Assembly (NCBI GenBank): GCA_963575745.1
Contig: CAUYUJ010004758.1
Span: 355,001 to 419,000, forward strand
Direction: 5' to 3'
From: Prorocentrum cordatum
Lineage: Eukaryota > Sar > Dinophyceae > Prorocentrales > Prorocentraceae
DNA: 64,000 nt
Shown here piece by piece: positions 1 to 64,000 of this stretch. Position 1 is the stretch's first letter; each line of letters begins with the position of its first letter. The notes beneath the pieces were generated by a model. That model saw nothing but the letters and a program-made list of their open reading frames with translations, did not search any database and was not told the origin of the DNA. The position numbers and the translations under genes were made by a program.

Positions 1-1500
1 CTGGCCCACGCCTGAAGGTCTACACACCAGTCAAGGGCCCAGGATGGACCTGGCCAGGGCTGGTGGTGGTGTACTGCTGGCGCTCCTCCGAATGGATCAG
101 GGGTCCGTGGATCTGGCGCGGACCGCGGCGAAGCAGGAGGCCAACGCCGCCCGATTGAGCGACGGAGCGCGTCGATGTTGCATGGGAATGGGACCCGTCG
201 TCAACCCACGCGCCTGAATCCATGTCTGCGCTTCCTCAGCACACGCTGGGCAGCCCGGCGCCCCCCCCGCTTACCCTCGCGCGCCTCGGGATCCGAGGGT
301 CTGGAACCGACGCCTTGGGATCCTAGAGGGCGGGCGGTGGACATGGATATGTTTTGCCCCCAGGGGGGACGCACATTTTCATATCCACCGCCTGCCGAGA
401 TCCCCGAAGATCCATCCCCCAGGCGGTGGTTCTATTCGAAATCCCCGCCTCGGACCTCCGAAACATCGCCGTCGGCATGTTGAGCCGAGCCCGGGCGCGG
501 TCACGACGGGCGACCCGCGGGGGGGACAGTCTCTCCATGACCCAGAACGCGCAGGCGGGAGAGGTGGCCAAGGGCTTAGAGCCGATGGCAAACAAGCACT
601 CGACAAGCGTACTGCAGGTTCGCGCAGCCGCGATAGCATCGGCGTGGGCCTCTCTGACACATGAAGATCGGTCAACCTTGAACGATCGCAATTTGCCCAT
701 TACCGATCATGCAAATCGTTCGACATCGGAAATTCTGGGCCACTGGCAGCATTCAGCCTCGAAGGCCCGATCCCAAGGCGCCACCGCGGTAACCCGGAAC
801 GAACCTACCGCAACCAATCATTCGACGGATTGCCGTTTCAATCCGTGGGCCCCGAAATCTCCACCCATCCCGGGGGGGGGGGGGGGGGGGGGGGCAATCT
901 TCGAGGGCGTTCAAGGGGCGTCCCAAACCAACAGCGGCCGCTGTTGGGCAAGCGGCCTTCTGTCTCAAACGGACAGAGGCCGCGGCGGCGCGGGCAGCGC
1001 GTCCTGCTCAAAAGGAGCAGGAGCTGCTGTTGGGCACCGTACCCCTTCTTTCCGTACCCAGTCCGTTCGTGCCGAGAGGGGGCTCTTCCTCCAGCGCGCG
1101 CACGCCATGTGGAACAGATCGGCTGTGGGCGTCGCCGGCACCCCGCTTTGCCGCGGCTGGACGCCTGGACGCCTCCAGCGCCCTCGTCGTCACGGCCGGG
1201 TCGCCCGCGAGAAATTCACCTCGAGACGCACACCTGGAGAGGTCCAGGGGCCGATTTCTGAGGGAGGGGACGTGTCTCCCTCCCGTTCGTCCGGAGGCTT
1301 CCCTCGGCGTGTTGCCAAGGTCGGCCCTCCAGACGTCCCCTTCGGGAGCCACGGCAGGAAAAGACGAGGCGCAGGAGTCCTGTCATCGGGAACTGGAGGG
1401 ATCCTCCCACAAGAGAAAAGAGAGACCCCTCCGCCGATCAGGCTCCACTCTACATAATCATAACCCTGTGCAGCTCATGCAAGTCGCAATGGCCGATCTT
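1..1500. other. no supported gene; G homopolymer inside
   Basis: Several overlapping open frames run through this stretch on both strands, the longest about 367 codons on plus, but their composition is arginine/proline-rich GC drift, they overlap one another, and none shows a recognisable motif or a natural start. A run of 23 G lies at 872-894 and is read as polyglycine in one of these frames. I see no RNA gene or mobile element here. Confidence 0.5.
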
Positions 1501-1519
1501 CACTGGCGAGTGCCCCTAT

Positions 1520-1822
1520 CTAACCTCTGAAAGCACAGTACCCGTAGCCCGTGCTCGCGATTTCTGTAATCCATTCGCACCTCTTTTGTTTATTGCATTT
1601 CCTTTTGTTCATAATTCTAGCGCACATTTCACGGTCGTCGTCCGAGATTATCTCTACGTTGGCCTTCACACTGTCATGGCCAGTCATGTCCGTAGTGGCT
1701 TGGCCAACTGCCTGCAGCGAAGTATCGCCATGAGTATCAGTTGAATATGTATCAGTCTTGAGCGTGCCTGCACTGCACCAAAATTCAATGAAGATCAAGA
1801 TGAAGAAGCGGCAGAACATCAT
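1520..1822 (-). CDS. small secreted Cys-containing protein, hypothetical
   Basis: An open frame of 100 codons starts at the ATG at 1822, with a second Met directly after it. The first ~18 residues are a hydrophobic run (MFCRFFILIFIEFWCSAG) with the look of a cleavable signal peptide. A polar, acidic middle follows. The last ~35 residues hold four cysteines spaced about 9, 6 and 15 apart, with the pattern KCNKQKRCEW and a final GYGYCAF. Short Cys/Trp repeats of this style occur in secreted proteins of many protists, but I cannot name a family. The local base composition is more AT-rich than the surroundings, which favours real coding over GC drift. The open frame extends 39 codons further upstream, but the signal-like segment argues for the ATG at 1822. 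Function unknown; secretion is inferred. Confidence 0.45.
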   Translation of the reverse strand: MMFCRFFILIFIEFWCSAGTLKTDTYSTDTHGDTSLQAVGQATTDMTGHDSVKANVEIISDDDREMCARIMNKRKCNKQKRCEWITEIASTGYGYCAFRG

Positions 1823-2199
1823 GTTTGACTGCAGCCCTTGAGGTGCGTGAAATACCCAGACGAATAGTGTTGGAATGGTCAGCGGACTAGCGCCACTGGC
1901 CAATCTGCGCCAAAAAGGGATACGGAACTGTTGACACACTTATCTCGCGACGGACGTGACAACATCGTATGTGTAAGCTTAAACATAGCTGTATACATAT
2001 GTACACACCTGCTTACACATGTACATACATGTGTATACATACACATGGGTACACATGTAGTTTTACGTAATTATGTCTCCCCACAGTGCCACAAGCACTG
2101 AGCGGAGTGGTCGCAGGTCCGGCCCAGTTCTCTGTGTTCAGAGGTAAGCTGAGGTCCCTGCAAGAAATGTGTTCTGTGATGTACGCGAACTCGCCTTGT

Positions 2200-3300
2200 C
2201 GAGCTTACGAGCGCCCAAGGCGGCTCAAGAGACCAAGTCCAACCAAGAGAGCCCACGTGGCCCCGTAGACGGGCCCACGAGGCTCCTAAGAGGCCTCCAA
2301 AGAGGGGCCCAAGAGGGGAACCTCGAATTGCAATTTCTCTTCAGCCCAAAATGGCCCCCGAGATCCCCGGGAGGTTCTCAAGAAGCCTCCAAGAGGCTCC
2401 TGAAGGCCCGCAAGAGGCCCCAAAGAGTCTTAAAGAGGCCTGAAAGAGGCATCACAAGATACCCGAAGAGGTGTTTGACAGCCATCTGATCAGCGACACT
2501 GGCACGTTGGCATGGGCCGAGAGCCATTCGTGCATATGTGTGCTTCCCGATGTGTATGTTTCATGCATTTGCGCCACCGTGCCGCACAAGTTGGAGTGAC
2601 CTCAGGTCCTTGGCCTATTCCCTGAAGCATCAGTTCTCAATCCTGAGGTTGATTTAAGCGGCCCGGACTCAAAATTCTCACACCTCTGGGGCTGGTCGCG
2701 TGGCTCCTGGGGCTCCCAACGGTACCTCGCTTGATTTGTTCGGCCCCAAGACAACCTGAAGACCGGCCGAAAGGGCCCCAAGAGGCGACCAAGAAGGTCC
2801 GGGGGGCCCCAATCGCCACACGATCGATCGGTCCAAGACGCCCAGAATGCTCCCAACACTGCCCACGATGCCCCCAGTACGCCACAAGAGGCTTCGAGGC
2901 CTCCCAAAAGGGCCGAAAGAGGCAAACATCAGTGATGCCCAGCCGGTGTTTGAAGAATTTTCGGCCGTTATCGCCCTTTCGGCGCCCCGACGCTCCAAGA
3001 CGGGGTCAGAGGCTCCCAAGATCGCCTCAAGATGGCCTAAGAGGCCTGCAAGAGGGCCCCAAGACCGCCCAAGAGGACCCCAAGACGGACCAAGAGGCCT
3101 CCAAGAAACCCCAGAGGCCCCCGAGACGACTCCAAGAGGGGGCCCAGACCTTTCAAGCCATCGGCCCCGAGAGGCCCCCAGGAGGCCCCCAAGAGGCTCC
3201 CAAGAGGCCCCCAGGAGGCCCCCAAGAGGCCCCAAGAGGCCCCCAAGAGGCCCCATATTCCCACGAACATCCAAGAGGCCTCTCACTCACAACCGAGACA
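2200..3300. repeat. phased CCAAGAGGCC-type repeat field, part 1
   Basis: The sequence is dominated by degenerate 9-11 bp words such as CCCAAGAGGCC, CTCCAAGACGG and CCCCCAAGAGG. The densest block is 3170-3255, where CCCAAGAGGC recurs almost without interruption. Because the word lacks stops in most frames, long open frames occur on both strands (proline/arginine/lysine-rich on plus, glycine/leucine/tryptophan-rich on minus); these are not credible genes. Confidence 0.85.
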
Positions 3301-4844
3301 CCGTAGCGGGGTGGGCCGAAGGCCACGTTATACATGTGTATTTATAAGATACATGCATACGCACATACATCTTCGCCACCGTGCCTCTGGCACGAAGTTG
3401 ATTGAACGCCGCAAGGCTCACGCAGCACTGAGAGGGCTGTGCTGCTGCTGCAGCCAATCGCTTCCAGAACGTTCCCAGGGCCCGCCAGCATCGCTCGCGT
3501 CGGCCTGCCCCGCCCAGGATGGCCCAAAAACAAGCCCAGGTGGCTCCAAGAGGCACCCAAAATGGTCAGAGAGGGCCCCAAGTCGCAGCAGGATCGCTTC
3601 AAGGCGCCCAAGATGGCCTCACAATGGCCCAAGAGGTCTCCAAGATGCCACAAGAGGCATCTAAGAGGCCCCCCACGAGGACCCCAAGAGGAACAACCCA
3701 TTGATTTTCCAAAAAAGCGTTTGAAAAATTTTGGCGGTCTCGCCTGTTCGATTTTCCGAAGCTCCAAACCGGCCCCAAAGAGGCCCCAAAACGGCCCCCA
3801 AGAGGCCCCGAAACTGCCTCCAAGAGCCCCCCGAGAGGCCCCCCACGAGACCCCAACGGACATCCAATAGGCTTGATACCCACAACCCTGGCACGGTGGC
3901 GGGATGGGCCGAATGCCATCAATCCGCCGCCCCCTGCTTGCAGGGGTGCACGGCGTGCTGGACGAGCTGTTAGGTTTTGGTTTTGGTTCTTTTCCCAAAA
4001 GAACTCCCCAGTGGGCTCCGGCAGAACCCGCCGGCCACCCGGAAGGGTGCTCAACGACCGGACAAAATCCTCCAAAAACGGCCGTTTCGCTCGGGACATC
4101 CTCAAAAAATCGCGAAGATGGCCCAAGATGGCCTCCAAGTCCGCCCGAGATGGTCCAAGACGGCCTCCAAAACGGCCCAAGAGAGTCCAAGACGGCCCAA
4201 GACGGCCCAAGAGGCCCCCCAGAGGCCTCCCAGACGGCCCAAGAGGCCTCCAAGAGGTCCTCCAGGAGAGTCCGAAGAGGCCAAAATCATTGATTTTCCA
4301 TTGGTTTTTGAAGGATTTTGGCATTTGCGCCTTTTCGGCTCTCCGACGGCTCAAGACGGCCCAAGAAGCCCCCAAGATCGCCCAAGAGGCCCCCAAGAGA
4401 GCCCCCTGATGGCCCAAGTGGCCTCCAAGATGGCCCCTAGAGGGCCCCAAGACGGCCCAAGAGGCCTCCAACACGCCCAAGATGGCCTCCAAGACGCCCA
4501 AGATGGCCTCCAAGACGGCCCTGGAGCGCCCCAAGAGGGTCCCCCGTTGGCCCAGAAAGGCCCCCCAAACGGCTCCCGACGGCGTCAGACGTGCCAGGAA
4601 CCCACCAAGATGGCCGAAGTTGGCTCGAAGCTGGCCCAAAAGGGCCCAAGAGGCCCCCAAGAGGGCCTCCAGGAAGGCCAAAAGATGCCAAAATCACTGA
4701 TTTTCCCAAGGTTTTTGATGGATTTGGGCATTTCCCTTTTTTCGGCCTTCCGACGGCCCGAGACGGCCCAAGAGCCCCCAAAGATCGCCGAAAGATCGCC
4801 CAAGAGGCCTCCAAGACGGCGACGATGACCATCAAGACGCCCAC

Positions 4845-4883
4845 GTGTTCCCCGAAGGCTTTCCAAACCGATTCGGGGAACAC
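4845..4883. repeat. conserved hairpin, higher-order copy 1
   Basis: Perfect 12-bp inverted repeat GTGTTCCCCGAA / TTCGGGGAACAC with a 15-nt loop. It sits in a ~140-bp module that is conserved at the end of each higher-order repeat copy and does not follow the surrounding 10-11 bp word. Confidence 0.75.
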
Positions 4884-6223
4884 ATGGTCCGATGGCTTGG
4901 CAGGTCTGGCCTCAACGTTCGGCCACATAGGCGCTTCCACAAAGGCAGGGGGCGGCGGTGATTCGCCGTAGGCGTCTTCGATATCCGCCGCCCCCTGCTT
5001 GCAGGGGTGCACGGCGTGCTGGACATTTCAGGTTTTGGTTTTGGTTCTTTTTCCAAAAGAACTCCCCAGTGGGCTCCGGCAGAACCCGCCGGCCACCCGG
5101 AAAATCCCCAAACGTGCTCAACGACCGGAAACAATCCTCCAAAAACGGCCGTTTCGCTCGGGACATCCTCAAAAAATCGCGAAGATGGCCCAAGATGGCC
5201 TCCAAGTCCGCCCGAGATGGTCCAAGACGGCCTCCAAAACGGCCCAAGAGAGTCCAAGACGGCCCAAGACGGCCCAAGAGGCCCCCCAGAGGCCTCCCAG
5301 ACGGCCCAAGAGGCCTCCAAGAGGTCCTCCAGGAGAGTCCGAAGAGGCCAAAATCATTGATTTCCCATTGGTTTTTGAAGGATTTTGGCATTTGCGCCTT
5401 TTCGGCTCTCCGACGGCTCAAGACGGCCCAAGAAGCCCCCAAGATCGCCCAAGAGGCCCCCAAGAGAGCCCCCTGATGGCCCAAGTGGCCTCCAAGATGG
5501 CCCCTAGAGGGCCCCAAGACGGCCCAAGAGGCCTCCAACACGCCCAAGATGGCCTCCAAGACGCCCAGGATGGCCTCCAAGACGGCCCTGGAGCGCCTCA
5601 AGAGGGTCCCCCGTTGGCCCAGAAAGGCTCCCAAAACGGCTCCCGACGGCGTCAGACGTGCCAGGAACCCACCAAGATGGCCGAAGTTGGCTCGAAGCTG
5701 ACCCAAAAGGGCCCGAGAGGCCCCCAAGAGGCCTCCCAGACGGCCCAAGAGGCCTCCAAGAGGTCCCCCAGGAGAGTCCGAAGAGGCCAAAATCATTGAT
5801 TTTCCATTGGTTTTTGAAGGATTTTGGCATTTGCGCCTTTTCGGCTCTCCGACGGCTCAAGACGGCCCAAGAAGCCCCCAAGATCGCCCAAGAGGCCCCC
5901 AAGAGAGCCCCATGATGGCCCAAGTGGCCTCCAAGATGGCCCCTAGAGGGCCCCAAGAGGGCCCAAGAGGCCTCCAACACGCCCAAGATGGCCTCCAGAC
6001 GCCCAAGATGGCCTCCAAGACGGCCCTGGAGCATTCCAAGCGGGCCCCAAGTCGGCCCATAGAGGCCCCCCAAACGGCTTCCGACGGCTTCAGACGTGCC
6101 AGGAACCCACCAAGATGGCCGAAGTTGGCTCGAAGCTGGCCCGAGACGGCCCAAAAAGCCCCAAAGATCGCCCAAAGCTTGCCCAAGAGGCCTCCAAGAC
6201 GGCCAAGATGACCTTCAAGATGC

Positions 6224-6270
6224 CCACGTGTTCCCCGAAGGCTTTCCAAACCGATTCGGGGAACACGTGG
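6224..6270. repeat. conserved hairpin, higher-order copy 2
   Basis: Same module as at 4845. Here the stem is 16 bp and perfect (CCACGTGTTCCCCGAA against its complement) around a 15-nt loop. Confidence 0.75.
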
Positions 6271-7770
6271 TCCGATAGCTTGGCAGGTCTGGCCTCAACG
6301 TTCGGCCACATAGGCGCTTCCAAAAAGGCAGGGGGCGGCGGTGATTCGCCGTAGGCGTCTTCGATCCGCCGCCCCCTGTCGATTCATCGCAGGGGTGCCT
6401 GGCGTGCCGAACCCTGTCGGTTTTGGTTTTGGTTTTTTGTTCCGAAAAAACTCCCCCTGGGGCTTCGGCCCGTTCCGCCGGGGTCCCGGAAGGCCGCATA
6501 AACCACCTCAGCGTCCACACAAAATCCTCTAAGACGGCTCAAGATGGCCCCCACGATGGCCATGTTGGCCCAAGATGGCCTCCAAGATGGCCTCCAAGTC
6601 CGCCCAAGATGGTCCAAGACGGCCTCCAAGACGGCCTAAGAGAGGCCAAGACGGCCGAGAGGCCCCCAGAGGCCTCCAAGACGGCCCTAAAGACCTCCAA
6701 GAGGTCCTCCAGGAGGGCTCGAAGAGGCCAAAATCATGGATGTTTCATAGGTTTTTGAAGGATTTTGGCGTTCGCTTCTTCTCGGCTTTCCGACGACCCA
6801 AGACGGCCCAAGAGGCCCCAGCGCCAAAGATGCCTGCAAAATTGCCTCAGGACTGCCCAAGAGGTCCCCCAAGACGGCCCCGAGAGGGCACAAAGACGAC
6901 CCAAGAGGCCTCCAATACGCCCAAGATGGCCTCTAAGACGGCCCTGGAGCACCCGAAGAGGACCCCAAGTCGGCCGAGAAAGGCCCCCCCAACGGCTTCC
7001 GACGGCGTCAGACAGGCCAGGAGCCCACCAAGATAGCCGAAGTTGGCTCGAAGCTGGCCCAAGACGGCCCAAGAGGCCTCCAAGAGGACCTCCAGGAAGG
7101 CCAGAAAAAGCAAAAACATTGATTAGCCTTGGTTGTTCAAGGATTTTGACATTTGCTTCGTTTCGGCCTTCCGACGGCCCGATACGGCCCAAGAGCCCCT
7201 AAAGATCGCCCAAAGATCGCCAAAGAGGCCTCCAAGATGGCCCCAGAACGGCCCAAGAGGCCCCCAAGACGGCCCCAAGAGACCCCCAAGACGACCCAGG
7301 AGGCCTTCAAGACGCCCAAGAAATCCTCCAAGACGGCCCTGGAGCATTCCAAGAGGGCCCCAAGTCGGCCCAGAGAGGCCCCCCAAACGGCTTCCGATGG
7401 CGTTAGACGGGCCAGGAACCCACCAAGACTGCCGAAGATGGCCCTAAGATGGCCCAAGACGGCCCAAGAGGCCTCCAAGAGGGCCTCCAGGAAAGCCCGA
7501 AAAAAGCCAAAATCATTGATTGTCCATGAGTTTTTGAAGGATCGTGGCATGTGTTTTGTTATTTCTGTCTTCCGACGGCCCGAGTGCCCCCAAAGATCGC
7601 CCAAGAGACCCAAGATGGCCCCAAGAGGCTCCCAAGACGGCCAAAGAGGCCTCCACGACGTTCAAGATGGCCTCGAAGACGGCCCAAGAGCCCTCCAAGA
7701 CGTCCTGCAAGAAGGCCCGAAAGGGTCAAAATGGCCTCCAGACGGCCAAGATGACAGTCAAGAGGCCCAC

Positions 7771-7809
7771 GTGTTCCCCGAATGCTTTCCAAACCGATTC
7801 GGGGAACAC
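7771..7809. repeat. conserved hairpin, higher-order copy 3
   Basis: Third copy of the 12-bp stem module, again with a 15-nt loop. The ~90 bp downstream (GATAGCTTGGCAGGTCTGG onward) is nearly the same in all three copies. Confidence 0.75.
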
Positions 7810-8069
7810 ATGGTCCGATAGCTTGGCAGGTCTGGCCTCAACGTTCGGCCACATAGGCGCTTCCAAAAAGGCAGGGGGTGGCCGTGATTCGCCGCAGGCG
7901 TCTTCGATGTATGAGTATGAGCAGTCGTATTTGTACTGCAAAAGATGCCAATAATTTGTTTAGGTTACGACTAACATTACTAGTTATAGTAGTATTACTA
8001 CTCGCGCGCTCATTCTTAACCGTTTCATCGCTGTTATGAGTATATGTTTGTGCACACACGTGACGTGTG

Positions 8070-9350
8070 CGTGTGCAGGATGTGTGTGTGTGCGTGTGTG
8101 GTAAGGTTTGTGGTATGTGCGTTGTGTGGTGTGTGTCTGTGGTATGTGCTGTGCGTGTGCTATGCGTAAGGTATGCGTGGGTAATGTATGGTATGAGTGG
8201 TATGCGTGGTCTCTGTGTGTGTTGTTTGTGAGCGTATGCGTATGGTCTGTGTGTGCGTTCCTCCTGCTACAAGTGTTGTGTGCTCTATGTGTGTGTGTGT
8301 GCTTTGCGTGTGTGTCTTGCGTGGTGTGTGTGTGTGTCTGTGCGTTCTGCGTGTATGCTGTGTTGGCGTGTGTGCTGTGCATCGGGGCTCGGCTTTGGGA
8401 GACTGTCTCTGGCGAAGCTGCCGTGTTAAACTGATCGCGGTGGACAGGAGCTCGACGTCTGGAGGGTGTACCAGACGAAACTGCAATGTTCCAAGAGTCG
8501 TGCTCAAAATCATTGGAGTACACTGGGTGGTTGAAGGTTGCATGCAAAATGCTTGAAAAAGGCTGTGGTGGACCGCAAATCCCGATCTGCGTGAGGGGCG
8601 CTTCGGATGTTCAGAATGCCGAGGGTGTCCCGAACGAAACGGTCAAACACCGAATTGCGGTGTCACAAAGAATCGCCTCTGACCTCTACTCCCTCGGAGG
8701 GGTGCGTATGAGAACACATACAGCTATACGTATACACATATATGGTTATGTGCGCGCACATATACAAGTGCATGACGATGCATCTGAATGTACGGCTTAC
8801 AACTATGTACGTGCATAGCCATACAAATACGCATGTGCGTAGGAGTGCATGTATACATGCACGCATACATGCAATTGTGTGTATATACACATGCGTGTAT
8901 GTGTGTATGTGTGTATGTAGGTATGCATATGTGCGTGTACGTATGTTTGTTTGTATGTATGTATGTTTGTATGTATGTTTGTGTATGGGTATGTGTATGT
9001 GTATGTGTAGGCGTGTAGATGCATGTGTGTATGTATGTATGCGTGTATGCGTGTGTGTATGCATATGTTTATGCATGTATGTATGGATGTGCGTATACTT
9101 GTATGTATGGATGCATGCATGAATGTATGAATGTATGGTGTATGTAAGTATGCACGTATGAATACATACATGTATGTATGCATGTGATTATGTATGCATG
9201 TATGTATGGATGTATGTATGTATGGGTATGTATGCATGTATGTATGAATGTATGCATGTATGTATGTAAGTTTGTAGCTACGTATGTGTGGTCGCATTGT
9301 CTGCATGTGTGTAGGTGTATATATGATTGTGTACACGTGGATGTTATATA
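8070..9350. repeat. TG / TATG microsatellite tract
   Basis: Two long purine-pyrimidine alternating tracts, 8070-8380 (TGTG/TGCG) and 8700-9350 (TATG/TGTG with ATGT words), are separated by ~300 bp of non-repetitive DNA (8390-8695) with no recognisable gene. All open frames here are simple-repeat translations. Confidence 0.9.
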
Positions 9351-9767
9351 CCTGCGACGATGAATACAACTCTCCCTCGCAATCGTTAAGTCGCCTGCGC
9401 CCCTGAGGACACACAAGCTGCCCAAGAAAACCAGAAGGCCACAAGACGGCCCCAGAGACTGGCAAGACGGCCCCAGAAGGCACTTGAAGAACGCCAAGAG
9501 GCCAGCAGTAGCAAAAGCCTGAAGAGGGTAGGAAGGAGGAACTATCGAATCAGCTGCATGCAACTGTTTTGTCCTCCCCCTCCCAGCGATGACGATTGCC
9601 ATATATCGACTAAGCCGGGTGGCAATGGAGTCGAAACCACCTGCAGGCAACAGCATTGACCCTCTCCCCTCCCCCAATCCTCCTATGCCGTCCGCCCGGG
9701 GGAGGAGGACCAGATGAAATCCAAGATGCAGCAAGGATGCTCCAACACACCATGCCGCCCCCCACCA

Positions 9768-10012
9768 GATACATCCCGACAAGCCATCTTCCCCAACGCA
9801 GGAATCGGGGATGGACAGACCTCTCTTTAGTAAAACGTGGTTTAGTAAAAACGACCTGAGGCCCAAACCTGGCGGGCGCAAGCCTGGAAAATAACGGCCG
9901 CGGCGCCCTCTCGAGAACCGAAAACGGACAATTCACTAATCGACGTGTCACTGTTGGGGGTTCTGTCCACCCCCGACAGATACATCCCGACAAGCCCTCT
10001 TCCCCAACGCAG
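9768..10012 (+). repeat. 36-bp direct repeat pair
   Basis: The segment GATACATCCCGACAAGCC, followed by a TCTTCCCCAACGCAG stretch, occurs at about 9768-9803 and again at about 9977-10012, nearly identical. The second copy lies just upstream of the LINE remnant. Its role is unknown. Confidence 0.6.
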
Positions 10013-10149
10013 AAGTGCCCCCCCCCCCCCCCCTGGACGGACCAGCGCCCCCTGGGCCTGCATTTCCGGCGCGAGAGCGCCGTGCTGAGCAGGAACTTCC
10101 TTGCATCATCCCAGCGTGCGATCAGGAAGGCGAGCAATCCTCCTCCTCC

Positions 10150-12460
10150 TCCTCCTCCCTTGCTTTTGTCCTCGGCGGGGATTTCAATGCGCAAGTGCAT
10201 CGAGGGGTGCTATCAGGCAAACTGTTACATTTTGTATGCCATGTCAATCTGCAGATTGCCAACGAAGAAAAGGAAAGCAGCCAGGACGACGCATGCACAT
10301 TTGAGAGCAGCATCGGCATTAGAATACACATTGAGTTTATCCTTGTCGGTCCTGGGTGGCGAATCTTGGAAGCAGCTGCGACGAATGATTTGGATCTCGG
10401 TTCCGATAGCAGAGCGGCGAGAGCAGTTCTTGTCCAAAACGGGCGCTGTGGAAGACACGGCTGGACCCGGGAGAAGAAGCCCAAGCGGCAGATTTTCAAA
10501 CCAACGCCGCAGTTCCGATCGCTGATGGCTGAAGCGCTGGCCCACGAGTGCCCTGTGACCGCGGATCAGATCGAAAAGATTACCGCGGCAACTGCTGCAC
10601 GATGCGAGGCTGCTTCTCCGGCCCCGGATCGCATCAGAGACAGTGCATTGCTGGCTCAACTTCGGCACGAACGAAAATCATGTAGAGATAAGGAGAGACG
10701 AAGCCAGCTCTCAAAGGACATCCAGAACGAAGCTCGGAAGTTGACGCGTCAATTCAAAACGGCAAGAACGGAAGAGATCCTAGAGAGTTTCCGCGGTGTC
10801 TCGGAGCTGGGGCCGCTGCATCGATGCCCTATTGAACGGCAGGCGCCAGCGACCAAACCGCAGGGAGCCATGGCTGACTTCATGGAGGATTTGTTCAACA
10901 GCGATGCGGACTGTCCTGAATTCTCGAAGGAACTCATTGGCACGATCCCTAATATCAGCCCAGGAGAGCTGCAACTTGCCGCCCGCAAGATGGCTAGAGG
11001 AAGATGGAAGGACAAAACCGGGATTTGGATAGAGATGATTGCAGGTGCAGGCCCAGAGCTGCTGCAGTACTTGACCAAAGTCTTCAACACTATTCTACGA
11101 GACGGTCGAATACCAGACGACGGGCACGTCGCGTTCTTCACGCTGCTCCCGAAAGCGGGGGATTTGACAGATCCAGCGAACTGGCGCCCGATTGCCATTT
11201 TACGCGTGCTGTACAAACTGTTTGCGAAAGTATTGCACGGCAAGTTGAAACAAAACTTACAAGAGCAACAATCCGACGAACGAATGGGCTTCATGCCAGA
11301 CAGGGGCACGGAGGACGCACTGCTCATCTTGGAGACCGCAATCGCGAGGTCGATCGAATTCAACATGCCGCTATTGTTCGCGAGCTTGGACCTAAAGAAG
11401 GCATTCGAGAGAATCAAATGGCCGCAGCTCTTCGAAACTCTTGAAGTACAGGGTGTGTCTTGGCCATATCTCGCGCTCTTAGCAGAGATCTACGGCGGAC
11501 AGAGGGGCAAGCTGCAGAACCAACGACTCTTCGACATCCGGCGGGGGGTTCGACAAGGTGACGTTTTGAGCCCTTTGCTCTTCAATGCTGCGTTAGAGCT
11601 GGTCGTGAGAAGATGGTCAAATCGATTGAGCACCCACGGCATTAAGATCGAGCCTGGTCCTTCTGGTCGCCGTTTGACTCACGTCATGTTCGCCGATGAC
11701 CTCATCATATACGCCGCGAGCCTGAACGAATTGACGTTGATGCTAGACTTTCTCGCTGAAGAACTACACCAGGTCGGCTTGGAGCTGAATGCAAAGAGGA
11801 GCAAAATCTTCACTTTGAATCGCAATTTCGTTCAAAGTGGTTGCCCATGGTTTGTGGACGCAGCAGGCGGTCTCATTGAGGTCGCGAGAGAAGAGAATTC
11901 CACGTGTATCTCGGCAACAAATATCCGGGCGACCTGAAGAACAGGGGAAAATCAATTCTGGCAAACTGGCTGCGCTGCGCATGGGCGAATGAACCACAAA
12001 TTCCGCTCTGCTCTGACCAACCGGCACGTGGATCTGCTTCTCAGATTTCGCCTCTTTGACAGTATCGGCACGCCTACAATGCTATATGGCCTCTCCACAG
12101 CTCCTTTGACTTCTGCCGACTTTGAGAACCTCGCTTCAACGCAGAGGCACATGATGAGATGTATGGCTGGCTTCATTAAGCACGACGACGATGAATGGTC
12201 CGACGTGTACAGGCGCGTCCGAGACAAAATCGAGCAAACTATACAGCGCTGGCCTATCACATTATGGGCAGAATAGTTGCGCAAATTAAAACAAAATCTA
12301 CACCTCAAGCTGCAAAGCCCTGGCCGGAATGCGTTGGCGCATGTGGTTGCCAGGTGAAGCCCAGGCGACGTGGCTGATCCGAAGTTGCCTGCTAGGCCGA
12401 AGCGTTCCAGAGGCAAGCCATGCACGACTTGGGACCGGTTTTACATAACATTTTTCCTTG
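10150..12460 (+). pseudogene. 5'-truncated, frameshifted LINE (endonuclease-reverse transcriptase)
   Basis: The main open frame runs 10015-11937 and carries a non-LTR reverse transcriptase. At its start the endonuclease motif GGDFNA (10174 on) and, further on, a degenerate C-terminal endonuclease box (GSDS where GSDH is usual) survive, but the N-terminal endonuclease half is missing. The RT core follows: GFMPDRGTEDALLILE, SLDLKKAFERI (motif A), RRGVRQGDVLSPLLFN (motif B) and the catalytic FADD at 11689-11700. Homology continues out of frame beyond 11905 (VYLGNKYPGDLKNRGKS), shifts again near 11985 (LTNRHVDLLLRFRLFDSIG), and ends with the LINE-type tail RGKPCTTWDRF near 12450. At least two frameshifts plus 5' truncation make it non-autonomous. 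The proline-rich stretch before 10150 is probably flanking DNA. Clade not assigned. Confidence 0.85.
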
Positions 12461-12646
12461 CGAGTCCAGTATTGGACCGGGCTTAGTGCTCAATCGGGGA
12501 TTGTATGTTGTGTTGGAAGGAGGGACACCCACGTCGGGCCGATGGGGAAGACCGACTGGAAATCTGCCTGCAAAAAGACTCCACAATGGTACCGTGATTT
12601 GGGCGACGCCGTGTGAGTCGCCGCCGGCGCCAGTTCCAGACCCGCG

Positions 12647-13111
12647 TCAGCCAACCGTCCACCCCGATGAGCTCCCCCCGACACACGACGGCCCACGACG
12701 ACCCCCCGACTGCCGCCGACAATCCTCGACCCCCCCCCCGGCGTTTTTCCTCTTCCCCCTCGTGTTTCGTCCTCCTCCCCCCCCCTCCTGCTCATTCAAC
12801 GCTCGCCTCCGCGCAGCAGGCACGAGCTGTTCGCCGCCCGCTGGCGGCGGTGGCGGCGCGCGAAGGGCCCCTGCGCACCAGCCGCCCGCGTGGCGAGATG
12901 TCGAATTTTGTTCGGAGCCTGCCCCTTGCTGCGGCGCCGACCGCGCAGCAGAGGCACACCGCCTCGCACTCTCCGCGGCCTGCTTTTGTAGCGCTCCAGC
13001 ACGTGCTCCGGCCCCGACGGCGACCACGCTGAGGTCAGCGGGCGCATTCCACCTGTTACCGCATGTGCCACAAACCGCGGAGTGAGGAGGCTTACGACCA
13101 CTGCGGGGCAT
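12647..13111 (-). CDS. hypothetical protein, leader-tagged retrogene
   Basis: An open frame of 154 codons from the ATG at 13111 lies directly downstream (minus strand) of the double spliced-leader relict at 13222-13258, giving a ~110-nt leader region. The N-terminus contains a CxxC pair (VCGTCGNRW); the rest is alanine/arginine-rich and becomes low complexity toward the C-terminus (poly-Gly, basic). Without a recognisable domain the frame choice is uncertain: an overlapping frame without an ATG is also open for ~138 codons. The relict argues that whatever is encoded here came from a mature mRNA, so no introns are expected. Function unknown. Confidence 0.4.
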   Translation of the reverse strand: MPRSGRKPPHSAVCGTCGNRWNAPADLSVVAVGAGARAGALQKQAAESARRCASAARSAPQQGAGSEQNSTSRHAGGWCAGALRAPPPPPAGGEQLVPAARRRALNEQEGGGGGRNTRGKRKNAGGGVEDCRRQSGGRRGPSCVGGSSSGWTVG

Positions 13112-13221
13112 TCCTGGTGGAGCCCTTTTGGGGCTAGCGCGGCCAGGTGTCCTGGCAATGCGGTCAAAACGACAGGGCTTGCGGTGTGCCCTCCGTAAAC
13201 AGGAATGCGCACAGGCGCCCC

Positions 13222-13258
13222 CTTGAGCCAAAATGGCTTGAGCCAAAATGGCTACAGA
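13222..13258 (-). other. tandem dinoflagellate spliced-leader relict
   Basis: Read on the minus strand from 13258, the sequence matches the 22-nt dinoflagellate spliced leader (DCCGTAGCCATTTTGGCTCAAG in total) at 21 of 22 positions, the exception being T for the third base. It is followed immediately by CCATTTTGGCTCAAG, a leader lacking its first six bases. A new leader spliced at the AG inside an older leader (after CCGTAG) would leave exactly this arrangement, so the locus records two rounds of trans-splicing before genomic reintegration. Confidence 0.92.
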
Positions 13259-13405
13259 CCCTCCTCCTTTTCCTCGTTCCCCTCTTCCTCCTCTTCCTCT
13301 TCCTCCTCTTCCTCCTCCTCCTCCTCCTCCTCCTCCTGCTGCTCTTCCTCCTCCTCCTCCTCCTCCTCCTCTTTCTCCTCCTCATCTTCCTCCCTCCAAC
13401 TCCTG
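13257..13405. repeat. (TCC)n microsatellite
   Basis: Long TCC/TTC trinucleotide tract directly upstream of the leader relict. It translates to polySer/Pro/Leu or polyArg depending on frame. Confidence 0.95.
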
Positions 13406-13699
13406 CTCCTCCAAAAAGCTCCCTTGCTTCAGCCAGGGTACCATGAACACTCCGTGGACATTCGGTGGCCCAGGCTTCTGTGCAGGCCGAGTCGAGAGAT
13501 ATGAGATATGCTACCCGATCTGCTCTTTTGCTAGTTGCGCGGGCATCGAAGCGTGTAAGGCTACACGGGCCTCTTGGCCGAGCGTCAAGGCTCAGACCAT
13601 CCTGGCCTCAAGACACAACGTCCGAGGCTACGGCGTAGCCTATTCTACGGCCAAAACTTGGGAAGGGCAACCATCGGCCCTGCCGTCGGGCCGTCTTTT

Positions 13700-13905
13700 G
13701 CGATCAATCAATGACTACCTACCAGACCACCCCAACCCAACCCGAAGACCCGAATTTGACCCGAATTTCGGGGTGGGGGGGGTACGGGTTCCATGTGTTT
13801 TTTCAGCGTTCCCCGACCCCCCCCCACTGGAAATGGAGGGCAAATTGAGGCCTTCGGGTTGGGTTGGGGTGGTTTGGTAGGTGGTGATCAATGCTGTCAG
13901 GGGTC
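13700..13905. mobile_element. fold-back, MITE-like hairpin
   Basis: Imperfect inverted repeat of roughly 50 bp: the left arm contains CCACCCCAACCCAACCCGAA (from about 13727) and the right arm contains its complement (from about 13857), with ACTACCTACCA against TGGTAGGTGGT at the outer ends. Between them are ~85 bp with C and G homopolymers and no ORF. The shape fits a miniature inverted-repeat element, but no clear target-site duplication is visible. Confidence 0.55.
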
Positions 13906-14097
13906 CCTTGCTTGAGCGCGGGGTGGAACCAAACAGCGTGGCTGTGAGGCCATCCGCTCCGGCCGACGCGGTGGCGGCGCGAGCTCCGGCGAGGCGAGCC
14001 TGCCCCATGTTGACGCCTCCCGAGTCGCCGAACTGCACGGCTCTGATTCCCCTGAGGCGCTGGTGTACCCATCGGTCGGAAGAAGTAGGTAGAAACA

Positions 14098-14210
14098 TGA
14101 AGTAGGAAGGCGTTGGAAATAGATTGGGTTTCCGCCCGCCTCCTGCAGAGGAAGGAAGAGGGAAAACCACTCGACTCTTGAAGTAGGAAGGCGCTGAAAG
14201 TAGATTGGAA
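14098..14210 (+). repeat. direct repeat around GAAGTAGGAAGGCG
   Basis: GAAGTAGGAAGGCG followed by TTGGAAATAGATTGG near 14099 recurs with small changes near 14179 (81 bp apart). Short tandem duplication without coding capacity. Confidence 0.6.
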
Positions 14211-14574
14211 TCTGGGAATCCCAAAATACCTACTTTCAACGACCGATGGGTAATGGGAGATGGCCCAACGCCGGCGTGAGGGAGTTCACGGTGCGCGTGA
14301 GGAAAAGGAGGCCAGCACAGGCTGAGCGTGCTAGGGGCAACTTACGGCCCGCATCATCCCTCAGGTCCCTCCCTCTCCTCCTCCTCCTCCTCCTTCGCCT
14401 CCTCCCTCCCTCCTTTTCCTCCTCCCCGCCCCCGCTGTCCCCTCCTCCTCCTCGACCCCGCTGGACCCCTGAGGGGCAGCGGGAATGAAGAGGAGGAGGA
14501 GGCCCCCCTGGGGCCCCGCCAGCCGCCGGAGGTGCCAGGCACCTCCCACGCGGGCAGCTGGGCGTCAGCCTGGC

Positions 14575-14668
14575 ATTTGCCGCGTCCGTCGTCCGCCGTC
14601 CGCCGTACGCCGTCCGCCGTCCGCCGTCCGTCGTAAGTCGTCCATGGTCCGTCGTCGTTCGCCAGTCG

Positions 14669-14704
<36 letters not shown>

Positions 14705-14735
14705 TCGTCATCGTCGTCGTTCTCGGAGCGTGCCC
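14575..14735. repeat. GTCCGCC / GTC microsatellite
   Basis: GTCCGCCGT words (14588-14640) grade into a pure GTC/ATC tract (14665-14732). Simple sequence only. Confidence 0.9.
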
Positions 14736-14839
14736 ATCCATTGTGCACTTCCCGCTGGTACAACGATTGATTGCGTTATCGACCAGGAAGTCGGTAGCTT
14801 GAAGGTTGGATCGGATTTTGGTCCTCAACAACAATAAAC

Positions 14840-16000
14840 TCCAATCATGCAAGCTCCCTTTCCTGTCTTCTTCCCTCCCGTCCCCTCTCCTGCTCGTTTC
14901 CCGCTGCATGCCCGTCACCGTTTCTGCTTAGGCACATCTGGGGTGAAATACGCAGTCCGAGGAAAAGGTGCTTCGAGGTACTTCGAGGGTAAGGGTCTGG
15001 TCGTCCTGTCCCTGCCATCCATACTCTGCTTACTGTCCTTTCTATTCTTGCTGCGTCTCAGAGGATGGCAGGCAATCCTTTTCAAGAGTAGACGAAAATG
15101 CAGTCCACGAGGCCGCCACAGTCGATGGCGTACTCGTAACAACCAGTCGCTCTCGCCGGGGATGTGTACATGCAACCAAGGGGGGGCCTTCCAACAATCT
15201 CGATTTGGGCTCGTCAATGTGTCGACATGCGCGTTGAAATGGACCAGCCGATTGAGCCGGCAACGAACATCGAGGTGATCGTGGTCGTCACGAGCATCCC
15301 CAGTCTGAAGGCATATCTCGAAAAAAAGCGGGCGATCCTTGATGCGTGGAGGTGTGGTGAGGAGCCGGACGTGGCTCTGGACCGTTGCATCCACAGACCA
15401 TGATCGACTTGCGCCTGCCAGATGACAAGCGGGACTTTTTGATGAAAGGCGTGAACCTCATGAACCAGCAGATGGGGGGCCTCCCAACAGCCAGACATTG
15501 TTGAACATCTGTCGTCTCTCAAAAAGAAGTGGGACCACAAAAAAGAAGGCAGAGATGCAACGAAGCCGTCCAGGTAAAAAGTCCTTGTGCGAGCGCCTCG
15601 AGGAGAATTCGGACAACGACCAGCGTCCTCAAAAGACCAACCAGGACCGTCCAGATGAACCACCCCCGGCACCGTCGGCACCGAAGTGCTTTCCTGATCA
15701 GGGAAGCGTCGTGACGGGCACTCAAACGTTCGGTGACCAGCAGGTGTTCATTATCAGGGTTGGCGAGGAGTTCTCCAAGGTGAGCTGGGAGATCCTTGGC
15801 GGCATGCTTCTGCCTCCGGCGCCAGTGGCTCGTCCCACGACCGAGCACATGGAAACTCCGAATCCCAGAGATCGCAGCGACACAAGTGCCGAATTCTAGC
15901 TGATCTCTCTCGAAGACTTAGTTCTTGGGACTCGCATAGCAAAGGGTTTTCGCGGACACAAGATCTGTGCAGACTTCCGAATAATCGTTGGGATTTGGAT
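14840..16000. other. no confident gene; two short open stretches
   Basis: Two plus-strand stretches (about 15230-15403 and 15498-15899) have a more protein-like composition than the surroundings, for example IEVIVVVTSIPSLKAYLEKK and later FIIRVGEEFSKVSWEILGG. They lie in different frames, are interrupted by stops and show no family motif. They may be decayed exons of one gene. Confidence 0.3.
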
Positions 16001-16559
16001 GGTTCAAATGTGAAAATATGTGAGGCAATTGTTCTCTCTGGAGCGACCGGTCCGCATTATTTTGCACGAGTCTCGGAACTGCATTATCATCTGTCGTTCG
16101 TGCTGGTGAGACAGCAATGTGAACCGAGGTTTCCAGATGCCACGAAATTCGTGGATCATCTCACGCGGCGTTGCAATGAAATCACACACTTCGGCTGGCT
16201 GCATTCCGTAGTTGGATTGAAGAGCTGTGGACACATGCGCTGGGAAGATTCTGGCCAGTGCTTTTTGGGTTTTGTACACCGACAACAAATGTAAAACGCG
16301 TAGCAATTCCATTATCAAGTGTATTTGCAACAGTGGAAGCGGCCCAGGAAAGCAAACAAAATTACCTGCCAGAAACTGCGTATGGTCCGTATGGTGTTGT
16401 AATTCTCTGCGGGTTCTTACTTCGCTGGTTTGCAGGGCAACGCCGCAGCGTAGGACCTCCGCATATGTCCATTACCATTACACAGCGTCGATATGGTAGA
16501 CATGTTGCTGTATCTCATCTGCCCCAAAATATATCATGTACTTCTGCCTCAACGTTGGG

Positions 16560-17220
16560 CCAATAATACTTTCAAGAAACTGTCATCAACATGAATTTCA
16601 ACATATTTGTTCAACGTGGCTGGATGGAAAAACGGGTTGGACAACGTCGAATTTCTGTGCACATGCGCTTTCCGTGTCACGCATCTGGTCAATATGCTGC
16701 CACATGCGCTGTTGTTCAGCATCGTGTCGGTCCTGTCCACAGCGGGTACGAGCAACGATCTCGTGAAGGCTGCCCACTCGACGTTATAGTTGGAATACTT
16801 TCTATTGAAGACGCGTGCGACAGATTTCTCGAGATTGATTAGGGGCTGACCTGCTTCAGCTTGGAAAGTACTGGCTGCATGCGCAACTTGTTTCTGTATG
16901 AGGTTATGGACAGCGGCGTCGAATTCGGCGAGAAGTCCAGGAAGTTGCGCATGAGCGGCGGGTCAGGCGGCGTCACGACGCGTTGCAAGACCACGAACTC
17001 CGTGAGCGCATTCGGCTGGTGCAGCGGGCGCAGGTCGCTGCCGCTCAAGGGACGGGAAGGTGGACAAGTTCTTGATGTGTTCTGCGATCTGTTTAGCCGA
17101 ACGTGCGCACTGCCACAGGCCGCCGGCCCCTGCAAAAGAGTCGGCCTGAGCGGCGGCAGCATGATGTGGCGGTGCAGCTGAATGGTGAGGATGGGTACTG
17201 TCCGTGTCCATGGTTGGTGT
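16560..17220 (-). pseudogene. frameshifted gene remnant, unknown family
   Basis: Read on minus, a protein-like stretch begins near the ATG at 17211 (MDTDSTHPHHSAAPPHH) and continues WQCARSAKQIAEHIKNLSTF. It then shifts frame near 17055 to SDLRPLHQPNALTEFVVLQ and SITSYRNKLRMQPVLSKLKQ, and shifts again near 16850 to NLEKSVARVFNRKYSNYNVE and PATLNKYVEIHVDDSFLKVL before a stop at about 16551. Each piece is AT-richer and more natural in composition than the alternatives, so I read one gene with two frameshifts. A further open stretch at 16004-16330 on minus could be its distal part. No domain recognised. A diverged leader relict lies ~540 bp upstream, which would fit a processed pseudogene. Confidence 0.45.
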
Positions 17221-17727
17221 TAACGCACCTGCAGATGCTGGGCGAGCTGAAGAGCGAGCGGGGCGCGCAGAGGAGCGACCAGATGCGCAGGCTCCATGGT
17301 GGCTGCCAGCGGATCCTTGACTGCTGAATCCTGCTTTGCCTCTGGCGGCAACCGTGTCTCTGGCGTCGGTTCGCTGGCGGTTTGGCGGGGCGTCGCAATG
17401 GCTTGGTTTGCGTTGACGAGTGTATAAACAGCTGGCTGCGGGAGGTGGATCGATCGTCACCACTGGAGGAGTTCGCCGACATGTTGAGGTGAGCCACTTG
17501 GCGCCAGGCACCACAGGAGATTCTCATCCAACGCCTGGATCGGAGCGGGCTCGACGCGAGGATACGGAGAGTTCGGAGCGGGCCTCGGCGAATGGATATG
17601 TAAGGCCGCCTGCAAGGCCGGTGCGAGAAGCAAGCAAAGCTGGACAGGCGGCCGCAAGCCCCTGATTGTGGCGGCAAGTCTGCGAGGACTGGTGGGAGCC
17701 TACCCAATGAACGGACACCATCTTGGC

Positions 17728-17749
17728 CTTGAGCCAACATGGATACGGC
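17728..17749 (-). other. diverged single spliced-leader relict
   Basis: The minus-strand sequence CCGTATCCATGTTGGCTCAAG (17748 to 17728) matches the spliced-leader core at 19 of 21 positions, with the permitted D base (G) before it. An ATG follows within ten bases and opens a 65-codon frame ending at 17524 with no recognisable motif. It is a weaker case than the relict at 13222 because it is single and has two mismatches. Confidence 0.55.
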
Positions 17750-18035
17750 GACGGGAAGAGGAGGAGGCGGAGGAGGAAGAGAGGAAGGAGCACGAGGAGG
17801 AGGAGGACGAGGAAGAGGCAACGACGACACGACGACGACGGCGAAGGCCGACGATGATGGCGGCGGCGCCGGCGACGGCCGACGGCAACGGCCGACGGCG
17901 GCGACGACGACGACGGCGACGCCGGCGACGCAGCGGCAAAAGCGGCGGCGGCGACGGCGAAGGCCGACGGCGACAACGATGGCGACGACGGCGACGCGAC
18001 GGCGACAACGACGGCGACGGCGGTGACGGAAAAGG
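17750..18035. repeat. GAGGA / CGACGG low-complexity tract
   Basis: GAG/GAA-rich tract (17755-17820) followed by CGACGG-type trinucleotide drift up to about 18030. Translations are poly-Arg, poly-Glu or poly-Ser; no gene supported. Confidence 0.85.
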
Positions 18036-18988
18036 CGACGCGCCCGGCCTCGTCGCTGAAATAAGCCCAGGAGCCCCCGGGCGTATCCGAGAGCCAGGTG
18101 CGCAGCTGCGCCCAGGGTCGGCCACCCTGGCGGCGGCGACGACAACGGCGACGGCGACCTAGGAAGTACGAAGAACAGTGCCAATGCACCGTACCATGGC
18201 TGGACTCCCCTCAGGCCCCACCCCAACGCGGTACGGTGCATACTTGTTCGGCCTTGGGTGCCGAAGCACGATGTACCATATCATCCCTGGGTCGAGGATC
18301 GACGAGGCCGTGGAAGATGCCAGCGCGGAACGGTGCAAACGAAACGTCCGCCGAGGAAGGGCCCGATCTTGCGCGCGAGCGCGCCCCAACACTGACCATG
18401 ACCTGGCGGGATCCAAAGAGGTTGGCATATCTTTGGTGGGCACATTTTACTTCCGCCAGCTTCCGCTGGCCTTGCTCTCATCTGATTGGCCAAGCGCGCG
18501 GCGGCCTGGGGCTGGAGGACCGCCCGCCGACAAGATCGGCGGCGACGGCGATCGCGATCTGGCTTTTCTTCGTGGGGCCGCCTCCTGAGACCTCCTCATT
18601 GCCACGATTTCGAGCTTGCCCCAATGTCTTGGCCTGAACGCGCACCAAGAGGAGGTCCCGGGCTCGACAACAACGTCGACGACGACGACGACGATGACGA
18701 CTGCGACGGCGACAACGGCGGCGACAGTGGCAGCGGAGATGGGTAGCTGCGTCGCTTCTCGTACCATCCTCCTGCTCCTCCTCATTCTCGTCCTCCTCCT
18801 CCTCCTCCTCAACCTCCTCCTCTGGGCCACCTCCTCCTTCTCCTACTCCTCCTATTCCTCCTCCTCGTCATCGCCACCTTCATCAACATCATCAGATTTG
18901 CCTTCATGGCCCCTACCACCACAAGCAACAGCATCAACATAATCATCCTTATTAGCAACACCGTCATCATCATCACCACCCCCCTCCA

Positions 18989-19115
18989 TCAGCATCACCA
19001 GTCGCGTCTTCGTATCAGCACCAATCTAATCAATGGCCTCGCCAACATCACAACATTCATCATGATCATTTCCAACATCCGCATCATCGTAAACGTCGTC
19101 GCCACCACTCCTTTC
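18989..19115 (+). repeat. diverged direct repeat, left copy
   Basis: A segment beginning near CATCAGCATCACCAGTCGCG and running through TCTAATCAATGGCCTCGCC to about 19115 is similar to 22582-22712. The two copies bracket the RT pseudogene at 19480-22575. Confidence 0.6.
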
Positions 19116-19479
19116 ATAATCGCCACCACCATCCTCATCATCACCGACATCAACATCATCAACATCATCAACAAAAACAAACCCCACCCTATTTACGGGG
19201 AAAAAACGTATTGAGAATGCTGATGCAACTGGCGTGTGGTTACAACGACAGAATGCCACAACAAACTGGATTGCGCTCCTGGACGTTGCATGGAACCGGA
19301 AGCTCTAATACCCATACATACATATAGGAAGAGATATTCATGCGGCATGCCATTTCTCAAACGAGCGTTTGGTTCTCGAATCCGCTTTCGCCGCAGCAAC
19401 TCTGTGTCTTGTCGACAACGCCATGCACTCGGTTTGTCACACACGCTACGAGATGTTATCTGCACCCACCCGATTTCGC

Positions 19480-22400
19480 GCAGGGCTTCGACCGTTCCGC
19501 CTCCTCCACCACGAACTCAAAGAGAACGTCCATGCGTCGCAGTCGACCTAGACACCGAAACTGCTGCACGTATCCCGAAGTTGCGCTCAATACAGCATTG
19601 TATCAGCGGGCCCTTCCTACGCATTCAGACTCAAGTCCTGCCTGCTGTGGAATCGTCGGCCCACGGCGCCTGGGCAGAGGATCCAGGAGCAGAGGAGATC
19701 TACTTCAGAACTTGGGAACTATTCGTATTGCTCCCACGAACGCTTCTACATCCTACCAATCATGTAGGAGCGGCAGGGGAACGCGCATTGCGTCGACGCA
19801 TTGCTCTTTTCGACTTCGGCGAACGGGACAAATTGATCGAGGGTGCAAGGTTTGCGGTTCGTGGACAACGGCAGGCAACCAACAACCCAGCTACACATTC
19901 CAACCTAGTAGACAAGCATTGAAATTCTTAAGCATGGGAAAACTAAACCACGCTGCACGCGTGCTCAAATTAGCCGGACTTGCACTGTGAACCCAATCGA
20001 CGTTGGACGAATCGCGGAATGAATATTTACGATCACCGGTTCTGTCAGAACCATGTCCCGCCTGCATTTATGGAGTTTAGAGCCCATGGTGGCATGGCGC
20101 TTGACAAAAATGCTTTTGCAACAATTTCACGTGGTTCTCGGAGGGGCCTTAGTGCGGGACTTTGGGGTAGCAGGTACGATCACTTCAAACTCTGCCTGGA
20201 CGGTACTACTGCGTCTGATTTCTTAGGGAACGTTGCCGAGATCGTGACACAAGGCTGGCTTCCAACTTCCATCGAAAATGCTTTGCGGGCATCCTTAATG
20301 ACGGCGCGACTGAAATTTAGCAACTGAGTCCGAGGAATTGCAGCAGGAGACACTTTCAGACATTAGTTGCAAAAGTTCTGGCGAAGCAGTACCAAGCTGA
20401 ATTGAGAATTGCTGTGATGCCGCAGATTAGTGGGCTTTGTGACCGGAGCGGCACCGACGCAGCAATGCATTTCTTAAAATACATGACGGATACCTACTTG
20501 GACAAAGTAATCGTGAACATCGATGGTATCGGAACGTTCGACCATATTTATTGCGCCCGGATGTTCAAAAAATTGGTTGCCAACCCGCAGCTTCACGGCC
20601 TCATCCCGTTTGTCCGTATGTGTTATGGATCTGGTCAGTGGGTGGAGAGTGCAGGCGATGGAGGCAGGTCTATGCGTGGATGGGTCGGTGGTCCACAATT
20701 TCAATGGGCCGATCGTGCAGGTGTGCCACATACGATTGAGCAAAGCGATGGTGAAGAACAAAAGGATGCACTCATGTCGGCATTATTTTCGTTGGCGCTT
20801 CACCCCTCCTTGGAGCAAATCCAGGCTCGCCTCCCGCCAGGGACTACTCTTGTTGCTTACCTGAACGATATCTATATCGTGCGCGACCCCGACAAAACAG
20901 TGTATATATACTGACAACTGCCAGGGGTATACTTCGCGACAAGTGCCACATTGATATCAACGACGGCAAACTCGCTCGATGGGGCCGCCAGCCAGGGCCA
21001 TGCCCAGATAATCTAGCTGAACACCATAGGGAAGCATGGAAATCGAATGCGCCTGATGCTGCAGCTCGGGGGATCGAAGTATTAGGTACACCCATGGGTA
21101 CGGACGAGCACATCGAGTCACAAGGGGCCACGTTGGTTGTGGAGAGGGCGAAGCTATTCAATTACTTGCCAGAGCTCCCCAATCTACAGCCAGCATGGCT
21201 TCTACGGTAATATTGTGCCGCCCCTCGCATCATACATCTGTTCCGGACGCTTCCGCGACGCCAGATGCGAAACATTACGGAAAACCGCGACGACGATAGA
21301 TTACAAGAGCTCCAACAAATGTTATACATACCAAGTATTGACGTACGGAACGAATAGTTGCATGCTGCGCCTTATGGCGCGTGGGTGCGACAAGTTCAGT
21401 TACCTTTACGGTTGGCTGGATGGGGCTGCGGGACTCTACACGGATTTCCCCAGCAGCATACTGGGAAAGTTGGGCAGATGTTACCCCAGGATTATTTGAA
21501 CGCTTCCCCGAAGAAGCCTGGAAGATCACGACACTACTTTGCACGCAGTGCCGCCTGGACAACCCCATTTCGGTCCAGAATGTTCGGCTGCCGCGGAATT
21601 GGCAGGGAAACTTTGAAGACATTGCAATCGGAACGAGACCACGGAACCCACCACCCGAGGCAGCTGAATGAGGTGAGTGGCGACACGGGTGACAACTTCA
21701 CGCTGATAATCCCGCGGAGCGGTCGGCTTACATTGATCTGTTACGCACAATGCCCGCGCGCAGCCGTCGGGCGAACGCCGCCTCAATACCCAGAAACCGC
21801 AGTCATTCAAATCTGGGGCCATTCACGACTACGTGATTAACGGTATGTCATACGACAGTAGGTCTTCAACTTACGAACTTGGCAATGGTGAGTTGCGTGC
21901 GTACACCCCTGGGCATTGCTGCGTCGCACGACGGACCAGATCCGCATGGACACAACAAGCTTGCTGATGGTTAGGGAGGGCGAACACATGTTCGACATAC
22001 GGGCACGGGGCGACCACATGGCGTCAAGTATTGGTGGAAGCAAGCAGACGAATTTCCGACCGTGACGTTGAACGAATGTTGCGAGACTCCCATATTCAAA
22101 TCCCGGCTGACGATCAACGACGGTTAGATCTCATAGCACCCGGGCCTAATGTGGCAGCCGGCTTGCCGCTGTTTTGCTATGCGTGCTGCCACCGATATCG
22201 CGAACCAGTGGCGAACCAGCACGCCCCGTGGAGGTACCGGGAATCGTTGGGGCGCATTGTTAGGAAGAGCGGGGCATAACAATGGCAATAATGTGACATG
22301 TTCGTCTGCGCTGGACAGCGGCGTCGGTGCGTTATATTGCTCAGGCGCCGAGGTTATGGACGATGGTCTGCCCAAGCGGTCCAGTTAGTTCCTCTGGTAG

Positions 22401-22575
22401 CGCGAGACCACACCTGTGGCCTCCACCGCAGAGTACGACATGGCGCCTTTTTGGGGTTCCAGCACCGTGGGCTGGGGCTCTGAGGTATAGCGCTGCAAAA
22501 AGCAGTCGCCCACGCGATCTTGCATGATGTGGCTGAGCTTGGTAACTCTCTGTTTGAACCTGCCTGCCCTCTTGC
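19480..22575 (+). pseudogene. decayed non-LTR reverse transcriptase
   Basis: Pieces of one long protein can be followed across several frames on plus. N-terminal part: GPFLRIQTQVLPAV and TWELFVLLPRTLLHP (about 19590-19760), then ALKFLSMGKLNHAARVLKLA after a shift. RT core: SAGLWGSRYDHFKLCLDG (20150), VIVNIDGIGTFDHI (20508; motif A-like), DALMSALFSLALHPSLE (20766; motif B-like) and VAYLNDIYIV (20850), where a catalytic DD should be and the first D has become N. Downstream: GIEVLGTPMGTDEHIESQG, LPELPNLQPAWLLR, LPLRLAGWG, AYWESWADV and finally IALQKAVAHAILHD near 22500. The order matches a reverse-transcriptase family I know from dinoflagellate genomes, but this copy has many shifts and stops. 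Expression of an active enzyme is excluded. Confidence 0.75.
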
Positions 22576-22581
22576 ATATTA

Positions 22582-22712
22582 AGATCAGCATCGCCAGCCG
22601 CGTCTTCGTACCCAGCACCGATCTAATCAAGGGCCTCGCCATCATCACATCAATCAGCATGCCCATTGCCAACATCCGCATCATCAGAAATGCCTTCGCC
22701 ACAATTCCGTTC
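22582..22712 (+). repeat. diverged direct repeat, right copy
   Basis: Partner of 18989-19115 (GATCAGCATCGCCAGCCGCG at the start, TCTAATCAAGGGCCTCGCC inside). It falls exactly between the plus-strand RT pseudogene and the minus-strand RNase H fragment. Confidence 0.6.
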
Positions 22713-22779
22713 ATATTCATCACCACCGTCCACGCCACCCATGCATCCTCATCCTGCTCAGCCACACCCCCATCCCTGT

Positions 22780-23345
22780 TCGATCCTCTTCCTCCTCCTC
22801 CTCCTGCCAACGTTCCGCCTCGCCCTAGCGCCATAATTTCGGCGATGACTGCGGACCCCACGCCCGCAAAACCACGTCCAGCGCGGTAAAAGAAGATCTT
22901 GTTGGACGGTTGGTTAGAAGTGTGAGCGCACAAAGCAACTCCCAAAGCAGCCGCCTTCCCTCCACGCAGCGCGCCATCAACGCACAATCGAAACTTTGTT
23001 GCCTGGCCCGTCAGGGTACTGATCGTCCCCAGGTCGTGCTCAAGATCCAACGCGTGATTCGCAGCATGATAAGCTGTCGCATCGAAGTCCCGCGGGTCCC
23101 ACTCGAGAAACCTAACAAGATCTTGCTGCGGACGCCACCCACAGCAAAGAAAATCATGCAATCACCTTGCGATGTGGATGCAGATTGGCCGAATCCTCTG
23201 ATCGCCACATGCCGAACGTCTCGCGAAGATCTCCTGCACCTGCTGGTTATCTGTCTGGATCCACAGGCGCCTGCCCCACCCGCCCCATTCGAGTTCCTTC
23301 AGGTTCTCGTAGCGGCGGCGCTTCCCGCACAATAACACCAAGTTT
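22780..23345 (-). pseudogene. RNase H-like retroelement fragment
   Basis: On minus, one frame reads LWIQTDNQQVQEIFARRS, IRPICIHIAR, a TGA stop, then GWRPQQDLVRFLEWDPRDFD and HAANHALDLEHD. These are the D and H/D-containing end of one RNase H-like domain. A second domain start follows: RLCVDGALRGGKAAALGVAL with a later AEIMALGRGG, giving the first D and the E of RNase H. The frame then drifts into low-complexity glycine. The arrangement (end of one RNase H followed by start of another) resembles the tail of dinoflagellate LINE-type polyproteins. One in-frame stop and truncation on both sides make it a fragment. It points toward the plus-strand RT pseudogene, so the two are not one colinear element. 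Confidence 0.6.
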
Positions 23346-23569
23346 GATACTCCAGATTTCGCAATAAAGGGAGGGGGGTCTCATTTCGGGGGGGGTCTCT
23401 TCCAGGCTATCTTGGAGGGCCTGGGGGGTCTGGGGACGATGTTTTGGAGGGTTCTCCCACGGGGGGGGGTCTGAAATGGCTTGTCTTGGGGGGTCCAGAC
23501 ACTCCTCTACCTCCTCCTCCTCCTCATCCTGCTCCCCCTCACCCTGGTTTTCATCTTCGCCATCTTCAG

Positions 23570-24640
23570 GGTCGGCGGCGCCGGCCGCAAGACCTTCGCA
23601 ATAAAAACTTCGCATGTTTCCCACCGTCCTGCGCACCTGCGCTCCTGGAGCGCACGCGTCGGATTTCCACCGCTCCCGGCAATGAAGAAGGTCCCCCGCC
23701 TTGCCTCTTCTCTTTGCACACCCCGCGAAGGACCCGGAAGAGCAGAAAGGTGACGCCATGTCGGCAGGTCCACGTTTCTAACTGCCTGGATGCTCGATTG
23801 CGGTTGTCTGGAATGCTCTCAATACCCCGCCGGCGGAGCCGAAGAGTCCGTCGCAACAATTGCATGTCCCACGTCCGTAGATGCTGCTGTATGATCGAAG
23901 TCAAACGCCACGTCTCTGAGGCGTGCGTCGTTGAATTCCCAACTGTGTCCCGCCGCGCCCGGAGCCTCGACTGCATCGGGGTAGCTTTGCTCCTGAACAG
24001 ATGCTGGCGCACGAAACACTGCGTTTCGGCGCGTGCCAAATCTTTCTGCAAGATCGTCCAAGTGTTGCCTTCCAGTCAATATGTTCCCAATCGGTTCATG
24101 CCCTCCTTTTCTTGGTGCTCGAGCACCACGCCATCTTCCTAAGCGCGCAAGTCACCAGTGGGCAAGACGGACGCGGATCCGCACACCGTTAATTCCAAGT
24201 ACCCGGGCTTCCATGAAACATATGTTTCACCCGGACTGGTCCTACCTCGTGTCTGGATGCGCTGTGTCACCCCGTTAACCATATGTTGCATATGATCAAG
24301 ACCGCGGGCGAAACAAATAATGCTGTCCACCCGAATATCGTGCGTAATTGTATGATCATCACTGTCTGGCCCTGAGTCGAAGACGAATCCGCAACCCAAA
24401 GCATGCCACTGTTCCAAGAGCGGGACCAAGAGATATTCCGCAACTGTCCGAAACTCATCTTGCGCCTCGATCCCATCTTGCTTACCGTTTTTTTCGAAAA
24501 GGAAACAAATCGGCACGTCCAGCCATGAGACGGTTGATGCAAACCTGCATGTGCGACAAGTCGCGGCTATGCAACCACGTGCCATGGACACTCACCCCCC
24601 GTGAAGCAAGGCTTCGCAAATCAGATCGTGCCCCATTGTG
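23570..24640 (-). pseudogene. decayed reverse transcriptase C-terminal part
   Basis: On minus, starting near 24600, the frame reads FASTVSWLDVPICFLFEKNG, FVFDSGPDSDDHTITHDIRV, then DSIICFARGLDHMQHMVNGV and VSWKPGYLEL, which fits the catalytic region and downstream part of a LINE RT in which the usual ADN/ADD has decayed to VDS. After a shift near 24140 it continues LGTYWLEGNTWTILQKDLAR, PMQSRLRARRDTV and QQHLRTWDMQLLRRTLRLRR, typical of the tail after the RT core, to about 23700. Several frame changes and no start. It differs from the RT at 19480 in its motifs, so it derives from another lineage. Confidence 0.55.
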
Positions 24641-25139
24641 CCGAACGTGGTCTTGACACCTTCAGTTGTAAGCACCAGCGGCCTGTGGCATATTTCCCGA
24701 ACCAAGCCAACCACGTCAGACACATATCGTTTGGGCGGAAGCCGTAGGAAAAGTTTCTACTTTTTACTCAGGCGGACTGGTGCACGAAGCAGCGGGTGGA
24801 CCTACCACTTTTGCAACACTGCCGACTTGCAGAATCGTGGTTTTCGGAATTCCGACGAACTCAATGAGCTTGCTCTTCCGCCGCCGCCGCCGCCTGGTCT
24901 GCGGCCCGCCCGGCCCTCGGCCTGTCCGCCCAACTAGCCCGCATCCTGGGACCCACCGCCGCCATGCCCCGCACGGCGTCGCAAGGCTGGCACTGGGCGG
25001 GCGCCAAGTCCAGCAGGGCCCAGGCCACGCCCATGGCCAACCGCACGCTGATAAGCGTCCGCCAACGGGCCCCCCAGCGCGCAGGCAGGACGCCGCGGTC
25101 CCGTTAACGCTGCGCCGCCAGGACAGCAAACTCGTCCAA

Positions 25140-26771
25140 CAAGTTGGAACGCGTTCTTTTTATGTTCGGCGATGACGGGCGTCATGAGTGGGGGCGGGGG
25201 GGGGTATGACGTAACGCCCCACCCCGCCGTGTGGTTCCGGCACCACAGCTGCGCCCGCGCGCGCGACGCGACGAGCGACGAGCGACGATGACGACGACTA
25301 CTACGACGCGAGCATCATGTAGGTGGCGATCTGCCCCACTGCGCCTGTGTACACCAGAACGACCGCGTGCACCACAACGCGCGTGTACACCACAACACTT
25401 GCGTACACCGGAACAACCGTGTGCAACGCAGCGCGTGTGTACACCACACTACAGCGCCGGTGTACATGTGGACACCACAGCAACCATGTGCAATACAGCG
25501 CCTGTGTACACCACAATCCTTGCGTGCACCGCAGCGCCTGTACACGCCACAGCGCGTGTCTACACCACAACATCCGCGTGCAACGCAGCGCTATTGTACA
25601 CGACAGCGCCTGCGTGCATAGGACAGGTCGACAGAGCATGTACGTGAGGATCTGCTGCGGAAAACGCCACGCCAAGAAAGTGCTGATAATCGAAAGCGAC
25701 GTTCTTCCCCCCTCCGTCCTCGTCAACCTCCACCTCTTCCTCCTCCTCCTCCTCCTCCTCTTCCTCCTCCTCCTCCTCCTCCTTCTCCTCCTCCTCCTTG
25801 CCCCCTATTGTGCGGGTTGGCGCTGCAGCGCACGTGCCACCGCAGCGTGAACCGCAGAGTGGTCTATTGAATCGGTCAACTTGGTTCTCGGACGGCCAAT
25901 GTAGCTGGAGCCTCCTGGAGGCAGATAGGAGGAAACAGGGTGTTGCGGGCGGACTCGGAAGACTTGTAGATTCCAGCGGCGCTCTTTTGTCCAGAAGGAT
26001 TATTTTGTACTGTTTGCTGTGGAACCCAAAGGCGTTCCATTTTGTCATACAGATTCTTATACGGCAGTGGTGCTGTGTTGCGCACGGTTGCTGTGGTGCA
26101 CACAGGCGCCGTGGTGTACACAAGCACTGCAAGGCACGCGCGCATTGTTCCCCTATCAGTGTTTGCACTGAAGGGGGGGCTAGCAGAAGTCGGAAGACTT
26201 GGCGGGAATTTCCCGCCAATTTTGGTAGCAAGCTGGGTTCCAGGATTCCCGGTTCCGGGTTCCTGGGTTCCCGGTTGTTGGTTCTGGGCCAATTTCGGAA
26301 GGTTTTGGGTTCCTGGGTCCCCGGTCGATCTCCTCAGCGAAAACCATATACTGATAGGGGTTCTTCTCTGGTGTAATGTTGTACATTGGTAATGTGTTGT
26401 GCACGGTTGATGTGGTGTACGCAGGCGATGCGGTGTACACACAAGTTGTTGTGCCCGCAAGCACGGTGGCACAAACTGACGTTGTGTTGCACGCGGCTGC
26501 TGTGGTGTACATAAGCGGTGTGGTGTACACAGGCGCTGTGATGCACGCTGGCAATGTGGTGTACACGGGCGTTGTGGTGCAGATCGCCACTTACATCCCG
26601 GTGCTATCCTCCGTCAGTCCCAGAAATATTCCCAAACGCCGCCGGAGCGAAACGTGACGTCATCGACCCCCTCCAGCCCCAAAATGATTGCCGTCATCGG
26701 CACGGATTTTTTTAACATATTAAAAAACAAATCCAGCCGCGTCCGCGCGCACGACGACGATGAGCGACCAG

Positions 26772-26857
<86 letters not shown>

Positions 26858-27050
26858 TGCGGACCAGACTTCTATGCGGATTCCTTCGCGGACACCTACG
26901 CAGATCCCAATGTGCACGGCGGCAGCGCCCGGAGCGCACTGGGGGGGGGGAGCGTTACGTCATAGGGGAGGGGAGGATCGGGGGCCATGACGCCCGTCAT
27001 GCCCCAAGCAATAAAGAAACGGGCCCTTGGAGAACATGCCGTCCAAGCGG
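25140..27050. repeat. large fold-back with mirrored minisatellites
   Basis: Nested inverted repeats share one centre. Outer: ATGACGGGCGTCAT at 25172 against 26987-27000, and ATGACGTAACGC at 25206-25217 against 26952-26963. Inner: ATGTAGGTGGCGATCTGC at 25317-25334 against 26579-26596 (17 of 18). Between the inner marks, a ~18-bp period minisatellite (GTGTACACCACAAC words) at 25335-25640 is mirrored by GTTGTGGTGTACAC words at 26060-26578. The outermost flanks also match loosely: the minus-strand end near 27030 reads GPFLYCLGHDGRH and the plus-strand end near 25155 reads NAFFLCSAMTGVM. An open frame at 26960-27628 on minus ends here and may be a decayed gene. Confidence 0.7.
26775..26858. repeat. 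(GAC)n microsatellite
   Basis: Pure GAC tract of about 28 units, poly-Asp in one frame. Confidence 0.97.
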
Positions 27051-27963
27051 CCGCAGGTCTCGACGGCGCACGGGACGACGGCTTGGCCGCCCTTGTCTAA
27101 ATACCAGCGTTCCCTGCACCGGACGCCCTCCGCACCGACTGCGCACAGCGCCACGGCACGCCGAGGCCGCTGGGGACCTCGCCAACCCGCGGCAAACCGG
27201 AGCAGGGGCCACGCCGACCAGCAGGGGGGAGCACCCCGGCACCTCTGTTCCACGTGGGACCGCTTCGGCCGACGGGCGGCTTCGGACACCAAGAGGCCGC
27301 CAAGACGCCAAAAAGAGACCCCAAGAAACCTCAAGATGCCCCCCCAAAGCCTCCAAGCTGCGTCCAAGAGGCCCCCGCGGGGCCCCCCACGGGATCCCAG
27401 CGAATATCCAAAAGGCTTCATGCCCACGACCCAGGCGCGGCGCCCTGCACCCCGCTGGTTCCCCCCCGCCCTCTCCTCCAGCCACGGGGCCCGCCATCCC
27501 TGCCAACGCCAGGCGGGGCGCCCAGGCCCCCCACACACACAAATCCCAGCGCTCCTCCAGCCGACCAGCAGCTGCCTTCTCAGCAGGGCTGCTCGCCCAT
27601 GTTCCGCCTCAGCCAGGGCAAGCATCACCTCTTCGGCGGAACCTCAGGCCGAAGGGGCTCCAACAGCCAGTGGGGGAGCGCCCCTGCACCTCTGCGCCTG
27701 GCGGGGCAACATCGCCCAGCATGGCGGCTTCTGGCCCTGCACCCCGCCTGGTCGGAGGCTTCAACCTCCCCCCACCTCTGGCCAGGGGGTCTCCATCACC
27801 CAGGGAGGGGGCGGCCCGTATAGGGGTCGCAGCCGCGCAGCCATTTGGCCAAGCACTGCCGCTCCGTCTTATCACGGTTTCTGTCTTACGAGCAGTACTC
27901 ATTTCATTACTCATCAACATAATATTATCATTTCTTATCAATATCATTTGTTGTTGGTATGTA

Positions 27964-27969
<6 letters not shown>

Positions 27970-28000
<31 letters not shown>
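27970..28000. repeat. (TA)n tract at the element border
   Basis: A TATATA run ends exactly where repeat B2 of the tyrosine-recombinase element begins, suggesting insertion next to or within a TA microsatellite. Confidence 0.85.
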
Positions 28001-28005
<5 letters not shown>

Positions 28006-28140
28006 CCTGCCTGCACCTTCCCCGCCAGTCGAAACCTTTTCTGTGTGTGGTCGGAGGCGATCCGCCTCAGCTGGAGGCGTGACGAGCCGACGGCACCTGT
28101 TTGATATCATACAAGGGCCACAGCACGCACACACACACCA
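28001..28140 (-). repeat. split direct repeat B2 (terminal)
   Basis: 140 bp, identical to 28263-28402 except one base (GTCGAAACC against GTCGAGACC). It forms the downstream end of the element on minus. Confidence 0.93.
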
Positions 28141-28187
28141 TAGCGCTGAGAGAGTCGAACGGGGCAGCAGAGCCAAGGGAGGGAGGG

Positions 28188-28264
28188 AGAGAAGACTACG
28201 GAAGCGCTGTGCCGCTTAGCGGCGGTCGGGCTTGCCTAGATGATTCACGTGCGAGCACTTACAT
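28188..28264 (-). repeat. split direct repeat A2 (internal)
   Basis: 77 bp, identical by eye to 34251-34327. Its border overlaps B1 by two bases (AT), so A2 and B1 abut as expected for the internal junction of a split-repeat element. Confidence 0.93.
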
Positions 28265-28402
28265 CAGCCTGCCTGCACCTTCCCCGCCAGTCGAGACCTT
28301 TTCTGTGTGTGGTCGGAGGCGATCCGCCTCAGCTGGAGGCGTGACGAGCCGACGGCACCTGTTTGATATCATACAAGGGCCACAGCACGCACACACACAC
28401 CA
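28263..28402 (-). repeat. split direct repeat B1 (internal)
   Basis: 140-bp partner of B2. It lies just downstream of the last coding frame, with ~218 bp of 3' noncoding sequence between. Confidence 0.93.
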
Positions 28403-28620
28403 AAACTATGGAAGCGCTCACGATGCCAGAAATACTGCTGGCCTATAGGCCGAAATTATACAAAGCGAGGGCTCTTTTGTTGGCAATGGCATTAGCGAAA
28501 CATTGACATAGCTTAGCACACATCTTATTGGGGTAAGGCTCGGCGATAGATGTCAGAAACTTGTTGTCCTGCCTACCGCGTAGAATCATATGGGGCCTAC
28601 CAGTACGAGTACAGATTCCT

Positions 28621-29265
28621 TTACACGAGCGGCACCGTCTCTCGGCATCGCTCAAGTCCACAAAAAGGGAAACAAAACGGGTTCGCTTTCTCCAGGGCTT
28701 TCCCCATTGACAGAAATCGGTGACGAATTCTTGGGCCTCTGGCCACTGTCTTATGCGGAGGAAGGGAGGAGAAACCCAGAGGCGCGAGGAGTGGGGGTTC
28801 TCGAGCACTCCCGGGATGCGCAACCGTTTGCACAACAAAAAGATGGAGTGACAGAAACTCATCATTGTATTTCCTTCTTTGACTTTCCTTTGATCTGCGA
28901 GAGAGAGAGAGACCGGGCAGGCCCATCACGTGTTCAGCATTTCTCAAGGCGGGCGGCCCGCTGTTGTCTGACCTGCGGGCAGAAGACCAGCTCGCACATA
29001 GAAGACCGATCCATACTGCTCGAACCATGCCTGCCATGAGCCATCCACGGATAAGTTTTTGATTGCCCGGCTTCAGCAAATCGAACTGGTCGCCATACTT
29101 GATGTCCCATTCGAAGATGGGTATCCCTTTCAAGAAGGACGACTGGCGCCACGCTTGCGAGAAGTGGCCGCTGCCCGAGAAGAGCTCGAGCGCGACGCCT
29201 CGTCGTGACCGCCTGGCAGAGGCGCTGAGCAGCCGGAGAGGATCGCACCAATCCGTTCTCGGCAC
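28621..29265 (-). other. methyltransferase-like domain of the YR retroelement
   Basis: In element order, the last ~215 codons begin RRGVALELFSGSGHFSQAWR. ELFSGSG resembles the SAM-binding motif I of class I methyltransferases; GLLCASWSSARR occupies the place of a catalytic Pro-Cys loop, with Leu-Cys here. Methyltransferase domains are known in DIRS-like elements (usually adenine-type) and cytosine methyltransferases have been captured by some protist retrotransposons. Which type this is cannot be told from the motifs, and the substitution of Pro leaves activity open. Confidence 0.6.
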
Positions 29266-32200
29266 CTGCGGGCGGGCTGCAGCTGCTCGGACGACAGGCG
29301 GCGCAGCATCTCGGTCACGCGGCCTCCTTTCTCGTAGCGCCTCATGCTGGCACTGCTGAGCCACCTTCTCCTTTTTTGAGCCTCGGCGATCGGCCGTCGC
29401 CCACTCGCCACCTCGTGGCTCACCCCGCCGTGGCGCAGCTGGTACAGATGAGCCACGCCCCGCGGGCCGTACCCCAAGGTCTCCACCGCCTTGGCGAAGC
29501 CGTTCGCGTACTCCACGTACGTCATCGGGAACAGCATCCCCTTGGAGCGGCTGAGGAGGTAGGCCCACGCCTGGTCCAGGTCGTCGTACTCGGTGTTGTC
29601 GAGGACCATCGCCTCGTCGAACACGCCAGTCTTGCTCGGCTGTCCCAACTCTTGGCGATGGAGCAGCACGCTCCACCTGCCCAGCCCTCCCACGCTCTGG
29701 GGAAGAGGTGGCACCGGCTCCTCCCGGCAGAGCGACCGCACATCGCACGGGCGGAGGTAGAGCACGAAATGGAGCAGCACGGCGATCGGCATGTACCAGG
29801 GGACCCCCATGCACACCATCTCGTTGGCGATCGCAGCCACCTTCAGCAGCGGGATGGGCAGCCCCGACCGCTCGGGCGCTATCTTGCAGCACCCGATCTG
29901 GGCCCGCCGCGCCCACTGCAGCTCCACGCCCGACTTCGACACGTCGAGCCAACGGAAAGCGGCCGCCGCCCTCGTCTTGCTGAAGTCGCTCGTCGAATGG
30001 CCCTCGAAGAAGAGGAAGGTCGAGTACCTCGCCAGCGCCGCGTCGCGCTGAGCCAGCGTCCGCAGCTCCAGCTGCTCGGCCGCCGCCCAGCGCTCGAACT
30101 CGTCCATCAGAGCGTTGCACAGCGCCTCTACGGGCTTCGACACCGAGCGGGGCTCCAGGAAAGTGCGGCCCTCCGAGGACTGGTAGGCCTTCGCCTCGGG
30201 ATGGCGTGCCCTCCTCTGGGCGGCCCGCTTGGCCTTCGCCTCGGCTGCTGCTGTCGGCCTCCGACTCGCTGAGGTCGCAGCGGCCGCCGCTCGGCTGGGC
30301 TGCCCGCTGCTCGCCGCGGGCGACGCTGTCGCCGCCAGGGAAGGGCGGCGCAGCATCGCGCTCTGAGTTGCCTCGGTGTCCCAGCCTCGGGCTGCCTGAA
30401 TCGGATCCAAGACGTGGTACGGACCCGAGGAAATGACGATGTAGTGTTGATGACGTTGATGGTGGTGCATATATACGTGATGGCTCATCTGCTGGGTTTA
30501 GCTCGCTCATGATCCATCGTACGCTTGGCATAACATTGGCTCCGAGACATAGTGCGCTCCATTGTCTGCAGATGCGATTCATAGGTGATGACGACGATCT
30601 CCCCTTTGAAAACATTAGAGCGATACTCATAGCGTCGACGATGAACAAAAGCTTTTTGCCAAAAGACCTCCGACGTCGGAGCTGGTGCTTCAGGGCCCAG
30701 AGGACCGCTCTAGCCTCGAGCAGGGGCATGTGTTCGGACTTCCACCAGCGGCCAGCAGACACAACTCTCCATTCGCCTTTCATGAGTTCAGGGCTGATTT
30801 CTCTGAAGTCTGAGGAAGGGGTACAGCTGTCTGGCCATTGGTTGTCCTTGTCCTGCGATCGCAGCCTGCTTTGTTGCAGCTCGCAGTGCAGTCGAGCCCG
30901 GGCGCCGAGCTCCTCACTCTTCGAGAAGCGCCAGCGCTCGCTCACCCGCCCGGCAGCTGCAATGAGCGGCACCGCCCGTTCCCCCTCTACGACGCCGCGG
31001 CCCCACGGCGACGCGTCGCTGACACAGACAGTGTCCGACCACGCTGCCCCGAGATCACGACGCAGCAAAGGGAGTAGAGAGGACGCCCATTTCAACTCCC
31101 TCCTGACGGCAGGCCAAAGTGCAACCTCTCGCTCACGATTCTGGCTGACGAAGGCATAGACGGCCCCGAAGACTGCCAGGAACTCCCGGCGCAGCAAGCC
31201 CACGAAGGTGAGGTGGCCTATGATGATCTCGATCACGCGGCCCGACACCCTCGGGCGGCGTAGCACCTCCTGGATGCCCAGCCGCAGCCGCCAGAGGCGA
31301 AGCCGACTCGGCCCCACCAGGCTGGCGTCGGTCGCGAACTCCCAGCCGAGCGAAGCGCCGCCCTGGCTCACCTCGACCCCGTGGGTAGGGAGCCCTTTCG
31401 AGCGGAACAGGGCGTCCACCCGCCGAGCAGCCTCAGCCACAGGGCCTTGCTCGCCAGCGTACGCCACGAAGTTGTCCACGTACTCCGTGTGCACCATCGG
31501 CTGCATGGCTGGCACCTCGGCCCCGTCGGACATCCTGTTGGCGGGTGAGATCCCCTCGATCTTGTCCACCATCGCTTCGTGGATGATCTGACAGGCCATC
31601 AGCGCTTGATTCCACCCCATCGGGATCACCTTCAGGCATGGAAACACGACCCCATCACCGTCTCCACCAACGTCGCGGGCTCGCAGGCGAGGAAGGGCGA
31701 AGTACCCGCGGAACTCGCTCGGGAGCTCCAGCGTGTAAAAACAGTTCACGATGTCCACTCCGCCCAGCCACACGGGCTCGCCTGCGTCGACCTCAAGCAT
31801 GGCGAAACTTTGGCCCGTGGCCAGCTTGACGTCTGGTGGGTCAGCAAAATGAGAGTTGGCCCATCGGGCATCAATGATCATACGTTGTCTGCCGTCTTTT
31901 TTGTGGACTGCGAACACACCGACATCCTCCTCGCGGTGCGCCCTGTACTCGATAAGACCGCACGCCTCAAGCCGCTTCACCAGCTTCAAGTATTCACGGC
32001 GATTACGAAGGCGAGGATCCGTGAAAACCTTCTTCACTCCCGAACTCGACTTACGCTGCTCCGCCTCCTCTTTTGGCAAGAGCTTCTCCTGTAGGATCCT
32101 TGTGACTTCCACACCAGCTGGCTCATCCAGTTCCAAAAGAGGTACCGCTCGGTGACCCCGCTCAGGAAGCGCCAGACAGTCAACATCAAGGCTGGCCAGG

Positions 32201-32607
32201 GTCGCGGGCTCGCCGTCGTAGCCCCGGCTCGCCGTCGTAGCCCCGGCTTCCTGGCCTGAAAGCCCAGGAGGGGGGCGACCCACCTCTTGAGCACACGAAG
32301 GAAGACGATCGAGCACCATCTGCTGGCTCTCGGTGGCCTGCGCCCCCAGCGCGCCGCGGTATTGCGGCCCAGCACTCATCTCGTTGAGCGACTCCACCAT
32401 ATCGCTCGCCCATTTCAGCTCGTGCTGGCGCGCATGGAGGCGCTGGCGTGAGCGTCGTGACAGACTCGGCCGTGTCGACGCTGGAAAACTGGATGGCCCC
32501 TGGAACACATCAGGCAGCGGGAACAGGTCGCGCTGTCGACCGTCAGCGGCTGGCACTCCAAAACCGTAGGCAGCCTTCATGTCCAAGGACGCGGCAGCCG
32601 CCCGCAT
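28621..32607 (-). CDS. reverse transcriptase-RNase H polyprotein with terminal methyltransferase-like domain
   Basis: A single open frame of 1328 codons from ATG at 32607. The RT core spans about residues 195-420: GVFAVHKKDGRQRMIID, VDIVNCFY (284-291, motif A), PMGWNQA (329-335) and YVDN (376-379) where most RTs have YxDD. RNase H follows with VSDASPWGRG (D531), E631, IVDAM (D658) and LNPADEPSR (D707), a complete D-E-D-D set. Residues ~712-1110 in this frame are low-complexity and are the out-of-frame reading of the recombinase. From ~1115 a natural protein resumes: ALELFSGSGHFSQAW (SAM-binding-like motif I), GLLCASWSSAR and GPPALRNAEHVMGLPGLSLS. RT and recombinase frames differ by +1, recombinase and methyltransferase by -1, so the domains are either made from separate starts, by frameshifting, or after splicing. 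Confidence 0.85.
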   Translation of the reverse strand: MRAAAASLDMKAAYGFGVPAADGRQRDLFPLPDVFQGPSSFPASTRPSLSRRSRQRLHARQHELKWASDMVESLNEMSAGPQYRGALGAQATESQQMVLDRLPSCAQEVGRPPPGLSGQEAGATTASRGYDGEPATLASLDVDCLALPERGHRAVPLLELDEPAGVEVTRILQEKLLPKEEAEQRKSSSGVKKVFTDPRLRNRREYLKLVKRLEACGLIEYRAHREEDVGVFAVHKKDGRQRMIIDARWANSHFADPPDVKLATGQSFAMLEVDAGEPVWLGGVDIVNCFYTLELPSEFRGYFALPRLRARDVGGDGDGVVFPCLKVIPMGWNQALMACQIIHEAMVDKIEGISPANRMSDGAEVPAMQPMVHTEYVDNFVAYAGEQGPVAEAARRVDALFRSKGLPTHGVEVSQGGASLGWEFATDASLVGPSRLRLWRLRLGIQEVLRRPRVSGRVIEIIIGHLTFVGLLRREFLAVFGAVYAFVSQNREREVALWPAVRRELKWASSLLPLLRRDLGAAWSDTVCVSDASPWGRGVVEGERAVPLIAAAGRVSERWRFSKSEELGARARLHCELQQSRLRSQDKDNQWPDSCTPSSDFREISPELMKGEWRVVSAGRWWKSEHMPLLEARAVLWALKHQLRRRRSFGKKLLFIVDAMSIALMFSKGRSSSSPMNRICRQWSALCLGANVMPSVRWIMSELNPADEPSRIYAPPSTSSTLHRHFLGSVPRLGSDSGSPRLGHRGNSERDAAPPFPGGDSVARGEQRAAQPSGGRCDLSESEADSSSRGEGQAGRPEEGTPSRGEGLPVLGGPHFPGAPLGVEARRGAVQRSDGRVRALGGGRAAGAADAGSARRGAGEVLDLPLLRGPFDERLQQDEGGGRFPLARRVEVGRGAAVGAAGPDRVLQDSARAVGAAHPAAEGGCDRQRDGVHGGPLVHADRRAAPFRALPPPVRCAVALPGGAGATSSPERGRAGQVERAAPSPRVGTAEQDWRVRRGDGPRQHRVRRPGPGVGLPPQPLQGDAVPDDVRGVRERLRQGGGDLGVRPAGRGSSVPAAPRRGEPRGGEWATADRRGSKKEKVAQQCQHEALRERRPRDRDAAPPVVRAAAARPQVPRTDWCDPLRLLSASARRSRRGVALELFSGSGHFSQAWRQSSFLKGIPIFEWDIKYGDQFDLLKPGNQKLIRGWLMAGMVRAVWIGLLCASWSSARRSDNSGPPALRNAEHVMGLPGLSLSRRSKESQRRKYNDEFLSLHLFVVQTVAHPGSAREPPLLAPLGFSSLPPHKTVARGPRIRHRFLSMGKALEKANPFCFPFCGLERCRETVPLV
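29130..30488 (-). CDS. tyrosine recombinase of the YR retroelement
   Basis: An open frame of 452 codons from its own ATG at 30488, overlapping the end of RNase H. The first ~100 residues are Ala/Arg/Lys-rich. Residues 110-230 form a SAM-like, DNA-binding-type helical region (YSTFLFFEGHSTSDFSKTRA). The catalytic part has VLYLRPCDVRSL (box I Arg246), HLYQLRHGGVSHEV (Arg352, with Tyr349 in the place of the HxxR His, and His353/His358 nearby), RRRWLSSASMRRYEKGG (Trp376 and candidate nucleophile Tyr385). This matches the R...(H/Y)xxR...(H/W)...Y set of phage-integrase-type recombinases. It would join the cDNA circle to the genome. The tail after ~400 is Arg/Ser-rich and overlaps the start of the methyltransferase-like frame. 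Confidence 0.85.
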   Translation of the reverse strand: MSHHVYMHHHQRHQHYIVISSGPYHVLDPIQAARGWDTEATQSAMLRRPSLAATASPAASSGQPSRAAAAATSASRRPTAAAEAKAKRAAQRRARHPEAKAYQSSEGRTFLEPRSVSKPVEALCNALMDEFERWAAAEQLELRTLAQRDAALARYSTFLFFEGHSTSDFSKTRAAAAFRWLDVSKSGVELQWARRAQIGCCKIAPERSGLPIPLLKVAAIANEMVCMGVPWYMPIAVLLHFVLYLRPCDVRSLCREEPVPPLPQSVGGLGRWSVLLHRQELGQPSKTGVFDEAMVLDNTEYDDLDQAWAYLLSRSKGMLFPMTYVEYANGFAKAVETLGYGPRGVAHLYQLRHGGVSHEVASGRRPIAEAQKRRRWLSSASMRRYEKGGRVTEMLRRLSSEQLQPARRCRERIGAILSGCSAPLPGGHDEASRSSSSRAAATSRKRGASRPS

Positions 32608-32682
32608 GGGCGAGGGAGCAAGAGTCCCCTCGCCAAGAGCCCGATCAGACAGGAGGCCTGATCGGGCGGCCTTCTCGTAGGG

Positions 32683-33951
32683 CTAGCGGCCCGCCGCGGC
32701 CCGCTCCTCGCGGGCCTTGCGAACCTGCTTGAGCACGCTGGCGTCGCGCTCCACCTCCTTCGACACGTAGTCCAGGAGGTCGGGGGCCACCATGATGTCC
32801 CCGAACTCCTCGTGGCCCCCCATGAAGATCTGGGACTCGTCGTAGAGCCCCACTCGCATCAGGCCGCCGCGGCCCTTGCCCTTCTTGTCCTTCTTCTCCT
32901 TGCCGTCAGCCTCGGCGCCGTCGCTGGACCTCCTGCCGCCGCCCACCTCGGAGTAGCTGTACTCGATGAGTTGGGCCTTCCTGATCACCAGCGCGAAAGC
33001 CCCCAGGTTCACGATATCAAGGGCGTCGCAAGTGAGGGCCAAGTCCCCGGCGTGCATGATCATGAGATGCTCACCGACGGCCCTAAACTCGGCCTTGAGG
33101 CCGTGCGTGTGCTCCCAGAAACGGTGCCAGTCAATGGCACCTCCATTGCGACGATTGGTGAACTTCAGGCACCACAACGTCGCGTGAGGGCCTGGCACCG
33201 GGAAGTCCGCGAACTTCACCTCCTGCACGGCCTCCGCTGCCGCTCGGAACAGCGCCTTCACTCTCTGCCCACCGATGGTCGTCACGGTCATCAGCCGCGC
33301 GTCGCCTACCGCCTCCGCCCCCGCGAACTCGATCTCACCACCAGGCGGTACGAAGGCGAGCAGCACCCACTGCGGCGGCACCCCCTGCTCCTGCATAGCA
33401 CGTGTGCCCTGCACAATGGCCTGTGGCAAGAGGGCCACCGCCTCACCGCGGCGAAACCCAGCCCGTGTATCGACTGCCAGCCAGCTGCCTGCTTCGCCCT
33501 GGGCGGGCGCGGGTGCAGCACCTGCGGCGGCGGCCGCGCCAGGCGCGGGCGGCCCAGGAGCAGGCGCGGCGGATGGCCCTCCCGGCGGCGTCGCGCTGCC
33601 GTGCACCAGCGCGGGGAGCGGCGCCACCGTAGTCTGCAGCGCCAGGGCGTGGGCGGTCGCCTCACCCGTCCACTGGGCGATCTGAGCCGCCGTCGGAGCG
33701 GCGACGAACCTGTAGCACATCGCCCTCGTCGCGCCGGGAGGAGGCGGCCACCGCTGCGTCGTGAAGCGGATCCCCACCTCGTCTGCCTTGGCAGGACCAT
33801 ACTCTTCATCATATACCTGTCCGTCTAGCGTGACAATGAGCAGACTAGTCGCCGATGACGCCAGCACGCCGAGCAGCAGCCTCTGATGCCACAGGACCTC
33901 CGGCATCGCGTACCATACGAAGGCACAGGCTACCGCCGCCTGCACCGCCAT
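32683..33951 (-). CDS. first ORF (gag-position) of the YR retroelement
   Basis: A 422-codon open frame from ATG at 33951 that ends 75 bp before the RT frame starts. The N-terminal ~45 residues contain hydrophobic stretches (AVACAFVWYAMPEVLWHQ and LLLGVLASSATSLLIVTL), suggesting membrane association. A Pro/Ala-rich linker lies around residues 110-155. The remainder looks folded (WVLLAFVPPGGEIEFAGAEA, ATLWCLKFTNRRNGGAIDWH, HGLKAEFRAVGEHLMIMHAG), with a Lys-rich patch near 350 (KEKKDKKGKGRGG) that could bind nucleic acid. Its position, before RT and within the split repeats, is that of Gag in retrotransposons, but I see no capsid or zinc-knuckle motif. An open frame overlapping its start (to about 34129) also carries a hydrophobic segment, so the true N-terminus may be longer after splicing or a shift. 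Confidence 0.7.
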   Translation of the reverse strand: MAVQAAVACAFVWYAMPEVLWHQRLLLGVLASSATSLLIVTLDGQVYDEEYGPAKADEVGIRFTTQRWPPPPGATRAMCYRFVAAPTAAQIAQWTGEATAHALALQTTVAPLPALVHGSATPPGGPSAAPAPGPPAPGAAAAAGAAPAPAQGEAGSWLAVDTRAGFRRGEAVALLPQAIVQGTRAMQEQGVPPQWVLLAFVPPGGEIEFAGAEAVGDARLMTVTTIGGQRVKALFRAAAEAVQEVKFADFPVPGPHATLWCLKFTNRRNGGAIDWHRFWEHTHGLKAEFRAVGEHLMIMHAGDLALTCDALDIVNLGAFALVIRKAQLIEYSYSEVGGGRRSSDGAEADGKEKKDKKGKGRGGLMRVGLYDESQIFMGGHEEFGDIMVAPDLLDYVSKEVERDASVLKQVRKAREERAAAGR

Positions 33952-34250
33952 TGCACACGAAGCCGAGGGCGACGAACGTCGAGCTGGCCCCGAGCAGCAG
34001 GACCGTCCAGGCCCACAGGCGGTTGTTGCCCGTCAGCACCTCGGGATCGCTCACCCCGCACGTCGGCCCGCGGAGCGGAGGCGCGCCTGGGCACGCTGGC
34101 CCGCCGGGCACGGCGGGCAGGCGGGGCACGCGGGCACCGCAGGGCAGCTACCCGCCGAGACTATGGCGGCGATGCCCAACGATCGAACAATCTCGTAAAG
34201 AAAAGGTTCAGCCCGAGATCCATGCCATCTGAGGCACCGCTTTGAACCCC

Positions 34251-34327
34251 AGAGAAGACTACGGAAGCGCTGTGCCGCTTAGCGGCGGTCGGGCTTGCCT
34301 AGATGATTCACGTGCGAGCACTTACAT
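34251..34327 (-). repeat. split direct repeat A1 (terminal)
   Basis: 77 bp, identical to 28188-28264. It forms the upstream end of the element on minus and begins ATGTAAGTGC in that orientation. Confidence 0.93.
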
Positions 34328-34764
34328 ATAGTTGTTCCGATATGTTGCATATGCCGGCATCTTCCTAAGGTGAGTCATACTGCTTATTATAGCCAGTGGT
34401 CGCCTGAGCCGTTGGCGGAAACGCACCCTGGCACTGCGCCTCCAGACCCTCAACGCGGCCGCTGCCCCCTGGCATGGCGAAGCCCCGCAAAGGCGGCAGA
34501 CGGCGTACGGTATGCAGGTCTGGAGCACATGCCCAAAGTCCGCCACGCCTTGGTCCTCTTCCCTACGAGCAACAGCCTGATATCGGCGTCATGTGCCTGT
34601 GGCTGGCGGGCTGCGGGAGCGCTCGCGCCAGCCATTGTCGCTCCCATCGTCAATCCGGCCTGCGTCACCGTCCAGCGCAGCCCCGCTACGGTCGCTGCCA
34701 CTAGAGTCACAGCCATGTGGAGCCCCGCCGGAGCATTTTGGCCCCGATCGCCGCTGTCAACCGT

Positions 34765-34990
34765 GGAGGAGGAGGAGGAGGACGGAGGAGGAGGAGGAGG
34801 AGATGGAGGCGGAGGAGGAGGAGGAGGAGGAGGAGGAGGAAGAGAGGGAGGAGGAAGAGGAGGAGCAGGAGGAGGAGAAGGAGAAGGAGGAGGAGGAGGA
34901 GGAGGAAGAGGAGAAGGAGGAGGAGGAGGTGGGGGGAGGAAGAGGAGGAGGAGGAAGAGGAGAAGGAGGAGGAGGAGGTGGGAGGAGGGA
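34765..34990. repeat. (GAG)n microsatellite
   Basis: Long GGA/GAG tract with few interruptions, poly-Glu/Gly/Arg by frame. Flanks at 34330-34760 and 35000-35600 contain no gene I can support. Confidence 0.95.
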
Positions 34991-35659
34991 GACCATCCCC
35001 CCCCGCAGGGGAGAGGCAACCGCCCCCGGCACGGCTCCGCGCCGCGGGTGGCTGCGCAGGTTCCGCGTCGGCCTCATCCGGTGGGTCCCCCCCTGCCCCA
35101 TCCAGGGTGATCTCGTCCACCTCGTCGGCCATCCTCCCTGCCTCCGACGCGCCGCCCTCTGCCTCGGCATGGGCGTGTCTGGCAGCACGCCCTCTCGGCG
35201 GTGGAAGAGCTGTCCGTCACGACGGAGTTGGGGCCATCACCATCCTCCGGAAGGAGCAGACCTGCACATCCGGCGCCCCTAGCCCGTTCTGCCTCGTCAC
35301 CCGCCTCCCAGGTTGGGACCTGCTGATATCGGTCGGCGCTCTTGCGCCAGATGCAGTTATACAAATATACGTGCATTCGCTTAACGTCTGATCAGGTAGC
35401 GTTGTACACCCACAAGTAGCGTTGCACTCGCTCAGAGGATGATGTAATCGCATAGGTTGGATAGCTTAGTCGCAGGCGGCCCAACTAACCTAGCGCGCAT
35501 CTTGGACGCATTCTGCACTTCGGCTACTTGTAACTTCTGACGCTGCCGATATTTATCGGACTTACCATCTAACTTACGTACGACTTATCTTACTTATGGG
35601 ACTTACTATGTAGCCCCGAAAATGCTCAGCGGGGGTTGCCTCGCCCCCACATTCCAATC

Positions 35660-35800
35660 TCCCGTCGTCGTCGTCGTCGTCCTCGTCGTCGTCCTCGTCC
35701 TCGTCGTCGTCGTCGTCCTCGTCGTCGTCGTCGTCGTTTTCGTCGTCGGTTTCGGAGCCGCCGCTTCTGGTCGTCGGCGTCGTCGTCGTCGTCGCTTTGT
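35660..35800. repeat. (GTC)n microsatellite
   Basis: GTC/CTC trinucleotide tract; GGAAGCGCCGCTTCTGGTCG words recur just after it (35808-35855). Confidence 0.93.
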
Positions 35801-35929
35801 TTCAGCGGAAGCGCCGCTTCTGGTCGTCGGCGTTCGCTTCAGCGGAAGCGCCGCTGACCTGGTCGTCGTCGTCGTCGTCGTCGCGCTCGTCGTTCGCATC
35901 CCCGCTTGACGCTTCCAAGGCTCGGGCTG

Positions 35930-36795
35930 GGGAGGGGGGGAGGAGGAGGTGGAGGAGGGGGGCAAGGAAGGAGGAGGAGGGGGAGGAAGAGGTGGAGGAC
36001 ACGCTCAACGAGAAGGAGGAGGAGGAGGAGGAGGACGAGGAGGTAAATTCTGAGCGTGTACCTCTGCTCGAGCACCTGCGCTTCGCGCTCGAGGTCCTAG
36101 AAGTGGCCCGCGTATTCGCGCGGCCTCGCGGCGCAGCGAACGCTGCAGCGATGCGCTCAGCGCGACGTGTGCAGGGCCCGCCCGCGGCCGTCGTCCCACG
36201 GGTCCTCCGCGTCGAGCCGGCCCGCCTGGTCGTCCCGCGCGCGAGACTGCGCCCACGACTGAGCCTCCCACCTGTACTTCTTCTTCGGCACCATGCGGAT
36301 CGACCTGCCCTTGTAGTCATGGCCGTGCCACTCCTCGCCGTTCTTGAACAGCGCCGTGGTCTTGAGCGGAACGTCCGTGAGCTTGGGGCCGCCGCCCTGG
36401 CTCGCGCCGCTGAGGCAATTGAACCGCACGACCATCATGTTGTTCGGCCCGTAGCCCACGTAGCCGTGCCAGTCTGTCAAGTTCGAGCGAGACGTGTACA
36501 TGACGTAGTTGTGCTGATCGTCGATGTGCATCAGAGTCTCCCGATGCGGCGACGTGTCTGGCAATGACTCGTTGCTGTAGTCGTGCACCGTCATGGTGCG
36601 CCGCGTGAACTCTGGCAGCGGCACCGCCATGGCGACAGCTGGGGAGCCCACTGCAGGACAATTCACAAACAGAAAGCGGCGGTCCCGCTGCTTGAGCCCG
36701 CACTTGGCTACGGATGTATCCCTGTACATAGGGGCACGCCCGCCAACAGCTCAATGGTCAGAGGATGATGGTGGGAGGAAGGAGGAGGGGAAAGA
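35930..36795 (-). repeat. inverted duplication, left arm
   Basis: Reverse-complement homolog of about 40060-40930. The match covers a small gene and both its flanks (GACCATTGAGCTGTTGG upstream, CGAAGCGCAGGTGCTCGAGC downstream, read on minus), so it is a segmental duplication and not two retrocopies. Confidence 0.8.
36157..36630 (-). CDS. uncharacterised small protein, copy 1
   Basis: An intact frame of 157 codons from ATG at 36630. The protein is polar and Trp/Tyr-rich, with well-conserved stretches shared with the copy at 40237: LMHIDDQHNYVMYTSRSN, DWHG, PNNMMVVRFNCLSGAS, GHDYKGRSIRMVPKKKYRWE and a final EDPWDDGRGRAL. I do not recognise the family and see no signal peptide or membrane segment. 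The upstream region also aligns with the other copy, so promoter-like sequence was duplicated with the gene. Differences between copies are mostly conservative replacements, suggesting both remained under constraint after duplication. Confidence 0.7.
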   Translation of the reverse strand: MAVPLPEFTRRTMTVHDYSNESLPDTSPHRETLMHIDDQHNYVMYTSRSNLTDWHGYVGYGPNNMMVVRFNCLSGASQGGGPKLTDVPLKTTALFKNGEEWHGHDYKGRSIRMVPKKKYRWEAQSWAQSRARDDQAGRLDAEDPWDDGRGRALHTSR

Positions 36796-36933
36796 GGAGG
36801 AGGAAGGAGAGCGTTCGTTTCAGCGGAAGCGCCGCATACCTGGCCGTCGTCGTCGTCGTTTTCGTCGTTCGCATCCCCGTTCGATGTTTTCAAGGCATCT
36901 ATATACACATAAATTGGCAAGGCCGTGCGCTCT

Positions 36934-38901
36934 TTAAACCAGCACCACATAGGCGCCCCCATCGCGGTGCCACGCGTGGGCCGCGTGGGCATCGCGCATG
37001 CCAACTGCCATCAACTCCCGCGAAAACGAAAACCATCTGCTTGAGCGGGCGCGCCTGCCAGTGGGCAGCAATTTCCTGACGACAACGTACAGCGCCCCAC
37101 GTTCACAGACGCAGGCCGACACGAGGCCAGCACCATCCCCGACCAAAACCACTTCGTGAACGTGCAACTCGCGACCATCCTCCCAGGCGCCATGACCCAA
37201 CTCCACATTTGGATAGCCTGGCAATTCCTTTCTAGACCCGCGAAGGCCCTCGCGGAGGGATTGCACACCACCGGTCAAATCATTGTGGTGCCTCGTCAGC
37301 AAGTTCGAGAGGACAGAGTACTCGTACCGCTCTGTGTTCCTGACGCTGTTCTCTGCGGACTGCTTGACGCGAATATTTAAGCGCTCAACGACGAACATGT
37401 CGACTATAAACTTGTCTTTCCAAATTTGATCTGGAATATGCATCGTGGCGTGGTGTTCCGGAAGTAAATACCTCTTGTCGTATGCGGCTGCATGCCTATC
37501 CATGTGTATACGAAGAGCGGCCCTGAGCTCATTGAGAATGGCTGCGAGCCCAGTCTGCGGGGCCCTCTTAGCCTCGAGGACGAGGTCCAAGACAGCACAT
37601 GCTGCGCTGAAAGACTCGCTCTCCCTCTCAAGGCCAGGGGTGTCGAGCAGTCTGCAATCGACAAAATGCCGCATGATAACATACAACGATATGTAGTCAC
37701 CTGCCTTGCACCGAATCTTCGACTCCTCCTCGGAGGATGCGGAAAATGCGTCGTAGACTTGGCTGATATTGACGCCCATTGATAAGGGGAATGTCCAATC
37801 AGCCTTCACCAACTCACCCCACATCTCGAACGTAATTCCCAGCTTGCTCTCTCACGCCCTCACGTAAGCCGTGCACTCCCAAGAAAATGCGCCATGTTGT
37901 AGATAGTGGTGCACCCAGTCTGTGCCGATGATGTCAGATATGTCGAGGATGCCGCACAGAGCCTCATCTGCTAGAAGGCCCAGTGGGTTTTGGTTGAAGC
38001 CGACGCCCTGAATGAGCTCCTTCAAATCCCCAACGCCCATGGCCCCAGCGTCACGTCTCGCTTTCGCCGCCAAAACGACAGCCATATTTGCAACCGTGTC
38101 CTCGTGATCACGCAACCGAAATTTCGAGAAATCTGAACAAGATATATCGCAGCACCCTGGAATGAGATGTGAATCCTTCTTCCAACAATTGCAGCACAAA
38201 ATGCATGGCTTGTGGGGGCTTGCGCCTGTCCAGTCGAACGTCATCCTGTGGCCGTCGAGGTCGGTTAAAACACCTTTCACCGTTGCGAACAGCAGGCGCG
38301 TTTGGCCGAGCACATTCAACGCCGCGCCCGCGTCTCTGAAAGACAGGGGGCCAAGCAGGATCCCACGCAGAAGTGTTGCGAAAAATCTGGACCACTTGCC
38401 CTCGACCTTGCCTATGATGTGATCCCGAATCACAGCGAAGGTCATCCAGGTTGCCTCGTGGCTCAAAACTGATCCCCCGAGCTCTAGAACATTGAAAGAA
38501 ACAACCATGGTGTTTCGTTTGTTTTCGGCTTTTTTTTTGTCGCCAACCGTGTACTCGTCTAAGCCGATGACCACGCTCCAAGGTCTGTCATTCGAGCACG
38601 GGCGCCTCGAGAAAGCATTCGAGAAACACGTCTGCAACTCGCCCGAAGCAGCCGCCATCTCCTGGAGAACGAGCGCGGGCTGGCAAACCTCCCATCGCCA
38701 TGGTTCGCCAGTTGTCGAACGCAGATCGGCGTCGAACCTCGCCCTCTCGAACAACTCGTGGTTTATAGCGCGAAGCCTCTTATCGCCGACAGGCTCGCAA
38801 CCGAATTTCGCGGCAATCCGCAATAACCCATCCAGCGATATCCCGCCCGTGTGCAGCGCGGACTGCAGTCTCAAACGCTTCTGCGCTGCGTCGTGGGCCA
38901 T
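36934..38901 (-). CDS. large uncharacterised protein, one in-frame TGA
   Basis: From ATG at 38901 a frame of 655 codons runs to 36934, interrupted only by TGA at 37854-37852. Before it: WSVVIGLDEYTVGDKKKAEN, MVVSFNVLELGG, EATWMTFAVIRDHIIGKVEG, GHRMTFDWTGASPHKPCILC and a Cys cluster (PCILCCNCW, PGCCDISCSD). After it, in the same frame: GELVKADWTFPLSMGVNISQ, LLPEHHATMHIPDQIWKDKF, FVVERLNIRVKQSAENSVRN and HVHEVVLVGDGAGLVSACVC. The order (Asp-bearing core, Cys cluster, ERxN helix) resembles a large multicopy family of dinoflagellate genomes that may descend from a transposase, but I cannot name it. Either the TGA is a recent nonsense change, a sequencing error, or it is read through. The gene lies in the spacer of the 35.9/40.9-kb inverted duplication. 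Confidence 0.6.
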
Positions 38902-39140
38902 GGAGCGGGAAATGCCGCTGCTGCGGATGGGGGAGAGGGGGGGGGCATGCCAATTGGGGGGGGGGGGGGGGGGGCGGGCGAGCGGGGATATGCCATAGAG
39001 AGGGGGGACATGCCAATTTGGGGGGAGGACAGAGGATATGCGCACCCATGTGATTCAGTCGGCCCCACCAGCCCTGGGCGTAGGCGGCCTAGATCGCTTC
39101 CTCTCCCGACCCCCGTTCCCGGGGCGGGCGGGCGGGCGGG

Positions 39141-39240
39141 NNNNNNNNNNNNNNNNNNNNNNNNNNNNNNNNNNNNNNNNNNNNNNNNNNNNNNNNNNNN
39201 NNNNNNNNNNNNNNNNNNNNNNNNNNNNNNNNNNNNNNNN
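39141..39240. other. assembly gap (100 N)
   Basis: Exactly 100 N, a conventional scaffold gap of unknown true size. It separates a GGGCGG-rich border from a TG-rich tract, so the order of the two sides rests on scaffolding. Confidence 1.
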
Positions 39241-39895
39241 GCGTGTGCGTGTGCGCGTGTCGTGTGGCGTGTGGGTGTGCGTGTGCGCGTGCGTATGCGT
39301 GTGCGCGTGCGTATGCGTGTGCGTGTGGCGTGTGGCGTGTGGCGTGTGGCGTGTGCGTGTGCGTGCGCGCCTGCGCGTGCGTGTGCGTGTGGCGTGTGGC
39401 GTGTGGCGTGCGCGCGCGTGTGTGTGTGTGTGTGTGTGTGTGCGTGTGTGCGTGTGCGTGTGGCGTGTGGCGTGTGCGTGTGCGTGTGCGTGTGCGTGTG
39501 GCGTGTGCGTGTGCGCGTGCGTGTGCGTGTGCGCGTGCGTGTGCGTGTTAGGTGTGCGTGTGGCGTGTGCGTGTGCGCGGGCGTGTGCGTGTCGCGTGAG
39601 GCGTGTGGCGTGTGGCGTGTGCGTGAGCGTGTGCGTATGCGTGTGCGTGTGCGTTGCGTGTGCGTGTGCTGTGCTGGGCGTGTGCGTGTGCGTGGTGCGT
39701 GTGCGTGTGCGTGTGCTGTGCGTGTGCGTGTGCGTGTGCGTGTGTGTTGTGTGGTTTGTGTGTGCCGTGTGTGTGTGTGTGTGTGCGTGTTGTGGTGGTG
39801 TGTGTGTGTGCGTGTGTGCGCGTGTGTGTGTGGTGTGCGTGTGTGTGTGTGTGTGTGTGTGCGTGTGTGCGCGTGTTTGTGTGTGTGCGTGCGTC
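39241..39895. repeat. GTGTGC / GTGTGGC minisatellite
   Basis: Nearly pure GTGCGT and GTGTGGC words to about 39890, followed by ~85 bp of the CCAAGATGGCC word (39897-39985) and a C homopolymer. Confidence 0.95.
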
Positions 39896-40059
39896 GCTCA
39901 AGGTGGCTTCCAAGATGGCCCAAGAGGGCCCAAGACCGCCCAAGGACGGCTCCAAGCGGCCAAAGGGCTCTCCATGCCCCCCCCCCCCCCCCCCCAATAT
40001 ACATATATATACACATGCATACATATATATATATAATGAAAAACCTGCTCCTCCTCTGA

Positions 40060-40930
40060 TCCCTCTTTCTCCTCGTCCCCCCTCCCATCGTCCCTCTTCC
40101 TCTCGCCCCTCTGACCATTGAGCTGTTGGTGGACGTGCCCCTATGTATAGGGATACATGCGTAGCCAAGTTTGGGCTCGAGCAGCGGGACCGCCGCTCTC
40201 TGTTTGCGAATTGTCCTGGGCTCTCCAACTGTTGCCATGGCGGCGCCAGCGTTTATGCAGCGCACCCTGACGGTGTACGACTACATCAACGAGTCGACGC
40301 CTGAAACGTCGCCGTATCTCGAGACCTTGATGCACATCGAGAAGCAGCACAACTACGCCATGTACATGTCTCGTTCGAATTCGAACGAGTGGCACGTGAC
40401 CGACTGGCACGGCAACGTGAGCTACTGGCCGAACAACATGATGGTCGTGCAGTTCAATTGCCTCGGCGGCGCCAGCAAGGACGTCGGCGGCCCCAAGCTG
40501 ACGGACGCGGTGCTCAAGACCACGGTGCCGTTCAAAACGAACGGCGGCGAGTGGCGCGGCCACGACTACAGGGGCAGGTCGATCCGCATGGTGCCCAAGG
40601 AGAAGTACAGGTGGGAGGCGCAGTCGTGGGTGCAGTCTCACGCGTGGGACGATCAGGCGGGCTGGCGCGACGTGGAGAACCCGTGGGACGACGGACGCGG
40701 GCGGGCCCTGCAGATGCGCTGAGCATCGCTGCAGCGTTGCTCGCTGCGCCGCGAGGCCGCGCGACCGCGCGGGCCATTTCTAGGGCCTCGAGCGCGAAGC
40801 GCAGGTGCTCGAGCAGAGCGACACATCCTCCACCTCCTCCTCCTTCTCCTCCTTTTTGAGCGTGTCCTCCACCCCCTCCCCCCCCTCCTCCTCCTTCCTT
40901 GCCCTCCTCCTCCACCTCCTCCTCCCTCCT
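40060..40930 (+). repeat. inverted duplication, right arm
   Basis: Partner of 35930-36795 in opposite orientation. Both arms end in TCC/GAG-rich low-complexity DNA, which may have helped the rearrangement. Confidence 0.8.
40237..40722 (+). CDS. uncharacterised small protein, copy 2
   Basis: An intact frame of 161 codons from ATG at 40237 (a longer frame without an ATG extends to 40171). It is the inverted-duplicate partner of the gene at 36157. Shared blocks: TLTVYDYINESTPETSP, LMHIEKQHNYAMYMSRSN, DWHGNVSYWPNNMMVVQFNC, GHDYRGRSIRMVPKEKYRWE and VENPWDDGRGRAL. Relative to copy 1 it has a five-residue insertion (SNEWHV region) and a two-residue insertion (KDVGGP). No known domain, no signal peptide. 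The copies are transcribed toward the outside of the duplication. Confidence 0.72.
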   Translation: MAAPAFMQRTLTVYDYINESTPETSPYLETLMHIEKQHNYAMYMSRSNSNEWHVTDWHGNVSYWPNNMMVVQFNCLGGASKDVGGPKLTDAVLKTTVPFKTNGGEWRGHDYRGRSIRMVPKEKYRWEAQSWVQSHAWDDQAGWRDVENPWDDGRGRALQMR

Positions 40931-40933
40931 ACG

Positions 40934-40936
<3 letters not shown>

Positions 40937-40972
<36 letters not shown>
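40937..40972. repeat. (TA)n microsatellite
   Basis: Pure TA tract of about 18 units just before the first 89-bp satellite array. Confidence 0.97.
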
Positions 40973-40973
<1 letters not shown>

Positions 40974-41059
40974 CTGGCGAAGAGCCCAACCGCATGCAAT
41001 TGAGGGTACCGCGTGGTGGGTGCCGCCTTCGGTGGAGCTCCCTATGCTGCCACGACCCG

Positions 41060-41872
41060 CGTGAAGGAGCGTGCCGACGTGGGGCGGGGCCGCCATGCGA
41101 ACCCTGCCACTGGGGACTTCGGTGGAACTCCCTCTGAGGCCACGAACCGTGCGAGGGGTGTGCCGAAATGGCCCGAGGCCGCCATGCGAACCCTGCCGCT
41201 GGGGCCTTCGGTGGAGCTCCCTATGGGGCCACGGTCCTCGTGAGGGGTGTGCCGAAATTGCCCGGGGCCGCCATGCGAACCCTGCCGCTGGGGCCTTCGA
41301 TGGAGCTCCCTATGGGGCCACGGTCCTCGTGAGGAGTGTGCCGAAATGGCCCGAGGCCGCCATGCGAACCCTGCCACTGGGGCCTTCGGTGGAGCTCCTA
41401 TGGGGCCACGGTTCTCGTGAGGGTGTGCCGAAATGGCCCGAGGCCGCCATGCGAACCCTGCCGCTGGGGCCTTCGGTGGAGCTCCCTATGGGGCCACGGT
41501 CCTCGTGAGGGGTGTGCCGAAATGGCCCGAGGCCGCCATGCGAACCCTGCCGCTGGGGCCTTCGGTGGAGCTCCCTATGGGGCCGCGATCCTCGTGAGGG
41601 GTGTGCCGAAATGGCCCGAGCGAGCCCTGCCACTGGGGCCTTCGGTGGAGCTCCCTATGGGGCCGCGATCCTCGTGAGGGGTGTGCCGAAATGGCTCGAG
41701 GCCGCCATGTGAACCCTGCCACTGGGGCCTTCGGTGGAGCTCCCTATGGGGCCACGATCCTCGTGAGGGGTGTGCCGAAATGGCCCGAGGCCGCCATGCG
41801 AACCCTGCTACTGGGGCCTTCGGTGGAGCTCCCTCTGGGGACACGAAGCGTGTGAGGGGTGTGCCGAAATGG
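41060..41872 (+). repeat. 89-bp satellite array 1
   Basis: About nine tandem copies of an 89-bp unit whose landmarks are GAGGGGTGTGCCGAAATGGC, CGAGGCCGCCATGCGAACCC, CTGGGGCCTTCGGTGGAGC and CCTATGGGGCCACG. Successive GAGGGGTGTG starts at 41153 and 41242 give the period. One unit near 41620 is shortened. The stop-poor unit yields spurious open frames on both strands. It is followed by a GAT tract at 41873-41960. Confidence 0.95.
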
Positions 41873-41999
41873 GTGATGATGATGATGACGATGGTGATGG
41901 TGGTGATGACGTCGATGATGACGATGATGATGATGACGATGATGACGATGATGATGATAGAGGAGGATGGAGGGGGCAGCGGGAGGAGGAGGTGAACGC

Positions 42000-42800
42000 G
42001 GGCGCTGTCTCTTCAAAACGAAGACCCAACACCGCAGGATGGTTGGGAACAAAACCCAACAGCAAATCGGCATGGCGCGCGTTCTCGCCATTTCGCTTCC
42101 GACGCCCCCCCGAGGCATCAAGATGGCTCCAAGATTGCCTGGATGGGGCTCAGGGCTCCAGCATGGCCCCAGGAGCGCCCGCCCACCGCCGCCCCACCCT
42201 CCCCATCGAGGGGCATCCGCAGCGAGGGCTTCAGCACAGTGCGCCACCGCCCCATCGCTCTCGCCCTCGGCCCTCGGACCCCCCCCCCAAAAAAAAAAAC
42301 AGCGATGCCCGGGGGGCGGTGACATGCCGCCTGGAGCGGCTGCCATCGGCGGTGTTAGCGTCGCTAGCCGCACCCCAGCTGGTCAAAGGCCAGTTGTAGC
42401 TCCAACTCCCCCCCTTCTCCCCCCCCCCCTCATCCTCCTCCTCCACCTCCTCCTCCTCCTCATCCTATTCGCCAGCCTTGTCCCTCCTCCCTCATCAGCT
42501 CGCCTGGGCGTCGTTTCTGGATGGGCTGGCGGGGGCGCGCGAAGCGTCGGGAATGTTGGTGGAGGGGCGCGGTGGCCGACGAGGAAGACTACGAGGAGGA
42601 CGACGGGGGGGTGGAGAGGGCGACGAGGAGGATGTGGGCCGCTCGCTCCGTTTCCGACGAGGGAGAAAGCGAGGTCGGCGTGCCGCCTGCCCTTGTTCCG
42701 ACGGCAACCTAGGCCCTCGGTCGAAGAATTACTCCTCGACGGGGCCACGCAAGGTATGCTGATGCGCAGAAAGCTCGAGGCCCTGAGGAAGTCGCACACC
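42000..42800. other. no confident gene; low-complexity flanks
   Basis: A GC-rich stretch with C and A homopolymers near 42285-42300 and 42415-42430 and a TCC tract at 42432-42470. A frame of ~361 codons on plus is open, but it is arginine/alanine drift without motif. Confidence 0.45.
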
Positions 42801-42819
42801 TCAACCTCCGATGGCCCTT

Positions 42820-43010
42820 CAGTCGTCGACGATCATCTCGCACGTGACCATCAGGCTGACCTTCACGCCGCGCCGAAGCGGCCGTTCAGATCCAACAAGG
42901 TCTGGGCCGTGCGAAGCTTGCGGCCCACGTCGGTCAGGAAGGCCTCGGGAGGCACGAGGCCCAGACCCTCAGAAGGCCCCGAGAGGGCGCACATGTGGCC
43001 CCGAGAGGTG
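42820..43010 (-). pseudogene. fragment of a small-gene family (see 55208)
   Basis: On minus: AFLTDVGRKLRTAQTLLDLN followed after a frame change near 42870 by VKVSLMVTCEMIVDD and a stop. The end resembles KKVTFTVTLHIVEDW at 51555 and SFKVTLEVTTEWVDP at 55570, and AFLTDVG resembles AFLTMYG at 55495. One frameshift makes it a likely remnant. Confidence 0.4.
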
Positions 43011-43179
43011 GGGCGTCTTGGAGACCACGTTGCGCTCTCTCAGGCCCTCTAGGGGCCATGATGAAATGTCTTGGGCACTCCATGGTATCCACCCTGGCTT
43101 AAGCCGCCTCGCTCGCTCCCGCCCGTCCTCCCAACGCACAAGTAGCACCTGTGCCAATGGGCCCCAGGGCCATGGGATC

Positions 43180-43815
43180 TCATGCAAGGGCCGAGGGCCC
43201 TGGAGTCTAAGAGCCCTAAGAGCCCTGAAAGCCCGACGCGCCCTGGGAACCCCGAGACTCTCAAGGGCCCTAAGTACCATAAGAGACCTATAAGAACCCT
43301 GAGAGCCGTAAGTGCACAAAGAGCCCTGGGCGCCCAAAGAGTCCTTAGAGCCCCATGAGCTCTGCGAGCCCCAAGGGCCCTGAGGGCCCCGAATGATCAT
43401 AGGGGCCCCAACAGCCCGAAGAGTCGCAAGGCCCCCAGAGCCCGAAATGCCCCAGGAGCAATCAACAGAGCTCTATGATACAATTGAGTCATCGGGGCCC
43501 TAAGAGAGCTCCAAGAAAAGCCGCGCGAGCCATAAGAGCCCCAAGAGCCCTCAGAGCCCCGCGCGCCCGCGGTGCCCTAAGGGCCATAAGAGCCCTGAGA
43601 GCTCTGATAGCCCTGGGAGCCCTAAGAGCCCCAAGGCTCCTAAGCGCCCTAGGAACACTAAGATCCCTGAGAGCCCTAATGGCAACCGGAACTCTGAGAG
43701 CCCGAAGAGGCCTCAGGGGCCCTGTGATCCGTCGGAGCCCGATGGGCCCTAGGAGCCATATGAGCCCTACGAGCCATAAGGGCCCTCAGATCCCGAAGAG
43801 CCCTAAGATGCCGAA
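43180..43815 (+). repeat. phased GAGCCCTAAGA repeat field
   Basis: Degenerate 10-12 bp words of the type AGAGCCCTAAGAGCC and GAGAGCCCTAATG fill this stretch. It uses the same spacing as the CCAAGAGGCC fields but a different word. The last codons of the RING gene on minus read into it. Confidence 0.85.
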
Positions 43816-45682
43816 CGCGACCACGACCGCGACGACGGCGACGACGAGAGCCCATAAGGAGGAAGAGGAGGGCGGAGGAGGAGGAGGGATGGGGAAGGAT
43901 TGCCAAGTGCGTTATAAGCTCAAAGGGGATTTCAGTAGCCGCGGAGGCCTTGGCCTCGGCGGTCGTGCTCGCGTAGCGGATGGGGCTGCCGACACCGTTC
44001 TGGACCTTCTCGATGTCCTGCGACATGCACTGCAGCTTGGCCTGGAACGCGTTCATGTCATCCTTGATGCTCTGGCGGAACTCAGGGAACAAGCGATGGC
44101 ACACCACCCTTTTGATGGCCGCCAACGTCTCCGTCACCTTTTTCTCGATGCTGTCGGCCAACTTGCCATTCGCCGCCGCCACCTTGCGGCTCTCGACGGC
44201 GGCCTTCCTCTCCTGCTTGGCCCTCTCCTTCTCCTCCAGCGCCTTCTTGCGATCCTTCTCCTTCCTCGCCCGTTCATTCTTCGCTGCCTTATTTTTCTGC
44301 TTCTTCGCCTTCTTCGCCTTCTTCTTTTTCTTGTTCTTCTTGTCGTCCGAGCTGCTGCCCGAGTCCGAGCTGGAGTCCGAGTCGTCGTCGTCCGAAGGCT
44401 CCTCATCGGGCTCCTCGTCGGCGTCAGCGACTGTCGTCTTCTTGATCTTCTTGGAGGGGTGCGAGGCCTCGGCGACGTGGGACCGCTCGGTGCCCCTGGC
44501 TCCACGATGGCCTCCAGACAGGATCGGGGCGCGGTACGTTGCGCCCAAGACCCTGCGCTGCCTCTGGTCCTTCTCCAGGCTGCTGGCCTCGATGAGCGCG
44601 GCATCGAAGCCGCGCGTGCTCCACGCGCCTAAGGGGAGGAACTCCCCTCCCTCGGCGTAGTAGCCCTCGTGATTCTCGTAGCTCCGCATGAGCTCCTTGA
44701 CTTTGGCGACCACCATCTTCCCGCTGGAGACGTCGCGCACGTCCTTGAAGAAGGCCTGCTGCGTCTCCTGGCCCAGGCGCTTGAAGTCGCTGCTCGGGAA
44801 CTCGCCGAACTCGCGGCTGAGCTGCGTGATGTGGACATTGCAACGGTCGCACCTGTACTTCTGCTGCGACTTGCCCCTCAACCGAGCCCTGTCTGCAGTT
44901 ACCTCTTCGTTGCACCACCCGCGTCGCAACCGAACGTCGTGCATGAACGTGGGGCGCGTGATCATCGTCGGCTCCCGGCGCATCTGGGCGGGCGGCTGCG
45001 GCGGCAACTCTGGGAAAGGCGCCCCAGGCGGGTGCTCCTCGGCGGCGGCGTCGCCATCAAGCGGCGGCGCGTCCTCGGGCGCCTCGGGAGGGGCGCCCGC
45101 TGCGTCGGGCGGGTCGTCGGCGCCCCGCGGCGCCATCGTGCTCAAGACGGAGACGACCGCCGCCCTCGCCTTGGGCTTGGCCTTCGGCTTCGTCTTCGCC
45201 GTCGCCTTCGGCTTCGGCTTTGGCTTCGCCATTGGCCGCGCCCCAGCCTTCGCCGCCGCCGTGGGCATCGCCTCCGCCCTCGGCGGCGATGCCGGGCTTG
45301 GCGGTGGCACCGAGCCCGCCCCGTCCACCGCCTCAGCGGGCACAACCTGCGTCTCCTGGGGCGGCCGCGGCGCACGCCGCAACTGCGGGCTGCTGGGCGG
45401 CGTCATGTCGGTGATGACGGTGTCGACCTCGTCGGCGTCGTCGGCGGCGTCGGGTGGGCTGCCTGTCAGCGCCGCCTCCGCCCTCCCCAGGGCCCGCTCC
45501 GTCGTTCGACATTGCGGGCAGGGGAAATCGTCGAACTGCATGTTGTGGACGTCGAGGTGCATGTCCACGCAGTAAGCGTGGTATTTGTGAAGGCAGCCGA
45601 GCGTCCGAACCTCCGTGCCGTCCAGCAGCACTTGCAAGCAGATCGCGCACGTGGTGTCGTCGGCATCGCTAGCAGTGGCCAT
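43676..45682 (-). CDS. RING-H2 zinc-finger protein with charged C-terminal region
   Basis: A frame of 668 codons from ATG at 45682. Residues 12-58 form a perfect RING-H2: C12, C15, C30, H32, H35, C38, C55, C58 (CAICLQVLLDGTEVRTLGC, then LHKYHAYC and CPQC). This predicts zinc binding and E3 ubiquitin-ligase-type activity. A Pro/Ala/Lys-rich linker (MAKPKPKPKATAKTKPKAKP) follows, then a second conserved block with RRGWCNEEVTADRARLRG, KYRCDRCNVHITQL and FKRLGQETQQAFFKDVRDVS, perhaps another zinc site. Next come an acidic/serine run, a Lys-rich coiled-coil-like stretch, and IKRVVCHRLFPEFRQSIKDD. From about residue 600 the frame enters the phased repeat at 43815, so the true C-terminus probably lies earlier or uses splicing. 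The neighbour at 46524-48218 has the same orientation. Substrate unknown. Confidence 0.7.
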   Translation of the reverse strand: MATASDADDTTCAICLQVLLDGTEVRTLGCLHKYHAYCVDMHLDVHNMQFDDFPCPQCRTTERALGRAEAALTGSPPDAADDADEVDTVITDMTPPSSPQLRRAPRPPQETQVVPAEAVDGAGSVPPPSPASPPRAEAMPTAAAKAGARPMAKPKPKPKATAKTKPKAKPKARAAVVSVLSTMAPRGADDPPDAAGAPPEAPEDAPPLDGDAAAEEHPPGAPFPELPPQPPAQMRREPTMITRPTFMHDVRLRRGWCNEEVTADRARLRGKSQQKYRCDRCNVHITQLSREFGEFPSSDFKRLGQETQQAFFKDVRDVSSGKMVVAKVKELMRSYENHEGYYAEGGEFLPLGAWSTRGFDAALIEASSLEKDQRQRRVLGATYRAPILSGGHRGARGTERSHVAEASHPSKKIKKTTVADADEEPDEEPSDDDDSDSSSDSGSSSDDKKNKKKKKAKKAKKQKNKAAKNERARKEKDRKKALEEKERAKQERKAAVESRKVAAANGKLADSIEKKVTETLAAIKRVVCHRLFPEFRQSIKDDMNAFQAKLQCMSQDIEKVQNGVGSPIRYASTTAEAKASAATEIPFELITHLAILPHPSSSSALLFLLMGSRRRRRRGRGRVRHLRALRDLRALMARRAHMAPRAHRAPTDHRAPEASSGSQSSGCH

Positions 45683-45849
45683 CTCGGTCTCCTGTCGCGC
45701 CGCGCGCGGGCGCGAGCCGCTCCCGTGTAGGTGGCAACAGGCGAAGCGGAGGCGCCGCTCGAGCCAGCGGAAGACCGCTGGGGAGGAGGAACATGATTCG
45801 AAGGAGGGGGAGATGGGGGGGGAAGAGGATGCCAGAAGGACGTATCGGG

Positions 45850-46145
45850 CCGTTACCAACCCGTTATCACACTGTTATCATGGCCGTTAGCACCGTTATC
45901 AGGCGCGTTATCAAGGGCTGTGATAACAACCTGGTAACATCTGATAACCGTTATCAAGGATGTCTGATAACGCGAATGTTTCGCATTTCGTGTTATCAGC
46001 GTTATCAAGCGGCGTGATAACATGTTATCATCGTTATCACGGGCGTTATCAACATCTGATAACTGTTATCACGGTGTTATCTGATAACATTGATAACAAC
46101 GATAACGAGCGTGATAACACTGATAGCAAGGCTGATAACGGGATG
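45850..46145. promoter_or_regulatory. dense GTTATC/GATAAC cluster between two genes
   Basis: By eye, 22 copies of the hexamer GTTATC or its complement GATAAC lie in under 300 bp, most flanked as TGATAAC/GTTATCA, in both orientations and with irregular spacing. The stretch is not coding, is AT-richer than its surroundings, and lies between the RING gene start (45682) and the end of the next gene (46524). It could be a multi-site protein-binding region, a replication-related iteron cluster, or a degenerate minisatellite. Confidence 0.5.
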
Positions 46146-46523
46146 ATGACATGATCATGCTGGCGATGCGGCAGGAAAGGGCACCCAAGTGTTCGCCCGC
46201 CGGCGACAGCCCCGCCCCCCCCCTCCACCGCCTCTTCCTCTGGGCTTTCCTGGGGGCTCTTTGATTGGGCACGCATTATGTTGTGCCCCGAACGCGGCTG
46301 GCTCTGCATGCATAGGCCCAGGCGCGATGCACACAGCACCGACGGTGCGGGGCTCGCGTGCATCTTAGACTCGGTGCTTGCTCCTCCTCCTCACCCTCCT
46401 CCTTGTCCCCCTTCATCCTCCTCACCCTCCCAGATCCCACCCAGTGCAAAGGCAGGCTGGGCGCGCAGCTCAACGCGCCCGCGATCAGCTGCACTTGGCA
46501 TCCCACATCGCGGCTGCCGCGCC

Positions 46524-48218
46524 CTAGGCCTTCTTCGCCACCTCGACCGATGCATCATGCGAGTAGCCGTCGTCAGCTGCCCGCTTCTTGGCCCTGGAGT
46601 ACATCCTCGATGCGAACGTGTTCTTGTTGACGCTCCCGTCCGAGCCCGCCCACACAACGATGTCGGAAATGAGCGCCTGGACCTTGGGCTTGGACATGGG
46701 CGTCGTCGTCGCCGCGTCCTTGGGCTTGGCTTTCGGCTTCGCCGCCGTCTTCGCACTTGGCCGTTCTCTGGCCTTCGGCGACGAACGCTGGTCCTCCACC
46801 TCCTCCTGCTCACCGTCCTCGTTCTCCTGCTCGCGCTCGTCGGCCGCCTGGCATGCCGCTGGGCGCTTCTTCGCCTGCTTCGTATTCTTCTTATGCAGCA
46901 TCATGTTCATGGCCTCCTCGACCTGTGTCTTGATGTCCATCCTCAACGGCCGCGCGAGCTCGACGGCTGGCTCAGCGGCTGGCGGCGCGCTCGCCGCTGC
47001 CGACGCCACGATCGGCTGCGACTGGGTCGGGGGCGCCGCTGCCGACGCCACGATCGGCTGCGACTGGGTCGGGGGCGCCGCTGCCGACGCCGCGATCTGC
47101 TGCGACCCCTCTGCTGACGATGTCACGTTGGGCGGACCAGCGTGCTGCGATCCCGCGGTCGGCGCCGCGGCCTGTGGAAGGCTCGCCAACGCATCGCTCG
47201 AGCCCGCGCGGGCCGCACCCGTCATGGCGAGAGCAGGGTGTCTACCAGGCCGCCGGCTCGCGCCGAACACTGTCAGGTTGTCCAGGAGATCGCCGCCCCC
47301 TGTCGGCGCCGCGCTCTGGCCCCCTCGTATGCTTCCCGCCACCGCGCCGAAAGCCATCTGCATCATCTGCGTCATCTGCTGCATCTGCTGCATCTGCTGT
47401 TGCATGTGCTGCCCCATCTGGTTCGGAGGCGCCCTGGTGGCCAGCTCCTGCGACGCCGCGCCGCTGGTGCGGCCCGAGCAGGCGGGCGCGGCACCGCGGC
47501 ACCGATAGGATGCCTCCAAGTCGCGAAGGAGCCGCATGTCCAGGGGGGACGCGGCTGGGCCGCCCCCAGGCTTTGCCGAGAACGCGGCATGGTAGACCGT
47601 CGGGAACGACGCCAGGAGGTCCTGAGGCGTCTGCGGGAGCTCCAGCATATAGGCGCTGGGCCGCGGCGACTTCTCCGCCACGCGGTGGTGCGCCGTCTTG
47701 AAGTTGTCGTAATACTTCTTCTTGTCGTAGTAGGACATGGTCCCGACCCGATCGGGCATGGTGATGAGCATGAAGGCCGAGTTAGCAAGCTTCAGCGAAT
47801 ACTCGTCCGCATGCACGCCCCCCAGGCGAATGATGCGCTGCACCAGCATGCTCTGAACTGCGCTCGGTGGAACCCCTTCCTCGAGCAGGCGGCCCCATCC
47901 TGCCGCTGTGACGTGGTTCATCAGGGCCAAGAAGTTCTGGCATTTCGCGCGCTGCCGCGCGGGGCCCATCGGCCCATGTGCACTGGGCGCCAGGGCCTGC
48001 AAGACGTTCAGGTCGCGGTGGCCGCGCCAGTTCACCTGGGAGACGAGGGCCGCTGCACTCGCCTTCTGGTCGTCAGAAAGACCTGCTTGCTCCCTCGCAA
48101 CCAGGGTATCCAAGGCGTTCGCCTGCACCTGCGATATGGACTCGTGGCGAGGCGAGCCAGTCATGTCCTGCAGGAGAAGTCGCACGGCGCCAATGCGCGC
48201 CATCAGTGTCTGCGACAT
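46524..48218 (-). CDS. uncharacterised Met/Gln- and Ala-rich protein
   Basis: A frame of 564 codons from ATG at 48218. The N-terminal ~230 residues look folded and helical (MARIGAVRLLLQDMTGSPRH, NFLALMNHVTAAGWGRLLEE, VPPSAVQSMLVQRIIRLGGV, YYDKKKYYDNFKTAHHRVAE). Then a Met/Gln tract (QMGQHMQQQMQQMQQMTQMM region), an Ala/Pro-rich area with a 14-residue tandem repeat (APPTQSQPIVASAA, two full copies plus flanking partial ones), and a basic C-terminus with KPKAKPKDAATTTPMSKPK. The basic tail suggests a nuclear or nucleic-acid-bound protein. I do not recognise a family. It shares strand and a Lys-Pro-rich linker style with the RING gene downstream, so the two may be co-oriented members of one array, as dinoflagellate genes often are. 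Confidence 0.65.
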   Translation of the reverse strand: MSQTLMARIGAVRLLLQDMTGSPRHESISQVQANALDTLVAREQAGLSDDQKASAAALVSQVNWRGHRDLNVLQALAPSAHGPMGPARQRAKCQNFLALMNHVTAAGWGRLLEEGVPPSAVQSMLVQRIIRLGGVHADEYSLKLANSAFMLITMPDRVGTMSYYDKKKYYDNFKTAHHRVAEKSPRPSAYMLELPQTPQDLLASFPTVYHAAFSAKPGGGPAASPLDMRLLRDLEASYRCRGAAPACSGRTSGAASQELATRAPPNQMGQHMQQQMQQMQQMTQMMQMAFGAVAGSIRGGQSAAPTGGGDLLDNLTVFGASRRPGRHPALAMTGAARAGSSDALASLPQAAAPTAGSQHAGPPNVTSSAEGSQQIAASAAAPPTQSQPIVASAAAPPTQSQPIVASAAASAPPAAEPAVELARPLRMDIKTQVEEAMNMMLHKKNTKQAKKRPAACQAADEREQENEDGEQEEVEDQRSSPKARERPSAKTAAKPKAKPKDAATTTPMSKPKVQALISDIVVWAGSDGSVNKNTFASRMYSRAKKRAADDGYSHDASVEVAKKA

Positions 48219-48850
48219 GGTCGCTGCTCTTGGGCCAGCGGAAAAGCCGCTGCAGCGGTGGTACCGCTAGGGGAGGAGGGCGATGAGAATGGGGTCGGGA
48301 GAGGGGCGGGGGGGAGAAGGTGCGGATGGGGAAGGAGGACGAGACGGATAGGGGGGCGGGGAGGAGGGCCAACGACCAGAGAGAACCCAGGATGCATCAG
48401 TGATGCTGCTATACACCCTTCCGTCACATGCCCCCTCCTCATAAATCAATGCAAGCATCCCCTGTCGCACCTGGCGATGCGGCGATGCCGCCCCATGCGC
48501 GCAGTATGTTCTGTTCCGCCATAGCAGAGCACCATCATCGCCGTCATCGTCATCATCCTCATCAACATCCTCACCATCCTTCTCGTCATCCACATCGCCA
48601 CCACCCCAGTCGTAATGAGTATCAACTTCTCCCTCGTCCGCCTCCGCATGTCTTTGACTCACGAGCGCTCGCTTTCTAATTTGCTGTACCGAATCCCACT
48701 CGGTTGCATGGCCATGGAGCCTGAGCGGGCGACCATGGAGGAGCCCGCGCGATCGGCCGCTAGCAGTGGCAGAAGCCGGTCGAGGAGCCGATCGAGTGCG
48801 CTGCTCGACCCGACCGATGAGCCGATCGAAGCCTGCGCCCGAGAAGCGGA

Positions 48851-48914
48851 CGAAAAAGCTGTAGCAGAGGTTCGACCGCATCGATGCAGTCGAACATCTG
48901 CTACAGCTTTTTCG
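48851..48914. repeat. 64-bp near-perfect palindrome
   Basis: Two 32-base arms with no loop, two mismatches, centred at 48882/48883 (CGAAAAAGCTGTAGCAGA at the left end). The right arm belongs to a protein-like reading (LLQLFRTRIGLRTTFEKLVR); the left arm is its inverted copy. Confidence 0.9.
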
Positions 48915-49080
48915 TACACGAATCGGGCTTCGCACGACCTTCGAAAAACTGGTGCGCCCGATCATGCCAGACCACCCGCCCGTCGGTTTGCGCCTGAAGA
49001 AGGTCAGCCTGATCAGACGATCTCGTATGTGACCATCGATGGTCACATACGAGATCGTCGAGGACTGGGGGTGATCGGGC
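48883..49080 (+). pseudogene. fragment of a small-gene family, disrupted by palindrome
   Basis: On plus, a frame reads AVEHLLQLFRTRIGLRTTFE, KLVRPIMPDHPPVGLRLKKV, SLI, then the sequence folds back for 22 bases and resumes MVTYEIVEDWG and a stop. Removing the fold-back in thought restores continuity between KKVSL and MVTYE, as in the homologous ends at 42820 and 51555, so the fold-back is an insertion into coding DNA. Confidence 0.5.
49016..49059. repeat. 44-bp perfect palindrome
   Basis: Perfect, loop-free inverted repeat with GACGATCTCGTATGTGACC at its left end, centred at 49037/49038. It lies inside the small-gene fragment at 48883-49080. Confidence 0.95.
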
Positions 49081-49789
49081 CACTCTGATCTGTGCGATAT
49101 CGGCCCGCAGCTCGGCCCTGCTAAACCCAACCACAGTGATCGGCCTGCAGTGCAAGCGCTGTTTGGGGGTCGGTGCAACCGTTGCCGTCGTCGTCGTCTC
49201 GTCGTCGTCGTCGTCGTCGTCTGCCTGCCTCTTCTCCTATGCATCCCCCTCGCCTCCTGCGCGCCCCCCCTCCTCCCTCCCCCTGGCCTGGTAGCAGGGG
49301 AATTGGCGGCAGCAGAGCAGGGCGTTTTCAGACGTCCTCACAATCGGAATATTCGCACGTTTCGAATTGAACTCGCAATCGCAATATCCGCAGTTTCGAA
49401 TATGGCACCCTCGCGGAATATAACCTCAGCTGAAACACAACATAGCGGGGAAGCCGCTGAAACAACACGCGGGAGCGGGGAAGCCGCGACGTTTGCGGTG
49501 GGGGGGGATGGGGGCCCACGAGGACGACGACGGCGACGACGACGACGACGGGGACAACGACAAGGACGAGGACGAGGACGCCGAGGACAACGACGACGAC
49601 GACGACAAGGACAACGAGGACGACGAGGACGGGGATGCGAGGGCAATTTCCCAACCATCCTGTGGTGTTGGGGCCTCGTTTTGAAGAGGCGGCGCCCCGC
49701 GTTCCTCCTCCTCTCCTCTCCTATCTTTCCTCCTCCTCTCTCCCCTCCTCCTTCCTCCCACCATCATCTTCACCTCTCGCACGTTTCGT

Positions 49790-50310
49790 TGCCCCATACG
49801 GAGCTCGGGAGCTCCACCTATGGCCCCAGTGGCGCAGCCCGCATGCGGCACGCGCCCCATTGAGGCACACCCCTCGCACGCTTCGTGGCCCCATAGGGAG
49901 CTCCACCTTAGGCCACAGTGGCGCAGCCCGCATGCGGCACGCGCCCCATTTTGGCACACCCCTCACACGTTTCGTGGCCCCATACGGAACTCCACCCAAG
50001 GTCCCAGTGGCGCAGCCCGCATGCGGTACGCGCGCAATTTTGGCACACCCCTCACACGTTCCGTGGCCCCATAGGGAGCTCCACCTATGGTCCCAATGGC
50101 GCAGCCCGCATTTCGTGGCCCCATAGGAGGCTCCGCCTTAGGCCCCAGTGGCGCAACCCGCATGCGGTACGCGCACAATTTTGGCACACCCCTCACACGC
50201 TTCGTGGCCACATAGGGAGCTCCACCCAAGATCCCAGTGGCGCAGCCCGCATGCGGCACGCGCCCCATTTTGGCACACCCCTCACACGTTTCGTGGCCCC
50301 ATAGGGAGCA
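49790..50310 (-). repeat. 89-bp satellite array 2, inverted and diverged
   Basis: About six copies of a unit with CCCATAGGGAGCTCCACC, GTGGCGCAGCCCGCATGCGG and TTTTGGCACACCCCTCACAC. Its reverse complement aligns with the units at 41060 and 51655 (GTGTGAGGGGTGTGCC, GGTGGAGCTCCCTATGGGGC) but with a different internal part, so it is a separate subfamily in opposite orientation. Confidence 0.85.
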
Positions 50311-50442
50311 CGGGCGAAGATGACATCACAATTGCGGTATTCACAACTGCATATGGTCGGATCATTCGTCAAGCTATTTTTTTGTATTTGATGCAGCCAG
50401 TGCTGCAGCAGCACCGAAGTCTAATTGAAGTAAAAGTAACGC

Positions 50443-51207
50443 CTACTTCTGAGCCGCACTGGGCGGCTTCTTGTAAAGCCTCCTGTACTCGGCTTCCCAG
50501 CCCTCTCGCCGAGCCTTGTGCAGACCCGAATGCCACTGCACGTTGGCAGACGTCGTCCCGCCCCTACCGCCCCAGCGAGGCCCCTTTGGGTTGCCCGCCC
50601 TCTCGCGAAACCAGCCGCTGCCCTGTCGGCACAGCCCTGTGTGCGATGCGGAAGACGAGGGCGCGGCCGAAGGTCTTGCTGGTACGCTGAACAACCGTGC
50701 TGAGGACGAGGGCGCGGCCGAAGGTCCTGCTGGTGCGCGGGGCTGGCCGTGGGAGATGCCGTCGGGTTTGCTGTCGGAGTTGCCGTCGAGGATGCCGTCG
50801 TACTTGTTGTAGTCGGGCTTGTCGTCGGAGACGCCGTCGGGCTTGTTGGCGGCCGCTGGCAGCTGCTTCATGCTCGCATCGATGTCGGCGAAGATCCAGC
50901 AGTAGTGGGCGCGGGCCTGCTCGGACGGCTCGAACCCGCACTCTGACGCCATGACAACGAAGTGGCCGAAGTCGTCCCAGACGGTGCGCGGGTCGAGACG
51001 CAGCCTCATGCATGCATCGAGGGCGGCTGGGTAGCACTCAGCTTCGAACAGGAAGGTCGCCAACGTTGCATCGGCCCACGTGCCGTTGTAGTTGCATGTG
51101 TCGGCAGCGTACGTGGCGCCCATCATCGCGCGGATCGCGCGTCGCAGGATGCCGCTCGCGCCCTCGCGCAGTAAAGGGCGCCGTTCGATCCAGTGCCAAC
51201 GCGGCAT
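50443..51207 (-). CDS. uncharacterised protein
   Basis: A frame of 254 codons from ATG at 51207. The first ~110 residues have natural composition: RWHWIERRPLLREGASGILR, ADTCNYNGTWADATLATFLF, CMRLRLDPRTVWDDFGHFVV, ARAHYCWIFADIDASMKQLP. A repetitive middle follows, built on KPDG(V/I)S and on a 17-residue duplicated unit (PSAAPSSSA), then a basic C-terminus with GLHKARREGWEAEYRRLYKK. No known domain. The open frame extends about 50 codons upstream of the chosen ATG with poor composition. The internal duplication indicates recent slippage. Function unknown. Confidence 0.55.
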   Translation of the reverse strand: MPRWHWIERRPLLREGASGILRRAIRAMMGATYAADTCNYNGTWADATLATFLFEAECYPAALDACMRLRLDPRTVWDDFGHFVVMASECGFEPSEQARAHYCWIFADIDASMKQLPAAANKPDGVSDDKPDYNKYDGILDGNSDSKPDGISHGQPRAPAGPSAAPSSSARLFSVPARPSAAPSSSASHTGLCRQGSGWFRERAGNPKGPRWGGRGGTTSANVQWHSGLHKARREGWEAEYRRLYKKPPSAAQK

Positions 51208-51472
51208 CGGGGGGGGGGCGCGGAGATGGCTCGGGCTCCGAGCAGGCCCCCCCCCTAGGGCCTCGGCGTCACTCCCCCCAATGGGCGCTCGACGGGGCCG
51301 CGCCCGACGCCAAACACTCTGGGGCGTCACGGGCGACAGGCCCCGATTGAGGCCCATGGGGGAGCGACGGGGGGGGGGCCACGAAACCAGCAGGATTGGC
51401 CCCGAGCGGTCCCCAATATGGCCCCTGATGATTCAAGACGGCCCTCAAGGTGGCCTGGTGCATCGCGAGAAA

Positions 51473-51506
51473 GGCATCCTTCAACCACGCGTGGTTGAAG
51501 GATGCC
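51473..51506. repeat. 34-bp perfect palindrome
   Basis: Perfect loop-free inverted repeat (GGCATCCTTCAACCACGC and its complement). The right half continues into a reading WLKDALLTMYA, homologous to WLKKAFLTMYG of the gene at 55208; the left half is its inverted copy. Confidence 0.95.
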
Positions 51507-51640
51507 CTTCTCACGATGTACGCGCTGGCATTTCCACTCGTGACACCGAGGGCAGGATCTGGAAGAAAGTCACTTTCACCGTGACCCTTCATATTGTTGA
51601 GGATTGGGTCCGGCCCTCGCCGTCGTCCATGGGCGAAGGG
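51473..51640 (+). pseudogene. fragment of a small-gene family, disrupted by palindrome
   Basis: After the palindrome, WLKDALLTMYA is followed, after a frame change, by GRIWKKVTFTVTLHIVEDWV. Both parts align with the intact gene at 55208-55636 (WLKKAFLTMYG and SFKVTLEVTTEWVDP). The 5' end is missing. Confidence 0.5.
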
Positions 51641-51654
51641 CCGCGTGGTGGGCA

Positions 51655-54580
51655 CCGCGTGGTGGGTACCGCTTTCGGTGGAGCTCCCTATGATGCTATG
51701 AACCGTGTGAGGGGTGTGCCGAAATGGCCCGAGGCCGCCATGCTAACCCTGCCACTGGGGCCTTCGGTGGAGCTACCTATGGTGCCACGATCCTCGTGAG
51801 GGGTGTGCCGAAAAGGCCCGAGGCCGCCATGCCAACCCTGCCACTGGGGCCTTCGGTGGAGCTCCCTATGTGGCCACGACCCTCGTGAGGGGTGCTCCGA
51901 AATGGCCCGAGGCCGCCATGCTAACCCTGCCACTGGGGCCTTCGGTGGAGCTCCCCACAGGGCCACGATCCTCGTGAGTGGTGTGCCGAAATGGCCCGAG
52001 GCCGCCATGCGAACCCTGCCACTGGGGCCTTCGGTGGAGCCACCCGCAGGCCACGATCCGCGTGAGGGGTGTGCCGAAATGGCCCGAGGCCGCCATGCGA
52101 ACCCTGCCACTGGGGCCATCGGTGGAGCTCCCCACAGGGCCACGATCCTCGTGGCGGGTGTGCCGAAATGCCCGAGGCCGCCATGCCCTGGGGCCTTCGG
52201 TGGAGCTCCCTATGGGGGCCACGGTCCTCGTGAGCGGTGTGTCGAAATGGCCCGAGGCCGCCATGCGAACCCTGCCACTGGGGCCTTCGGTTGAGCTCCC
52301 TGTGTGGCCACGGTCCTCGTGAGGGGTGTGCCGCAATGGCCCGAGGCCGCCATGCGAACCCTGCCACTGGGGCCATCGGTGGAGCCCCCATATGGGGCCA
52401 CGATCCTAGTGAGGGGTGTGCCGAAATGGCCCGAGGCCGCCATGCGAACCCTGCCACTGGCGCCTTCGGTGGAGCTCCCCACAGGGCCACGATCCCCGTG
52501 AGGGGTGCTCCGAAATGGCCCGAGCCGCCATGCGAACCCTGCCACTGGGGCCTTCTGTGGAGCTCCCTATGGGGCCACGGTCCTAGTGAGGGGTGCGCCG
52601 AAATGGCCCGAGGCCGCCATGCGAACCCTGCCACTGAGGCCTTCGGTGGGCCCCCCCCTATGGGGCATCGATCCTCATGGCGGGTGTGCCGAAATGGCCC
52701 GAGGCAGCCATGCGAACCCTGCCACTGGGGCCATCGGTGGAGCTCCCCACAGGGCCACGATCCTCGTGAGGGGTGTGCCGAAGTGGCCCGAGGCCGCCAT
52801 GCGAACCCTGCCACTGTGGCCTTCGGTGGAGCTCCCTATGGGGACACGATCCTTGTGAGGGGTGTGCCGCAATGGCCCGAGCGAACCCTGCCACTGGGGC
52901 CTTCGGTGGAGCTCCTTTAGGGGGCCACGATCCTCGTGAGAGGTGTGCCGAAATGGCGCGAGGCCGCCATGCGAACCCTGCCACTGGGGCCTTCGGTAGA
53001 GCTCCCTGTGGGGCCACTGTCTTCGTGAGGGGTGTGCCACCCTGCCGCTGGGGCCTTCGGTGGAGCCCTCTATGGGGCCGCGATCCTAATGAGCGGTGTG
53101 CCGAAATGGCCCGAGGCCGCCATGCGAACCCTGCCACTGGGGTCTTCGGTGGAGCTCCCCACAAGGCCACGATCCGCGTGAGGGGTGTGCCGAAATGGCC
53201 CGAGGCCGCCATGCTAACCCTGCCAATGAGGCCTTCGGTGGAGCTCCCCACAGGGCCACGATCCTCGTGGCGGGTGTGCCGAAATGGCCCGAGGCCGCCA
53301 TGCGAACCCTGCCACTGGGGCCTTCGGTGGAGCTCCCTATGGAGCCACGACCCTCGTGAAGGGTGTGCCGAAATGGCCCGAGGCCGCCATGCTATCCCTG
53401 CCACTGGTGCCTTCGGTGGAGCCACCCACAGGGCCACGATCCTCGTGAGGGGTGTGCCGAAATGGCCCGAGGCCGCCATGCGAACCCTGCCACTGGTGCC
53501 TTCGGTGGAGCCCCCTTTATGGGGCCACGGTCCTTGTGAGGTGTGCTCCGAAATGGCCCGAGGCCGCCATGCTAACCCTGTCACTAGGGCCTTCGGTGGA
53601 GCCCCCCACAGGGCCACGATCCCCGTGAGGGGTGTGCCGAAATGGCCCGAGGCCGCCATGCGAACCCTGCCACTGGGGCCTTCGGTGGAGCTCCCTATGG
53701 GGCCACGGTCCCTGTGAGGGGTGCGCCGAAATGGCCCGAGGCCGCCATGCGAACCCTGCCACGGAGGCCTTCGGTGGAGCTCCCTGTGGGGCCTCGATCC
53801 TTGTGAGGGGTGTGCCGAAATGGCCCGAGGCCGCCATGCCAACCCTGCCGCTGGGGCCGTCGGTTGAGCTCCCCATGTGGCCACGACCCTCGTGAGGGGG
53901 GTGTGCCGAAATGGCCCGAGGCCGCCATGCCAACCCTGCCACTGTGGCCTTCGGTGGAGCTCCCTATATGGCCACGACCCTCGTGAGGGGTGCTCCGAAA
54001 TGGCCCGAGGCCGCCATGCTAACCCTGCCACTGGGGCCTTCGGTGGAGCCCCCTTATGGGGCCACGGTCTCCGAAATGGCGAGGCCGCCATGAGGGGTTC
54101 GGTGGAGCTCCGAAAATGGCCCGAGGCCGCCATGCGAACCCTGCCGCTGGGGCCTTCGGTGGAGCTCCCTACACGGCCACGATCCCCGTGAGGGGTGCTC
54201 CGAAATGGCCCGAGGCCGCCATGCGAACCCTGCCACTGGGGCCTTCGGTGGAGCTCCCTATGGGGCCACGACCCTCGTGAGGGGTGTGCCGAAGTGGCCC
54301 GAGGCCGCCATGCGAACCCTGCCACTGTGGCCTTCGGTGGAGCTCCCTATGGGGACACGATCCTTGTGATGGGTGTGCCGAAGCCCGAGCGAGCCCTGCC
54401 ACTGGGGCCTTCGGTGGAGCTCCTATAGGTGGCCACGATCCTCGTGAGAGGTGCGCCGAAATGGCGCGAGGCCGCCATGCGAACCCTGCCACTGGGGCCT
54501 TCGGTAGAGCTCCCCATGGGGCCACGATCCTCGTGCGGGGTGTGCCGAAATGGCCCGAGCGAACCCTGCCGCTGGGGCCT
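51655..54580 (+). repeat. 89-bp satellite array 3
   Basis: About 32 tandem copies of the same unit and orientation as array 1, with local deletions (for example near 52180, 54080 and 54390). Unit variants alternate (CCTATGGGGCCACG against CCCACAGGGCCACG), hinting at higher-order structure. The minus strand stays open for over 550 codons, which is a by-product of the unit and not a gene. Confidence 0.96.
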
Positions 54581-55135
54581 TTCGCCGTCGTCGTCGTCGT
54601 CGTCGCCATCGTCGTCGTCGTCCCATCGGCCCCCCACCCCCCTCCTTTTAAGCGCACATAAGGAAACATGTCCGCAACGGCCGCACTCTCTTACGCACCG
54701 TTGCCATGTCCTCGGCCTCGAGAACGAAGGCCTCTCCCTTGAAAGGCGGGGGCGCAGGGGTGGGGCCCTGGTGAAACATGGGGGTGGGGCCCTGTCTCCG
54801 ACCACGGTGAAACATAAATAGGGCGCGGCCCTCCCCGCCCTCGCGGGGCGGCCTTGCCCCCTGGGGCGTGGTCGGGGATCAGGGGCGGAGGGGATTCAGG
54901 GACTTCTGAATTAGAACTAGAAGGTGGGGAGGAGGAGAAGGAGGAGGAGAAGGAGGAGGAGGAGGACGACGACGAGGGCCCAACACCACAGGATGGTTGG
55001 GCAAAAGATGTCATTCCTCCTTCCTCCACCCGCATCGACATCATCACAATCACAGACATCCGCCTTTTTGGCATCGCCATTTTGGTTTCGCCACAGCGGC
55101 TCACCCGCTGAAGCGGTGCTGACCCCATATATGTG
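54580..55135. other. no gene seen; microsatellites
   Basis: A GTC tract (54583-54625), a direct repeat of GTGGGGCCCTGGTGAAACA-like sequence near 54755-54815, and a GAG tract (54920-54965). Nothing else supported. Confidence 0.6.
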
Positions 55136-55207
55136 TGCATACCTTTGCCAGTGGCCCAAAGCTGCGGTCTGATATCATCCCAGGCCCCGCACACTCCCCC
55201 GCTCGCC

Positions 55208-55636
55208 ATGTCATCCAGCGCCCCGCGCACTCCCCCGCCGACGAGAGCCATGCAAGAGGCCGAGGCCCTTCGCGCCATGGCAGAGGCCGAGGCCGAGACG
55301 CCCGCCCCGTGGACTCCCGAGGGGCCGCCTCCGGGCCCGCCGAGAGAGGCCGCGCGCGCCGAACCCGACAAGAAGCCCGAGCGCGGCGGCGACTACCTGA
55401 TCCAGATTTTCCAGCCGCCCGAGAAGCGGGTCAAGAAGGTCGAGCAGGAGTGGAAGTGCATCGAGGACGTGACCAACCAATGGTTGAAGAAGGCCTTCCT
55501 GACGATGTATGGTTCAGGAGGGCCACCAAGTCCCGACGTCGACCAGTACGACTACAGGCACCCAAAGAGGGCCAGTTTCAAGGTCACCCTCGAGGTCACC
55601 ACCGAGTGGGTCGACCCACGCTCGGAGTCTAATTGA
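55208..55636 (+). CDS. small uncharacterised protein, intact family member
   Basis: A frame of 142 codons from ATG at 55208 (MSSSAPRTPPPTRAMQEAEA) to a stop before a TCA microsatellite. The N-terminal half is Ala/Glu/Pro-rich and probably disordered. The C-terminal half looks folded: GGDYLIQIFQPPEKRVKKVE, QEWKCIEDVTNQWLKKAFLT, MYGSGGPPSPDVDQYDYRHP and KRASFKVTLEVTTEWVDPRS. Alternating hydrophobic residues near the end suggest beta strands. Pieces of related sequence occur at 42820 (minus), 48883 and 51473, all broken, so this is the only intact copy in the window. No family recognised. Confidence 0.6.
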   Translation: MSSSAPRTPPPTRAMQEAEALRAMAEAEAETPAPWTPEGPPPGPPREAARAEPDKKPERGGDYLIQIFQPPEKRVKKVEQEWKCIEDVTNQWLKKAFLTMYGSGGPPSPDVDQYDYRHPKRASFKVTLEVTTEWVDPRSESN

Positions 55637-55639
55637 GGG

Positions 55640-55815
55640 CGGGAAAAAGCATCGCCAATCATCAACATCACCATCACCATCACCGTCATCATCACCGTCA
55701 TCATCATCATCATCATCATCACCGTCATCATCATCATCATCAGCATGATCATCCTCATCCGTCTCATCATCATCAACATCATCATCATCAGCATCATCAT
55801 CCCTCTCACTCTCTT
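55640..55815. repeat. (TCA)n microsatellite
   Basis: CATCAT/CACCAT tract directly after the stop of the gene at 55208. Confidence 0.95.
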
Positions 55816-55819
55816 GATC

Positions 55820-56178
55820 CTCCCACTCCGCCTCCTATTCCGCCTCCCTCCTCCATTGCACAACCCATTCAAGGACGAGCCCGAGGGGCCGCGGCGGGCA
55901 GGGGGGCTCGGGAACTTACGGAACTTAGTTGGGACTTATTTTTCAGAAAAGATAACTTATTGGGTACATCTTTTTCCATAAACAGTTGCGGCGATAAGTT
56001 CCATAAGTCCACTTGTGTGCTCGAGTACTCGATTTGTTCAGCTATATCTGACACAAGAGCCCCGACTGGTATCAGTGGGCCGAGGGCCCAGGAATTGCAG
56101 GCCGAGCCTGCACCCTCCTCCTCGGGTTCGAGGATCCTCTCGCGCGTTGGGTAGTTGTTTGTATGTGTTTTCTCTCTT

Positions 56179-56227
<49 letters not shown>

Positions 56228-56391
56228 CTCTCGATCTCTCTATGCATTTATCCTGCTCTCTCCCTCGCTCTGTCTCTCTCCCTTCTCTCTCTCTCTCTCT
56301 ATGTTTCTCTCTCCTCTGTATATATATATATATACATCGCTTATGTGTGATTATCGCTCTCTACCCTCTTCTCTCTTTCTCGTTATCCGGA

Positions 56392-56433
<42 letters not shown>

Positions 56434-56980
56434 GCGGCACCCTATCGGGCGATACTTTTGGCTGGTCTTGCGCAGTCATCCCCGCTGAGGCTTTACCTGG
56501 GAGAACAGAACTACCCGCGCGAGCCGAATCATTCACTTTGCTTGTCATGGTTCATTCTACTGAGCGCAGGCAATGCGACGCAGTCTCTTCAGTGCAATCT
56601 ATGCGATGCAATGACAATGCGGCGTTAGCGACGTGGCGCAGTATATGCGTTGCAGGAGATGCGGTGTACATGATACGATTCGGGCATTCGATGCAATCTG
56701 CGCGGTGGAACCTATGTGGCGCAGGCTATGTGGCATGAGCTGCGAGGTGGAATCTACGAGTCTACATGGCGCAATCTAATTGGTGCGATCACAGGCAACA
56801 AATGTGCGATGCTGACAGCAGCGGCGATGCAACGCAATGACGCTTGCACGCGTGTTTTCAGACTCTGGACGCCCGCGCAAGGCGCGAGCAAGCTACTGTG
56901 GAACACACTGGGAGCTCTGAGTGCGAAGCGGCAGCGGCGTGACAATGCGTCAACGCATGCTCATGGATGAAACAAGCCAA
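55820..56980. other. no gene seen; TC and TA microsatellites, ATGCGATGC words
   Basis: A TC tract (56168-56310), TA tracts (56320-56333 and 56394-56427), then ~400 bp in which degenerate ATGCGATGCAAT and GTGGCGCA words recur. The latter may be an eroded tandem repeat. Confidence 0.6.
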
Positions 56981-56982
56981 CA

Positions 56983-58389
56983 TCAGGTCCGCACAGTTGA
57001 CAATCGAGGAGCTTTGCTGCGCAGGCGGCGCAGATTGCTGGCGGGTACGTCGTGCTCCAGAGATACAATTTCCCCTCGTTTCCGCTTGTTGCTCGACGCG
57101 CCGCCGCCCGGGTCTCTGTCCTTACCGCCCGCGCTGCCGGTCAGATACGTCTGTCCCACCTGCACCATCTTGCATGAAGTCTGCCGGGCCGACGTCGCAC
57201 CGAAATGCTGCGTGTGCGCGACGGATCCATCGGTGTAGTGGATGGACTGCGGGAGCATCTCGTCCACCGCAGACGCTAGATCATGGGCCGTGGAAGCTTT
57301 CCGAATGCTCGTCGAAGCTCGGTTGCCTGTCGGACACGCATTGATCCAATGTTCTAATATTTCTCCATTCGTACCCAGGAGTATGTGGTCATCGAGCGCC
57401 TCCATGTCGAGTTCGAATGCGAATGTGGATGGTAGATTCGCCTTGCACGCTTGCTCATGCAATAAGTACAAATACTCCATCGTATGACTGAATACAAGTT
57501 TACCTTTTGTCTTGTTGATGCCCAAGAGAGACTTTGCCAGATCCCCCAACGAAGTGGCCTTCAGAATCGGGTCGAGTGTTTTGTCGGGGCGTTCCCAGCA
57601 TGGGACCATTATGGAATCTACTAGGTCTCCGACTCTCCAGAGCTTCTGTTCGGTGGTGGCGCAACACCTCGCGGCAACTGAACTGCCCCTCAGTCCGAGG
57701 TATAGCGACTTTCCCAAGACAACGCCCCTATAAAGGAGCGGTAAGCATTTTTCGTCGGACAAAAGGAACGTTGGATTATCAAGCAAATACGCAAGAAAGC
57801 GATCTGCCCTGACCGACAAAACCAATAAGTGTGTTAGAAGCACTGCGCGCGCATACTTTTGATCGATCACAGGTGTGCCCGGTTCTGTTGCCGCGGCCCT
57901 CGTGGCGTGTGAAATGTACCAACCGCGCAACTTCTGGAAAAATGGGCCCGCTAATAATTTATCGTTGGCATCTCCGTCTTTCCACACTGGATGTAGACGC
58001 AACATGTCCATCACTTTGGATATACTGTTACGGTCTTTATTGTTGTATGGGTTTGTACTGCAAATGATTTGAAAGTACAGCGGTAGTGTGAAGGGGAATC
58101 TTGCGACCCCGGGCTTGCATTCAAAGCGATCGATAACCTTTCCTCCCGTGCGCCGTTTCACCACATGCGCAGCCATGAGCGTGGCGAATACTCGCAAAGG
58201 TGACCATGTATCAAAATTGAGATGGCGAAATAACAGTTGAAATATGATATACACTCCGTTTGCATCATTCAAAACTCCATTGAATGTCATATTTATCAAC
58301 CGCTTCGTAGCGACACCTACTGAATCTGTTCGTTCGCCAGGATTTCCATCTCGCAACAGTTGAGGAAAGTCTTTCTTGTGCTCTGGCAT
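56983..58389 (-). CDS. uncharacterised 468-residue protein
   Basis: An uninterrupted frame of 468 codons from ATG at 58389, which lies shortly after a pyrimidine-rich stretch ending in CAG (minus strand), a plausible trans-splice acceptor. The composition is natural and AT-richer than most of the window: MTFNGVLNDANGVYIIFQLL, PLRVFATLMAAHVVKRRTGG, VMDMLRLHPVWKDGDANDKL, FFQKLRGWYISHATRAAATE, HLLVLSVRADRFLAYLLDNP, HTMEYLYLLHEQACKANLPS and FELDMEALDDHILLGTNGEI. The C-terminus has a basic NKRKRGE patch that could be a nuclear signal. I do not recognise the family. The frame is open another 69 codons upstream, but that part matches the duplicated upstream module at 59.0 kb and is better read as leader. 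Confidence 0.65.
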   Translation of the reverse strand: MPEHKKDFPQLLRDGNPGERTDSVGVATKRLINMTFNGVLNDANGVYIIFQLLFRHLNFDTWSPLRVFATLMAAHVVKRRTGGKVIDRFECKPGVARFPFTLPLYFQIICSTNPYNNKDRNSISKVMDMLRLHPVWKDGDANDKLLAGPFFQKLRGWYISHATRAAATEPGTPVIDQKYARAVLLTHLLVLSVRADRFLAYLLDNPTFLLSDEKCLPLLYRGVVLGKSLYLGLRGSSVAARCCATTEQKLWRVGDLVDSIMVPCWERPDKTLDPILKATSLGDLAKSLLGINKTKGKLVFSHTMEYLYLLHEQACKANLPSTFAFELDMEALDDHILLGTNGEILEHWINACPTGNRASTSIRKASTAHDLASAVDEMLPQSIHYTDGSVAHTQHFGATSARQTSCKMVQVGQTYLTGSAGGKDRDPGGGASSNKRKRGEIVSLEHDVPASNLRRLRSKAPRLSTVRT

Positions 58390-58717
58390 TGTATTCGCTC
58401 TGCACAGAAAACAACAAATCGAAAACAGAACGGCCTGAGCCAAAACTGTTCGGGTGTTAAAGCGAGGGGGAGGGGGGGGGGGGGGCGAGTAGCGTGGCAA
58501 AGCAATGCTGATAAGTCTGTGTAAGAATTCTGGGCCCCGGGATTGTCCTAAGACGGCCAGCGAAACTCTAAAGAGAACCCCAAGATAGCTCCTCAAGAGG
58601 GCTCCAAGACGGCCCTAAACACTTCAAGACGACCCAAGAAAGCGCCAATATTGCTTCAATATGACCTAATAAGGCGAATACAACATAACATTCGGAGCTC
58701 GTTCCCCTATAAATATT

Positions 58718-58987
58718 TCACATGTCTACAGCTCCTGAGTGGCTCCAACAGCCGGCCGACAAGCCCCTGAGAAGCATCTCCAGGGATCCCCTGATGCATC
58801 CGAGAGGCTCCATGACCCGCAAGCCAGGTACAAGAGCGAAACGACCGAATGCCATTACATAGCTCCCACGATCGCCGCCAGCTATTACTTCTTCTGGTGT
58901 TCGGCGGAATGGCGTAAACCATTCGGCAATTTTCAAATATTCACACAAATGCTGGGCACACGCGAGCACAGCGCAAAGTGTGAACAT
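58718..58987 (-). CDS. small duplicated ORF, copy 1
   Basis: 89 codons from ATG at 58987. It begins with a hydrophobic, Cys-containing stretch (MFTLCAVLACAQHLCEYLK) that could be a signal peptide, followed by WFTPFRRTPEEVIAGGDRGS and FALVPGLRVMEPLGCIRGSL. The copy at 59310 has the same length and stop. Both are preceded by the same upstream module as the large gene at 58389. Hypothetical. Confidence 0.35.
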   Translation of the reverse strand: MFTLCAVLACAQHLCEYLKIAEWFTPFRRTPEEVIAGGDRGSYVMAFGRFALVPGLRVMEPLGCIRGSLEMLLRGLSAGCWSHSGAVDM

Positions 58988-59309
58988 CGAGTTAAACCAC
59001 GCAATCGCGACACCAAAAACGAACAGAACGGCCTGAGCCAAAACTGTTCGGGTGTTAGAGCGAGGGGGGGGGGGGGGAGTAATATGACAAAGCAATGCTG
59101 ATAAGTCTGTGTAAGAATGCTGGGCCCCGGGATTGTCCTAAGACGGCTTCGAAATTCTAAAGATAACCCCAAGATAGCTCCTCAGGAGGGCTCCAACGCG
59201 GTTCTAAAGACTTCAAGACGACCCAATACAGCGCCAAGACCGCTTCAATATGACCCTCATAAGGCGAATGCAACATAACATTCGGAGCTCGTTCCCCTAT
59301 ATAAATATT

Positions 59310-59579
59310 TCACATATCTACAGCTCCCGAGTGGCTCCAACAGCCGGCCAATAAGCCCCTGAGAAGCATCTCCAGGGATCCTCTGATGCATCCAAGAGGC
59401 TCCATGACCCGCAAGCCAGGTACAAGAGCGAAACGACCGAATGCCACTAGATAGCTCCCACGATCGCCGCCAGCTATTAATTCTTTTGGCGTTCGGCGGA
59501 AAGGCGTAAACCCTTTGGATATTTTCAAATATTCACACAAATGCTGGGCGCGCGCGAATACAAAGCAAAGTGTGAACAT
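59310..59579 (-). CDS. small duplicated ORF, copy 2
   Basis: 89 codons from ATG at 59579, equal in length to copy 1 with about ten replacements (MFTLCFVFARAQHLCEYLK at the start). Conservation of length and frame across the duplication is mild support for coding, though both copies are young enough to be similar by descent alone. Hypothetical. Confidence 0.35.
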   Translation of the reverse strand: MFTLCFVFARAQHLCEYLKISKGFTPFRRTPKELIAGGDRGSYLVAFGRFALVPGLRVMEPLGCIRGSLEMLLRGLLAGCWSHSGAVDM

Positions 59580-60104
59580 CGAGTTAAACCACGCAATCGC
59601 GGCGCCAAAAACTGCCTCGCAACTCTGAATCATTATTGCTACTCCAAGCAGACAAACGCAAACTTCATGCATTCAGTGCACGGTGTCTCGGTAAAACATT
59701 GTCCATCGCATCTTCCTTTCTTATCTCACAATCTCAAACGGAACCGTATTGGGCGAAGAGGCGGGGATGCATTGAGCGCCACACTGAGTGAGAGACAATA
59801 TCCATTGCGTTGAGAAGTTGCGACCTTCCCAGACGATCACTTTTTCCAAATGAACCGTCCTCCTCTCCCCCTCTTGCTCCCGCTTGGCGTCGATACGTTT
59901 GCAAACGAATTCGCATCGTTATAACTGCTCGCATTTCCGCCCCGGTACATTGCTATTGCTGGTATCTTCGCTCACAACACACACGTGTTGATGATGTTTG
60001 TTGCAGGACGCTGGTTCATGTTGATGATAGCAGGGCGTGTTGTTGATGCTGTATTGCTGTTACTGCTCGCGCATGCTGATTGGTGGGTTGGGTCCTACTC
60101 CTCC

Positions 60105-60275
60105 TTATATTGCTCCTGTTCCTCCTCCTCCTCCTCTTCTTCCTCCTCCTCTTGCTCCTCCTTCTCATTGTTGTTCCTCCTCCTCCTCCTCCTCTTCCTC
60201 TTGCTTCTCCTGTACCTCCTCCTGCTCCTCTTGTTCCTCCTCCTCCTCCTCCTCCTTCTCTTGCTCCTCCACCTC
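60105..60275. repeat. (CTC)n microsatellite
   Basis: TCC/CTC/TTC tract. Flanking 59680-60100 and 60280-60720 hold no supported gene; the latter contains reversed CTTGG-type phased words (for example GGAGCCGTCTGG, GAGGCCGTCTTGG). Confidence 0.93.
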
Positions 60276-60722
60276 GGTTTTTCATTCCCTTGATCTTCGA
60301 CTGCGCGCAGTCGATCCTGCGACGGTGATCTCCACATGGAAAGCATCCAAGGCATCAAACGGCTCTTGTGGAATGCGATATGCTTCTCGCCTCTCGTATG
60401 CCTCCCTTATCCTTGAAGCCGTTTTGAAGCCACTAAAGTTCTCTGTGAAGCCATTTGGAAACCATCTGAAGTTTTTTTTTTCAATATCCAGGGCGCTTCT
60501 TGGAGCTCTCTCGGCTGTCCTAGGCAGCTCTTGAGTCCTTCGGTAGTCGTCCTGGGCTATTGTGGGCAGCTTTGGGACCATCTTGGAGCCGTCTGGAAGC
60601 CAATGGAGGCCGTCTTGGATCGCTCTGCGGGTCTTCTTGGGGATTTCTCGGCTGTCTGGGCGTCTCCGAGTTCGTCCCGGGGCTGTGTAGGCCCGTTCTG
60701 GGGCCGTGCCCGGGCATGGGCT

Positions 60723-60759
60723 GGAACCACATTTAGAGCGTTATCCTAAATGTGGTTCC
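60723..60759. repeat. perfect 14-bp stem hairpin
   Basis: GGAACCACATTTAG, a 9-nt loop, then its exact complement. It lies between phased words and a poly-C tract, outside any gene. Confidence 0.9.
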
Positions 60760-61460
60760 CGCCTCGGCCCCGGCGCCATTTTCGCCCCTGGACCCCCCCC
60801 CCTTCCGGGACTCCTCTTGGAGCTTTCCCGGGGCTCTTTTTTTCTCATTTGGGGATGACCGAACACCTCGGGCAACATTTTGTCAAACATATGTTGTTCT
60901 AGTATGAGTTCAAGCCGGTTCTTGTGATTCAAACATGCATTGGCAAGAAGGATGTAACTAACATGCAGCATTTGCGCCTCCATGGCGTGGTCTCGATAAG
61001 TCCCCGTGCGTCTCCCAGAAGGCCGTATGCACCAACGCACTTACGATCAGAATATGAATGCACTGTGGTCGACTGCACATACCGATGGTAAAGAGAATGA
61101 CAATGGTTGAGGTGACGTCGCAAGACGTCGTGCACGCACGGCGATGATGATGTTACTTTTGTTTGCACGCAACAGCCAGTGCTTCGATGACCGCGAACTG
61201 CTGCGTTCAACTGTATACACAACAGCGTTGAAACGCTCGGCCTGTCAGCGCCTGCACGAGCCAACAGCGAGGCAGAGAAAGATGGCGATGAAACCAGGAA
61301 GTGCATCACGCGAATGGTGTCTGAGGCCCATCTAAGCGCGAAGGTCAGCGACCTTCATCTGTACGCGCACAAGCAGTGCACAAATCCGGCTGCTCGGCTC
61401 CTGCACGAGCCAGCAGCGCGAATGAAGATGAGCAAAAACAGATACGCGGCCAACTGGTAA

Positions 61461-62480
61461 TCATCTGAGAAGTGTTGACATGGCCTGCCACGGGTCCATG
61501 CCTCTTGTCCAGTATTCGGACTGTGCTGACTTGACTGCCACCGTAAAGGCGCGCGACCCTGGCTTCATACATTGATTTTTGTGGATGCGGGCCTTCAAGA
61601 ATCTCCAGCAGCTATCAATTGTTTGAGTTCCCGACTTGCGCCAAAATCTCTTACCATCGACGCTATGCTGCACTGTAGCTACGTATTTTGGCTTTGTCCA
61701 AAAGTAACGCCCAGTCTTCTGGTTGAGCACTCTTTTTCTCTTGTGGACAACCTGGTCCCGCAAAGTTCCTGGGATGTTGGTTTCGCGGTAGGCTCTTGCT
61801 GAGTCAGTATGTATAACAACGCAACGGTTCTGCAAATGTTTCTTGGCGATGGCTTTCCACTGATCCTTTGTTATCGGCCCCGGGCCCGGCGACCTCGCCA
61901 GGGTGGGCGAGTTCTTGGAGCGAATGAGCATTAGAGTTCCTGGGTGGCCTCGACGCAGAATACCAATCCAGTTTTCCCAAGCAAGCGCCTTGTCAGACGC
62001 GCTGCGTGGAGGGCGGAGTAGCATCTTGCCGAACGAGGCTTCGTCAACTTCGATGTCGTGCCACTTCTCCGCCGGTACTTTTTTTTCGCTGCCATATGTC
62101 ATAACCTTCTCCTTTCGCTGCGCGTAAAGTTTGCGGGCATTCTGTAGTAGGCCGTGCGAGTGGATTACGGACCTACGCGCATGCCCCGTCAAATGGATGG
62201 TGCTCGTCACGGAGTTCGTCGTGGACAGACATAGTAAGTTCATGAGCTGCTGGTGGAGAGGTGCCGAACGTCGCCCATGATGCAGTAGTGAACATTGCCC
62301 CCATGGAAACTCACGATGTTGACACTTATAATACGAGCAACGGTGGAATGGCTTGTTCCCGTCAGACCGAGACTGCTTGGCACCCAGAAATCCCTCCTTA
62401 CACACAGGGCAGCGCTCTCCATGCAAGTCTTTTGCGAAACCTAGCTTGAGCATGAAATCGCAGATCTCTGCCTCTGTCAT
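61461..62480 (-). CDS. IS1595/ISXO2-type DDE transposase
   Basis: A frame of 339 codons from ATG at 62480 (an in-frame extension without ATG runs to 62618). Near the N-terminus a zinc ribbon is visible: CPVCKEGFLG (C24, C27) and HRCSYYKCQHREFPWGQCSL (C48, C53). The DDE core follows: WHDIEVDEASFGK (D146), LVIRSK-like strand, NRCVVIHTDSARAY (D226), then HSVDGKRFWRKSGTQTIDSC and WRFLKARIHK, where D289 before SCW is the likely third acidic residue. This order (zinc ribbon, EVDE, HTD, W-x-LK) is that of the IS1595 superfamily and eukaryotic Merlin relatives, common as domesticated or dispersed copies in protists. I see no clear terminal inverted repeats nearby. The length is normal and no stops interrupt it, so it may be active or recently so. 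Confidence 0.8.
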   Translation of the reverse strand: MTEAEICDFMLKLGFAKDLHGERCPVCKEGFLGAKQSRSDGNKPFHRCSYYKCQHREFPWGQCSLLHHGRRSAPLHQQLMNLLCLSTTNSVTSTIHLTGHARRSVIHSHGLLQNARKLYAQRKEKVMTYGSEKKVPAEKWHDIEVDEASFGKMLLRPPRSASDKALAWENWIGILRRGHPGTLMLIRSKNSPTLARSPGPGPITKDQWKAIAKKHLQNRCVVIHTDSARAYRETNIPGTLRDQVVHKRKRVLNQKTGRYFWTKPKYVATVQHSVDGKRFWRKSGTQTIDSCWRFLKARIHKNQCMKPGSRAFTVAVKSAQSEYWTRGMDPWQAMSTLLR

Positions 62481-62629
62481 GCGCGCCAAGTCAACTAAAG
62501 TTTTGCTTATTTTGCGATCCCGTGGATGTCCTCTGATCTCTGATGCCGTGGGCTGCGTGTAGGTGGCGCGCGCGGGCACTCTGCCGCGCGCGGGCTTGCG
62601 CCGCTGGCTTTTTGGCAAGCCCCAAAGTC

Positions 62630-63330
62630 TTCATGACGCTGCGGCCATTGCGAACTCTGCCGCGTTTCGGCACAAATTTCCCCATAATACTTCACGCCGC
62701 GGGTATCTGTTCTTGAGCCGAATCGCCGAGAGAACCCCCTCTTCCCACTCCTGGCAGCGATGCCCGAGCAAGCCAGCGGACAATGGTCTGACGACGACTG
62801 CAACATGTTTTCCTGCATCCTCGCTTCCGGGCAGTCGACGTCAGCTGGGGCCGCCAGCGCAGGGCGCGCGCACCGCGCGCTGCAAATGAGCGGAGGCGCC
62901 TGCACAAAGAAGCGCCCGCGCTGAAACGGCCCTGGATGCGCCGCCCCTGCTCGACAGTGACCTATGGTACACGCAACGCCGCTGCCGCAACAATCGGGCC
63001 CATGACAGATTGCGCGTCGTCGCAGCGGAGAGCGCAGCGAAGTGTTTCAATGAAGTGCTCCGCGCCCCGTTCAGCGGGCATTCTCCCCGCGCAAAAATGC
63101 ACGGCCAAATGATTACGCCTTCTACCGAGCCACCGAGCCTACGCCAGAGAAGGCGGGCAGGTCGCGCCAACGCACTCCTGCCCCCCGGCATTCGCTCGAC
63201 GCCCTGCACGCGCGCCGCGAGCCGGCGCAGCATCGGCAACTGATATCTGCGGAGCAGCGGCGTCAACCCTGCACGCGACGCCAGGACTGCTGCATCCGCG
63301 AGGCAGGCGATAGCGCGAGAAAATCTCGCG
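62630..63330. other. no supported gene
   Basis: GC-rich stretch with overlapping arginine/alanine-rich frames on both strands. None shows a motif or natural start. Confidence 0.5.
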
Positions 63331-63331
63331 G

Positions 63332-64000
63332 TCACGCGATGAAGCAGACCACCTGGTACCACTCACAACACTCCGAAGGCGTGCCGTCGGGCAGCAGGTG
63401 CCAAGCGGAATGGCCCACGCTGATCTGCTCTCGCAGGCCGTCGATGAAATGCACGCGGCCTTTCTCAACAATGCAGCCGACGGCGTGCCCTGGGTGCTCG
63501 GGCACGGCATCGTAAACAATGACGTAGCGCCCGGTCTGGGAGCCCTTGGCCGACCGCGGTCGCGAGCGGAGAAACGACAAACTGAAGATGCTGATCATAG
63601 CTTCTGCCTCGCACAGAGTGTAGGGGCCCGGGCGATCGTAGGGCACGGGAACGCCAATGGCGTTGAGGGCATCCAGGAGGCAGCAGTCTGGGTATTGCAG
63701 CACATTCTCGGGGCGGACCTGCATCGACAGAGCGCAGCCGAGTGGTCTGTCGTACAGGCGGGCCCCCCGCGGGAGGCGGGCGGGCGGCTCGCCCTGGGCC
63801 TCGCTCTCGTCCCCGCTTGAGAGAACGTCGATCACGGCGCCGCTGGCGCTGGCTGCGGCGGGCGCCGCAGCGGGACTGCCGGGCTCTCTCTTCGGTCTCG
63901 CGGCCGCCGCGCCCGACGCGAACCTGGCGACGCTGGCGCTGTCCGATGCATGCCCCGCAGCGGCGCTGCCGGGATCCCTCTTCGGTCTCGAGCCATCAGG
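63332..64000 (-). CDS. partial gene, possible Cys-protease-like fold
   Basis: On minus the frame is open from the right edge of the window to a stop at 63332 (about 222 codons seen; the 5' end is outside). The first ~55 codons are Ala/Ser-rich with a duplicated RPKR(D/E)PGS motif. The rest looks folded: NVLQYPDCCLLDALNAIGVP, PYTLCEAEAMISIFSLSFLR, GRYVIVYDAVPEHPGHAVGC, VEKGRVHFIDGLREQISVGH and ECCEWYQVVCFIA. A Cys at the start of a helix (DCCLLDALN), a His at the start of a strand (GHAVGCIV) and an Asp in FIDG are in the order and spacing of papain-fold cysteine peptidases such as OTU- or C39-type enzymes. This is inference from pattern only; no family is named. Confidence 0.5.
   Translation of the reverse strand, partial: PDGSRPKRDPGSAAAGHASDSASVARFASGAAAARPKREPGSPAAAPAAASASGAVIDVLSSGDESEAQGEPPARLPRGARLYDRPLGCALSMQVRPENVLQYPDCCLLDALNAIGVPVPYDRPGPYTLCEAEAMISIFSLSFLRSRPRSAKGSQTGRYVIVYDAVPEHPGHAVGCIVEKGRVHFIDGLREQISVGHSAWHLLPDGTPSECCEWYQVVCFIA

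Follow-up and report, generated by a model that had tools for sequence, protein, structure and literature searches.

The window, i.e., the whole stretch of 64,000 nt of Prorocentrum cordatum DNA that was analysed, holds a retrotransposon whose sense strand is the minus strand. Its open reading frames (ORFs) comprise a gag-like ORF1, a pol with reverse transcriptase (RT), RNase H and a C5-methyltransferase-type (MT) domain, and a tyrosine recombinase (YR) that lies in another frame inside pol. Coordinates are in Table 1. In the sense direction the order is A1, ORFs, B1A2, a 47-bp spacer and B2. An earlier note on this DNA had described the order A1-ORFs-B1-A2-B2, identical A copies, B copies with one difference and a two-base overlap of A2 and B1; all of this is confirmed, the A copies agreeing at 77 of 77 positions. 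The RT, RNase H and YR that it placed inside the element are borne out by relatives, by the fold of one relative (P0004) and by a YR model.

Thus the element displays the A1-ORFs-B1A2-B2 organization of split-direct-repeat YR retrotransposons of the PAT/Ngaro/VIPER type, together with their RT, RNase H and recombinase, the YR structure model being weak. Inverted terminal repeats with an internal complementary region, as in the DIRS1 type, are replaced here by split direct repeats, and in 27000-35500 inverted repeats of at least 25 bases are found only within the A/T run. It is confirmed that a dinoflagellate-like genome harbours a YR retrotransposon of the split-direct-repeat kind. The C-terminal methyltransferase-type domain, the nesting of YR in pol, the YxDN motif, the gag TAG with its hairpin and the A2/B2 spacer are additions to the earlier note.

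Table 1. Features of the element and its border in the window
Feature	Position	Strand	Remarks
Whole element	28001..34327	-	arrangement repeated in 16 fetched copies, both outer ends in 14
A1, left terminal repeat half, 77 bp	34251..34327	-	identical to A2
ORF1, gag-like, first ATG 33951 to TAG	32683..33951	-	frame open from 34032
TAG ending ORF1, in frame with pol	32683..32685	-	
12-bp RNA hairpin, 15 nt after TAG	32639..32667	-	all 143 cells paired, 12 distinct sequences
pol open frame of window copy (RT, RNase H, linker, start of MT)	28621..32682	-	
RT and RNase H	30487..32544	-	at least 15 relatives, best E 1.2e-123 among the matches listed
RT motif C, YVDN	31471..31482	-	profile aligned to YADD, YVDD of solved RTs
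YR ORF, pol +1 frame, wholly inside pol	29130..30488	-	relatives P0016-P0020, Pfam match in P0020, nesting tests
C5-methyltransferase-type domain, two frames in window copy	28443..29190	-	tblastn to relatives, predicted fold in P0004
B1, internal B copy	28263..28402	-	1 difference in 140 from B2
A2, internal A copy	28188..28264	-	AT at 28263-28264 common to B1
Spacer A2/B2, 47 bp	28141..28187	-	
B2, right terminal repeat half	28001..28140	-	repeat comparison with B1
Alternating A/T run flanking B2, presumed target microsatellite	27972..28000	not assigned	

Copies in the genome and their insertion sites

A 200-base query from the B2-A2 end was used to search the genome (4.13 Gb, 21,875 contigs). 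It gave 47 matches, and 18 places were fetched. Sixteen of these (L009-L024), with 91-98% identity to the window copy, are sister copies that each have two A and two B copies; L025 is a relative at 72-75% and L026 a fragmentary relative. Copies with the same borders, to which the earlier note had pointed as a check, are therefore present: both outer ends are kept in 14 of the 16. One base near an end is changed or missing in L018, L020 and L021, the last A1 bases of L013 are replaced by an A/T run, and L024 is without about 36 bases of the outer B2 end and the last A1 base. Three further matches at 95-97% (C7602, C13722, C15633) came from the RT search. Because 16 more copies in the same genome have the same arrangement, a chance arrangement is excluded.

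When 900-bp flanks were compared copy against copy, one 85-bp match at 79% was detected and otherwise none; in L024 one flank matches the other. The flanks differ between copies, and the insertion sites are thus independent. A search with the right flank of the window copy matched only itself, and an empty site of this copy was not found.

Twelve of the 17 copies have identical A1 and A2, and in the other five the two are 1-2 bases apart. Between B1 and B2 there are 0-7 substitutions in each of 16 copies and 11 in L024 (gap columns 0-7, with 32 in L024). In L018, L019 and L021-L023 the A repeats share 92-94% identity with those of the window, yet show 0-2 differences within a copy, which is expected if the repeats are renewed in each round. 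L017 and L020, with 5 and 7 B1/B2 substitutions and a diverged outer B2 in both, fit such renewal less well, and may represent imperfect renewal or aged copies. The recent mobility proposed in the earlier note therefore finds support in the A repeats, set against a divergence of 2-9% between the other copies and the window copy, but less in B1 and B2.

The joints of 17 insertions were scored for runs of 8 or more bases in which A and T alternate, with points from the window and the copies' own flanks as background. Such a run is present at 13 of the 17 (the outer borders of L013 and L024 being assumed in this typing), against 302 of 93,780 background points (0.3%; binomial tail 9e-30). The insertions that miss it are L010, L016, L017 and L024. 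No target duplication beyond the A/T repeats was seen at the 17 insertions, where the repeats hide short ones.

In a wider search the RT query gave 17,653 loose first-look candidates in the genome, and 59 were scored. Among these 59, at least 20 match at 95% or more over nearly the whole query (the window included), and at least 7, with 52-53% RT identity and 1417-codon frames, represent a second family. Two members of the second family, L030 and L031, have gag, a pol with YVDN, GLPCNSW and ENP, and a nested YR of 445 codons. Their terminal sequences are different, but AT is again common to B1 and A2, and TA-rich flanks are found on both sides. Left flanks are also TA-rich in L025 and L026, and less regular in L027 and L028. 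No relatives were confirmed in viral_contigs and genome_contigs.

Coding regions, nested recombinase and selection

ORF1 shows 32-34% identity over two stretches with the N-terminal parts of P0011 and P0027, and its frame is open in 16 of 17 copies. The TAG and the CCCTACGAG after it are found at 19 of 20 aligned loci, L027 having TTG in place of the TAG, and also in L030 and L031. The 111-nt region around the downstream hairpin has a structure z-score of -4.05. Covariation in the hairpin is weak, with one pair changed on both sides and 78 of 500 shuffles as good. In L030, positions 2276-2294 (sense) hold an ATG just past the gag TAG, in the pol frame and at the hairpin base.

RT and RNase H folds are present in the structure model of P0004. 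Motif C reads Y[VAC]DN in 30 of the 31 RT hits among the matches listed, including relatives near 30% identity. P0036 is a gene model without motif C, and the YxDD strings of P0006, P0026 and P0029 are far from the motif. The D-E-D-D residues of RNase H are kept, with the exception of one gap in P0003. Of ten species-named RT hits among the matches listed, nine are from Prorocentrum cordatum and one is from Symbiodinium, which with the spliced-leader-like sequence at 13222 points to a dinoflagellate host, probably Prorocentrum. The RT and RNase H region is under purifying selection (dN/dS 0.13 in the 12 copies with an intact pol). The RNase H end of P0004, P0007 and P0022-P0024 resembles the Pfam hepadnavirus polymerase C-terminal domain, with only P0004 above the cut-off.

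The YR frame lies wholly within pol, and by comparison with P0016 translation of YR likely starts near 30356. Across the 452 YR codons the pol frame has no stop, where 18 are expected with RT codon usage and 10 with YR usage; when synonymous codons were drawn, none of 5000 simulations for either usage was free of pol stops. The same nesting is seen in relatives. Of the 31 RT hits, 12 had their linkers decoded in the +1 frame, and these score 44-194 bits with a YR profile in 11 cases and 19.6 in P0034, a marginal value next to its shuffle maximum of 18.3. The other frame gives 11-17 bits, and 25 shuffles of each give at most 28. It should be noted that these 12 linkers are not 12 independent cases, because P0021 and P0022 are near-identical.

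Among the sister copies the pol frame, 1412 codons, is intact in 12, and the YR frame, 455 codons, is open in 14 of the 17 copies. Selection was measured in L009, L011, L012, L014-L018, L020-L022 and L024, with 11 copies used for the YR and third frames. The dN/dS values are 0.15 for MT and 0.28 for the YR frame, indicating purifying selection on both, 1.47 for the pol frame over YR and 1.27 for the third frame. Thus the pol frame over YR is kept open but is not conserved in sequence, since it shows a dN/dS of 1.47 and yet no stops. Full overlap of the recombinase with pol, in which only the absence of stops is selected in pol, makes this a clean natural example of overprinting.

The YR structure model is poor (mean pLDDT 49.7), and its fold matches all have E > 0.001. 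A His is expected in the HxxR motif of tyrosine recombinases. It is found in P0020, but is Tyr in the window, P0011, P0013, P0016-P0019 and P0027, and Cys in copy L012. Pfam and NCBIfam gave no match with the YR and MT pieces of the window. Searched against PDB sequences, the YR alignment gave a single match, which was discarded as meaningless. Over 12 sequences, Mantel comparison gives r 0.88 between RT and MT distances and r 0.72 between RT distances and those of the pol linker, which overlaps YR; the position of the window differs between the RT and MT trees. These sequence distances suggest that a joining of RT, MT and YR by chance is unlikely.

The MT frame is broken in the window copy at a GA repeat (28899-28912) and is open in 12 sister copies. 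The C-terminal domain of pol is predicted to have a C5-cytosine-methyltransferase fold: the model of P0004 resembles M.HhaI, DNMT1 and DNMT3A. In this model pLDDT is < 50 over residues 954-980, where the catalytic-type Cys lies, and two Arg positions near 1055-1057 vary. PF00145 found no match at E up to 1 in the window pieces and 10 proteins, including the MT-bearing P0003 and P0004, nor at E up to 10 in 7 proteins, and among solved methyltransferases DNMT2 alone was matched in sequence, and weakly (E 0.095). Motif VI, usually ENV in C5 methyltransferases, is ENP here. That such a domain is missed by Pfam suggests that these domains may be undercounted in retrotransposons. CpG depletion by self-methylation was considered and rejected, observed/expected being 0.98 in the element and 0.95 in the rest of the window.

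Proposed mode of transposition and relation to known elements

The following mode of transposition is proposed. An RNA spanning A1 to the 3′ end would be translated into gag, into pol and, from a second frame within pol, into YR, a mode of pol and YR translation that we infer. RT would copy the RNA, and the repeats would let the cDNA close into a circle, with the B1A2 join, presumed to be the circle junction, carrying the core AT. The MT-type domain may methylate this cDNA. YR would then swap strands between the AT of the circle and one within a microsatellite of alternating A and T, so that A1 and B2 become the outer ends and no target duplication can be detected. For the reading as a whole, i.e., a YR retrotransposon family with split direct repeats, gag, pol and nested YR, a circle and integration in AT microsatellites, a probability of about 0.8 is given.

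Several parts of this reading have alternatives. It is possible, but doubtful, that ribosomes make gag-pol by reading through the UAG, aided by the hairpin downstream of it. In the window's family gag and pol are in frame across one TAG, the local structure is strong, and the hairpin pairs in 12 of 12 distinct sequences, but covariation is weak as given above, TTG replaces TAG in L027, and L030 and L031 keep the TAG with its following sequence and a hairpin of different sequence in place with pol in another frame, as also appears to be the case in L025. Because pol is in a different frame in L030 and L031, in-frame readthrough was dropped as a rule for the clade. The different pol frame, with an ATG just after the TAG in both, favours termination-reinitiation or an internal start, which are no less likely than readthrough. 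A different doubt concerns RT, which might be dead or nearly so, the copies being mobilised in trans by a YxDD relative. Retroviral RT is reported to be inactivated by mutation of either Asp of YxDD (PMC554778), and D211N in the Ty1 RT to retain polymerase activity in vitro with loss of transposition (PMC2148107); moreover the relatives were found, among the matches listed, from a YxDN query, so that a YxDD relative could be missed. However the low dN/dS of RT, an Asn retained in 30 of 31 hits among the matches listed down to about 30% identity, no YxDD at motif C in any of these and the kept RNase H residues make a dead RT quite improbable. RT is probably active despite YxDN, and the activity of this motif can now be tested in a natural multi-copy case under purifying selection.

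The AT-microsatellite setting could likewise reflect survival or assembly and not target choice, since insertions are tolerated in simple repeats, which are also difficult to assemble, and the A/T scoring covered YR-element insertions alone as element class. This is very unlikely, because two families whose termini otherwise differ both have AT as the core common to A2 and B1. With 13 of 17 insertions at A/T runs, against 0.3% of background points, AT microsatellites appear to be the target of integration. Integration in (AT/TA)n microsatellites is described for some endogenous nimaviruses, via a DDE transposase, and integration in telomere repeats through YRs is known (PMC10871703). As to identity, the A-ORFs-B-A-B layout in dinoflagellates is already published as SymbioDIRS-Dnmt3 of Symbiodinium, with Dnmt3 in pol (PMC5890265), and the element could be a plain member of that group. 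The repeat order A-coding-B-A-B, the RT and cytosine MT in pol, the separate YR ORF and the dinoflagellate host are all shared (PMC5890265), and the MT model is like DNMT3A as well as M.HhaI and DNMT1. The YR of the window, however, lies within pol over its full length, between RNase H and MT, and YxDN and AT-microsatellite sites are not mentioned in the available text of that account (PMC5890265). The published DNMT domains were named by PF00145, which finds no match here, so the MT may not be Dnmt3 in spite of its predicted C5-MTase fold. The weak DNMT2 match and the ENP of motif VI in place of ENV also set the element apart from SymbioDIRS-Dnmt3 as described, and plain membership is unlikely.

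Among other known systems, the worm elements Cer7-Cer12 are LTR elements of the Pao/BEL type and are not known to have a YR. They are reported to have the same YVDN at RT motif C, with activity there left undecided (PMC554778). From the assignment to a Ngaro/PAT type in the earlier note, the split-direct-repeat YR architecture stands. Ngaro has likewise A1-ORFs-B1A2B2 split direct repeats (PMC9210276, PMC8547959), but fits poorly because it is described, in the parts available, without a methyltransferase domain (PMC3266345, PMC9210276), whereas an MT-type domain is found in pol of the relatives and sister copies of the window element. The same absence of MT, in the available description, separates VIPER (PMC3266345) from the window's clade. 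PAT-like elements share split direct repeats, YR and RT/RNase H (PMC3266345, PMC6681497), but the MT of DIRS is described as of the N6-adenine type (PMC3783388), in contrast to the C5-cytosine fold predicted here. DIRS1-like elements have a long YR/pol overlap in half of 28 elements and no target duplication, but their terminal repeats are inverted and the catalytic part of YR is in a non-overlapping 3′ end, whereas here it is fully overlapped (PMC3266345). In a limited search of partly available literature, complete nesting of YR, an MT of this kind, YxDN and AT-microsatellite targeting were not found described in YR retrotransposons. The chances are about even that these elements form a large unnamed dinoflagellate group of YR retrotransposons, with a working YxDN RT, a YR overprinted on a disordered linker before a cryptic C5 MTase, and AT-core circle integration into AT microsatellites.

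Elsewhere in the window, a tandem sequence at 13222-13248 (+) resembles the spliced leader (reverse complement of the leader's end), as would be left by a reinserted copy of a dinoflagellate mRNA. A run of 100 N at 39141-39240 is an assembly gap directly before a GT-rich array (39241-39891). Satellite arrays of 89 bp are present at 41025-41872, 49807-50309 and 51674-54559, and the array at 49807-50309 appears opposite in orientation to the others.
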